NCBI GenBank assembly: GCA_026418115.1
Contig: JAOABY010000017.1
Span: forward strand, 1 to 37,721
Length of the DNA stretch: 37,721 bases
Origin: Spirochaetaceae bacterium
GTDB lineage: Bacteria > Spirochaetota > Spirochaetia > Treponematales > Rectinemataceae
Reading direction: 5' to 3'
In this document: piece after piece, positions 1 through 37,721 of the stretch
Layout: every line of letters begins with the position of its first letter
Numbering within the stretch: the first letter of the stretch is position 1
Position numbers and translations under genes: made by a program
Notes under the pieces: model-generated
The model's input: the letters and a program-made list of their open reading frames with translations, nothing else
Database searches by the model: none
Told to the model about the DNA's origin: nothing

Positions 1-22
1 GTCAGATGTGTATAAGAGACAG
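1..22 (+). other. Nextera transposase adapter remnant (artefact)
   Basis: Bases 4-22 are the 19-bp Tn5 mosaic end used in Illumina Nextera libraries (AGATGTGTATAAGAGACAG). The preceding GTC matches the end of the Read 1 adapter arm. The match is exact and sits at the first base of the window, so it is untrimmed library sequence rather than a biological transposon end. Genomic sequence should be taken to begin at base 23. Confidence 0.95.
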
Positions 23-117
23 CGCCGGGTGTGCTTCGCATAGAACCGACGCCGATCGAAAAAATCGCACAGACCATCCGCAAGCTGTCCATGGATGGTG
101 CGGAAAAGGAGATATGA
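23..117 (+). CDS. C-terminal fragment of an unidentified protein upstream of aroC
   Basis: One frame is open from the adapter junction to a TGA at 115-117. It encodes about 31 residues that end in a charged, helix-like tail containing PTPIEKIAQTIRKL. The stop lies one base before the aroC start, and the aroC ribosome-binding site falls inside this frame, so the two genes are probably co-transcribed. An aromatic-pathway enzyme is plausible from position alone, but the fragment is too short to identify. The 5' part is missing because the contig starts here. Confidence 0.55.
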
Positions 118-118
118 A

Positions 119-1240
119 ATGAATACTCTTGGCCGCATATTCCGCATCACCATTCATGGTGAGTCCCATGGTCCTGCAATTGGCGTGGTCATCGATGGAT
201 GCCCGGCAGGCATACCTCTTGATCCAGCCGACTTTGAGGAAGATCTTGCCCGTCGCCGCTCAGGCGCGGAAGGCACCACACCCCGGCGCGAACAGGACCA
301 GCCACGACTGCTCTCCGGAGTTTGGCAGGGACGCACGACAGGTGCTCCCCTGCACGTGCTCTTCGAGAATCGTGATACCCGCTCTGCCGACTACGGCAAT
401 TTCACCGCCATCCCCAGGCCCGGCCATGCAGATTTCACCGCCATGATGAAGTATGGCGGATGGAGCGATCCACGCGGGTCAGGCCATTTTTCGGGCAGAA
501 TCACTGCAGGGATCGTCGCTGCAGGCGTAGTGGCAAAAAAAGTGCTGCAGCATTCCCTCCTCAGGGCAGCAAGGCTTACTGCAGACAATGGCCAGGTGCA
601 GGGCTCTTCAGCAGTAGAGCATGCCGAGCCGGACCTTGCATCTGCTCCAGCCCCGACAGGCATTCGCTTTCAGACAAGCCTGCTGGCGGTCGGAGGCAGC
701 AAGGATATCAACCTGGCCATCCAGAATGCTCTCAAGGACGGTGACTCGGTGGGAGGCCTGGTAGAGATCAGGATCCGTGGCATCCCCGCAGGATTTGGCG
801 AGCCCATGTTCTATGGTGCGGAAAGCGCGATTGCGCATGCGCTGTTCGCAGTGCCGGGCGTCCGGGGCGTAGAATTCGGTGACGGTTTTGCTGCTGCCGC
901 CATGCGAGGCTCAGAACACAACGATCCGTTCATCGATGCACAGGGCCACACCTCACGCAACGGGGCCGGCGGCATCAATGGCGGGATTACCAATGGCAAC
1001 GAAATCATCGTACGGGCTGCAGTCAAGCCTGCCAGCTCGATTGCCAGATCACAGCATACATGGAATTTTGCGGAACACCGCATGACGGAACTGCAGATTC
1101 CCGGCAGACACGATACCTGCATTGTGCTCCGAGCCGCAGTGGTACTTGAGGCAGCCACAGCATGCGCCCTTGCCGATCTGGCCCTTCTCTGGCTCGCCGC
1201 CATGCCATTGGAGCAGAACATACCTTGGAGGCACCCATGA
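119..1240 (+). CDS. aroC: Chorismate synthase
   Basis: Chorismate synthase converts 5-enolpyruvylshikimate-3-phosphate to chorismate in the cytoplasm, using reduced FMN as cofactor. The 373-residue product has the family landmarks in order: GESHG at residues 14-18, the RRSGAEGTTPRRE stretch, GSGHFSGR near residue 120, the HNDPF motif, the glycine-rich NGAGGINGG segment followed by VKPASSI, and GRHDTC near the C-terminus. Length and motifs fit a complete enzyme. The start at 119 is preferred over an in-frame ATG at 95 because GGAG at 108-111 is well spaced to it and the family N-terminus begins here. Its TGA overlaps the pheA ATG by four bases, indicating translational coupling. Confidence 0.97.
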   Translation: MNTLGRIFRITIHGESHGPAIGVVIDGCPAGIPLDPADFEEDLARRRSGAEGTTPRREQDQPRLLSGVWQGRTTGAPLHVLFENRDTRSADYGNFTAIPRPGHADFTAMMKYGGWSDPRGSGHFSGRITAGIVAAGVVAKKVLQHSLLRAARLTADNGQVQGSSAVEHAEPDLASAPAPTGIRFQTSLLAVGGSKDINLAIQNALKDGDSVGGLVEIRIRGIPAGFGEPMFYGAESAIAHALFAVPGVRGVEFGDGFAAAAMRGSEHNDPFIDAQGHTSRNGAGGINGGITNGNEIIVRAAVKPASSIARSQHTWNFAEHRMTELQIPGRHDTCIVLRAAVVLEAATACALADLALLWLAAMPLEQNIPWRHP

Positions 1241-2295
1241 ACCTCGACGAGCTTCGCACCGACATCGACCGCATCGACGCAAGAATCCTCTCTCTCCTGA
1301 ACGAACGGATGGAGAAAGCGCTGCTGACCCGATCGTTCAAGAAGACAACCTATGATCCCGAGCGAGAACAGATGGTGCTGGATCGGGTCAGAAAATCAAG
1401 CCAGTGCCTGCTGGATCCAGAATTCTCGAGTGATCTCTACCGGCGCATCATGGCAGAGAGCAAACGCATTCAGGAAGCACACCCCTGCACCATTGCATTC
1501 CAGGGAGAACATGGCGCGTACAGCGAAATCGCCTCGCGCCATCTCATGCCCCAGGCAGCAACCATTCCGTGCCGCGAATTTTCGGACATCTTTGAGGGTG
1601 TCGAGCGCGGGATCTTCGAGTATGGTATCGTGCCGGTCGAGAATACGCTTGGCGGCATGGTCGGGCCAGTCAATTCCATCCTGATCTACACCAGCCTGCA
1701 TGTGGTCGCAGCCATCGACATGCCCATTCGCCACTGCCTGCTCGCGCTTCCCGGTGCGGACCATCGCGAACTGCGCACGGTGTGGTCGCACCAGCAGGCG
1801 CTGGCTCAGTGCCGGAACTTTCTGCTGCGCAACCATCTTGATCCCGTGCTCTACTACGATACAGCCGGCGCAGCCCGTGCGCTGGCGGAAGAAAGGCCAG
1901 CAGGCGTCGCAGTGGTCGCTTCCAAATTCGCCTCCGAGCTGTACGGCCTGGACATTATCAAAGAGGATATCCAGGATTCACCACACAACAGGACCAGATT
2001 CTTCCTTGTAACTGCCAGGGAGGGCACCACATCAGGCAGTAAATGTTCTGCCGTATTTACCGCTGGCGACAAGGCAGGCTCTCTCTATGCACTGCTGAGA
2101 GTCTTTGCCGATGCATCCATCAACCTCACCCGCATCGAGTCCGTGCCCGATACACCCGGCACCTACGCCATTTTCATCGATTTTGAGGGATCGCTCGAGG
2201 CACCGGCTGTACAGGAGGCAGTGGCGAGAGCACGGAACCTCGCCCCGGACTTCAGAATTCTCGGCTGCTATGATGAAATGAGGGTATCGGAATGA
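1237..2295 (+). CDS. pheA: Bifunctional chorismate mutase / prephenate dehydratase
   Basis: P-protein of phenylalanine synthesis: chorismate to prephenate to phenylpyruvate. Of 352 residues, about 1-85 form an AroQ-type helical mutase domain (LRTDIDRIDARI at the start). About 84-260 form the prephenate dehydratase, with FQGEHGAYSE and the TRF motif in NRTRFFLV. About 270-352 form an ACT regulatory domain (NLTRIESVP). The ACT phenylalanine-binding motifs depart from E. coli PheA: ESVP stands where ESRP is usual, and GSLY where GALV is usual. The start at 1237 has GGAG at 1227-1230 and overlaps the aroC stop. The stop overlaps the tyrA start by four bases. Confidence 0.95.
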   Translation: MNLDELRTDIDRIDARILSLLNERMEKALLTRSFKKTTYDPEREQMVLDRVRKSSQCLLDPEFSSDLYRRIMAESKRIQEAHPCTIAFQGEHGAYSEIASRHLMPQAATIPCREFSDIFEGVERGIFEYGIVPVENTLGGMVGPVNSILIYTSLHVVAAIDMPIRHCLLALPGADHRELRTVWSHQQALAQCRNFLLRNHLDPVLYYDTAGAARALAEERPAGVAVVASKFASELYGLDIIKEDIQDSPHNRTRFFLVTAREGTTSGSKCSAVFTAGDKAGSLYALLRVFADASINLTRIESVPDTPGTYAIFIDFEGSLEAPAVQEAVARARNLAPDFRILGCYDEMRVSE

Positions 2296-3068
2296 GAATC
2301 GGCATACTCGGAACTGGCAGAATGGGCGCATGGCTCGCTGAAGAGCTGTGCTGGCATCACGAGGTGATGGTGCATGATTCGGATTTGCTGAAAATGAAGT
2401 ATTTCATCAAAGTCCATCGTGCGCTGCACATCGAGGAATTCGCCGATTTCCAGCCTGAGATCCTCATCAACTGCGTGCCGCTGGGGCATACGATCGATGC
2501 ATTCGAACAGGTACTTCCCTATCTGCCGCCGACCTGCATCATTTCCGACATTGCCAGCGTCAAAACGGGTTTCAAGGAGTTCTATGAGGCATCCGGCAGG
2601 CGCTTTGTCTCCAGCCATCCCATGTTTGGCCCTACGCTGGCCAATATCAGGGACCTTCATGATGAAAATGCCATCATCATCAAGGAAGGCGATCCGGAAG
2701 GCAAGGCGTTCTTCAGATCACTGTACAGCGAGCTGGGCATCCGCATCTTCGAGTACACCTTTGAGGAACATGACAAAACCGTTGCGTATTCGCTGGCGAC
2801 GCCTTTCGCCTCCACCATGGTGTTTGCAGCATGCATGAAGCATCAGGAGGCTCCCGGTACAAATTTCAAACGTCATCTCGCAATCGCACGGGGCCTTCTC
2901 TCTGAGGACGACAGGCTGCTCACTGAAATAATGTTCAACCCCTACACAATCCGGCAGCTGGAGCTCATCGGCTCCAAGCTTGCCTATCTGACCCATATCA
3001 TACGACAGCGTGACTATGACGAAATGAAGAAATTTCTGGACAGCCTGCGAGAGAACATCAGAGGCTGA
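2292..3068 (+). CDS. tyrA: Prephenate/arogenate dehydrogenase (TyrA family)
   Basis: Oxidative decarboxylation of prephenate or arogenate on the way to tyrosine. The 258-residue protein opens with a Rossmann fingerprint (MRIGILGTGRMG, residues 1-12). It carries SSHPMFGP near residue 109 and an EHDKTVAY segment, matching the histidine-containing TyrA active-site motifs. It is short: there is no fused mutase (supplied by pheA) and no C-terminal ACT domain, so feedback by tyrosine through an ACT domain is not expected. Whether it prefers prephenate or arogenate, NAD or NADP, cannot be decided here. The ATG overlaps the pheA stop by four bases. Confidence 0.92.
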   Translation: MRIGILGTGRMGAWLAEELCWHHEVMVHDSDLLKMKYFIKVHRALHIEEFADFQPEILINCVPLGHTIDAFEQVLPYLPPTCIISDIASVKTGFKEFYEASGRRFVSSHPMFGPTLANIRDLHDENAIIIKEGDPEGKAFFRSLYSELGIRIFEYTFEEHDKTVAYSLATPFASTMVFAACMKHQEAPGTNFKRHLAIARGLLSEDDRLLTEIMFNPYTIRQLELIGSKLAYLTHIIRQRDYDEMKKFLDSLRENIRG

Positions 3069-3080
3069 AAGGAGCCCGGA

Positions 3081-4565
3081 ATGGACGAGCACGGAACGGT
3101 TCCGCAAAAGAGCGCCCTCAAGATCGGCAAGAAAGCCTTCCTGCTTTCGTCGGCAATCATTCTGGGACTGATGGTGGTGTCGGGCATCCTCACCATGGTG
3201 CTCTCCCCTGGTGAATACGAGCGTGTAGTGCAGGAAGGAAAGACGCTGGTAGTGCCGGGAACCTACCATCCGGTACCACGGCCCCACTACCCCTTCTGGC
3301 GCTGGTTCACCGCTCCGGTGGAAATACTCTTTGCTCCCGGCAATGTCACGCTCATTACCATTATTGTGTTCATTCTCAGCGTAGGCGGCTCGATTGCGAT
3401 CCTGGAAGGCGCCGGAATCATGGAAGCGCTGATCCACATGCTGGTACAGCGCTTTGCCGCCCGCAAATACCTGCTCATTGCGCTGGTCATCTTCTTTTTC
3501 ATGGCAGTGTCGAGCTTCATCGGTGTCTATGAAGGGATGGTGCCGATGATCGTCTTCATGGTGCCGCTGGCGATCTCTCTGGGCTGGGACTCGCTCACCG
3601 GACTTGGCATCAGCCTTTTGCCGCTCGCATTCGGGTTTGCCTCGGCGGTGACCAATCCCTTTACCATCGCGGTCGCCCAGCGCATCGCCGATCTGCCGCT
3701 CTTTTCGGGAGCCTGGCTGCGGATAATATTTTTTATTACCGTATATGGAATTGTTCTTGCCTTCGTGGTACTCCATGCCAGAAAGGTCGAGCGCTCGCCA
3801 CGCGCCTCTCCTACCTTTGCCGAGGATGAGGCGATCCGCGCCTCGCTGGCATTGAACCGCGACGTGCTGCTGCAGCGTCAGGCAGATGCCGAAGGTGCAA
3901 GGAAAAAAGCGCGCGGCCTTGCCTGGTTTGCCGGGTGCATCAGCATTGCGATGGCCACGGTGCTCATCACCGCGCGCATGCCGAAGCTCTCGGACCTTGC
4001 ATTTCCAGTCATGGCACTGCTGTTCCTGAGTGGCGGCATTGGCGGCGGGCTATTCGCGGGCCTTCCGGGTCGGGACATTGCCAAGACCTTCCGCAAGGGT
4101 GCGCTCAACCTTGCCCCTGGTATCGTGCTCATTCTCATGGCCTACAGCGTCAAGCACATCATCGTCTCCGGCAAGATCATGGACACGATTCTCTACGCGG
4201 CGGCGACCCTGATCGCGACCGCCCCTCCCATGGCTGCCGCCTTTCTTGTGTATCTCACCACGCTCATCATGAACTTCTTCATCGGCTCGGCGAGCGCCAA
4301 GGCCTTCCTCATGATGCCGATCCTCACGCCGCTGGCCGACCTGGTGGGCATTACCAGACAGACGGCCGTGCTCGCCTTCGACTTCGGCGATGGCTTTTCC
4401 AACATGATCTTCCCCACCAATGCCCTGCTCTTGATTGCGCTGTCATTCACCGTGGTGAGCTATCCGCGCTGGATGAAGTGGACCTGGAAGCTGCAACTGG
4501 TCATCCTCGCGGTCACGTCGGCATTTCTCGCGCTCGCGGTTGCGATCAGGTTCGGGCCGTTTTGA
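3081..4565 (+). CDS. YfcC-like ion-coupled transporter (DcuC superfamily)
   Basis: A polytopic membrane protein of 494 residues with roughly a dozen hydrophobic segments. The first follows a short basic N-terminus (about residues 20-45). A charged, helix-prone cytoplasmic loop lies near 235-280. Motifs such as GVYEGMVPMIVF, PLAFGFASAVTNPFT, NFFIGSASAKAFLMMPI and DFGDGFSNMIFPTN are typical of YfcC/AbgT/DcuC-type carriers of amino acids, peptides or dicarboxylates. GGAG at 3071-3074 gives a good start 12 bases after tyrA, so it is probably the last gene of the aromatic operon. The substrate is unknown; an aromatic amino acid or related metabolite is only a guess from context. Confidence 0.85.
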   Translation: MDEHGTVPQKSALKIGKKAFLLSSAIILGLMVVSGILTMVLSPGEYERVVQEGKTLVVPGTYHPVPRPHYPFWRWFTAPVEILFAPGNVTLITIIVFILSVGGSIAILEGAGIMEALIHMLVQRFAARKYLLIALVIFFFMAVSSFIGVYEGMVPMIVFMVPLAISLGWDSLTGLGISLLPLAFGFASAVTNPFTIAVAQRIADLPLFSGAWLRIIFFITVYGIVLAFVVLHARKVERSPRASPTFAEDEAIRASLALNRDVLLQRQADAEGARKKARGLAWFAGCISIAMATVLITARMPKLSDLAFPVMALLFLSGGIGGGLFAGLPGRDIAKTFRKGALNLAPGIVLILMAYSVKHIIVSGKIMDTILYAAATLIATAPPMAAAFLVYLTTLIMNFFIGSASAKAFLMMPILTPLADLVGITRQTAVLAFDFGDGFSNMIFPTNALLLIALSFTVVSYPRWMKWTWKLQLVILAVTSAFLALAVAIRFGPF

Positions 4566-4624
4566 CGGCGCAGCATAAGAAGACACACTCTGCCACTCCA
4601 CGTACCATTGATGTTGACCATTAC

Positions 4625-4658
4625 CTGCATACCTAAGCTTCATAGCTCAGGTATGCAG
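4625..4658. terminator. Strong hairpin between convergent genes
   Basis: Ten-base arms CTGCATACCT (4625-4634) and AGGTATGCAG (4649-4658) pair perfectly. Inside, AGCT (4636-4639) pairs with AGCT (4644-4647) around a four-base loop. It lies between the ends of the converging yfcC-like gene (+) and aldolase gene (-). There is no strong T-run on either side, only TTGAATTTT on the + side. A bidirectional terminator or mRNA 3'-end stabiliser is the likely role. Confidence 0.55.
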
Positions 4659-4709
4659 TTGAATTTTACCTTGCATTCCAGCAAGAATTCTAGAAACGAA
4701 TTTACCAGA

Positions 4710-5624
4710 TTAGACAGGAAGTCCAAGCTCCTTCATCTTGATCATTATCATATCAACCGCAGTGAAGATCTTCTTTTCTTCTTCACAAGACACAGGATCC
4801 AGTGGAAATATGACACGCTTATCGGTCAATCCAAGTCTGCTGAGTGCACACTTGTTTGCAGAAATCTGGTTTTTCGACATCATCAGAATTGCAGATGTCT
4901 CAGCGATCAGCTCATTAAGTTCCATTGTTCTAGAAATATTTCCAGACTTGCCTGCTTCATATAATGCTATGAATAGGCTCGGGAATAGAGGCGAAATGGA
5001 TGGGATGAATCCATCTGCCCCCATGAGCATGGAAGCAGCAGCAAGGGGGGTAGATCCTTGAAGAAGACAGAAATTTTTTCCTTTGAAATACATCAGGCAT
5101 TTGATGAAATCAGGGAAATTGCCGCTGGAATCTTTATATCCAACAACATGATCCATTTTTGAGAGATATTCTATGGTCTCGAATGAAAGGCTCAATCCAG
5201 TAAAGGCTGGGATGCTATAGATCAAAATATCAATATTCGATTCTCGAGCTATTTTTTCAAAGTGCCTCTTGGTTTCATCCTGATTCACGTGTCTGGCATA
5301 GAAAATCGGAGTTACTACGGCACAAGATCCTCCCATTTGTTCCAGCCTCTTGATATTGTCAATCACGCGTCTTGTACTGGTATCCATGACTCCAGCCATG
5401 ACTGGAATCGCTCCACCAACCTCATCTAGAGCAATCCGGATTGCGTTCTCCCTTTGCTGTTGCGTAAGAGCCATTGTTTCGCCATTGGTGCCAGCGACGA
5501 ATATTCCGTGAAGGCCTTTATCGATACAATGACGCAACAGGTTGCGAAAGCCTCGTTCATCAACATTCTCGTTTTCATCAATTGGAGTAATGATTGGAGG
5601 TATCACGCCATAATATTTCTTCAT
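4710..5624 (-). CDS. DapA/NanA-family Schiff-base aldolase, HOGA1-like
   Basis: A 304-residue TIM-barrel lyase of the dihydrodipicolinate synthase superfamily. The Schiff-base lysine is K164 in GYKDSSGN. Other active-site positions are T46 in GTNGE (45-49), Y109 and Y136 in IYSIPAFTG. DapA itself normally has GTTGE and YNxP. The GTNGE plus YSIP...TG pattern is closer to 4-hydroxy-2-oxoglutarate aldolase (human HOGA1 type), which cleaves a 4-hydroxy-2-oxo acid to pyruvate and an aldehyde. This is the last gene of the catabolic block, 46 bases after the flavoprotein, with a GGGAGAG ribosome-binding site. Lysine biosynthesis is unlikely from the context. The true substrate is unknown. Confidence 0.85.
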   Translation of the reverse strand: MKKYYGVIPPIITPIDENENVDERGFRNLLRHCIDKGLHGIFVAGTNGETMALTQQQRENAIRIALDEVGGAIPVMAGVMDTSTRRVIDNIKRLEQMGGSCAVVTPIFYARHVNQDETKRHFEKIARESNIDILIYSIPAFTGLSLSFETIEYLSKMDHVVGYKDSSGNFPDFIKCLMYFKGKNFCLLQGSTPLAAASMLMGADGFIPSISPLFPSLFIALYEAGKSGNISRTMELNELIAETSAILMMSKNQISANKCALSRLGLTDKRVIFPLDPVSCEEEKKIFTAVDMIMIKMKELGLPV

Positions 5625-5670
5625 GTATCTCTCCCTGGTTCATATACTGAGGTTTGGTATTCATGTTTGA

Positions 5671-7239
5671 TCATATTGCTTGTTTTTCAAAAGCTATTTC
5701 TCCATGACTGTCTCGATACAATACTATGCTTCTCTCATATTCTTTGCTCATCTCAGGATAGTCTGTTCTCAGATGTGTACCACGGCTTTCTTTTCTTGCC
5801 AGCGCGGCAGTCAGCATGAGGGAAACGGACAGATATCGCTGTTCAGTGAATGTATCACGTTTCAGATCATCACTATTCGCCTTTGCTTTTTCGAGCAGAA
5901 GAAGAGCATTTAGCAAATCTTTTTCATTTCTATAGATCCCCAAAGCTTTTGAGGCACGGTCAATATAGGCTGCATATTTCATCCTCACATGAAGATCTTC
6001 TCCATACGCAACTGTTGAAGAATATTCTTGAAGCGGTTCAATGCCATCCTTGGCAATTGCTTCTGCGCACATCATCCCAGAGAGCACAGCCTGGCTTGCC
6101 GCATTACCAGCCATTCTGCATGCACCATGAAAACCTGCTGCTGCTTCTCCAACAGCGTATAGACCAGACAGAGAAGATCTGCAACCATTATCTACTTTTA
6201 TGCCGCCGGAGAAGCTGTGGGGTACAGGCCCGACCTCAATCAATTGCTCATTCGGATCGATACCATTTGATTCCAGTCTTTTGTAAAACCAGGGATAGGC
6301 CTTCAGGATTTTTCTATCTATATGTCGAAGGTCAACATAAGCACCACCATGTTCGGATCCTCTGCCAGCATCTATTTCTTTCCATATTGCTTTGTTAATG
6401 AGTGTTTTTGGAGCACCTGCCTCACCTTGAGGCCGATACTGAAGCAAGAATCGTTCATTGTTTGCATTCAGAAGGTATGCACCTTCTCCCAGCATTGCTG
6501 TTGGACATGGTTCACCAAAAGCTTCTTCAGGATGAAGCACCACCATCGGCTCATACTCAAGAAACTCAAGATCGGTCAGTTTTACTCCTGCGTTGAATGC
6601 AATTCCAAGGGTTCGACCATTAACATCTGCCGGATAGGTTGACTTGCCCAGTAGAGTCCCTACACCACCCCACCCCGCAATGACCGTAGAAGCATATTTT
6701 GTGCTGATTTGGCCATTGCCATCACGTACAACAACTCCGGCAATATGATCATTTATGGTGATAAGATTCACTACCTCGCTAGAAAGATTGAATTCCACTC
6801 CTTTCCCGATAAGCGAAGTTCTCAGTGTTCGTTCGATATGGGCGCCAATAAGCTCGGTAGTACTGCATAAAGAGCGAGGACAGGATGATCCGCTTGCATG
6901 CCTTCTTAGCAGATCACCACCTGCAGTACGCGCAAACCGGACACCCCATCGGCAAAGAAGTTCATATCCTTCTACAGTCTTGCTGATCATTTCCTTAACC
7001 AGGTCCCGATCATTTAGCCAATATCCAGCTTCAAGCATATCCCTGTAGTACTGTTCTGGCGTGTCTCCATAAGGATTATCAGGCAGGACAAAATTGATTG
7101 CGGCTATATATGGTGTTCCTCCGAAGGCAGGTGCAAAAACACCGATTTTCTTGATTCCAAGTTCGACCAAACGCGCTGCCGTTGAAAGTGCAGCCAGTCC
7201 GCTTCCCGCTAGTATCACATCATATCGGGACTCGCTCAT
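5671..7239 (-). CDS. FAD-dependent oxidoreductase of the FrdA/SdhA/NadB superfamily with altered active site
   Basis: A soluble flavoprotein of 522 residues. GSGLAA at 12-17 is the dinucleotide-binding loop. HSFSGGI (341-347) and HGACRMAG (371-378, R375) match the substrate His and Arg of fumarate reductase. The C-terminal SRGTHLRTDYPE matches SRGAHxRxDxPE of NadB/SdhA. Two conserved residues are changed: the QFHPT position reads EYEPM (His to Glu230, Thr to Met232), and the Arg of RGEGGYL reads Leu250. It should therefore not be called aspartate oxidase or fumarate reductase without data; oxidation of a different hydroxy or saturated acid is likely. No signal peptide or heme motif is seen. 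The ribosome-binding site is GAGAGGGG. Confidence 0.82.
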   Translation of the reverse strand: MSESRYDVILAGSGLAALSTAARLVELGIKKIGVFAPAFGGTPYIAAINFVLPDNPYGDTPEQYYRDMLEAGYWLNDRDLVKEMISKTVEGYELLCRWGVRFARTAGGDLLRRHASGSSCPRSLCSTTELIGAHIERTLRTSLIGKGVEFNLSSEVVNLITINDHIAGVVVRDGNGQISTKYASTVIAGWGGVGTLLGKSTYPADVNGRTLGIAFNAGVKLTDLEFLEYEPMVVLHPEEAFGEPCPTAMLGEGAYLLNANNERFLLQYRPQGEAGAPKTLINKAIWKEIDAGRGSEHGGAYVDLRHIDRKILKAYPWFYKRLESNGIDPNEQLIEVGPVPHSFSGGIKVDNGCRSSLSGLYAVGEAAAGFHGACRMAGNAASQAVLSGMMCAEAIAKDGIEPLQEYSSTVAYGEDLHVRMKYAAYIDRASKALGIYRNEKDLLNALLLLEKAKANSDDLKRDTFTEQRYLSVSLMLTAALARKESRGTHLRTDYPEMSKEYERSIVLYRDSHGEIAFEKQAI

Positions 7240-7262
7240 CTGATACCCCTCTCATTCAATAT

Positions 7263-7310
7263 ATTGCGACAGGATATGAAAATGGCCATCATTCTCATCC
7301 CTGTCGCAAT
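7263..7310. repeat. Inverted repeat upstream of the flavoprotein gene
   Basis: Eleven-base perfect arms, ATTGCGACAGG (7263-7273) and CCTGTCGCAAT (7300-7310), enclose 26 bases that contain the small palindrome ATGGCCAT. The repeat is 23 bases before the flavoprotein start codon on the minus strand, in a 210-base intercistronic gap. It could be an operator, a leader hairpin or an mRNA processing site. Confidence 0.55.
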
Positions 7311-7413
7311 TGCATTGTTCAAAAAGCCATCGCAGATGGATAAGCCTGTCTGACTAATTCAAAATTCTATTCATGCTAAAACCGTCTGTAATACTAAAAC
7401 CTCCAATAGCTAT

Positions 7414-7434
7414 TTCTGATCACAGGAATCAGAA
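7414..7434. repeat. Small hairpin after the TRAP permease stop
   Basis: Seven-base arms TTCTGAT (7414-7420) and ATCAGAA (7428-7434) around a seven-base loop, starting 16 bases beyond the TRAP permease stop on the minus strand. No T-run follows, so it is more likely a 3' stabiliser or processing site than a full terminator. Confidence 0.4.
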
Positions 7435-7449
7435 CTGTGGTTCCGAAGC

Positions 7450-9357
7450 TCAGATTGCTACTTTCACTCTTTTCTCATGTCTATTCTTCACATATGAAAG
7501 AATGAAAACTAAAATGCCCAAGCATATTCCCACAATATCCGTGATTGTCTCCGGCACGATCAGCATTACAGAAGCCACAAAAAGCAGTATACGCCAGAAC
7601 ATCCCTATCGTCCCATTCATGTATCCGGCCATTGCAGATGCCAGGAAATACACACCAATCAGGACAACAACACTTCCTCTGAGAATCTGCAGAGGGGATC
7701 CAAGCATGAGGATGCTAGGATCATAGATGAATACGAAAGGTATAAGAAAAGCTACTAGAGCGTACCTGAAAGCGGTCCAACCAGTTTTCATTGCATCTGC
7801 ACCAGCAATTCCTGCGGCAGTAAATGAAGCCAGGCAGACTGGTGGAGTAATTTGTGCCATGACTCCGAAATAGAATACGAACATGTTCGCCTGCAGAGGT
7901 GGAATATTCAACCCTGTGAGAGTCGGAACGAAAAGGACGACTGCAACGAGGTATGCTGCAACAGTTGGTAGTGCCATTCCGAGGACAATACACCCAAGCA
8001 TTGCTATGATAAGCGCAAAGAACAGATTGGAAATCCCGATACTCGCAATAAGCCCGCTTATTTTTGTTGCCAGGCCACTTTGTATGACTATTCCGATAAT
8101 TATGCCGCATGCAGCCGTTGGAATAGCAATTTCAGCAGCTTGCTTGCTCCCCTGAACAAGACCGTTCAGCAAGTCGCGGGGAGATACGAAATTCTTCCTC
8201 TCGGGGAGGAAATAGCTGACGATATTCAGAATCAGGACTGCATAAATGCCATACATTGCGCTTCTCATCAGCGAGGCACCGGCGATCATGAAGTAGACAA
8301 GAATAAATGCCGGAAGGAGCAGATAGAGGCGAGGAAGAATTGGCTTGACTTCTATGCTCACTGTATTGCTCGTCTTATCGAGATCCCGCTTTTTTGCCAA
8401 TAAAGTGACCAGAAAAAATACGGACATGTAATATGCAAGCGCGGGGATGATGGCGGATTTTGCAATATGCATGTATGGTACACCGAGCATTTCAGCCATA
8501 ATGAATGCACCGATGCCCATGATTGGTGGCATTATCTGGCCGCCAGTAGACGCTACAGATTCAACAGCTCCGGCTTCATGGGGTAGATATCCAACTTTTT
8601 TCATCATGGGAATTGTCATTACGCCAGTCGTCGATACATTTGCAACTGCACTTCCGGAGATCATGCCCATCAGGCCAGAAGATATCACTGCAGCCTTTGC
8701 AGGACCCCCAGAGCTCTTGTTTGAAAATTTCATTCCGATGTCAATGAGCACCTGGCCTCCTCCACATAATGAAAAGAAGGCGCCGAACATTATGAAATAA
8801 TAGAGAACGGATGAAGATGTATAGAGCGGTGTTCCATAGATTCCATCGACACCCATGATCATCAGCTCGGTAAATTTCTTAAGGTTAGTTCCTTTGAATC
8901 TGAAAATGCCAGGGAAGATATTGCCAAACCACATATAGAAAATAAAAAAGGAAATAAAAATGAACAGAGACCATCCAAGAACACGACGAACCGATTCCAT
9001 CAGGATAATCACGACAACGATCATCGCGACCATATCAAGCTGCGTTACTGGACTGATATAGGGAACCCGCTGCTGAAGACGATTTGTCTGCGAGAGCGTA
9101 TACCAGATTAGAAATGCAATTCCCGCATAGATTATAACATCAAAGATCTGAATCCACTTCTTTTCGGGTCTTTTTTCATTTGCTGGATGCATTAAAAAAA
9201 CGATAATAAGGCCGAAAATAATATGAAGAGGACTCTGGAGCATGGGATGCAGGGGGGAAATAAGAGCCAGGTACAACTGGTATGCCGCCCACAATGCACT
9301 CATGATGATAATTGCGGCCTTTCCAATGTTTTTCCTGGAGCCAATACTGTCGCTCAC
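7450..9357 (-). CDS. TRAP transporter fused permease (4TM/12TM, TAXI-associated)
   Basis: The membrane component of a tripartite secondary transporter, 635 residues, with the small DctQ-like and large DctM-like subunits in one chain. The first third has about four to five hydrophobic segments, ending near VRRVLGWSLFIFISFFIFYMW. The remainder is the M domain, with the glycine-rich SGLMGMISGSAVANVSTTGVMTIPMMKK segment and a repeated ALPTVAAYLV / AQITPPVCLASF pattern typical of these permeases. Translation starts at GTG (9355-9357) with GGAG about nine bases upstream; no better ATG is present. It follows its binding-protein gene after a strong hairpin. TAXI systems usually move organic acids using the sodium gradient. 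Confidence 0.92.
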   Translation of the reverse strand: MSDSIGSRKNIGKAAIIIMSALWAAYQLYLALISPLHPMLQSPLHIIFGLIIVFLMHPANEKRPEKKWIQIFDVIIYAGIAFLIWYTLSQTNRLQQRVPYISPVTQLDMVAMIVVVIILMESVRRVLGWSLFIFISFFIFYMWFGNIFPGIFRFKGTNLKKFTELMIMGVDGIYGTPLYTSSSVLYYFIMFGAFFSLCGGGQVLIDIGMKFSNKSSGGPAKAAVISSGLMGMISGSAVANVSTTGVMTIPMMKKVGYLPHEAGAVESVASTGGQIMPPIMGIGAFIMAEMLGVPYMHIAKSAIIPALAYYMSVFFLVTLLAKKRDLDKTSNTVSIEVKPILPRLYLLLPAFILVYFMIAGASLMRSAMYGIYAVLILNIVSYFLPERKNFVSPRDLLNGLVQGSKQAAEIAIPTAACGIIIGIVIQSGLATKISGLIASIGISNLFFALIIAMLGCIVLGMALPTVAAYLVAVVLFVPTLTGLNIPPLQANMFVFYFGVMAQITPPVCLASFTAAGIAGADAMKTGWTAFRYALVAFLIPFVFIYDPSILMLGSPLQILRGSVVVLIGVYFLASAMAGYMNGTIGMFWRILLFVASVMLIVPETITDIVGICLGILVFILSYVKNRHEKRVKVAI

Positions 9358-9382
9358 GGTTTCTTCTCCTTGATATGGTGAG

Positions 9383-9430
9383 AAAAATGAGAGAGCATGA
9401 CTCCCTGTTGAAGAGGGACCATGCTCTCTC
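9383..9430 (-). terminator. Intra-operon hairpin with T-run between binding protein and permease
   Basis: On the minus strand, GAGAGAGCATG (complement of 9420-9430) pairs with CATGCTCTCTC (complement of 9389-9399). An inner CCCT/AGGG pair extends the stem, and five Ts follow (complement of 9383-9387). The structure starts five bases past the stop of the TAXI gene. In TRAP and ABC operons such elements usually let the binding protein be made in excess over the permease, either as a leaky terminator or as a 3' shield against exonucleases. Confidence 0.75.
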
Positions 9431-9435
9431 CTGAT

Positions 9436-10443
9436 TCATTTCATATAGCCCTGTTCTCTATAATATCTGGCAGCTCCAGGATGCAGTGGTGCTCCAGCCT
9501 TCAATGGTTCCCAGGCTGTCTTCGGATCAAAGACCTTGAGTGCAGCACTTGCATTCACCAGTGCTGCTGTATTCTCACACAGTGCTTTGGTCATTGCATA
9601 AACGATATCATCACCGAGCTTCCCGGAAACGAGAATGGTCTGTGGCGAACCAACACTCTGAATCTCGTTGGTCTGTCCTTTCCATGTATTTGCAGCGATA
9701 GTGACATTATCGAAACCTTGATCATTCAGTTTTTTCCTCGTCTCCGCTGAAAGCTGGGGAAAGAACATTGCAGTTGTCATGCACAGCTCGGTTGTTGCAC
9801 TCTGTCCTGCAGCCAGATGGTCAATTGTGATATCAGCCTTGTTATCCTTAAGCAGGCTGACAATTGCATCGGATCCGGTCTGAGTTACTGATCCACCCCA
9901 GCTCTTAATATCAGCAAATGTCACACCCAGGACCTCGAAAACCTTTTCACAGGCAAGTGCTCCAAATGAACCAGCTGTTTTGATTGCAACTCGAACGGGA
10001 TATTTTTTTGCTACAATTTCCTCAACAGTTTTGATACCAGTTCTTTTTACGAAATCCTGAGTGAAAAGAATATTGATGAAATCCTTTGACAATCCACCAG
10101 CCAAAGCCTTGACATTCTTGGCAGGCGGATTACCCAGTATTCCTGTTTTCACTGCCCACAAGGCAGGTGCGGAATTTCCCAGTGTAATTTCAGCATCTCC
10201 ATTTTCAATCAGAACAGGGGCACCAAATCCGCCAGGAGAAGTAGTTGTAATATCGATAGTCGACCCTGCGGGAAGGCCTTTCATGAAAATATTGGCGAGT
10301 GCTGATGCATAAACATACATGCTGGTCCCGACGCTCTGGGTCGCGAATGTAAGCCTAACTGGCTTGTCCGCCGCGAATGCCGATGTCAACAGCATCATGA
10401 ACAGCATCGCTACCAGAGCAATGCTTCTGATTGCTTTTTTCAT
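9436..10443 (-). CDS. TAXI-family TRAP solute-binding protein
   Basis: A periplasmic receptor of 335 residues. The N-terminus is a classical signal peptide (basic MKKAIR, hydrophobic core, cleavage after TSAFA near residue 24). The mature part begins with VRLTFATQSVGTSMYVYASALA, the usual start of TAXI proteins, followed by the TTTSPGGFGAPVLIENGDAEI region that lines the ligand pocket. There is no lipobox cysteine, so it is probably soluble. The ribosome-binding site AGGAGG is perfect. The gene directly precedes the fused permease, forming a complete transporter. The TAXI fold does not allow the ligand to be predicted; a hydroxylated or dicarboxylic acid fits the neighbouring enzymes. Confidence 0.93.
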   Translation of the reverse strand: MKKAIRSIALVAMLFMMLLTSAFAADKPVRLTFATQSVGTSMYVYASALANIFMKGLPAGSTIDITTTSPGGFGAPVLIENGDAEITLGNSAPALWAVKTGILGNPPAKNVKALAGGLSKDFINILFTQDFVKRTGIKTVEEIVAKKYPVRVAIKTAGSFGALACEKVFEVLGVTFADIKSWGGSVTQTGSDAIVSLLKDNKADITIDHLAAGQSATTELCMTTAMFFPQLSAETRKKLNDQGFDNVTIAANTWKGQTNEIQSVGSPQTILVSGKLGDDIVYAMTKALCENTAALVNASAALKVFDPKTAWEPLKAGAPLHPGAARYYREQGYMK

Positions 10444-10478
10444 ACGATCCTCCTAAATCCGACAGATGATTTATGTAA

Positions 10479-10494
10479 TGCTGAATTCTCAGCA
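10479..10494. repeat. Short hairpin between the pdxA-like and TAXI genes
   Basis: TGCTGA (10479-10484) and TCAGCA (10489-10494) pair around a four-base loop in the 69-base gap. There is no T-run, so it is not a convincing terminator. It could mark mRNA processing that separates enzyme and transporter messages. Confidence 0.35.
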
Positions 10495-10512
10495 AATACA
10501 TCCCATAATTGG

Positions 10513-11601
10513 TCAAATTCCCTTGCGGCTCATGATATGCTTTCGCGAAAACCCTGCAGCATATCGGATTGCCTCAACCATGCTCTCCTCGCTTGCCATT
10601 CCCTTCCATGCCTGATCAAATGCGGTTCCGTGATCTACCGAAGTGCGGATTATTGGAAGACCCAGGGTAATATTGACACCTCGCACTGATTTCCAGGTAT
10701 GGCTGGAATTATCCCAGATGAAGCCGATCATTTTGACAGGTATATGGCCCTGGTCATGGTACATGGCCACAACAATGTCATAATAGCCACCTGCAGCCTT
10801 TACGAAGAGCGTGTCCGGTGAAATCGGTCCATCAACATCCATTCCATATTTTCTAGCTTCGGCAATCGCAGGTGCGATTTCATTCCGCTCTTCAAGGCCA
10901 AAAAGACCTCCATCACTTGCATGCGGGTTGAGACCTGCCACACCAATGCGGGGACGATCTATACCGAAATCCTGCATTGCTGCATTCGCCAGCTTGATAA
11001 CAGATAGCACACGTTCCTTCTTTATGAGATCGCATGCCTCTCTGAGAGGAACATGGGTAGTTACATGGACAACCCGCAATTTTCCATCAGCAAGCATCAT
11101 TGCGTAATCTCTGGTTTTTGTGTAATGAGCATAAATTTCTGTATGGCCTGAAAAAGCATAGCCGGCTAGATTCAATGCTTCCTTATTGATTGGGCTTGTA
11201 ACTGTTGCATCTACTTGTCCAGCCATTGCCAGTTCGATGGTTTTCTGAATGGCTTCAAATGCGGCATGTCCCGCAGCACCTGAAACCTTTCCGAATTCGA
11301 ACGAGGCCAATTCAACAGAATGCTGATCCAGAACATCTATAGTACCGAATCTGAATTCTGCTTCATTTGGTTCTCTGATTGTATGAATATGCAAGGGCTT
11401 TCCGATCAGATGGATCGCGCGCTCCATAATCGAGGCATCGCCAACTACCAGCGGATTTGATATCTGATATATCTCCTTCAAAGACAATGATTTTGCAGTA
11501 ATTTCAGGACCTACGCCTGCTGGATCTCCCATAGTGATGGCAATGACTGGAAGCCTTTCTGTCATCTCATTTTCACTATGAGTTTCCTTGTTATTTCCCA
11601 T
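10513..11601 (-). CDS. PdxA2-like 4-phospho-hydroxyacid dehydrogenase
   Basis: A 362-residue member of the 4-hydroxythreonine-4-phosphate dehydrogenase family, a metal- and NAD-dependent oxidative decarboxylase. Motifs: GDPAGVGPE near the N-terminus, SGHTEI, GLNPHA, YHDQGHIPVK and RTSVDHGTAFD, including the three metal-binding histidines. Beside a DUF1537 kinase the family is known as PdxA2, which converts 4-phospho-D-threonate to DHAP and CO2; that role is more likely here than pyridoxine synthesis. The start at 11601 abuts the ADH stop and has GAGAGG upstream. A second ATG at 11565, nearer the family N-terminus, is possible but has a weaker site. Confidence 0.87.
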   Translation of the reverse strand: MGNNKETHSENEMTERLPVIAITMGDPAGVGPEITAKSLSLKEIYQISNPLVVGDASIMERAIHLIGKPLHIHTIREPNEAEFRFGTIDVLDQHSVELASFEFGKVSGAAGHAAFEAIQKTIELAMAGQVDATVTSPINKEALNLAGYAFSGHTEIYAHYTKTRDYAMMLADGKLRVVHVTTHVPLREACDLIKKERVLSVIKLANAAMQDFGIDRPRIGVAGLNPHASDGGLFGLEERNEIAPAIAEARKYGMDVDGPISPDTLFVKAAGGYYDIVVAMYHDQGHIPVKMIGFIWDNSSHTWKSVRGVNITLGLPIIRTSVDHGTAFDQAWKGMASEESMVEAIRYAAGFSRKHIMSRKGI

Positions 11602-12756
11602 TTATAGAACCTCTCTGTATATAGCCTTGATGGCATCCTTGCTGAGATCAACAGGATTGTTGTCCAGTAAACGCCTGACCCCATATGCAGCATCTGCAAG
11701 GGTATCAAGCGCAGATGTGCTGATACCGAATGGCTTGAGAGTTGCCGGTATTCCCATTTCCTTTACCAATGACCTCAGACTCTCGATGAGTTCATTCGCC
11801 CTTGCCCTGACATCGCCTTTTATACCGCTTCCGATTGCATCTGCAACCATTGCCAATCTGGAAGCAATGAACTCTTTCTGATATTTCATCACAGGAACCA
11901 GCAGAATGGCATTCGCAATACCATGTGGAATTCTGTAGATTCCTCCTAATGGATAGGAGAGGGCATGAATGGCATTTGTTCCAGAGGCGGTGATGCATAC
12001 TCCTCCATAATATGCACCAAGCATGGCTTTCGACCGTGCCTCCAGATTTGAGCCTTCATGATAGGCAACTTGTAATGAAGTCATCATGAGTCGCAACCCT
12101 TCCAGAGCATACATGTCACTGAAGGCATTTGCTTTTTTACCAATGTAGCATTCGAGCAGATGACATATGGCGTCGATGCCTGTTGAAGCGGTGAGAGAAG
12201 CTGGAAGTCCCAAGGTCAGTTCCGGATCCAGAATTACAAACTGTGGAATTAAATAACGGCTCACAATCCCGATCTTGAGATTTCTGGAAGGAAAGAGCAC
12301 AATAGCATTGGGAGTAGCTTCAGCACCTGTACCTGCTGTAGTCGGAATCATTACACATGGAATTCCCCTTCCTGGAACTCCACGATCCGCAAGTTCCATG
12401 GTAGAACACTGATGTATTGCCAGAGTTGATAGAACTTTCGTCGCATCAATAACCGAACCGCCTCCAACAGCAATCATTGCTGAAGGGTTTGTCTCTCGTA
12501 CCTTCCCGGCGAGCAAATCCAGATCATTGTCTGTCGGTTCTGCCGGAATTGAATCAAGAATCTCCAGGTCAAATCCTTCTTCATGAATGCCTTCGACTAT
12601 CCTCTCGAGCATTCCTGAAGCAAGGATATTTTGATCTGTGATTAGCAGTATGGTTGCTCGTGGTTTACAAAATGAAGATATGATCTTGCCGGCTTTGGAA
12701 GAGGTTCCAGCACCGAATTGTACAAATGGCACAGAGAATGCTTCAAAAGATCTCAT
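11602..12756 (-). CDS. Iron-type (group III) alcohol dehydrogenase
   Basis: A cytoplasmic NAD(P)-dependent dehydrogenase of 384 residues. GGGSVIDATK is the nucleotide-binding motif. The metal site is visible as D and H in TGIDAICHLLE, and two further histidines in HALSYPLGGIYRIPHGIAN. The intact set suggests an active enzyme. The family acts on aldehydes, primary alcohols or hydroxyacids, so the substrate is open. The ORF overlaps the end of the kinase gene by 14 bases (12743-12756) and is followed without a gap by the pdxA-like gene. It is thus wedged between two enzymes that normally act in sequence, which suggests it works on the same pathway. The ribosome-binding site is AGGGAG. Confidence 0.9.
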   Translation of the reverse strand: MRSFEAFSVPFVQFGAGTSSKAGKIISSFCKPRATILLITDQNILASGMLERIVEGIHEEGFDLEILDSIPAEPTDNDLDLLAGKVRETNPSAMIAVGGGSVIDATKVLSTLAIHQCSTMELADRGVPGRGIPCVMIPTTAGTGAEATPNAIVLFPSRNLKIGIVSRYLIPQFVILDPELTLGLPASLTASTGIDAICHLLECYIGKKANAFSDMYALEGLRLMMTSLQVAYHEGSNLEARSKAMLGAYYGGVCITASGTNAIHALSYPLGGIYRIPHGIANAILLVPVMKYQKEFIASRLAMVADAIGSGIKGDVRARANELIESLRSLVKEMGIPATLKPFGISTSALDTLADAAYGVRRLLDNNPVDLSKDAIKAIYREVL

Positions 12757-14035
12757 TCTTACTTCTCCCTAAAGTCTTCATCAGAGGAGAGACAATGCGA
12801 AGGCATTCCACCATTGCATCTTCATCACCAAATCCTCCTGACTTCGACACATAATAGATTTTTCGCCCTAAAGCATTCGATTTAAAATATCCGTAAGGAA
12901 TACCAGGAATTATTTCATCCACAAATCTGATACAATCAGTATCCAGAGTCTCGATGATACGAGCGGCCGTATCTCCGCCTGATGCGATAATCAGTTTAAT
13001 TGAGCACTCCTGAGCAATCACTCTGGCAAGACTCCCCATGAATTGGGATATCTGTAATCCAACATTCTTATCGATTGCGCTGCCATTTCTACCACGCAAG
13101 ATATGATCTGTCCTTAATAACAGAGGGCAATTCCGTTGCAGAGAATTCAAATGCTCCATAATACGGGTTATCTCATCTGATGGGTCATTCAATGCTCGAG
13201 ATGTATCAACAACCAACTCTTCTACAGTCTCAACCTCCAGTAATCTGTTGCATTGTCTGATGGTTTTTTCTGTCAACGATCCAATAACGAACAGAACTGC
13301 TTTTCTGGGAAAGTCATGCCGTACTGCAGTAGAGCATTTTTTCCCATCTGCTATCGCTTCAGCCAATCCTGATGAGCCTGCAAACAGTATCCCAGGCATT
13401 GTCTGCATGTTGGATATGATTTTCAGATCCTCCATAGTCTCTGCGTCGGCTATAAAAACACGTATCCCTCTTGCCAGCCCATCCTCTATTTTACTTCTCA
13501 GCAGTGATGAACCAGACCGAATATCGGACAGAAAAAGCTCTTCTACAGCTCCGGGAAATCGAATTTGCAGGAATTCCGATATTCGACCGATATTGACTGG
13601 ATTAAAGGGGTCACGGCCAATCGATGTATCCGTTAATGGAACTCCATCTATCAGGCATACTCCATTGATAACCGTTCTTCTGTTCCTGGGTGCAGCAGGT
13701 GCTACAATCACGAATCGAAATCCCCCTGCATCCATCACAGCAGCTATCTCTTCTGCTATATTTCCCCGAAGAGTTGAATCAATTTTTTTGAAAAATGCAC
13801 GATAGCCCAATTCGTAAAGCATCCGGGTTGCTGATGCTACCTTTCTATATGCATCTTTCCCGTCCAGAAAACGCGTATCCGTGTTAATTACTACAGTCTC
13901 ATGCTTTTGAAAGGTTATTCCATCTGAATATCTATCTATCAGAAGAAAAACTGGTTTCCCGCAGGACACAAACTGCACTGCTGAATCGCCAGCTCCCGTA
14001 AAATCATCTGCAATTATTGCCCATTTCCTGCTCAT
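12743..14035 (-). CDS. DUF1537 four-carbon acid-sugar kinase
   Basis: An ATP-dependent kinase of 430 residues for the terminal hydroxyl of acids such as threonate or erythronate. The N-terminal substrate domain starts with WAIIADDFTGAGDSA and has FFKKIDSTLRGN near residue 100. The C-terminal nucleotide domain has LIIASGGDTAARI and ends with the conserved KSGGFGDEDAM. Length is normal for the family. A longer reading from 14062 is open, but that ATG lies inside the predicted -24 promoter element, and the family N-terminus fits the ATG at 14035. No clear ribosome-binding site precedes it, and the predicted leader is only about six bases, so translation may be near-leaderless. First gene of the catabolic operon. 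Confidence 0.9.
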   Translation of the reverse strand: MSRKWAIIADDFTGAGDSAVQFVSCGKPVFLLIDRYSDGITFQKHETVVINTDTRFLDGKDAYRKVASATRMLYELGYRAFFKKIDSTLRGNIAEEIAAVMDAGGFRFVIVAPAAPRNRRTVINGVCLIDGVPLTDTSIGRDPFNPVNIGRISEFLQIRFPGAVEELFLSDIRSGSSLLRSKIEDGLARGIRVFIADAETMEDLKIISNMQTMPGILFAGSSGLAEAIADGKKCSTAVRHDFPRKAVLFVIGSLTEKTIRQCNRLLEVETVEELVVDTSRALNDPSDEITRIMEHLNSLQRNCPLLLRTDHILRGRNGSAIDKNVGLQISQFMGSLARVIAQECSIKLIIASGGDTAARIIETLDTDCIRFVDEIIPGIPYGYFKSNALGRKIYYVSKSGGFGDEDAMVECLRIVSPLMKTLGRSKNEIF

Positions 14036-14051
14036 AGCCAAGAACACATAT

Positions 14052-14067
14052 GCAAATGGCATGCCAA
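14052..14067 (-). promoter_or_regulatory. Sigma-54 (-24/-12) promoter of the catabolic operon
   Basis: The minus strand reads TGGCATGCCATTTGCA. The invariant GG and GC are separated by exactly ten bases, and the flanks match the TGGCAC...TTGCA consensus at nearly every position. It lies immediately before the kinase gene and downstream of a gene for a sigma-54 activator. Transcription would start near 14041. Confidence 0.78.
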
Positions 14068-14206
14068 TTTAGAAATCAGAAAAAGCTATTTCTCTTGAGG
14101 TAAACTTTTACAATATCTTCAAATCTTTTCTAATAAAAACCAATGTTTGCTCATTCGCAAAAGTATTCAATTGGTAGCTTTATTGTTGTATGAAGATAAC
14201 CACAAG

Positions 14207-14229
14207 CGGAAATGGTGAAAAAATTTCCG
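14207..14229. promoter_or_regulatory. Dyad, candidate upstream activator site
   Basis: CGGAAAT (14207-14213) and ATTTCCG (14223-14229) are inverted around nine bases. TGGTGAAA also occurs twice in direct orientation, at 14213-14220 and 14233-14240, twenty bases apart or about two helical turns. The dyad centre is about 175 bases upstream of the predicted sigma-54 start point, a normal distance for an enhancer-binding protein. The bases between dyad and promoter are very AT-rich: 14101-14160 holds 15 G+C of 60. Two weaker dyads are nearby: TTTGC-N6-GCAAA at 14146-14161 and GTTCTG/CAGAAC at 14229-14253. Confidence 0.5.
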
Positions 14230-14264
14230 TTCTGGTGAAATTATAATCAGAACTCAGCACATTT

Positions 14265-16136
14265 TTATTTTTTAAGCCGTTTCCTGATAGTAACTCTGTC
14301 AAGATCGAGGCGTTTTGCAGTACGGGAAATGTTTTCGCCCTCCTGAATATATACGTGATGAATGATTCTATCCTCAATTTCCCTGAGAGTCCCAATCAGG
14401 AAATCACCACCTGGTTCAGATTTGTTAGGGTTGTTCTTGCTGCTTTCGATCGATGAAATAACAATGGATGCAGCACGCTCACCGAATAGGTAATAGAGGG
14501 TAAAATAGCGTTCAGCCAAATTTTCCAATTCCCGAACATTCCCAGGCCATTCGTAATCAGAAAGAACCCTCAGCAAGGAATCGGGTACATTTACTTTTAA
14601 TGGCGAATGCTTGCGAGCAGCCATTTTTGTGAGAAAGAGCATGAACAGATGTTCAACATCACCTTTCCTGGCACGCAGTGGCGGAATGTTGATCTCCAGT
14701 ACATTTAATCTGTAATACAAGTCTTTTCTAATTCTTCCTCTTTTCACCTCCTCCTGCAGGGGAATGTTCGATGCTGTAATTACCCGAACTGAAACTGGAA
14801 TGATTTTGGTATCCCCGATACGCATGATTTCCCGTTCCTGTAAAACTCGCAGGAGTTTCGACTGTAGCTGGAAATCAAGCTCATTGATTTCATCCAGAAA
14901 AATGGTGCCATTATGAGCGAGCTCAAAAAGACCGGCTTTCCCGCCACGCATGGCACCGGTAAATGCCCCTTCAGCATATCCGAATAACTCGCTTTCAAGC
15001 AGGCTGGCAGGAAGTGCACCACAGTTTATAGCTACAAAAGGTCCATCCCTCACAGCGCTTGCATTATGAATGCTCTGAGCCAGAAGCTCCTTACCAGTCC
15101 CCGTTTCTCCATAGATCACTATATTGCTATCGGTCTGAGCATATTGCCGAGCAATATCTATACAAAATTGCATTGAGGGAGATGAAGTATAGATATCAGA
15201 GAATGTGTGCTTGGCTGTGAGACCCTTTGCATACAGTTGTTTTCTCACTTTATTTTCAAGAGCCTGAATTCTGCCAACATCCTGCAGGACGATGACAGCA
15301 CCTTCCACTTTGCTGTTGGCAACGAATGGAGTCAGATTGACAGCGAATCGCCTCCCATTTATTTCTTCCAATTTGCCTGTGACTTCAGAACCTTTTTCCA
15401 TGATACGAATCAGTTCTTTATCATTGATGACTGACTGAATGGATGTCCCATTTAGAATTGACATACCCAATAGTTCTGAGGCCTTGGAATTTACTTGATT
15501 TACAACACCATTTTTATCAACAGCCAGGATGGCTTCCTGTACAGAATTGAGGATTGCTCTTATTCTTATGTCACTTTCACGCTGTAAGCGGATTTTTTTT
15601 GCTATGAGAACAGCTTTGCTGAGTGCCTCATACACTGCATATTCATCTGATTCTATAAGATGCAGTTCAGTATTGATTCCTCTGGCAGCATTTATAGTAA
15701 TCATATCTCCAATCAATACGTCGATTCTCTGATTCGCTATCAGTTGGATTCTGGATTCGACTTCCGTCTCGGTATCAACCGGCAGACATGTGATCGGGAT
15801 ATCCAGTATTGTGCACATCTTTTCTACCTGTTCGGTCAAAGACCTGAAACCGATTACTGCTGCCTTCTTCTTGGCATGTATTAACGGTTGAAGCACCCGG
15901 AGAAGTTCATATTGTGATATTCCAATCTCAATTACTTCAACTCCAAATGTTTCGCGTATTAGCTTTGCAGTACCTCCCCTGCTGACGATAATTGACCCAT
16001 CAATCATTGCAGCTCTTGCAGGCTCAAGAGCTTCCTGCAGATTTGCAACTATAGTGTTTATCGGAATGTCAAAACGATCGATCAAGGAGTCCGCGATTAT
16101 TTTCATCTCTTTATACGGTGCTATCAGGATCACCAT
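14265..16136 (-). CDS. Sigma-54-dependent activator with PrpR_N-type sensor and PAS domain
   Basis: A 623-residue enhancer-binding protein. Residues about 1-175 resemble the PrpR_N effector domain (SRGGTAKLI, VIEIGISQYELLR). About 190-290 form a PAS domain (ILNSVQEAILAVDKNGVVNQVN). About 320-555 form the AAA+ module with Walker A GETGTGKE (near 343), the sigma-54 contact loop GAFTGA (near 389) and Walker B GTIFLDEI. The C-terminus is a Fis-type HTH (NISRTAKRLDLDRVTIRKRLKK). No receiver domain is present, so it probably binds a metabolite. The ATG at 16136 has AGGAG eleven bases upstream. A GTG at 16178 would add 14 residues but has no ribosome-binding site. It is transcribed toward the kinase operon, which it most likely activates. 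Confidence 0.92.
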   Translation of the reverse strand: MVILIAPYKEMKIIADSLIDRFDIPINTIVANLQEALEPARAAMIDGSIIVSRGGTAKLIRETFGVEVIEIGISQYELLRVLQPLIHAKKKAAVIGFRSLTEQVEKMCTILDIPITCLPVDTETEVESRIQLIANQRIDVLIGDMITINAARGINTELHLIESDEYAVYEALSKAVLIAKKIRLQRESDIRIRAILNSVQEAILAVDKNGVVNQVNSKASELLGMSILNGTSIQSVINDKELIRIMEKGSEVTGKLEEINGRRFAVNLTPFVANSKVEGAVIVLQDVGRIQALENKVRKQLYAKGLTAKHTFSDIYTSSPSMQFCIDIARQYAQTDSNIVIYGETGTGKELLAQSIHNASAVRDGPFVAINCGALPASLLESELFGYAEGAFTGAMRGGKAGLFELAHNGTIFLDEINELDFQLQSKLLRVLQEREIMRIGDTKIIPVSVRVITASNIPLQEEVKRGRIRKDLYYRLNVLEINIPPLRARKGDVEHLFMLFLTKMAARKHSPLKVNVPDSLLRVLSDYEWPGNVRELENLAERYFTLYYLFGERAASIVISSIESSKNNPNKSEPGGDFLIGTLREIEDRIIHHVYIQEGENISRTAKRLDLDRVTIRKRLKK

Positions 16137-16262
16137 TTTTGATTCAGCTCCTCTCACTGACTTCCTAATACTAATCACAAATAGGCATTAATAACTTGCA
16201 TCAGAATTCTGTATGCTGGTGCATGTTGTTTTTCATGGAAAATGGTACCGCACTGAGTTGAT

Positions 16263-16281
16263 CATGAAATACAATTTCATG
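16263..16281. repeat. Perfect hairpin between aroA and the activator gene
   Basis: CATGAAAT (16263-16270) and ATTTCATG (16274-16281) pair around a three-base loop, six bases beyond the aroA stop on the minus strand. A T-run is lacking. It may end the aroA message or serve as an operator for the activator gene; a ten-base palindrome, CAGAATTCTG (16202-16211), also lies in this 150-base gap. Confidence 0.45.
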
Positions 16282-16286
16282 CTACT

Positions 16287-17612
16287 TTATTCTTTCACGA
16301 GACTGAGTACCTTAAAAAACCCCGGCCACGACTTGGCCACGCATTCCGCACCGCGAATCTGTACAGGGCCGGCAGCACGCAGCGCAGCAATCGCTGCGGT
16401 CATCGCGATGCGGTGATCGCCGTGCGCATCTACCTCGCCGCCTGAGATGGCACCCCCATGTATCACAAGGCTATCGCGCTCCCGGTCGATCTCGATCCGG
16501 ACGCCGAGCGCCTTATAGACATCCTGGAGCGTCGCCGCCCGGTCGCTTTCTTTTGCGGCGAGACGGTGCACACCCTGCACCACCGAGACACCCGGAATCG
16601 CTGCAGCGAGCGCTGCAAGCGGCGGAAAGAGGTCCGGGCAGTTGATGGCTTCGAATTCGAAGGGTCTGAGAGCTCCGGGTGCGACGCAGCACCGTCCCTC
16701 GCGCCATTCGACCCGCGCGCCCGCCGCTTCAAGCACCTCGAGGATCGCCCGGTCCGGCTGCTCCGATGCTGGATCAAGCCCTTCGATCTGTAGTCCGCGC
16801 GGCGTCCCTGCTATGGCCGCGGCAACCGCCAGAAACGCAGCCCCGCTCCAGTCGCCTTCGACGTCGAACGAAGTTGCCCTGTAGCGCTGCCCGCCGGCGA
16901 CGTGGAAGCGCACATGCTGCGTGCCACCAAGGCTGTTGCAGCCAGCGCCTTCATCTTCGCCCTCGACATCGATATGGACACCGAAACGCGCGCATACCTG
17001 CCGCGTCAGGTCAAGGTACCCCACACTGACCGCATTGCGCACCTCCAGCACCGAATCCCCGCGGCACAGCGGCAGCGCGATCAGCAGTCCCGTGATGGTC
17101 TGCGAACTGCCCTGCGCATCGATGCTCGCATGCCCAGCCTTGAGCGGGCCGCGCACCACAAGCGGCGGAAATCCCCCCGGCGCACTCGCGCATGTCGCGC
17201 CGAAAGCCGCCAGCGCCTCAGCCACCATCTGCATTGGCCGCTTCAGCAGCGTACCTTCGGCTTCAAGCCTAACCGTCCGGTTCCCCAGCGCAGCGATCGG
17301 GGCGTACATCCGCATGCAGAGGCCCGATTCGCCACAGGAGAGCGCGAGCGTCTCCCCTTCTGCCCCGCCCGCGATCTGCCTCAGACCACCCTCGATACCA
17401 AGGGACCCGGGCTCCGGCTGCTGCACGCGGGCGCCCAGCCCCTCGGCAACCCTCAGCGCAGCAAGCGCATCATTGCAGAGTGTGACACCCCCCAGCATCG
17501 AAACTCCCTCTGCAAGCGCAGCACAGGCAATGGCGCGCTGGAGGGCACTCTTTGAGGCGGGCGCGCGGACTCTGCCTTCCACTCTGCCGGGATAGACCAC
17601 TCGTGTTTCCAT
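16287..17612 (-). CDS. aroA: 3-phosphoshikimate 1-carboxyvinyltransferase (EPSP synthase)
   Basis: Transfers enolpyruvyl from PEP to shikimate-3-phosphate, the step before AroC. The 441 residues include K21-S22 and R26 in SKSALQR, the PEP-side loop CGESGLCMRM (93-102), SSQTITGLL, NCPDLFPPLAA with the catalytic Asp, KESDRAATL, DHRIAMT and KSWPGFF. Against E. coli the loop has Leu98 at the T97 position and Met102 at the P101 position, the two positions changed in glyphosate-tolerant TIPS enzymes. The start at 17612 has GGAG nine bases upstream and fits the family; a 39-residue longer reading is unsupported. It is strongly GC-rich and lies on the opposite strand from aroC-pheA-tyrA, beyond the AT-rich block. 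Confidence 0.95.
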   Translation of the reverse strand: METRVVYPGRVEGRVRAPASKSALQRAIACAALAEGVSMLGGVTLCNDALAALRVAEGLGARVQQPEPGSLGIEGGLRQIAGGAEGETLALSCGESGLCMRMYAPIAALGNRTVRLEAEGTLLKRPMQMVAEALAAFGATCASAPGGFPPLVVRGPLKAGHASIDAQGSSQTITGLLIALPLCRGDSVLEVRNAVSVGYLDLTRQVCARFGVHIDVEGEDEGAGCNSLGGTQHVRFHVAGGQRYRATSFDVEGDWSGAAFLAVAAAIAGTPRGLQIEGLDPASEQPDRAILEVLEAAGARVEWREGRCCVAPGALRPFEFEAINCPDLFPPLAALAAAIPGVSVVQGVHRLAAKESDRAATLQDVYKALGVRIEIDRERDSLVIHGGAISGGEVDAHGDHRIAMTAAIAALRAAGPVQIRGAECVAKSWPGFFKVLSLVKE

Positions 17613-17629
17613 GCTCGTACTCCGGATGC

Positions 17630-17645
17630 TATGGTTTATACCATA
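17630..17645. promoter_or_regulatory. Small dyad upstream of aroA
   Basis: TATGGT (17630-17635) and ACCATA (17640-17645) are inverted around four bases, just upstream of the aroA start (17612, minus strand). Position suggests an operator or promoter-associated element; no -35/-10 pair was convincing. Confidence 0.3.
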
Positions 17646-17711
17646 TCCAGCAGCTGGCCGCCATGGATGCGGCACGAGCACAGGCCGCCTCTCATCGCAG
17701 CATAAAGGCAG

Positions 17712-17740
17712 AAAAAAGGCGGCCCCCACGGGAGCCGCCC
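17712..17740 (-). terminator. Rho-independent terminator after gdhA
   Basis: On the minus strand GGCGGC pairs with GCCGCC, extended inward by CCC/GGG, and is followed at once by six Ts (complement of 17712-17717). It begins about 25 bases beyond the gdhA stop and separates gdhA from aroA. Confidence 0.92.
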
Positions 17741-17764
17741 TCTTATATTACCGCATTCCAGCGA

Positions 17765-19111
17765 TCACACCAGACCCTGTGCGATCATGGCATCGGCGAC
17801 CTTCTTGAAGCCGGCGATGTTGGCGCCGACCACATAGTTGCCTTCGAAGCCGTACTTTTCAGCGGTTTCGATGCAGTTCTTGTGAATATTGACCATGATC
17901 TCATGCAGTCTGCGGTCCACTTCCTCGGCACTCCACGCAAGGCGCATGGAGTTCTGGCTCATCTCGAGTCCGCTGGTCGCCACGCCACCGGCATTGGCAG
18001 CCTTGCCGGGTGCGAACGGGATCTTCTTGTCGATGAAGAGCTTCCAGGCTTCCGGAGTGCAGCCCATGTTGGACACTTCGACCACAATCTTGACGCCATT
18101 GGCGATGAGGGCCTTGGCATCTTCGCCATTAAGCTCGTTCTGGATAGCGCAGGGCATTGCAATGTCGACTTTCTGCTCCCAGGGCTTGCGGCCTTTGAAG
18201 AAGGTCGCCTTCGGGAACTTCTTGACATAGTTTTCTACCTTGTTGCGGTCGATGACAAGCATCTCCTCGAGGTAGTCCCACTTCTCCTTGGTGCCGATGC
18301 CATCAGGATCATACACGTAGCCGTCCGGGCCGGACACGGTGACGACCTTGGCGCCAAGCTGGCTTGCCTTGATGCAGGCACCCCAAGCGACGTTGCCGAA
18401 ACCGGACACTGCAACGGTCTTGCCCTCAAGGCTGTCGCCCATTTTCTTGAGCATTTCCTGCGCAAAGTAGACAGCGCCGAATCCGGTTGCCTCGGGGCGG
18501 ATCAGCGAACCGCCGAACGAGAGTCCCTTGCCGGTGAAGGTGCCGGTGAACTCATTCGCAAGGCGCTTGTACTGGCCAAACATGTAACCGACTTCGCGGC
18601 CGCCAACGCCGATATCGCCAGCGGGCACATCGGTATCGGGGCCGATGTGGCGGAATAGCTCGGTCACGAAGCTCTGGCAGAAGCGCATGATCTCATTGTC
18701 GCTCTTGCCATTGGGATCAAAGTCGGAACCGCCCTTGCCGCCGCCCATGGGAAGGCCGGTAAGAGCGTTCTTGAAGGTCTGCTCGAATCCGAGGAACTTC
18801 AGGGTTGAGAGCGTAACTTTCGGATGGAAGCGGATGCCGCCCTTGTAGGGTCCGATTGCCGAGTTGAACTGCACGCGGTAGCCGCGATTGACATGGTACT
18901 CGCCCTTGTCGTCGACCCAGGGTACACGGAACATCACCACGCGCTCGGGTTCCACAATGCGCTCAAGAATCTTCTGCTGGCGATACTTGGGTTCAGCTTC
19001 GATAAGCGGCGTGATGGACTCGAGCACTTCTTCCGCTGCCTGAAGGAATTCGCTCTCCCAGGGATAGCGGGCACGAAGATCGTCCAGCACTTCCTTTATG
19101 TAAGCATTCAT
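17765..19111 (-). CDS. gdhA: Glutamate dehydrogenase, hexameric, probably NADP-specific
   Basis: Reversible reductive amination of 2-oxoglutarate; in bacteria this type usually assimilates ammonia. The 448-residue length and sequence match the bacterial small-hexamer class. Visible motifs are the substrate site GPYKGGIRFHP, the catalytic-lysine segment LPMGGGKGGSDFDP, DVPAGDIGVGGRE, and the Rossmann region VAVSGFGNVAWGA near residue 240, where the second-strand motif (VTVSGPDGYV) fits NADP-type enzymes. The start at 19111 follows GGAGG; a twelve-residue extension to 19147 is unsupported. Probably monocistronic: it has a recognisable promoter and hairpin upstream and a strong terminator downstream. 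Confidence 0.96.
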   Translation of the reverse strand: MNAYIKEVLDDLRARYPWESEFLQAAEEVLESITPLIEAEPKYRQQKILERIVEPERVVMFRVPWVDDKGEYHVNRGYRVQFNSAIGPYKGGIRFHPKVTLSTLKFLGFEQTFKNALTGLPMGGGKGGSDFDPNGKSDNEIMRFCQSFVTELFRHIGPDTDVPAGDIGVGGREVGYMFGQYKRLANEFTGTFTGKGLSFGGSLIRPEATGFGAVYFAQEMLKKMGDSLEGKTVAVSGFGNVAWGACIKASQLGAKVVTVSGPDGYVYDPDGIGTKEKWDYLEEMLVIDRNKVENYVKKFPKATFFKGRKPWEQKVDIAMPCAIQNELNGEDAKALIANGVKIVVEVSNMGCTPEAWKLFIDKKIPFAPGKAANAGGVATSGLEMSQNSMRLAWSAEEVDRRLHEIMVNIHKNCIETAEKYGFEGNYVVGANIAGFKKVADAMIAQGLV

Positions 19112-19144
19112 TGCTCCCTCCTTGTCCGGGATTGTTCTTGATGT

Positions 19145-19170
19145 CAAGGTCGGCCTGTCTGCCGACCTTG
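19145..19170. promoter_or_regulatory. Ten-base-pair hairpin in the gdhA leader
   Basis: CAAGGTCGGC (19145-19154) and GCCGACCTTG (19161-19170) are perfectly complementary around a six-base loop. The predicted gdhA start point (about 19167) lies inside the first arm, so the element is either an operator covering +1 or a 5' stem-loop on the mRNA. No T-run follows toward gdhA, which argues against termination of corC transcripts by an intrinsic mechanism. Confidence 0.6.
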
Positions 19171-19173
19171 GAT

Positions 19174-19202
19174 ATTGTATACCTGTTTATCGAAACGGGC
19201 AA
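19174..19202 (-). promoter_or_regulatory. Sigma-70-type promoter of gdhA
   Basis: The minus strand has TTGCCC (complement of 19197-19202), a 17-base spacer and TACAAT (complement of 19174-19179). The match to TTGACA/TATAAT is 4/6 and 5/6. It is the best-placed pair upstream of gdhA and sits in an AT-rich gap after corC. Confidence 0.5.
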
Positions 19203-19233
19203 GTCAATTTTATATTCGAAACATTATTTTACA

Positions 19234-20040
19234 TTATGAAACAGCATCGGAGTCTGAAGGAGTATGCTCCTGCATCCTCTCCATGCGCACCGATTTTAGT
19301 CGATGCCCATCCATTTCCTCGACCACGAAGCGAAGGCCATCACGCTCAACCTGTTCCCCTTTCTCCGGTATCCTTCCAAAGAGATCAAACACATAGCCAG
19401 CAAGGCTGTCATACTCCTCAGCAGGCAGATCGAGCGTGGCAGCCTCATTGATATCCTCAAGTCTGACACGTGCATCACAGCGCCAGGTGTCATTGTCCAG
19501 CTTGACTATCTGCTCGGCCTCCGAATCGAATTCGTCCTGGATTTCTCCCACTATTTCTTCGATGATGTCTTCGAGGCAGATGATACCCGCCGTGCCGCCA
19601 TACTCGTCTACCGCGATGGCAATATGCACATGCCGCCGCCGGAATTCCTTGAGAAGGCTGTCAATTCGCTTGGTCTCCGGGACAAAGAAAGGCGGACGCA
19701 TGAGGCGGTCGAGGCGCAGAGGCTGCTGGCGCACCATCGCTGCGAGCACATCCTTGGCATACAGGATGCCGACGATATTATCGATGGTGTTGGAGTACAC
19801 CGGAATGCGGGAGTGGCCTGACTCGACGAGAATCGAGAGTACTTCGTCAATGGGCGTCGTATCCTCCACGCAGACAGCGTCGGTGCGAGGCACCATGACA
19901 TCGCGGACAATTTTTTCCGGAAGCTGTTCGACGCCTTCGATCATTTCCTGGCGCTCGGACGCTGACAGCACAGGAGCCGGCTGGCTCTCATCGGTGCGCC
20001 TCGAAGTCATTACCTGGAGCAGCTTCGAAAGCAATTTCAT
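19234..20040 (-). CDS. CBS-pair / CorC_HlyC domain protein (TlyC-like)
   Basis: A 268-residue protein without membrane segments. Residues about 45-165 hold two CBS motifs, introduced by VRDVMVPRTDAV and containing GHSRIPVYSNTIDNIVGILYAKD and the EYGGTAGIICLEDIIEEIVGEI hinge. The C-terminal quarter is the CorC_HlyC domain (EEYDSLAGYVFDLFGRIPEKGE). Spirochaete homologues are often annotated as haemolysin TlyC, but relatives of CorC are better linked to Mg/Co transport; toxin activity should not be assumed. It lacks the membrane-spanning DUF21 part of larger relatives. The start overlaps the ybeY stop by four bases, and the gene ends the phoH operon. Confidence 0.9.
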   Translation of the reverse strand: MKLLSKLLQVMTSRRTDESQPAPVLSASERQEMIEGVEQLPEKIVRDVMVPRTDAVCVEDTTPIDEVLSILVESGHSRIPVYSNTIDNIVGILYAKDVLAAMVRQQPLRLDRLMRPPFFVPETKRIDSLLKEFRRRHVHIAIAVDEYGGTAGIICLEDIIEEIVGEIQDEFDSEAEQIVKLDNDTWRCDARVRLEDINEAATLDLPAEEYDSLAGYVFDLFGRIPEKGEQVERDGLRFVVEEMDGHRLKSVRMERMQEHTPSDSDAVS

Positions 20041-20507
20041 GAAAGGATCCTTCCTCCCAGTCGGTGCAAGATTTGTTCCTGCAGCATCAGCATGGGATGG
20101 TCCGGGTCGTTGGTTTCGTGATCCATCCCGCTGAGATGCAGCAGTCCATGCACGATGAGGCGGCGCAGTTCCTCATCAGCATCCACGCCGAAATCCTCTG
20201 CATTCCGGTACACCGCTGGTATGCTGATGATAATGTCGCCTGCAACATACCACGTAGTATCGAGGCCGGGTTCGCTGGCGTCCAACGAAAAGGAAAGCAC
20301 ATCCGTAGGGGCATCAATGCCCCGGTAGTCACGGTTGAGCTGCTGTATTACCTCATCGTTGCAGAATGTCAGAGAAACCTGCCAGTGCTGCTTGCCAAGG
20401 GCGCTCAGCACCTCCAGCGCATACTCGGCGGCATTGGCAGCCCAGGCTGGCTCCTCCAGGCCTGCTGTCCCAAACAGCACCTGATTATCGGCGTTCTCCG
20501 GATTCAT
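20037..20507 (-). CDS. ybeY: Endoribonuclease YbeY (16S rRNA 3'-end maturation)
   Basis: A small zinc-dependent RNase needed for 16S rRNA maturation and ribosome quality control. The 156 residues include DVLSFS and GDIIIS upstream of the metal motif HGLLHLSGMDH, whose histidines (about 120, 124, 130) bind zinc. AGGAG nine bases before the ATG at 20507 decides the start; a 36-residue extension on the same frame lies inside the 7TM-HD gene and is unsupported. The true start still overlaps the 7TM-HD gene by 23 bases, and the stop overlaps corC, so the genes are translationally coupled. phoH-HD-ybeY is a common bacterial order. Confidence 0.95.
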   Translation of the reverse strand: MNPENADNQVLFGTAGLEEPAWAANAAEYALEVLSALGKQHWQVSLTFCNDEVIQQLNRDYRGIDAPTDVLSFSLDASEPGLDTTWYVAGDIIISIPAVYRNAEDFGVDADEELRRLIVHGLLHLSGMDHETNDPDHPMLMLQEQILHRLGGRILS

Positions 20508-22719
20508 GGTTTGGCTCCTGGGGATATTCAATTCGTTTATGCATGTGGGAGGACAGGATGCGGAAGAAGGCTTCCTCAACCATGCCCAATTCTTTGAGAG
20601 TGAGATCGCACTCATCGAGCTGGCCTTCTTCGAGCTTGGTTTTGACCACCTTGTGGATGGCGTCCTGCAGCATGGAAGGAGTTGGCTGTTTTTTCTGTCG
20701 CATCAGCAGTCTTGAAACAGCCTCAACTGAATCTGCGAGCATGACAATGCCTGCTTCTTTGCTCGATGGTTTTCTGCCATTGTAGCGGAAAGCGCTCTCT
20801 GTCTGGGGATCCGATGAGGAAGCCGCAGCCTTGCCGAGCATGCTCTTCATCACCGAGTCGCCATGATGCTGCTCGATCACATCGAGCACAGCCCTGGGAA
20901 AGCCAAGTCCGCGCGCGATTTCGATACCCTGTGTAACATGGCTTCTGAGAATCGTGGCTGAGAGTGTGGGATTCATCGAATCATGCGGATTTACCCCGCC
21001 AGCCTGATTTTCAATGAAATATTCAGGATGCTCGATCTTTCCCAGATCGTGGTAGTAGGCTGCAATGCGTGCAAGTATGGGATCTGCTCCGATTTCCTTG
21101 GCTGCAGCCTCAGCAAGCTGGGCGACGGTCATCGAGTGGGCATAGGTGCCGGGGGCTTTCGACTGGAGTTCGCGCAATGCTTCGGAATTCGTATCGGAGA
21201 GTTCCATGAGTCGGAATCGTGTCGGCCTGTCAAGAAGATGTTCGAAGAGCGGCAGCAGCAGAAGGATGAAAGAGCCGCTGACAAACCCGTTGAGGGCGCC
21301 AAGACCAGCCGACCTGGCAATCTCCGGAGCGGAAAATCTTCGATTGAGCATGAGCAGGAGGGCCAGGAGCGCCTGGATGCCGGCCTGCAGTACGGCTGCA
21401 CGCGCGAGCTGTATGCGCGAATGGGCGGTGCGCATGGTCATGGTAGCAGCGAGGCCGGCCAGAAACACACCCATGGTAAAGGTCATGTTCAGATTGGTCG
21501 CTGCAGCTGCGAGAAGCAGGCTCACCATACAGGCATACACCCCAAACTTGGGGCTGAAGAGCAGTGACAGCAGGCCCGCGAAGAGGGATGCTGGCACGAA
21601 GAGATGACCGCTGAGCTGTACATTGCCCTCCAGCAGTTCCTGGACCACCAGCACCACAAAGAAAAATAGCAGAAAAGCAAGGATCACAAAGCGCTGCGAG
21701 CCAGGATCGGCAGGAAAATCCGAAAGGTCGGGCATCATGGCCAGCAGGACGGCAATCAGGGTTGCGACGACCAGCAGACCTATGCCCATCATGAGCGTGC
21801 TGACATCCGAGATGAGCACTGCCGAGCGGATCTCCAGAATGCGTTTGTACATGTCTTCTGTCACTAGCTCACCCTTCCGGACGAGGAGCTGGTTCCTGCT
21901 CACAAAACGGGTAACCGGCTGCACCCTTGCCCGCACTGCTGCAAGCCGCCGGGAGGACCGAGCCTCATCAAAAAAGACGTTCTCACGGAGCGAAGCCCGG
22001 AACAGCATGCGGAGCGATGGCTTGACTGATTCGGGCACACGGCGTGCATTCATTTCTTCTTCAAGGTAGCGTGAAAGATTGGCGATGGTGATCATGCCCG
22101 ACACAGGAAGCTGTTCTGATTCCTCCTTGCCGTTCACCATACGGACAAGCTCATAGAATGTCGGGTTATAGCGCTCAAAAAGGCCTTCCGGTACCGAGGT
22201 GATTCCCCTGGCAAGCATCGCATCGACTATGTCAATAAAGGGAACAAATGCTTGCGGGGCAAGGCGTGCGCGAACCAGAGATGCCATGCTTTCAAGGTCA
22301 AGAAAATCTGGGAATCTGCTCTTCAGCAGGAGTGCCAGCGCATCGACAGATCCCTGTTCGCCAATGATCTGCAGGTAATAGGTTGAGAAATTCTGAGCTC
22401 TGGATCGAATCGCATCAGTCACGGTGGAATCCAGCATGAACACAGCCAGCACCAGTCGCGATTCCGCCTCGATCTTGCGTTCTGTGGCTTCTTTATCTAT
22501 GTAGACGGCATCTTTGCCGGCATAGATATCCTGTTCGGCAATCTTTCCAGGTTCAAGTGAACGAAGAGTGCTTCGCAGTGTCGAGGAAGCTGGTCCGATG
22601 AAAATCAGGCCTGCCAGGGCCGCCAGGAAAGCAACTGCTGCAATCCATCCATTCCGAGGGATGCCGGATGCGATACGTGCCACAGCTGCACGCAATCCTT
22701 CAGTGTCATTCCTTTTCAT
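20485..22719 (-). CDS. 7TM-HD family phosphohydrolase (PgpH-like)
   Basis: A membrane phosphodiesterase of 744 residues. An N-terminal transmembrane helix (about 25-45) is followed by a large extracytoplasmic domain (about 50-310), then around seven hydrophobic segments (about 320-520), then a cytoplasmic HD domain with YYHDLGKIEHPEYF near residue 555 and EQHHGDS further on. Characterised members such as Listeria PgpH degrade cyclic di-AMP, and that is the expected activity here. No diadenylate cyclase gene is visible in the window. The ATG at 22719 overlaps the end of phoH by 14 bases; a longer reading to 22773 is inside phoH. The ribosome-binding site is weak, consistent with coupling. Confidence 0.92.
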   Translation of the reverse strand: MKRNDTEGLRAAVARIASGIPRNGWIAAVAFLAALAGLIFIGPASSTLRSTLRSLEPGKIAEQDIYAGKDAVYIDKEATERKIEAESRLVLAVFMLDSTVTDAIRSRAQNFSTYYLQIIGEQGSVDALALLLKSRFPDFLDLESMASLVRARLAPQAFVPFIDIVDAMLARGITSVPEGLFERYNPTFYELVRMVNGKEESEQLPVSGMITIANLSRYLEEEMNARRVPESVKPSLRMLFRASLRENVFFDEARSSRRLAAVRARVQPVTRFVSRNQLLVRKGELVTEDMYKRILEIRSAVLISDVSTLMMGIGLLVVATLIAVLLAMMPDLSDFPADPGSQRFVILAFLLFFFVVLVVQELLEGNVQLSGHLFVPASLFAGLLSLLFSPKFGVYACMVSLLLAAAATNLNMTFTMGVFLAGLAATMTMRTAHSRIQLARAAVLQAGIQALLALLLMLNRRFSAPEIARSAGLGALNGFVSGSFILLLLPLFEHLLDRPTRFRLMELSDTNSEALRELQSKAPGTYAHSMTVAQLAEAAAKEIGADPILARIAAYYHDLGKIEHPEYFIENQAGGVNPHDSMNPTLSATILRSHVTQGIEIARGLGFPRAVLDVIEQHHGDSVMKSMLGKAAASSSDPQTESAFRYNGRKPSSKEAGIVMLADSVEAVSRLLMRQKKQPTPSMLQDAIHKVVKTKLEEGQLDECDLTLKELGMVEEAFFRILSSHMHKRIEYPQEPNHESGERR

Positions 22720-23716
22720 ATGCTTCAATGATCTTGCGGACAAGCGCGCTGCGCACCACATCGCGCGCGTCAAGCCGCGATACGAAGACCTCGTCTATGG
22801 ATTCGAGCAGTGTAATCGCATGAACCAGCCCCGATTCACTTCGCCGCGGCAGGTCTATCTGCGTGATGTCGCCAGTCACGATGGCTTTGGTCCTCTCTCC
22901 CAGCCTCGTGAGGAACATCTTCATCTGTTCCTTGGTAGTATTCTGGCCTTCATCAAGGATAACGATGCAATTGGTGAGGCTGCGGCCTCGCATGTAGGCC
23001 AGTGGTGCCACCTCTATTGCTCGGCTCTCCTCCAGCTTGCGTATGGTCTCATAGGGAATGAGGGCTTCCATCGCGTCATAGAGGGGGCGAAGATAGGGAT
23101 TGATCTTCTGCTCGAGATCGCCGGGGAGATAGCCAAGGCTTTCTCCAGCCTCAACCACTGGTCGGGTGAGAATGAGCTTCCGCCTGTTCCGTGAGAGCAG
23201 CTCCCTGAGCGCCCAGGCCATGGCAAGGTAGGTCTTGCCGGTGCCCGCGGGACCAATGGCAAATACCAGATCATGGGTCGCGATACCCTGCAGGTACAGG
23301 CTCTGACCAGGTGAGCGTGGGAAAACCTTCCCGAATCCATTGGGAATCTGGATACAGACATCAAGAAAATTCTTTACTCTCTGCTCCTGGTCGCCGGGCG
23401 CAGCAGGCTCACCGGCCTTTCCTTCCGGCGTAAGTTCGGCGTGGAGAGCTATGATCAGCTCAGGTGTGACGGGCATGCCATCCTCAACGGAGGATCGTAT
23501 GGCTTCCACCAGTCTGGCAAACAAGTCAGCCTGGCTGGCGTCGTCGGTATCGAGATAGAGCTCATTACCACGGGAGAACACACGGGCGCCCAGAAGACCC
23601 GACAGGACCGTGAGGTTGTAGTCGTTTGCGCCACAGAGTTCCGAGAGTATGGAGATGTCTTCAAGCACTATGTGAGATGGGCTCAATCGAACTCCTGTTC
23701 CTTCCAAGGTTCTCAT
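22706..23716 (-). CDS. phoH: PhoH-family ATPase
   Basis: A cytoplasmic P-loop ATPase of up to 336 residues, of the PhoH/PhoL type that commonly accompanies ybeY and has been linked to RNA metabolism. Walker A is GPAGTGKT near residue 153, Walker B is CIVILDEGQNTT, and sensor-type VTGDITQIDLP follows. The start is uncertain. The ATG at 23716 has no ribosome-binding site and would sit at the predicted transcript 5' end. A TTG at 23686 has AGGAG five bases upstream and would give a 326-residue protein beginning just before HIVLEDISIL. First gene of a four-gene overlapping operon. Confidence 0.92.
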   Translation of the reverse strand: MRTLEGTGVRLSPSHIVLEDISILSELCGANDYNLTVLSGLLGARVFSRGNELYLDTDDASQADLFARLVEAIRSSVEDGMPVTPELIIALHAELTPEGKAGEPAAPGDQEQRVKNFLDVCIQIPNGFGKVFPRSPGQSLYLQGIATHDLVFAIGPAGTGKTYLAMAWALRELLSRNRRKLILTRPVVEAGESLGYLPGDLEQKINPYLRPLYDAMEALIPYETIRKLEESRAIEVAPLAYMRGRSLTNCIVILDEGQNTTKEQMKMFLTRLGERTKAIVTGDITQIDLPRRSESGLVHAITLLESIDEVFVSRLDARDVVRSALVRKIIEAYEKE

Positions 23717-23822
23717 ACAAGTATACTACCTGGTTGTACTTTCTTGCTAGTAATCCCGGGAATTGGCCGCTGTGGTCTGCCCACTGGAAGGAGCAGCCTG
23801 GGCCCGCGCGCACCAACGGTTT

Positions 23823-26800
23823 TCATTCAGTAAAAGCCCCCGAAGAGTATGAAATGGCGCTTTTTATAGCTGGCAGGTCTTTCCATGTTACAGCAATGTC
23901 AAATGAAACATCCATCGCGTAGTATGGCCGTCCCTCATCCGGACGTACCAGTTTCGGGCCGGCATTGATGCCTCCCGAAATCACCCAGTCGTGCGCATCG
24001 ACATTGATTGATGCCCTCAGTCGCTGCAGTTTGAAACTGGTACGCTGCAATCTGGCCGTATCCCATATTGCAAACGAATCACCCAGATCAGAGAGAAGAT
24101 TCCTGGCATATTCCGATGGGTCCAGATCGCCCCTTACCGGAAGGATGTCTGTCCAGTATCGCCACATCGAGCGATTGGCGGAGGCAAGCGAAAACTCAAA
24201 GGAGGTGCCACGTGCCTGCCTGAGTGCCAGCCTGAATTCCGTTGACAGAGTAGCTGCAGTGTACTGGATGAGATTCTGGGAAAACTGCAGGGTGCTGCCG
24301 GCCTCTACATTCCAGGAGGAATCTTTCTGGATGGAGCTTGTTATGGACGGTCTGAAGCCGAGGGACAGACTTGCAGGCCTGAAGCTTGCGGCCCCCTCAT
24401 CTACCCATGCGCCGGATGCGAATACCGCTCCTTTTGTTTTTCTCGCATTGAAACTGGCCTGGAATGAACCCCAGTTTGCAGCAACCGTTGCAGCCAGAGG
24501 GGCCGACAGGTCAAAATCCCAGGATGCAGAGGTTGCAAGGGAGAGGTTTTTGCCTGGCTTGAGCGTGACTGAAGTGCTCAGCGCATCATGCGTGAGGGCG
24601 AGGCCTTCTGCCTTCTGTGCGAGCGCATAGGTAGCGGAAAGCTGTGCGAAGGAGGATGAAACGCCGTAGTTGACCACATATCGCTGCAGACGCGGCGGAA
24701 GCGATGCTGTGAGCGAAAGGGTCTGTGGGATCTTCCCCATTACTGCCGAGAGGGTCAGCCCCACCCTGTGATCCGTAATGGCAGTGGAATTCCAGCCCAG
24801 CCATGTTGTCGTGTAGACAGGTGTGGCAGCGAGGTCTTCCCCCTGGAGGCCAGCATACGCAATATTCACCACCCTCCCCGAAAACTCATAGAAAATCCTC
24901 GTATTGGACCATATCCTGCTTGTCCGGAAGGGAGCCCAGCTCAGCGAAAGCCCCGTAGTGGCAAGAAGGCTGGTCGATGCATAGTCGGTGACTCTCAAAG
25001 GATGGAGCGTCGAAGGCGATTGCCTTTCGTCATAGAGGTAGGGTCTGGTCTGCGCCTGTGCCTGAACGCCGGTCACAGCCTTGACATCAAGCCCCACAGT
25101 CTCGAATCTGAGATTCCCATTCAGGCTGGTTGACGATCTGCCAGTGAGCAGCAGATACCAGGGTGAGAAATCGATGTGCGCAGGGTCAGTAGAGGCAAAG
25201 GTCCTGAACCGGTCTTCCGCCGAAGCGAAAAGCGAAGTCGACCAGGCAAGGTCTCCACGAGAGAAGGCAAGCACCGTGCCACCTGCAGAGAACGCAGCAT
25301 CCACCAGCCTGAAGGATTCCGGATAGAAGAACTGCCGCTGCGGATGCACTGACAGGAGTCTGAGCTGCCGGGCGTCGAGGCCGGTAACAGGCGCACTCTT
25401 CGTTCTCCATACGAGGCTGACAGCAAGCTGGGGAATCCTTACATTCGACAGCAGGCTGCGGTCGCTGCCGTTCCAGGACCAGCTGAGCGTTGCCCTCTGT
25501 GTCATGGAGCTCAATACTGCCGGTCTGTTTGCTGATGTACCGGAAGTCCCGAAAATCGAGACGAAGTCCCATGATTCCGATCTCCACAGAAAATCCTGGG
25601 CTACATAGGGGTCGGAAAAGAACGGGAAACTCGCCTGCCAGGCAAGGGAGCCCTGCTGAACAGGCTTGCGCTGGAGTTCAAGATTCAACAGCACACGGAC
25701 AGGCACTTCCAGAGGCCCCATTGTCCATGTATTCCACTGTGACTGGTAGTTGCCAGCCCAGTCATAGGGAGAATAGTACCCTGTAGATTCCAGAAAAACC
25801 GATCGAGAGAGCCCCAGCCCTCCTGTAAAGCTCACCGAGACCGGAGCGCTGCGTGAAGACTCTCCGCGAAGGCCTACGAAAGCGCCCAGTGCCGCATAGC
25901 CGTCCGCCATGAGGGCGAGATAGCTCCCTCCAGAGCTGTCGGTTCTGGTTTCGGTTGTCGAGATGTATCTGCCCAGAGATCCAGCTGCTCCCGGATCGAA
26001 ACCGAGCAGGCTCGTCGTTCTGTGGCTGGCAGGCTGCCTGCCGAGCAGATAGGTTGTAGTCTGCAGAAACGCACCTTCGCGGCTGCGGAAACCGAACACG
26101 GGATGCAGATCGGAAGCCTGCGATGGATAATAAAAGAATGGCAGCCAGAGTACGGGAATGCTTCCGACATAGAGGGTTGCGTTGGCCACTGCCCAATCCC
26201 CGGAGGAAAAAAGCCAGACCTGAGATGCTCTGAGATGATAGTGTGGTGGTTCGAAATCACAGGACGTGAGCCGGCCTTTTTCAACTACCACCACATCACG
26301 CGCATAGGAACGCAGATTCTCGAAACTGACCATAAGCGTGCGCATGTCGCCCGTAGATGGCTCTATTGAGAATGCTCCCTTGGCAAACTGGCCCGAGCTG
26401 TCATCGAGATCCAGTATCATGCTGTCGCCGGTCGAGCGGTCGATCCTGTCCTTCGTCTGTCGGACATATTCAACGTGGCCAGCCGCCAGCATAGTATTGC
26501 GAGTGCGGTTGTAGGACAGAGCATCGGCGCGGACAGTGTGGATGGTGCCATCGCTCTGTTCGAGGTAGACAACCAGCGGCCCCTGTACGACTGTTTCTTC
26601 GCTGCCATCCTCAAGTGTCCGGAAGAGTATTCCTCCCGAGCGTTCGATGCGCAGTGTCAGACCGGCTTCCCGTGCCGGCAGAGGTTCCAGTCCAAGCTCG
26701 CGGAACAGTCTTTCCCGCAGCGCAGGTTCATCGCCTTCCTGGGCAATTCCGTAGGAACGAGCCAGTTCCTGCAGTTCTGGAAGATTCGCGACAGCAATCC

Positions 26801-26942
26801 GGAAACGAAGAAGATTGCGTGCAGTCTGACTGCTCGCAATGGATGTCGCTGATTGAGGTGTGTCTGCAGTCTGGGCATACAGAGACACCACGCCAATGCC
26901 AAGCAGGCATGCAGCAAGCACGGCCACGAGAAGCATGCGCAT
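23823..26942 (-). CDS. lptD: LptD/OstA-like outer-membrane beta-barrel protein
   Basis: A large outer-membrane protein of 1039 residues. A signal peptide (MRMLLVAVLAACLLG, cleavage near SLYAQ) is followed by a SAP-like helical stretch (about 54-86: LPELQELARSYG, ALRERLFRELG). Next is an OstA/LptA-like jellyroll (about 115-230, with DALSYN and AAGHVEYV). The family hallmark SCDFEPPHYHL (near 227) leads into LYVGSIPVLWLPFFYYP, and then a long barrel rich in alternating aromatic and polar residues. Only one cysteine remains in the mature protein, so the E. coli disulfide arrangement is absent. Treponemes that lack LPS also carry such proteins, so LPS insertion is not assured. AGGA precedes the ATG at 26942. 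It lies 48 bases after uvrA. Confidence 0.85.
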   Translation of the reverse strand: MRMLLVAVLAACLLGIGVVSLYAQTADTPQSATSIASSQTARNLLRFRIAVANLPELQELARSYGIAQEGDEPALRERLFRELGLEPLPAREAGLTLRIERSGGILFRTLEDGSEETVVQGPLVVYLEQSDGTIHTVRADALSYNRTRNTMLAAGHVEYVRQTKDRIDRSTGDSMILDLDDSSGQFAKGAFSIEPSTGDMRTLMVSFENLRSYARDVVVVEKGRLTSCDFEPPHYHLRASQVWLFSSGDWAVANATLYVGSIPVLWLPFFYYPSQASDLHPVFGFRSREGAFLQTTTYLLGRQPASHRTTSLLGFDPGAAGSLGRYISTTETRTDSSGGSYLALMADGYAALGAFVGLRGESSRSAPVSVSFTGGLGLSRSVFLESTGYYSPYDWAGNYQSQWNTWTMGPLEVPVRVLLNLELQRKPVQQGSLAWQASFPFFSDPYVAQDFLWRSESWDFVSIFGTSGTSANRPAVLSSMTQRATLSWSWNGSDRSLLSNVRIPQLAVSLVWRTKSAPVTGLDARQLRLLSVHPQRQFFYPESFRLVDAAFSAGGTVLAFSRGDLAWSTSLFASAEDRFRTFASTDPAHIDFSPWYLLLTGRSSTSLNGNLRFETVGLDVKAVTGVQAQAQTRPYLYDERQSPSTLHPLRVTDYASTSLLATTGLSLSWAPFRTSRIWSNTRIFYEFSGRVVNIAYAGLQGEDLAATPVYTTTWLGWNSTAITDHRVGLTLSAVMGKIPQTLSLTASLPPRLQRYVVNYGVSSSFAQLSATYALAQKAEGLALTHDALSTSVTLKPGKNLSLATSASWDFDLSAPLAATVAANWGSFQASFNARKTKGAVFASGAWVDEGAASFRPASLSLGFRPSITSSIQKDSSWNVEAGSTLQFSQNLIQYTAATLSTEFRLALRQARGTSFEFSLASANRSMWRYWTDILPVRGDLDPSEYARNLLSDLGDSFAIWDTARLQRTSFKLQRLRASINVDAHDWVISGGINAGPKLVRPDEGRPYYAMDVSFDIAVTWKDLPAIKSAISYSSGAFTE

Positions 26943-26990
26943 CGTTTCTATCCTATACTGCGAGCCTGTGTGCACGCAACGGAGCCATGG

Positions 26991-29822
26991 TCAGTGACAT
27001 GCCCTGGCGCGGGCTTCCTTCAGAGAGCGCCCGGTGTGTGAGTTTGTGCAACATGCCACCCCTTCGGGAGTTCCTTCGGCTACGATTTCCCCGCCGCCAT
27101 CGCCTCCCTCGGGCCCGAGATCAATCACCCAGTCAGCCTGTTTGATGACATCCAGGTTGTGCTCGATCATGACGACGGTATTGCCCTGATCCACAAGACG
27201 GTGCACTACTTGCATGAGCTGCCGGACATCGGCAAAATGCAGCCCCGTCGTCGGCTCATCCATGAAATAGAGCGTGCGCCCGGTAGAACGTCTCGCCAGC
27301 TCCAGGGAGAGTTTGACGCGTTGTGCTTCTCCCCCCGAAAGCGTGAGCGCAGACTGGCCCAGCCGTATGTAGCCCAGACCCACATCAAGCATGGTCTGAA
27401 GCCTGTGCCGTATGGACGGAATATGGGCGAAGAATTCGGCAGCCTCCTCGACCGTCATGTCGAGTACATCTGCAATGTTCTTGCCCTTGAAGCGGATGTC
27501 GAGCGTTTCGCTGTTGAATCGCTTGCCGTGGCAGACTTCACAGGTAATGTAAACATCAGGCAGGAAGTTCATTTCGATCTTGATCGTGCCATCTCCCTGG
27601 CAGTTTTCGCAGCGCCCCCCGCGCACGTTGAAGCTGAATCGGCCGGGTTTGTAGCCTCTTGCCCTGGATTCAGGAAGACTCGCGTACAGATCCCTGATGT
27701 AGGTAAAGACACCGACATAGGTCGCAGGATTGGATCGGGGAGTCCGGCCGATCGGGCTCTGGTCGATATTGATGATCTTGTCGATGTGCTCAAGGCCCTT
27801 GATCGCGCTGTACTTTCCCTCTCTCAGATTCGAGCGCATGAGACGGTTTGAGATGGCCGGATAGAGGACATCCGTGAGCAGCGTGCTCTTGCCGGAACCT
27901 GAGACGCCGGTAATGCAGGTGAAGGTTCCCAGCGGAATCCTCACATCAATGTTCTTGAGGTTATGCTCACGTGCGCCTTTCAGGAGGATATGGGCGCCAT
28001 TGCCCTTGCGGCGCACGGCCGGCACCTCGATGGTCAGCGTGCCGGCAAGGTACTGGCCAGTAAGGCTTGCAGGATTCGCTGCAACTTCCTCGACCGTCCC
28101 CTGTGCCACCACATGACCGCCGTGCTCACCCGCCCCCGGCCCCAGATCCACGATATAGTCGGCGGTTCTGAGAGTCTGTTCGTCATGTTCCACCACGATG
28201 AGCGTGTTGCCGAGGTCTCTCAGATAGGTCAGTGTGTCGATGAGCCTCTGATTGTCCCGCTGATGAAGGCCGATTGACGGCTCATCGAGAATGTAGAGCA
28301 CTCCCACCAGCGAGCTGCCAATCTGGGTAGCCAATCTGATGCGCTGTGCCTCTCCGCCGGAAAGCGTGGAAGCCTGACGCTCCAGCGTGAGATATTCCAG
28401 ACCAACATTCTTCAGAAAGCCAAGACGGGCAACGATTTCCTTGAGGATGAGGCGGGAAATCTGCTGCTGGGTCGGCGTCAGCTGCAAGCCAGTAAAGAAG
28501 CGCAGCGCAGCACCTACTGACATCGTGGTGATTTCGTAAATGTTTCTGTCCCCTACCGTGACCGCGAGCGCTTCGGGCCGCAGGCGTTTGCCGCTGCACA
28601 CCTCGCAGGCCTTTTCTACCATGAAGGTTTCGAGCCAGGCCTTTATCTCATCGCTGTTCGTTTCCATGTACCTGCGCTTGAGATCCGCTAGTATGCCCGG
28701 AAATCTAGCCTGGTATTCAAAATGCCCTGTTCTGTCCCTGTTGTCGTACCGTACCCGTATGTCCTCATCGCTGCCGTAGAGAATGGCTTGCATCACATGA
28801 TCCGGCAGGTCTGCGAAGGGCGTGGTCAGCTTGAAGTTATAATGACGTGCCAGAGCCTCGAATCGGGACCGGTTCCATGCGGAGGACGGATTATAGGGAA
28901 GGCAGCCTCCCTCCTCGAAAGAAAGGTTCCTGTCGGGGATGATCAGGTCGGGATCGAATTCCAGGTTGACACCAAGGCCGGTACAGGCAGGGCACGCGCC
29001 CTGGGGTGCATTGAAGGAAAAGAGCCTCGGTTCCATTTCAGGCAGGGATATGCCGCAGACGGGGCATGCGCCTTTCTGGCTGAAGAATTCCTCAGACTGA
29101 GTGGTACCGTCGTCCCTGAGCACAACAACGATGCCCTCCGCCAGGTCGAGCGCGGTCTCAACAGCTTCGGCGATTCTCCGGCGGCTCTCTGCCGAGAGGC
29201 GGATGCGATCCACCACGAGCTCTATGCTGTGCTTCTTCTGCTTTTCCAATGCGGGAGGATGCTCGAGTTCGACAAGTTCGCCATCGATGCGCGCCCTGAG
29301 AAAGCCCTGCTTCAGCGCATCCTCCAGTACTTTTCTGTGCTCTCCTTTCTGGGCTCTGATGACAGGCGCCAATACCTGGAGCCTGGTACCTTCCGGCCAG
29401 GAGAGGATGACATCGAGGATCTGGTCGGTGCTCTGCTCTTTTATTTCACGTCCACAGGAAGGACAGTGAGGAATGCCTATGCGTGCAAAGAGCAGTCTGA
29501 GATAGTCATAGATTTCGGTCACCGTGCCGACTGTGGACCGGGGGTTGCGGCTGGTGGTTTTCTGCTCGATCGAGATGGCTGGCGACAACCCCTCGATATA
29601 ATCGACATCAGGCTTGTCGAGTCTTCCCAGGAACTGACGCGCATAGGCAGAGAGCGATTCGACGTAGCGCCTCTGCCCTTCGGCAAAGATCGTATCGAAC
29701 GCAAGAGAGCTCTTGCCCGAACCAGAAAGACCGGAAATGACAATGAGCTTGTTCCGGGGCAATTCGAGATCAATGTTCTTGAGATTGTGCTCCCGGGCAC
29801 CCTTGATGATGAGCTTGTCCAT
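26991..29822 (-). CDS. uvrA: Excinuclease ABC subunit A
   Basis: The damage-recognition ATPase of nucleotide excision repair. The 943 residues are typical. Two ABC modules are present, each with Walker A (GLSGSGKSS near 32, GVSGSGKST in the second half) and signature ([28 protein letters not shown]). Zinc modules show CPSCG, CPVCG...CPAC and CENCQGDG...CEVCHGKR. The ATG at 29822 fits the universal [17 protein letters not shown] start; a 13-residue extension to 29861 is unsupported. The ribosome-binding site is poor. lptD follows on the same strand, an order also known from Treponema. Confidence 0.98.
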
Positions 29823-29879
29823 CGAGATGCAAGCATATCCGCGCCGATACCTGCTCGACAAGGGAGAAGCATGCCATAT

Positions 29880-30509
29880 TCAGCGACAGAGAAATTCCTT
29901 CCAGAGAGGCAGCTTGTCTTCCAGTGTACGGAAACGGCTGGAAGGCACGGGGCTGGTCGATGGCAGACGCAGCACCTCAAGATGCCGGCTGCCAAAGTGC
30001 AGCATGGCTCTTCCTCCAGCAGAGGCAAGCGCCTGCCCTGCTTCCAGTGCAGAATATGGTGCATGCGATCTTCCCTGCATGCTGCCACCGGCAAACTGAC
30101 GCAGGAAGAGAGTGGCAGCAAGGCCGCCATTGAGCCCTATTCTGATGAGCGAGGGATTGGCAGCAAGCAGTCCCTGGATGTCATTCAGCTGATGGATGAT
30201 GAGGTCATTATCGGAAGAGGTACGGCGGCTGCAGGTAGCCACCATGTCCCAGATCAGCAACCCAAGGGATGCTGCCAGCGCACTGCGCGCATCATAGGTT
30301 GATGGCGCTTCCGGCAGTCCTGCTACCAGTGCAAGCAGCGGCCAGAAATGATTCCTCTGATGACCGTAATATTCTCCCTTTTCCATCGATCGGATGGAAG
30401 GAAAGGAACCGAGCACCAGCAGTCGCGCTCTTCCCATCGGGCCATCTCCGCCAAGAGGCGGGAAACCATGCAGGAGTGCTGGCTCCTCTTGTCCGGGCAT
30501 GTCAGACAT
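29880..30509 (-). CDS. DNA-deoxyinosine/uracil-type DNA glycosylase
   Basis: A base-excision repair enzyme of the uracil-DNA glycosylase superfamily, about 209 residues. It resembles the hypoxanthine-DNA glycosylase group: HGFPPL is followed by RLLVLGSFPSIRSMEKGEYYGHQRNHFWPLL, then a region with NGGLAA, and HAPYSALEAGQALASAG toward the C-terminus. The ATG at 30509 overlaps the ychF stop by eight bases; an ATG at 30500 is equally possible, while one at 30437 has a better ribosome-binding site but would drop the conserved HGFPP. Probably co-transcribed with ychF. Whether it removes hypoxanthine or uracil is inferred from family resemblance only. Confidence 0.75.
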   Translation of the reverse strand: MSDMPGQEEPALLHGFPPLGGDGPMGRARLLVLGSFPSIRSMEKGEYYGHQRNHFWPLLALVAGLPEAPSTYDARSALAASLGLLIWDMVATCSRRTSSDNDLIIHQLNDIQGLLAANPSLIRIGLNGGLAATLFLRQFAGGSMQGRSHAPYSALEAGQALASAGGRAMLHFGSRHLEVLRLPSTSPVPSSRFRTLEDKLPLWKEFLCR

Positions 30510-31608
30510 TGAACTTGAAGAACATGATGTCGCCGTCCTGCACGACATACTCTCGGCCTTCCTGTCGCATCCGGCCGGCAGCGCGAACGGCAGCCTCGGA
30601 ACCATAGGCCACGAGGTCGTCGAAATGATAGACCTCAGCCTTGATAAAGCCCTTCTCGAAATCCGTATGGATAACGCCCGCAGCAGCAGGGGCCTTGTCG
30701 CCAGCCCTGATGGTCCAGGCACGGCATTCGTCCTCTCCTGCGGTGAAAAAGGTTCTCAGCCCCAGCAACCGGTAGGCTGAGTGTGCCAGTGTAGCCAGAC
30801 CCGGCTCCTCAAGCCCTATGTCTGCAAGAAACTGCGCCCGCTCGTCCGGATCCTCGATGTCAGCCAGCTCGGCCTCGAACTTGCCGCAGATGACGACAGC
30901 TTCGGAGCCCTGCGCTTCCGCAATCCGTCGCACGGTATCGACATAGGCATTGCCATGCACACCGGATTCATCAACATTGCAGACAAAGAGCTCTTTCTTC
31001 ATGGTAATGAGAAAGCTCGCCCGGGCATACGCCGCTTCTTCCGGCTCGAGTGGCACCGTGAAGGCAGGCCTGCCCTCTTCCAGTGCAGGTCTGAGCCTTG
31101 TCAGCACTACGATTTCCTTTTCGGTCTCTTTTCTGAGGTTGGGATCCTGTACCTTAAGCTGGCGCTGCAGCTTGTCCAGCCTGCGATCCAGAGTTTCGAG
31201 GTCCGCCAGGGCGAGTTCGGTATGTATGACTTCAATATCGTTGGCTGGATCAATTCTACCCGCTACATGGATGACATCGGGATCGTCGAAACAGCGCACC
31301 ACATGGGCAATCATGCCCACCTCACGGATATGTGAGAGAAACTGATTGCCGAGCCCCTCACCCTTGGAAGCACCCTTCACAAGCCCTGCAATGTCCACAA
31401 ACTCGACCACTGCCGGCACCCGTCGGCGTGGCTTGAACATTTCGCAAAGCTTGTCCAGGCGCGGATCAGGAAGCGGTACGATGCCGACATTGGGATCGAT
31501 GGTGCAGAAAGGATAGTTTGCTGCCTCGGCTTTTGCTCTGGTGAGCGCGGAAAAGATGGTCGACTTGCCAACATTCGGCAGGCCTACAATACCGCAGTTC
31601 AGGGGCAT
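30502..31608 (-). CDS. ychF: Redox-regulated ATPase/GTPase YchF (Obg family)
   Basis: A translation-associated P-loop NTPase (OLA1/YchF), 368 residues. [11 protein letters not shown] near residue 11 is the G1 motif, and [19 protein letters not shown] gives G3 with its glycine-rich switch. The usual G4 position reads CNVDESG, matching the loss of strict GTP specificity in this family. A C-terminal TGS domain is present (about 280-368, [18 protein letters not shown]). AGAGG ten bases before the ATG supports the start. It is the first gene of a probable two-gene unit with the glycosylase. Confidence 0.96.
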
Positions 31609-31650
31609 GGCACATTACCTCTCATGGAAACTCTGAAGTGACAGCACGAG

Positions 31651-31659
31651 AGTATACCA
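31651..31659 (-). promoter_or_regulatory. Extended -10 promoter of ychF
   Basis: The minus strand reads TGGTATACT: TATACT as -10 with an upstream TGn extension, about 45 bases before the ychF ATG. A weak TTGTCG lies 15 bases upstream. Start point near 31644. Confidence 0.45.
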
Positions 31660-31698
31660 GCAGGCTGAAATCGACAAGAGAGCCTCAGGCCATCAGGT

Positions 31699-31744
31699 AT
31701 ATTTCAAATATCAAAACGAGATTATGAAATTTTGAAATTTTCAT
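31699..31744. promoter_or_regulatory. AT-rich palindromes upstream of the aminotransferase
   Basis: ATATTTCAAATAT (31699-31711) is a perfect palindrome about one base. The stretch 31724-31744 begins ATGAAA and ends TTTCAT and is palindromic at most positions, with GAAATTTT repeated in tandem. They lie between the divergent ychF and aminotransferase genes, just upstream of the latter's predicted -35, so an operator or UP-like element is plausible. Confidence 0.35.
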
Positions 31745-31745
31745 C

Positions 31746-31774
31746 TTTACGGAATCGCCAAATGGCAGTACCAT
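31746..31774 (+). promoter_or_regulatory. Candidate sigma-70 promoter of the aminotransferase gene
   Basis: TTTACG (31746-31751), a 17-base spacer and TACCAT (31769-31774) each match consensus at four of six positions. The predicted start near 31781 leaves a 30-base leader that contains AGGAGG. Confidence 0.35.
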
Positions 31775-31810
31775 ACCCATGGCACCACCACGACCCAGGA
31801 GGATCGATCC

Positions 31811-33085
31811 ATGCAGGACATCTCGGCATATCTGTCCGCAAATGCGAACAATATGAAGAAATCCGTCATCCGCGAGTTGCTCAAGCTCACCAATCAGCCC
31901 GATATCATTTCCTTCGCAGGTGGCCTTCCCGCACCGGAAACCTTTCCCGTCGAGGAACTGAGGGAAGCAACCGACCGTGCCTTCAGGAAATATGGCGACA
32001 AAATGCTCCAGTATGGCACAACCGAAGGAGATAATGACCTCAAGGCGCAGATCATAGCCTACGAATCCGAGCAGGGCGTGCAGCTCGGCATGCAGAATCT
32101 TCTGATCACGTCTGCAAGTCAGCAGGCACTCGACATGCTTCCCAAGCTGTTCCTCGATCCGGGCGACATGGTCATAGCGGGGAGACCCACCTATGTAGGC
32201 GCAATACAGGCAATCCAGTCCTATCAGGGAAAGATTCTGGGCATCCCCTTCTCCAGTGCCAACGACGGTTTCGACATGGTCGAGCTGGAGAAGCGCTACC
32301 AGCGCGCCAGGGCCGACCGCAAACGCATCAAGTACATTTATGTCATCCCCGATTTCCAGAATCCGTCGGGTATCTGCTGGAGCGAGGAAAAGCGACGGGC
32401 ACTGCTCGAGTTTGCGTACCGCGAAAATCTCTTCATCGTAGAGGATGCACCCTATCGCGAGATTCGCTTCATCGGAGAGCCGGTGCCGTCAATCTACCAG
32501 CTCGACCAGCACATGGAAAACCGCGGCATTGTCATCAACCTCAAGACCTTCTCGAAAATTCTCGCGCCCGGCACGAGAATCGGCTGGATCATCGCGAGAG
32601 AGGACATCATCCAGAGGCTTGTCATCGCCAAACAGGCAATGGACCTCTGCACCAACATGCTGAGTCAGAAGCTGCTAGCCGAATTCATGGCAACAGGCCG
32701 CACCAGGGCAGTAATCGAAAGAACATGCGGCATCTACAGGGAAAAGCGCAATTTCATGCTTGAAAAGCTCGAACAGTACATGCCGAAGCGCTTCGATCTC
32801 ACCTGGACCAAGCCTGAGGGCGGCCTCTTTCTGTGGATTTCACTGCCCCACTTCATTGATACCGACAAGATGTTCTACAAGGCGATCGAAAAGAAGGTTG
32901 CCTACGTGGTCGGCAGCGCATTCTATTTCGACAACCCTGAGCACAATGCCATGCGCATCAACTTCTCCTACTCGAGCTTCGAGCAGATCGAAGAGGGAGT
33001 CAAACGCCTCGCCTCGTGCATCCAGGAAGAAATAGACGCTCATGATGCGGGCCCCCGTGGCCAGACATTGCCGGAAGGTGTATGA
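31811..33085 (+). CDS. PLP-dependent aminotransferase, class I/II (2-aminoadipate/aromatic type)
   Basis: A fold-type I aminotransferase of 424 residues, related to LysN/ARO8-like and MocR-type aminotransferase domains but without a DNA-binding domain. ISFAGGLPAPETFP near residue 35 is the family opening. Y in GRPTY, NPSG in FQNPSGICW, DAPYREIRF and the PLP lysine in LKTFSKILAPGTRIGW are all present, as is the carboxylate-binding Arg in AMRINFSYSS. Likely substrates are branched, aromatic or 2-aminoadipate-type amino acids with 2-oxoglutarate. A role in the last step of tyrosine and phenylalanine synthesis would complement pheA and tyrA in this window, but is only inference. AGGAGG eight bases before the ATG sets the start. 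Monocistronic, with a strong terminator. Confidence 0.9.
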   Translation: MQDISAYLSANANNMKKSVIRELLKLTNQPDIISFAGGLPAPETFPVEELREATDRAFRKYGDKMLQYGTTEGDNDLKAQIIAYESEQGVQLGMQNLLITSASQQALDMLPKLFLDPGDMVIAGRPTYVGAIQAIQSYQGKILGIPFSSANDGFDMVELEKRYQRARADRKRIKYIYVIPDFQNPSGICWSEEKRRALLEFAYRENLFIVEDAPYREIRFIGEPVPSIYQLDQHMENRGIVINLKTFSKILAPGTRIGWIIAREDIIQRLVIAKQAMDLCTNMLSQKLLAEFMATGRTRAVIERTCGIYREKRNFMLEKLEQYMPKRFDLTWTKPEGGLFLWISLPHFIDTDKMFYKAIEKKVAYVVGSAFYFDNPEHNAMRINFSYSSFEQIEEGVKRLASCIQEEIDAHDAGPRGQTLPEGV

Positions 33086-33116
33086 CGCAATAATGCTTCC
33101 ATCACATCAGCAACAG

Positions 33117-33146
33117 GCGCCGCCGGTTTCAGCCGGCGGCGCTTTT
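33117..33146 (+). terminator. Rho-independent terminator after the aminotransferase
   Basis: GCGCCGCCGG (33117-33126) pairs perfectly with CCGGCGGCGC (33133-33142) around a six-base loop and is followed by TTTT (33143-33146). The stem is all G-C. Confidence 0.93.
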
Positions 33147-33229
33147 CGTACAGCACTGTCTTGCCATCCAACTGCTCCATCAATATTTTTCTAGCAGCAG
33201 CCTATCGTCCCCTCAGAATGGAGCAACGC

Positions 33230-33952
33230 ATGGCAATCATAGAGCTTCGAGATGTAAAAAAAGACTATCTGCTTGGAAAGGTCACCGTCCCTGCAGTCAA
33301 AGGCGTGAGCTTCGAAATCGAGCGCGGTGATTTCGTATCCATTGCCGGTCCCTCAGGTTCAGGGAAGACAACCATCCTGAACATGATTGGTCTGATTGAT
33401 ATACCTTCATCCGGAGAAGTGATCATCGAGGGCAAGCATACAGGCGGGCTTTCAGACAGGGAGCTGACCAGATTCAGGCACGAGGTTCTGGGTTTCATCT
33501 TTCAGTCATTCAATCTCATCCCCGTGCTTACCGTGCGGGAGAATGTTGAATTCCCGCTGCTGCTGGGCAAGACGCGCGTACCGCGCAACGAATGGGATCA
33601 ATGGATCGACTATCTTCTGGAAGAAGTCGGCCTTACAGGATGGAAAGACCATAAACCAAATGAACTTTCGGGAGGTCAGCGTCAGCGAGTCGCCATCGCC
33701 CGCGCATTGATCACCAGACCCTCCATAGTGCTGGCTGACGAGCCGACTGCCAATCTCGATTCAGCCACCGGCGAGCAGATCATCGACCTGATGAAGAAAA
33801 TCAACAGGGAACTGCAGACCACCTTCATCTTCTCAACCCATGACGCCAAGATCGTGAGCATCGCGGATCATGTCATACGCCTGCGCGACGGACTCGTCAT
33901 CGAGAACCGCCGCAAGGGTGAGGATGTGAACGGCACAGAAAGCGAGGAGTGA
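33230..33952 (+). CDS. ABC transporter ATPase, LolD/MacB type
   Basis: The cytoplasmic ATPase of a LolCDE-like exporter, 240 residues. Walker A GPSGSGKTT, Q-loop FIFQSFNLIPVLTV, signature LSGGQRQRVAIARAL, Walker B IVLADEPTANLDS and H-loop STHD are intact. The ATG at 33230 has GGAG six bases upstream; longer readings to 33161 have no ribosome-binding site. The next gene starts four bases after the stop. With two permeases and a LolA-like protein downstream, its job is probably to drive release of lipoproteins from the inner membrane. Confidence 0.94.
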   Translation: MAIIELRDVKKDYLLGKVTVPAVKGVSFEIERGDFVSIAGPSGSGKTTILNMIGLIDIPSSGEVIIEGKHTGGLSDRELTRFRHEVLGFIFQSFNLIPVLTVRENVEFPLLLGKTRVPRNEWDQWIDYLLEEVGLTGWKDHKPNELSGGQRQRVAIARALITRPSIVLADEPTANLDSATGEQIIDLMKKINRELQTTFIFSTHDAKIVSIADHVIRLRDGLVIENRRKGEDVNGTESEE

Positions 33953-33955
33953 GCA

Positions 33956-35458
33956 ATGCCCGTGATCTTCCGGCTCGCATTCAGGAACATACGCGAACAC
34001 GCTTCGAAAAGCCTCATCATCGGATTCCTGCTTGCGTTTGGCGCGCTCATACTGGTGGTGGGCAATGCCTTCATCGATGCCTCGGCGATGGGCATACGCA
34101 AGACCTTTTCTGACAATTATACAGGTGACATTTTCATTTCCGGCGTATCGGAAGAAGGAGCGGTCTCGCTGTTCGGCGTGACCTCACCTGGAGGCCTCGC
34201 CGAGACTCCTCTGATTCCCGAATTTGACAAGACAATCGCAATACTGCAATCGAATCCGCATATCAAGGCATTCTCCCCGCTCGCCACTGGTTTCGCGCAG
34301 GTGACGAGAGGCGATCTTCCACGGCCCGAGAATGCTGAAACATCTTCTTCAAGTCCTCAGGACAGATTCTTCTTCCTGTTCGGCGTAGATGCCGCAACGT
34401 ACTGGCAGCTCTTCGATTCAATCGAAATTGCTGCGGGAAGGCGACTTCAGCCTGGCGACCGTGGCTTGATGGTTCGCGAATCACAGTTGAAGAAAATCTC
34501 TGCATGGCTTGGAAAGACACTGGTTCCAGGCGACTCCCTGCTGGTCCAGGGCTTTTCTTCAGCCGGATTCCGTCTGAGAGAATTGCCCATCATAGGCGTA
34601 TTCAGGCAGAAGGAAGAAGGCACCACGCCCGAGCAGCTGGCCTATATCGATATCGAATCTCTTCGCGTCATGGCCGGCCTCACGGTAGGCGCCAATGAGA
34701 ACATCCAGCTCCAGCCGGAAGCGACCAACATGCTCGCCGTGGAGGATACCGATGCCCTCTTCGGCGATGATCTCGTGATGAGTGAAGCAGTACCTGCCCA
34801 GAGCCCGGACTTCAACACCATCACAGAACAACTCTCCCGCAAACCGGAAGAGCGCACACCTATCGCCGATGAAGGAGCCTGGCAATTCATCGTCGTGAAG
34901 ACCGACAACCCGGCCCGCACCCGCAAGACAATTGTGGAACTCAACACCTCCTTCGCCAGGGAAGGCTTGCCTCTGGTTGCCGGTGACTGGCAGAAAGCCG
35001 CAGGTCCCTATGGCCAGTCCGTGGATGTGGTCCGTATCGTCTTTGCTGCAGCCATCATCATTCTTTCCATTGTGGCAGTGATTATCATTACCAATACCTT
35101 TGTGATTTCGGTGCTTGAACGCACTTCGGAAATTGGTACGATGCGCGCAATCGGAGCAGGCAAAGGCTTCATACGGGCGATGTTCGCAGCAGAAGCTGTC
35201 ACACTTGCCACCTTCTCGGCTCTGATTGGTGCCGTACTGGGAGTGCTCGTCACCATGGCACTCAGGGCGCTCCGGATCGAGGCAACCAACCAGTTCTTCG
35301 TGATCCTGTTCGGAGGACAGTACATGAGTCCTTTCGTCACTCTGGGGAATTTTGCAGGCGCCGTGCTCATCATGGTGCTGGTAGGATTCATCGCTCACCT
35401 GTATCCGGTCATGCTGGCCCTCAGGATTCAGCCTGTGCGTGCCATGCAGGAAGAATGA
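33956..35458 (+). CDS. FtsX/MacB-type ABC permease, first subunit (LolC/E-like)
   Basis: An integral membrane subunit of 500 residues. The N-terminal helix (about 18-42, SLIIGFLLAFGALILVVGNAF) leads to a large periplasmic domain (about 45-355) of MacB_PCD type. Three C-terminal helices follow (about 360-390, 405-440, 465-490), the first followed by the cytoplasmic coupling segment ERTSEIGTMRAIGAGKGFIRAMF that contacts the ATPase. GAGGAG lies just before the ATG. The periplasmic part is longer than that of the second permease, mainly through a Ser-rich insert near residue 125. The two subunits are probably a heterodimer, as LolC and LolE are. Confidence 0.9.
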   Translation: MPVIFRLAFRNIREHASKSLIIGFLLAFGALILVVGNAFIDASAMGIRKTFSDNYTGDIFISGVSEEGAVSLFGVTSPGGLAETPLIPEFDKTIAILQSNPHIKAFSPLATGFAQVTRGDLPRPENAETSSSSPQDRFFFLFGVDAATYWQLFDSIEIAAGRRLQPGDRGLMVRESQLKKISAWLGKTLVPGDSLLVQGFSSAGFRLRELPIIGVFRQKEEGTTPEQLAYIDIESLRVMAGLTVGANENIQLQPEATNMLAVEDTDALFGDDLVMSEAVPAQSPDFNTITEQLSRKPEERTPIADEGAWQFIVVKTDNPARTRKTIVELNTSFAREGLPLVAGDWQKAAGPYGQSVDVVRIVFAAAIIILSIVAVIIITNTFVISVLERTSEIGTMRAIGAGKGFIRAMFAAEAVTLATFSALIGAVLGVLVTMALRALRIEATNQFFVILFGGQYMSPFVTLGNFAGAVLIMVLVGFIAHLYPVMLALRIQPVRAMQEE

Positions 35459-35470
35459 AGGAGGACAGCG

Positions 35471-36796
35471 ATGAACCCAGTGCTACCACGCATTGCGGCG
35501 CGCAATCTGCTCAGGCAGCGCAAACGCACCATGCTTCTGGCCGGAGCCATTGCCTTCGGCATTATGATTGTTACGCTCATCAATGGATTTGCCGGTGCCT
35601 TCATTCGCAACGTATCGGAAAACTTTGCCTATCTCATGGGAGGCCATGTCTTTGTCAGCGGAACGGAATATTCGCCATCCGGGCGTCGGATTTCGGTGAT
35701 CAGGGATACTGCCGTCATTGATGAGGCGCTTGCTTCCAGCGGACTCAGGAATCTGAGGGTGCAGAAAACAAGCCAGGTCATGGCTACCCTGATCTTCGAG
35801 GGAAAGAGCATCAGGCAGAACCTGACCGGCATTGATCTCGGTCATTCATCAATGCTCAGGGACAGGCTCATGCTGCTCAAAGGCACATGGGAGGATGCAG
35901 CACAGCCCGACGCGCTCATCATTTCCGAGAAAATTGCAAAAAAGCTCAACGTCCTGCCCGGTGACAAGGTCATCGCCCAGTTCCAGACGATAACGGGACA
36001 GAACAATGTGGGCGAGTTCAGAATTGCAGGCATCAGTGTGGACTCCAGCTTCATCGGATCCATCATGGCCTATGTGCAGCTCGACTATCTGAACAGCCTG
36101 ATCGGCATAAGGAATGGCGAATACATGTCTCTGGGTATCATGCTCGACAGGCTTGACCGGTCGGGTACTGCAGCCAGTGCGTTGTATGTCACCATGAAGA
36201 GCATGGGATTGCAATTGTTCGAGCGCAAGGCAGCCCAGGATGGCAATGCGATGACACCCTTCCAGGCCATGATACGCGAGCAGACGAGAGAACGCTGGGA
36301 AGGCACAAGATACAGAGTCTATACAATAGACGAGATACTGTCGCAGGCACGGCAGATAGTGGTGGCGCTGGACACAGCCAGTGTCTTCATCCTTGTCGTG
36401 CTCTTCGCAATCGTCATGATAGGGCTCTCCAATACCTTCAGGATGGCCATGTTCGAAAGAATAAGGGAGATTGGGACCATGCGCGCCATTGGTGTGCAGC
36501 GCAACGAGGTGCGGGCAATGTTCCTGTACGAAGCGCTGTTCATGGCGCTTGCAGGCTCAGTAGCCGGTCTGCTGCTTGCCTTCCTGGCCATGGCAGGCCT
36601 CAGTCTCATCACCTTTGACCCGCAATCACCGGTATTCCTGATACTCCGGAATGGACATCTTTCGTTCAGCCTGCCTCCTCTGCGCGCCCTGTTCAATATC
36701 GCATTGATTGCCGCGCTGACACTGGCTGCAGTCTATGCGCCTGCCAATGCTGCCTCGAAACTCAGGCCCGCGGAAGCGCTGAGGACGGTAAAATGA
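35471..36796 (+). CDS. FtsX/MacB-type ABC permease, second subunit (LolC/E-like)
   Basis: The partner permease, 441 residues, with the same topology: N-terminal helix about 18-40, periplasmic domain about 45-295, and three helices near 300-330, 350-380 and 400-425. The coupling motif FERIREIGTMRAIGVQRNEVRAMF corresponds to that of the first permease. The start follows GAAGGAGGACAGCG, 12 bases after the upstream gene. The stop overlaps an in-frame ATG (36793) of the next ORF. Substrate is inferred from the adjacent LolA-like gene. Confidence 0.9.
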   Translation: MNPVLPRIAARNLLRQRKRTMLLAGAIAFGIMIVTLINGFAGAFIRNVSENFAYLMGGHVFVSGTEYSPSGRRISVIRDTAVIDEALASSGLRNLRVQKTSQVMATLIFEGKSIRQNLTGIDLGHSSMLRDRLMLLKGTWEDAAQPDALIISEKIAKKLNVLPGDKVIAQFQTITGQNNVGEFRIAGISVDSSFIGSIMAYVQLDYLNSLIGIRNGEYMSLGIMLDRLDRSGTAASALYVTMKSMGLQLFERKAAQDGNAMTPFQAMIREQTRERWEGTRYRVYTIDEILSQARQIVVALDTASVFILVVLFAIVMIGLSNTFRMAMFERIREIGTMRAIGVQRNEVRAMFLYEALFMALAGSVAGLLLAFLAMAGLSLITFDPQSPVFLILRNGHLSFSLPPLRALFNIALIAALTLAAVYAPANAASKLRPAEALRTVK

Positions 36797-36813
36797 AACA
36801 TCAAGGAGCGACC

Positions 36814-37590
36814 ATGAACACCAGACCATGGAAATTTCAAATCCAAACCCTTACGCTTATCTGCCTGCTGCTGGCATTTGCTATGTCCGTTCAGGCGCAG
36901 GCACGGCCTTCTCCGCAGGAAATCCTCAGAGAGCTTGATAATCTGGGCAATTTTTCCGGCAAGGATTTCTCTGCGGTCTTCACGATCGTGACCCAGAAAC
37001 CTGGCCAGAAGGATACCGTTACACAGGCGAGAATCTTCCGCCGCGACACAAAGAAGCAATTCCTCATTCTCGTCCTGCTGCCGGAAGTCAACAAGGGGCA
37101 GGGATATCTCCGGGAAGAGGACAATGTATGGTTCTACGATCCTTCTTCCAGAAAATTCAGTTTCTCGTCGGTCAAGGAAAACCTTCAGGACACCAAGGCC
37201 AAGAATTCGGATTTCACCGCCAGCTCGCTGGAGAATGACTATACCATCACGAGCATGACGGAAGGGACGCTGGGCAAGTATCCCGTATGGATTCTTGATC
37301 TGAAGGCAAAAACCAATGAGGTCGCCTACGAAAGGATAGTGCTGTACGTTCGCAAGGACCGCATCATGCTGCTGAAGAGGGAAGACTATTCCGTCAACGG
37401 CAGGCTGATGCGCACGACCGCGTATCCGAAATATGTCGAACTTGAAGGCAAGCTGCTGCCGGCACAGATTCTCATCGTCGATGAAATCAACAAAGGGGAG
37501 AAGAGCCAGATCACCATGACGGAGCAATCAGTGGCACCCATTCCCGATAGGGTGTTTACCAAGGCTTTTCTCGAACAGGTCAGCAGATAA
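36814..37590 (+). CDS. LolA-like outer-membrane lipoprotein-sorting protein
   Basis: A periplasmic protein of 258 residues with a signal peptide (LTLICLLLAFAMSVQAQA, cleavage near residue 27-29). The mature part is a half-barrel of LolA/LppX type: GNFSGKDFSAVFTIVTQKPGQ, KKQFLILVLLPEVNKGQGYLR, NVWFYDPSSRKF and a C-terminal YVELEGKLLPAQILIVDEI, resembling the LolA-like family common in spirochaetes. There is no lipobox. The ATG at 36814 has AGGAG seven bases upstream and is preferred to the ATG at 36793, which overlaps the permease stop. It probably accepts lipoproteins released by the neighbouring ABC complex; no LolB-like gene is visible. Confidence 0.87.
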   Translation: MNTRPWKFQIQTLTLICLLLAFAMSVQAQARPSPQEILRELDNLGNFSGKDFSAVFTIVTQKPGQKDTVTQARIFRRDTKKQFLILVLLPEVNKGQGYLREEDNVWFYDPSSRKFSFSSVKENLQDTKAKNSDFTASSLENDYTITSMTEGTLGKYPVWILDLKAKTNEVAYERIVLYVRKDRIMLLKREDYSVNGRLMRTTAYPKYVELEGKLLPAQILIVDEINKGEKSQITMTEQSVAPIPDRVFTKAFLEQVSR

Positions 37591-37599
37591 GGAGGCACC

Positions 37600-37721
37600 A
37601 TGAACGCTACCCTCTCGCGGAGGCTTTTCCTCTGTGTCATGGCATGCTGGGCTCTGACAACCTGGTTGCCCTCTCCGGCTGCCGCCCAGGAAGGCGGCTC
37701 ACTGGACGATCTGTTTTCGGA
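37600..37721 (+). CDS. Exported protein, N-terminal fragment
   Basis: The first 40 codons of a further gene in the Lol-like operon, cut by the window end. GGAGG at 37591-37595 precedes the ATG. The product begins with a signal peptide: basic MNATLSRR, a hydrophobic core, and PAAAQ near residue 30. The mature part starts with EGGSLDDLFS, a run often seen at the start of spirochaete exported proteins. A periplasmic or outer-membrane partner of the exporter is plausible, but the function cannot be told. Confidence 0.7.
   Translation, partial: MNATLSRRLFLCVMACWALTTWLPSPAAAQEGGSLDDLFS

Follow-up and report, generated by a model that had tools for sequence, protein, structure and literature searches.

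A flavoprotein family of the fumarate reductase and L-aspartate oxidase fold with a Glu/Lys active site and a recurring gene module

Flavoproteins of the FrdA/SdhA/NadB fold that carry glutamate and lysine in place of a histidine and an arginine of the classical active site (E230 and K278 in the protein studied here) are a real enzyme family whose active site has been rewritten in a defined way and whose genes recur in one module, and they were found described nowhere in the literature searched. Among the papers listed by searches of openly licensed literature (CC0, CC BY, CC BY-SA), none described an E230/K278 flavoprotein. The member studied here is encoded in the window, a stretch of 37,721 nucleotides from a Spirochaetaceae bacterium. 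The curated models closest to these proteins are those of NadB and FrdA/SdhA, so the proteins are likely to receive those names and the module to be overlooked. The exchange of a His/Arg for a Glu/Lys pair allows members to be recognised cleanly by sequence, and it offers an entry to the question of how a site for dicarboxylate redox chemistry turns into one for sugar acids.

Results

Five classical active-site positions are altered and two retained

The window protein was aligned with NadB, FrdA and SdhA of E. coli (NC_000913) and 46 other family or superfamily rows, giving 50 rows after removal of L034 and L039. In this alignment, E230 corresponds to NadB H244 and to FrdA H233 counting Met as 1 (H232 in the literature), L250 to NadB R263 and FrdA R249 by the same count (R248 in the literature), H341 to NadB H351 and R375 to NadB R386. 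An earlier note on this DNA had read exactly these two replacements and two retentions from the sequence, and the E. coli references confirmed all four. Three more changes in the same site had gone unnoticed: K278 stands in the column of NadB R290, FrdA R288 counting Met as 1 (R287 in the literature) and SdhA R286, while P246 and T247 replace NadB T259 and E260, respectively. Five classical positions are thus altered (H to E230, T to P246, E to T247, R to L250 and R to K278) and two are retained (H341 and R375). The column of NadB E121 holds Ala in the window protein and Ala, Leu, Val or Thr across the family.

One assignment of the earlier note was wrong, namely that the arginine of the RGEGG motif is the proton donor of fumarate reductases. 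The L250 column is that of the relay arginine (Fcc3 R381 type), because the RGEGG arginine lies three residues past the relay glutamate, just as R381 lies past E378 in Fcc3. The donor arginine is also altered, but at another column, that of K278, which is an invariant lysine in the family. For FrdA, a passage in PMC10238741 names Arg287 as the proton donor, His232, His355 and Arg390 as substrate-binding residues and Thr244 as assisting; for Fcc3, a passage in PMC6242907 has H365, R402, H504 and R544 binding and reducing the substrate and E378, R381 and R402 forming the proposed proton relay. The refuting condition of the earlier note, another His and Arg occupying the same sites, was examined by alignment, in which the family has Glu, Leu or Pro, and Lys at those columns. 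Judged from these columns, the half of the site that serves the dicarboxylate and the proton relay is replaced, and the half that clamps one carboxylate (H341 and R375) is retained.

The fold is that of FrdA and NadB, the names are not

The AlphaFold2 model of the flavoprotein (pLDDT 88.6, pTM 0.90) aligned by VIA-align over nearly the whole chain with FrdA (1kf6; Z 44.6, rmsd 2.9, 510 aligned) and NadB (1knp; Z 41.9, rmsd 2.5, 496 aligned). The model is confident and predicts the fold of these two relatives. Among the matches listed by Foldseek and VIA-align were FrdA, SdhA, NadB, APS/PAPS reductase and flavocytochrome c types, and the closest PDB relatives were NadB and FrdA. Membership of the FrdA/SdhA/NadB superfamily (FAD_binding_2) was supported by PF00890 (145.4 bits), PF02910 (Succ_DH_flav_C, 32.4 bits) and the shared fold.

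The top NCBIfam models were also of the NadB and FrdA/SdhA types, all below their cut-offs: 251.2 bits against a curated cut-off of 452.75 for the NadB model TIGR00551, 210.3 against 567.3 for TIGR01812 and 143.4 against 727.35 for TIGR01816, the latter two being FrdA/SdhA models. With NadB (E. coli b2574; PDB 1knp, 1chu) the window protein shares the fold, the equivalents of H351 and R386, and the lack of a partner subunit beside it. It differs in replacing H244, E121, T259, E260, R263 and R290; the NadB active-site set H244, E121, T259, R290, H351 and R386 reads E, A, P, K, H and R. The gene also lies away from nadA and nadC, and a search for NadA (PF02445) had no match in the 95.9% complete genome of the window, with 12 of 14 control genomes positive. 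With FrdA/SdhA the protein shares the fold and one carboxylate clamp (H355 and R390), whereas H232, T244, E245, R248 and R287 are replaced, so that the set H232, T244, E245, R248, R287, H355 and R390 reads E, P, T, L, K, H and R. It differs further in that the SHT segment, whose His carries the covalent FAD, is absent from the alignment, and in that no FeS or membrane subunit was found among the eight operon genes and one neighbour scanned. Nor did the window operon contain a recognisable redox partner gene.

The flavoprotein is not NadB and not FrdA/SdhA, and the earlier expectation that automatic naming as either would mislead is supported. A NadB role was rejected on residues, cut-off and the undetected NadA. 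The reading that the protein is a diverged NadB or FrdA/SdhA still catalysing its parent reaction would fit the top NCBIfam models and PDB relatives, but it is highly improbable and already largely refuted by the residues. Five of them are changed in the active site, scores reach 251 of 453 bits for NadB and 210 of 567 for FrdA/SdhA, NadA was not found in the genome, no FeS subunit adjoins the gene, and another family carrier (G424) has a NadB of its own between NadA and NadC.

As a separate observation, the undetected NadA suggests NAD-precursor salvage in the genome of the window.

The Glu/Lys proteins form one clade

A pattern scan of genome contigs yielded 16 loci, of which 15 were family members (L004-L018, 35-58% identity) and one (L019, 23% identity) was not used. 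One locus (L045, read in L077) was added from a class search that found three family members in 26 genomes, and six were added from Fusobacteriota, where 7 of 98 genomes were positive, the seventh being that of L011. Including the window, there were 23 distinct loci; L013 and L020 are identical in sequence and were counted once. E230, T247, K278, H341 and R375 were present in all 23 loci and P246 and L250 in 22, the exception being L018 with Ala and Pro. The six Fusobacteriota loci were held out from the definition of the signature, and all six had the same residues and the same enzymes. In the 50-row alignment, the Glu and Lys occurred together in 18 of 18 family rows (L020 duplicating L013) and in 1 of 32 other rows, and 27 of these 32 had the His and Arg. 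After removal of L033, L037, L042 and L016, a 46-row tree placed the 17 family rows on one side of a branch with support of 100/100, indicating that the motif marks one clade, a point for which the earlier note had called for a phylogeny. The window protein grouped with L013 and L014 (Treponema/Spirochaetaceae; support 100/98).

The family is under selection. The ratio dN/dS was 0.06-0.11 in three of five pairs of other family loci, the window protein being in no pair; dS was 1.3-3.1 in these three, which makes the ratio rough, and was not computable for the other two. The idea that the window gene is a decayed copy was rejected, since its frame has no internal stops, the new residues are invariant and dN/dS is low in those three pairs. 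The earlier view of a functional enzyme with an altered site is supported by the same evidence.

The family is rare. Of 58 close relatives, only the genome that holds the window had it; it occurred in 2 of 392 genomes in the phylum and in 1 of 397 genomes of the family to which the L004 genome belongs, a second match there being the distant L044. In the phylum of the L008 genome, matches occurred in 34 of 149 genomes, with residues checked in the loci given here, and taking at least 50% identity as membership left 1 of 149. A search with the L018 flavoprotein in its order returned its own genome only (1 of 244). Carriers, which include gut Lachnospiraceae and Treponema, belong to Bacillota, Spirochaetota, Calditrichota and Fusobacteriota and are mostly of anaerobic lineages, as far as the titles of their records show; Thermovorax subterraneus and Clostridium citroniae are culturable examples. 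A plasmid search returned 43 records at E 1e-30, all below 60% identity; among the best 10 of the 43, the annotated ones were called L-aspartate oxidase or FAD-dependent oxidoreductase.

The gene is a near-constant member of one module

Over the 23 loci, the flavoprotein gene was accompanied by an aldolase in 21, a TRAP permease in 20, PdxA2 in 19, a TAXI-type solute-binding protein in 19, a DUF1537 kinase in 18, an iron-type alcohol dehydrogenase (Fe-ADH) in 18 and YhcH in 10. YhcH was therefore absent from 13, the window operon included, as far as the available sequence of each locus reaches. The earlier claim that the motif is nearly always found with TRAP-TAXI genes agrees with these counts (TRAP 20 and TAXI 19 of 23). 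Among the 17 loci other than the held-out ones, the counts were 15 (aldolase), 14 (TRAP), 13 (PdxA2), 13 (TAXI), 12 (kinase), 12 (Fe-ADH) and 7 (YhcH), with a short-chain dehydrogenase (SDR) in four and a BNR_2 domain in two. A sigma-54 activator-like gene was present in 13 of the 17; in five of these the match scored no more than about 100 bits (L004, L006, where it is a fragment, L007, L010 and L018). In the six held-out Fusobacteriota loci, kinase, Fe-ADH, PdxA2, aldolase, TAXI and TRAP were each found six times, YhcH three times and the sigma-54 gene in none; a GntR-FCD regulator came first in all three Fusobacteriota loci scanned for it.

Four loci (L011, L012, L016 and L017) run into the ends of their contigs. 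Two absences are genuine within the available sequence: the 16.7-kb locus L015 (Treponema) had a sigma-54 activator beside the flavoprotein and no other module gene that we found, and the 12.8-kb contig L006 lacked kinase and PdxA2. In L018 a citrate-type transporter stands where other loci have TRAP, together with esterase-like genes, a separate BNR_2 gene and two YhcH genes. From the counts and these exceptions, the recurring part consists of importer, flavoprotein, aldolase, Fe-ADH, kinase and PdxA2. The E230/K278 gene is a near-constant member of this one conserved module. The same active-site rebuild across four phyla, nearly always in the same gene set, looks like an undescribed route for an unusual sugar acid.

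In L015, the flavoprotein and a BNR_2 sialidase-like domain share one 940-aa frame (5046-7868). In L018, two more DHDPS-like paralogues lie directly before the flavoprotein (8140-9989), one of which was scanned and gave a weak PF00701 match, and the esterase-like genes, three in number, follow it.

The window operon and its control

The window operon is a minus-strand set in which the flavoprotein gene is penultimate and the aldolase gene last (Table 1).

Table 1. Features of the window operon and codons of the flavoprotein active site
Feature	Position	Strand	Evidence
DapA/NanA-type class I aldolase	4710..5624	-	profile search, alignment
FAD flavoprotein of FrdA/SdhA/NadB fold, E230/K278 family, 522 aa	5671..7239	-	Pfam/NCBIfam, alignment, AlphaFold2 model, VIA-align
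R375 codon, retained carboxylate-binding Arg (NadB R386)	6115..6117	-	alignment
H341 codon, retained carboxylate-binding His (NadB H351)	6217..6219	-	alignment
K278 codon, column of proton-donor Arg (NadB R290, FrdA R287)	6406..6408	-	alignment, passage in PMC10238741
L250 codon, column of RGEGG relay Arg (NadB R263, FrdA R248)	6490..6492	-	alignment
P246-T247 codons, columns of NadB T259-E260 (FrdA T244 and relay E245)	6499..6504	-	alignment
E230 codon, column of substrate-binding His (NadB H244, FrdA H232)	6550..6552	-	alignment
Fused TRAP permease	7450..9357	-	profile search
TAXI-type TRAP solute-binding protein	9436..10443	-	profile search
PdxA2-type dehydrogenase	10513..11601	-	profile search, His columns
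Iron-type alcohol dehydrogenase (Fe-ADH)	11602..12756	-	profile search
DUF1537 four-carbon acid-sugar kinase; true start probably 14035	12743..14062	-	profile search
-24/-12 (sigma-54) promoter-like site, 11/12 consensus bases	14051..14066	-	motif scan
Sigma-54 activator with PrpR_N domain, likely regulator	14265..16178	-	profile search

The GC content of the operon (4710-16178) is 43-46%, compared to 55-65% in the genes on either side. The low GC content together with the patchy distribution suggests that the operon was acquired from elsewhere and is a likely island. Sigma-54-like sites scoring at least 10 were found just upstream of the kinase gene in the window and in L005, L009, L013 and L014, the latter being four of nine other loci scanned; the whole window holds four sites with such scores. 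The site in Table 1 overlaps the called kinase start and would leave a leader of only about 5 bases, which makes it weak evidence for a promoter.

Partner enzymes

D-threonate kinase was the top NCBIfam model for all three kinases scanned, with 227.3 bits for the window kinase and 189.3 and 218.8 for those of two other loci, below the NF047819 cut-off of 450; no scanned kinase or Fe-ADH reached the cut-off of any model. Across loci the kinases are 21-56% identical, with one pair at 81%. The PdxA2 protein scored 362.7 bits against the TIGR00557 cut-off of 290.35 and retains the three His of E. coli PdxA (166/211/266), and it scored 349.5 against 583 for the D-threonate-4-phosphate model NF002891. 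A bacterial D-threonate pathway with a DUF1537 kinase and PdxA2 was reportedly described by Zhang et al. in 2016; in it, a PdxA-type enzyme converts the 4-phospho acid to DHAP and CO2. The module shares the kinase and PdxA families with that pathway and has D-threonate kinase as its best kinase model, but its kinases reach about half of the cut-off and it adds aldolase, Fe-ADH, flavoprotein and sometimes YhcH. The route to DHAP described in PMC12540250 starts from L-threonate and is not the PdxA2 one.

The Schiff-base Lys161 and the Tyr133 of DapA are retained at their columns in all 20 aligned aldolases, and Arg138 in 19 of them, the window copy having Phe; Asn replaces DapA Thr45 in 19 of 20. 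In DapA, Arg138 binds the carboxylate of the aldehyde partner. Tested as a true DHDPS (TIGR00674 cut-off 206.15; T44, T45, R138 and K161), the window aldolase reached 157.9 bits with N45 and F138, while those of two other loci pass the cut-off (224.0 and 231.8 bits) yet have N45. The window aldolase is 25-32% identical to those of the 13 other loci aligned, which are 48-94% identical among themselves; it is probably not orthologous to them and, with its Phe at R138, looks as if replaced by another member of the DHDPS family. With the sialic-acid operon (nanA, YhcH/NanQ) the module shares a DapA/NanA-type aldolase, YhcH in 10 of 23 loci and BNR_2 in two; it differs in its downstream enzymes, which are of the kinds that handle a four-carbon acid. 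According to a passage in PMC8141875, YhcH opens cyclic ulosonic acids for the aldolase but does not assist with 2-keto-3-deoxyxylonate, a small acid that is about 30% in the open form.

Discussion

Tentatively, and with a little less than even confidence, we favour the flavoprotein as a soluble FAD dehydrogenase of sugar acids that has a Glu/Lys pair and feeds an ulosonic-acid route to D-threonate and DHAP. The site keeps a single carboxylate clamp, has lost both the second carboxylate site and the path of protons to an enoate, and carries a lysine at the position of the acid/base arginine; it is these residues, with the gene company, that point to dehydrogenation (C-OH to C=O) of an imported polyhydroxy acid. 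H341 and R375 would hold one carboxylate and E230 a hydroxyl in place of the second, K278 would serve as acid/base at the FrdA donor-Arg position, and hydride would pass to flavin N5. The predicted product is a cyclising 2-keto-3-deoxy (ulosonic) acid, which YhcH, where present, may open. The DapA-like aldolase would then cleave a C7 2-keto-3-deoxy-heptarate to pyruvate and a four-carbon aldehyde acid, Fe-ADH would reduce the latter to D-threonate, and the DUF1537 kinase and PdxA2 would convert D-threonate to DHAP and CO2. The aldolase substrate would have to be a C7 diacid, because a four-carbon acid must remain after pyruvate release; the aldehyde needs reduction, which fits the Fe-ADH.

FrdA and 3-ketosteroid dehydrogenases make or remove a C=C bond, and an alpha,beta-desaturase or enoate reductase acting in this way next to a carboxylate or keto acid, with the DapA-like enzyme as a hydratase-aldolase, would agree with the same fold, the retained H341 and R375, and the Asn for Thr45 in 19 of 20 aldolases; hydratase-aldolases may show a similar change. 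We regard it as improbable, because neither of the two arginines nor the glutamate that carry protons in enoate reduction is left, and because a cyclic ulosonic acid is suggested by YhcH in the loci that have it.

Harder to set aside, though still rather unlikely, is a redox-neutral flavoenzyme, in which FAD takes a hydride from the sugar acid and returns it in the same turnover, with epimerisation, dehydration or the opening of an anhydro or unsaturated form as the outcome. Such turnover needs no electron acceptor, in keeping with a window operon that has no recognised partner subunit and with carriers from mostly anaerobic lineages, and by our reasoning substrates of the Dha type need no net oxidation. 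The relatives FrdA, SdhA and NadB catalyse net redox chemistry, however, and the acceptor could be fumarate or a carrier encoded elsewhere.

For the favoured dehydrogenase route, Dha (3-deoxy-D-lyxo-2-heptulosarate) deserves attention as a candidate. Writing out its centres shows that the fragment C4-C7, once reduced at C4, has the configuration of D-threonate and not of erythronate. Among known sugars, Dha, a component of rhamnogalacturonan II, would therefore be a specific match that yields precisely D-threonate, as judged from stereochemistry and gene content. Gut bacteria are described in published work as digesting rhamnogalacturonan II, and the Dha reading, if true, would supply a missing fate of this plant cell-wall sugar; among the openly licensed papers (CC0, CC BY, CC BY-SA) listed by our searches, none was on Dha catabolism. 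Dha leaves the flavoprotein without an obvious job, because it is already a 2-keto-3-deoxy acid and needs no oxidation. The substrate of the flavoprotein might be a more reduced relative, a precursor or another form of Dha, the step might be redox-neutral, or the true substrate might be another acid. Weak points of the favoured reading are that YhcH is found in only 10 of 23 loci, that the window aldolase is divergent and lacks R138, that the kinases are 21-56% identical apart from one pair and, like the Fe-ADHs scanned, stay below every model cut-off, that L015 and L006 lack pathway genes, and that the window operon has no recognised redox partner gene. The boldest version, in which a new FAD family turned a fumarate reductase site into a Glu/Lys sugar-acid dehydrogenase, forms with its module the first bacterial route for a C7 ulosaric (Dha-like) acid and spread horizontally among gut and subsurface anaerobes, we consider unlikely.

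A distant flavoprotein with the Glu/Lys pair, L044 (L076 9192-10799), is only 31% identical in sequence, sits on a very long branch and has an unsure place in the tree; a search in its order returned its own genome only (1 of 344). Its neighbours include two GH43 genes and genes for an MBL-fold hydrolase, an IlvD/EDD dehydratase, a KDPG-type aldolase, a PfkB kinase, a CoA-ligase-like protein and AllG, and no dehydrogenase was found among the nine neighbours scanned, an arrangement that also speaks for the favoured sugar-acid dehydrogenase. The same context, with GH43, a possible lactonase in the MBL-fold hydrolase, dehydratase, aldolase and kinase, counts in favour of a sugar (hemiacetal) or uronate 1-dehydrogenase yielding a lactone or aldarate. 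We regard such an activity as improbable, to the same degree as the desaturase: no lactonase or IlvD-type dehydratase is among the window operon genes, nor did the additional genes scanned at other loci of the family include a recognisable one, and L044 has low identity (31%) and an unsure place.

Another divergent flavoprotein, in L079 (5997-7658), retains the substrate His and donor Arg and has Phe for the relay Arg; its cluster contains aldehyde ferredoxin oxidoreductase, MutL and AtuA-family genes.

Follow-up and report, generated by a model that had tools for sequence, protein, structure and literature searches.

In the PrpR-prpBCDE system, as with other enhancer-binding proteins that carry a PrpR_N domain, the regulator has the domain order PrpR_N, PAS, AAA+ and Fis-type HTH, and its gene adjoins a catabolic operon driven by sigma-54. 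The catabolism of D-threonate and D-erythronate, in turn, relies on a DUF1537 kinase together with PdxA2. Here we describe a locus from a 2.17 Mb spirochaete draft genome that resembles both systems; the window analysed is the entire contig C50 (37,721 nucleotides). While it shares with PrpR-prpBCDE the domain order of the regulator and its position beside a sigma-54-driven operon, that operon is of a sugar-acid type rather than a 2-methylcitrate type. The activator reaches 334.3 bits against the 499.2-bit cut-off of the NCBIfam equivalog for propionate PrpR (TIGR02329), and is best classified as PrpR-like, not PrpR itself. Like the D-threonate/D-erythronate pathway, the window pairs a DUF1537 kinase, a PdxA-type enzyme and a transporter in one predicted operon, to which it adds an iron-containing alcohol dehydrogenase, a FAD protein, a DHDPS-family protein and a transporter of the TRAP-TAXI type. 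The regulatory circuit itself is ordinary; the recurrent near-leaderless start that we infer for the DUF1537 kinase gene would be its unexpected feature.

All genes of the locus lie on the minus strand. A stretch of 229 non-coding bases separates the activator gene (16136-14265) from the downstream gene for the four-carbon acid sugar kinase (14035-12743), in which both DUF1537 domains (SBD_N and NBD_C) are present. Downstream are genes matching, by domain, the iron-containing alcohol dehydrogenase family (12756-11602) and the PdxA family of the 4-phospho-threonate/erythronate dehydrogenase type (11601-10513), then a TRAP-TAXI solute-binding protein (10443-9436; Shine-Dalgarno sequence AGGAGG), a TRAP fused permease (9357-7450; GTG start, AAGGAG), an FrdA/NadB-like FAD-binding oxidoreductase (7239-5671; GAGAGG) and a DHDPS/aldolase family protein (5624-4710; GGGAGAG). 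Because a DUF1537 kinase is combined with a PdxA-type enzyme, the predicted substrate of the pathway is probably a four-carbon sugar acid. The 227.4 bits scored by the kinase fall below the 450-bit cut-off of the D-threonate kinase equivalog (NF047819). The catabolic cluster (window 4600-16300) has a GC content of 42-46% between flanks of 53-64%, and is placed between aroC/pheA/tyrA-type genes and an aroA-type gene (names assigned by eye); the closest relatives of its activator are found in scattered genomes. It looks like a horizontally acquired island within an aromatic amino acid gene block.

The activator, 623 amino acids long when read from ATG 16136 (preceded by the Shine-Dalgarno sequence GAGGAG; the longest open reading frame begins at GTG 16178), matches a PrpR_N sensor, a PAS domain, a sigma-54 AAA+ domain with the GAFTGA motif and a Fis-type HTH, and thus belongs with the PrpR-type enhancer-binding proteins. 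This agrees with an earlier note on this DNA, which had placed a GAFTGA-bearing activator beside the promoter. An rpoN gene, the absence of which that note had named beforehand as refuting its reading, was found in the genome (E = 8e-47). Moreover, the relatives L081, L052, L056 and L058 share the arrangement in which the activator gene is followed by a sigma-54 promoter and then a catabolic operon, the activators of L081 (the closest) and L052 being 65% and 61% identical to that of the window. The L081 contig, with its closely related activator and its sigma-54/kinase arrangement, is filed under Candidatus Cloacimonadota, a placement that would reflect either mis-binning or gene transfer. Taken together, the results lend good support to a predicted circuit of activator, sigma-54 promoter and operon. 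The complete circuit proposed earlier stands in these parts; its remaining part, a dyad serving as the activator site, does not (see below).

The -24/-12 element TTGGCATGCCATTTGCA occupies 14067-14051 on the minus strand, with the C of the -12 GC at base 14052. Its GG (14065-14064) and GC (14053-14052) are separated by exactly 10 bases (GG-N10-GC) within a TGGCAYR-N4-TTGC context, as expected of a sigma-54 promoter and as the earlier note had reported. Shuffling both strands of 14035-14264 gave a local chance expectation of 0.00055 for YTGGCAYRN4TTGCW. There are four perfect consensus matches in the 2.17 Mb genome, this one included; those on contigs C48, C50 and C97 each lie within about 1.3 kb of a gene with an activator domain, and the fourth falls within a coding open reading frame. 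When up to 2 mismatches were allowed, the consensus matched 320 times and the reversed pattern 82 times. The very AT-rich surroundings that had also been remarked upon are evident, the promoter region having 26-36% GC against about 44% in the flanking genes. A search for sigma-70 sites gave none above the chance level. We therefore take 14051-14067 to be a genuine sigma-54 promoter. With the C of GC set at -12, transcription is predicted to start at 14040 ± 2 (14038-14042, minus strand); starts at sigma-54 promoters can differ by a few bases.

The longest-open-reading-frame rule would start the kinase at ATG 14062, which lies inside the -24/-12 element. However, the N-termini of homologous kinases align from ATG 14035 (MSRKWAIIADDFTG in the window; MYSKW, MKSQW, MDSPW and MNTKW in relatives), the related proteins starting 7 residues ahead of the IADDFTG motif (MSRKWA, MYSKWA, MKSQWF, MDSPWF, MNTKWC), and in G157 an in-frame stop stands immediately 5' of the corresponding ATG. 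On these grounds ATG 14035 is the true start. The claim that the promoter abuts the kinase start thus holds as to proximity, but the start implied by the longest frame sits within the promoter and the real one lies beyond it. The distance from the -12 C to ATG 14035 is just 17 nt, which puts this codon at +6, about 5 nt downstream of the +1 predicted from promoter geometry. Being so near, the promoter should leave the message with hardly any 5' leader, a consequence that the earlier note had not recognised. A fitting Shine-Dalgarno sequence is lacking at all three candidate kinase starts (ATG 14062, GTG 14047 and ATG 14035), whereas the TAXI, TRAP, FAD and DHDPS genes further along the predicted operon each have one. 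The start codon is an ATG, as expected of a leaderless or near-leaderless message. We infer that the kinase mRNA is near-leaderless, with a predicted leader of 5 nt, rather than strictly leaderless.

DUF1537 genes were collected from the order and the phylum and screened for good sigma-54 sites no more than 150 bases away from the conserved motif. This identified 17 distinct loci with a close upstream site, L081 counted among them. At 12 of the 17 the start codon, an ATG in every case, falls between +1 and +6 and has no Shine-Dalgarno sequence: +6 in the window, L231 and L246, +5 in L081, +4 in L195, +3 in L204, L206, L209, L250, L252 and L359 (from a genome of a different order within the class), and +1 in L251. 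The other five are led by Shine-Dalgarno sequences, with starts at +12, +12, +13, +16 and +54. Judged by their sequences, the genes with near-leaderless geometry are divergent from one another: the window kinase shares 41-51% identity with others of its own subgroup, and a second group carries a different motif, LADDLTG. By comparison, a hand count gave a near-leaderless ATG at 10 of 123 other sigma-54 sites (P = 3.8e-8, a value that treats loci as independent although the genomes are related, and that compares two sets with slightly different site definitions).

The wider set comprised 124 distinct strict consensus sites with a nearby ATG across the order; 80 sites were examined for a real open reading frame, 71 of them from the 124 and the others from a second collection. 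Among non-DUF1537 sites with an ATG at +1 to +3, 12 of 21 had a real open reading frame with no later Shine-Dalgarno start, against none of 34 with an ATG at -1 once later in-frame Shine-Dalgarno starts were excluded (P = 6.7e-7). An order-wide ATG peak at -1, seen at match length 29, was considered as a set of leaderless genes and left uncounted, since it consists mostly of initiator-like TATA-N-RTG sequences with Shine-Dalgarno-led starts downstream. Likewise, the +6 position proves nothing by itself, because in hsp20-type genes (L278, L280, L312 and L319) an ATG also falls at +6, yet the true start is a later in-frame ATG led by a Shine-Dalgarno sequence. A cross-phylum control yielded just 17 distinct sites, a number too small to estimate a rate. 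From these counts we regard near-leaderless sigma-54 genes as a real, minority class.

Several further observations were made at the sigma-54 sites of the order (L255-L334). In many, TATA-N-RTG, an initiator-like motif whose R is at -1, directly follows the -12 element and can mislead start-codon calling. Five related membrane-protein genes from different genomes (L255, L293, L300, L323 and L324) combine a sigma-54 site with an ATG precisely at +2 and lack a usable Shine-Dalgarno sequence; L255, the sole member scanned, matched no Pfam family. L297 and L325 are genes for RpoH-like factors of the sigma-70 family with a sigma-54 promoter and an ATG at +1/+2, which suggests a cascade from sigma-54 to a heat-shock-type sigma factor. 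At L262, L273, L278, L280, L304, L312 and L319 a conserved initial transcribed sequence resembling RTGTTGATG comes after the site, and about 70-115 nt of leader precede a Shine-Dalgarno-led start; at least L278, L280, L312 and L319 appear by eye to encode small heat-shock proteins. Such leaders could possibly act as RNA thermometers.

The earlier note had also pointed to a CGGAAAT-N9-ATTTCCG dyad and a 20-base-spaced direct repeat upstream of the promoter. Both exist: the dyad spans 14207-14229, and the direct repeat is the 8-mer TGGTGAAA, with copies at 14213 and 14233. Each taken alone does not exceed chance: of the dinucleotide shuffles, 38% contain a 7-bp dyad with a spacer of 4-20 nt and 16% a direct repeat of 8 bp. 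We compared eight promoters that follow orthologous activator genes or precede orthologous kinase genes. Their best-shared 7-mer was TTCACCA/TGGTGAA, which makes up the core of the direct repeat and occurred in the upstream regions of 6 of the 8 promoters, a count attained in 3 of 400 shuffled sets; the two regions in which it was not found were L183 and L081, the latter having the closest activator. In the window the two copies lie on the minus strand at 14233-14239 and 14213-14219, 172 and 152 nt upstream of the -24 element and 20 bp apart, and in L052, the nearest relative of the same genus, TTCACCA is found at -172 and TCACCA at -150. An inverted repeat, TGGTGA-N5/N8-TCACCA, was also considered as the site, but it is perfect in L178 and L182 only and the single word is better supported. 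Because the word recurs in related promoters, we assign the putative activator site to the tandem TTCACCA copies instead of the dyad; modest evidence makes these copies the likely candidate.

How the kinase gene might be expressed can be read in several ways. An ordinary sigma-54 circuit with the activator bound to the dyad would place the enhancer about 178 bp upstream of +1, a typical distance, and the dyad does overlap the second TTCACCA copy. Against this stand its chance-level frequency, the lack of a second perfect copy in the genome, where matches with 2 mismatches equal the control, and its absence upstream of all seven related promoters examined and beside orthologous activators; we consider this reading quite unlikely, and the dyad was rejected as an enhancer. 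That the dyad is instead an RNA hairpin in the activator transcript, a terminator or attenuator, is very improbable: its 7-bp stem does form in the predicted RNA fold, but the z-score is only -1.16, there is no T-run and no terminator was called there.

It is also unlikely that the kinase has a normal leader, supplied by a sigma-54 start further upstream, a second promoter or transcription from the activator gene. No terminator was called between the two genes, so that read-through into the kinase would be possible, and the in-frame ATG 14062 and GTG 14047 are available as starts. However, neither these nor ATG 14035 has a Shine-Dalgarno sequence, ATG 14062 is embedded in the -24 element, a sigma-70 site above chance is missing, and the promoter-to-ATG distance is short throughout the 12 divergent loci.

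We therefore consider it probable that an activator acting at the TTCACCA pair and the sigma-54 promoter produce a near-leaderless kinase mRNA heading a sugar-acid operon. A pathway metabolite would probably bind the PrpR_N domain at the N-terminus of the activator, which would occupy the tandem TTTCACCA sites about 150-170 bp upstream. Its GAFTGA AAA+ domain would then remodel the closed complex, allowing RNA polymerase-sigma-54 to open at TTGGCATGCCATTTGCA, with transcription beginning near 14040, some 5 nt ahead of the kinase AUG. The first cistron would be translated by recognition of a 5'-terminal AUG rather than Shine-Dalgarno pairing, and the dehydrogenase, PdxA-type, TRAP and later genes would make up the rest of an operon for four-carbon sugar-acid catabolism.

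Looking beyond this locus, we see as much reason to accept as to doubt that spirochaetes have a class of sigma-54 promoters built for leaderless or near-leaderless mRNAs, retained at DUF1537 kinase genes and also found with RpoH-like factors of the sigma-70 family, NifX-like proteins and a membrane enzyme family. If the class is true, activator-dependent polymerase and Shine-Dalgarno-independent translation work together; for the kinase, a message beginning at the AUG would join tight on/off control by the activator to such translation of the first cistron. Start-codon calls that follow the longest frame, here ATG 14062 within the promoter, would also be corrected.

The promoter of the window belongs to the class described in a sigma-54 regulon reconstruction for Clostridiales (PMC6615313), which also records PrpR_N activators, and in a 2025 survey (PMC12316311), which does not use the word "leaderless". 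A genome-wide survey of leaderless genes looked for sigma-70 -10 boxes beside start codons (PMC3160421) and would therefore miss those driven by sigma-54. We found no literature joining sigma-54 with DUF1537, an absence that is not proof; in the available portions of the literature on leaderless mRNAs and sigma-54, start-site maps contain both topics and we found none linking them as a class. Near-leaderless translation is plausible in this phylum because, in an experimental study, hundreds of mRNAs of the spirochaete Leptospira interrogans were mapped with leaders shorter than 10 nt, many 5' ends lying 0-10 nt from the start codon (PMC5243855). As described there, the leaderless mRNAs of Leptospira are genome-wide and not tied to sigma-54, whereas the start in the window is a predicted one and its counterparts are concentrated in a single sigma-54-driven family.
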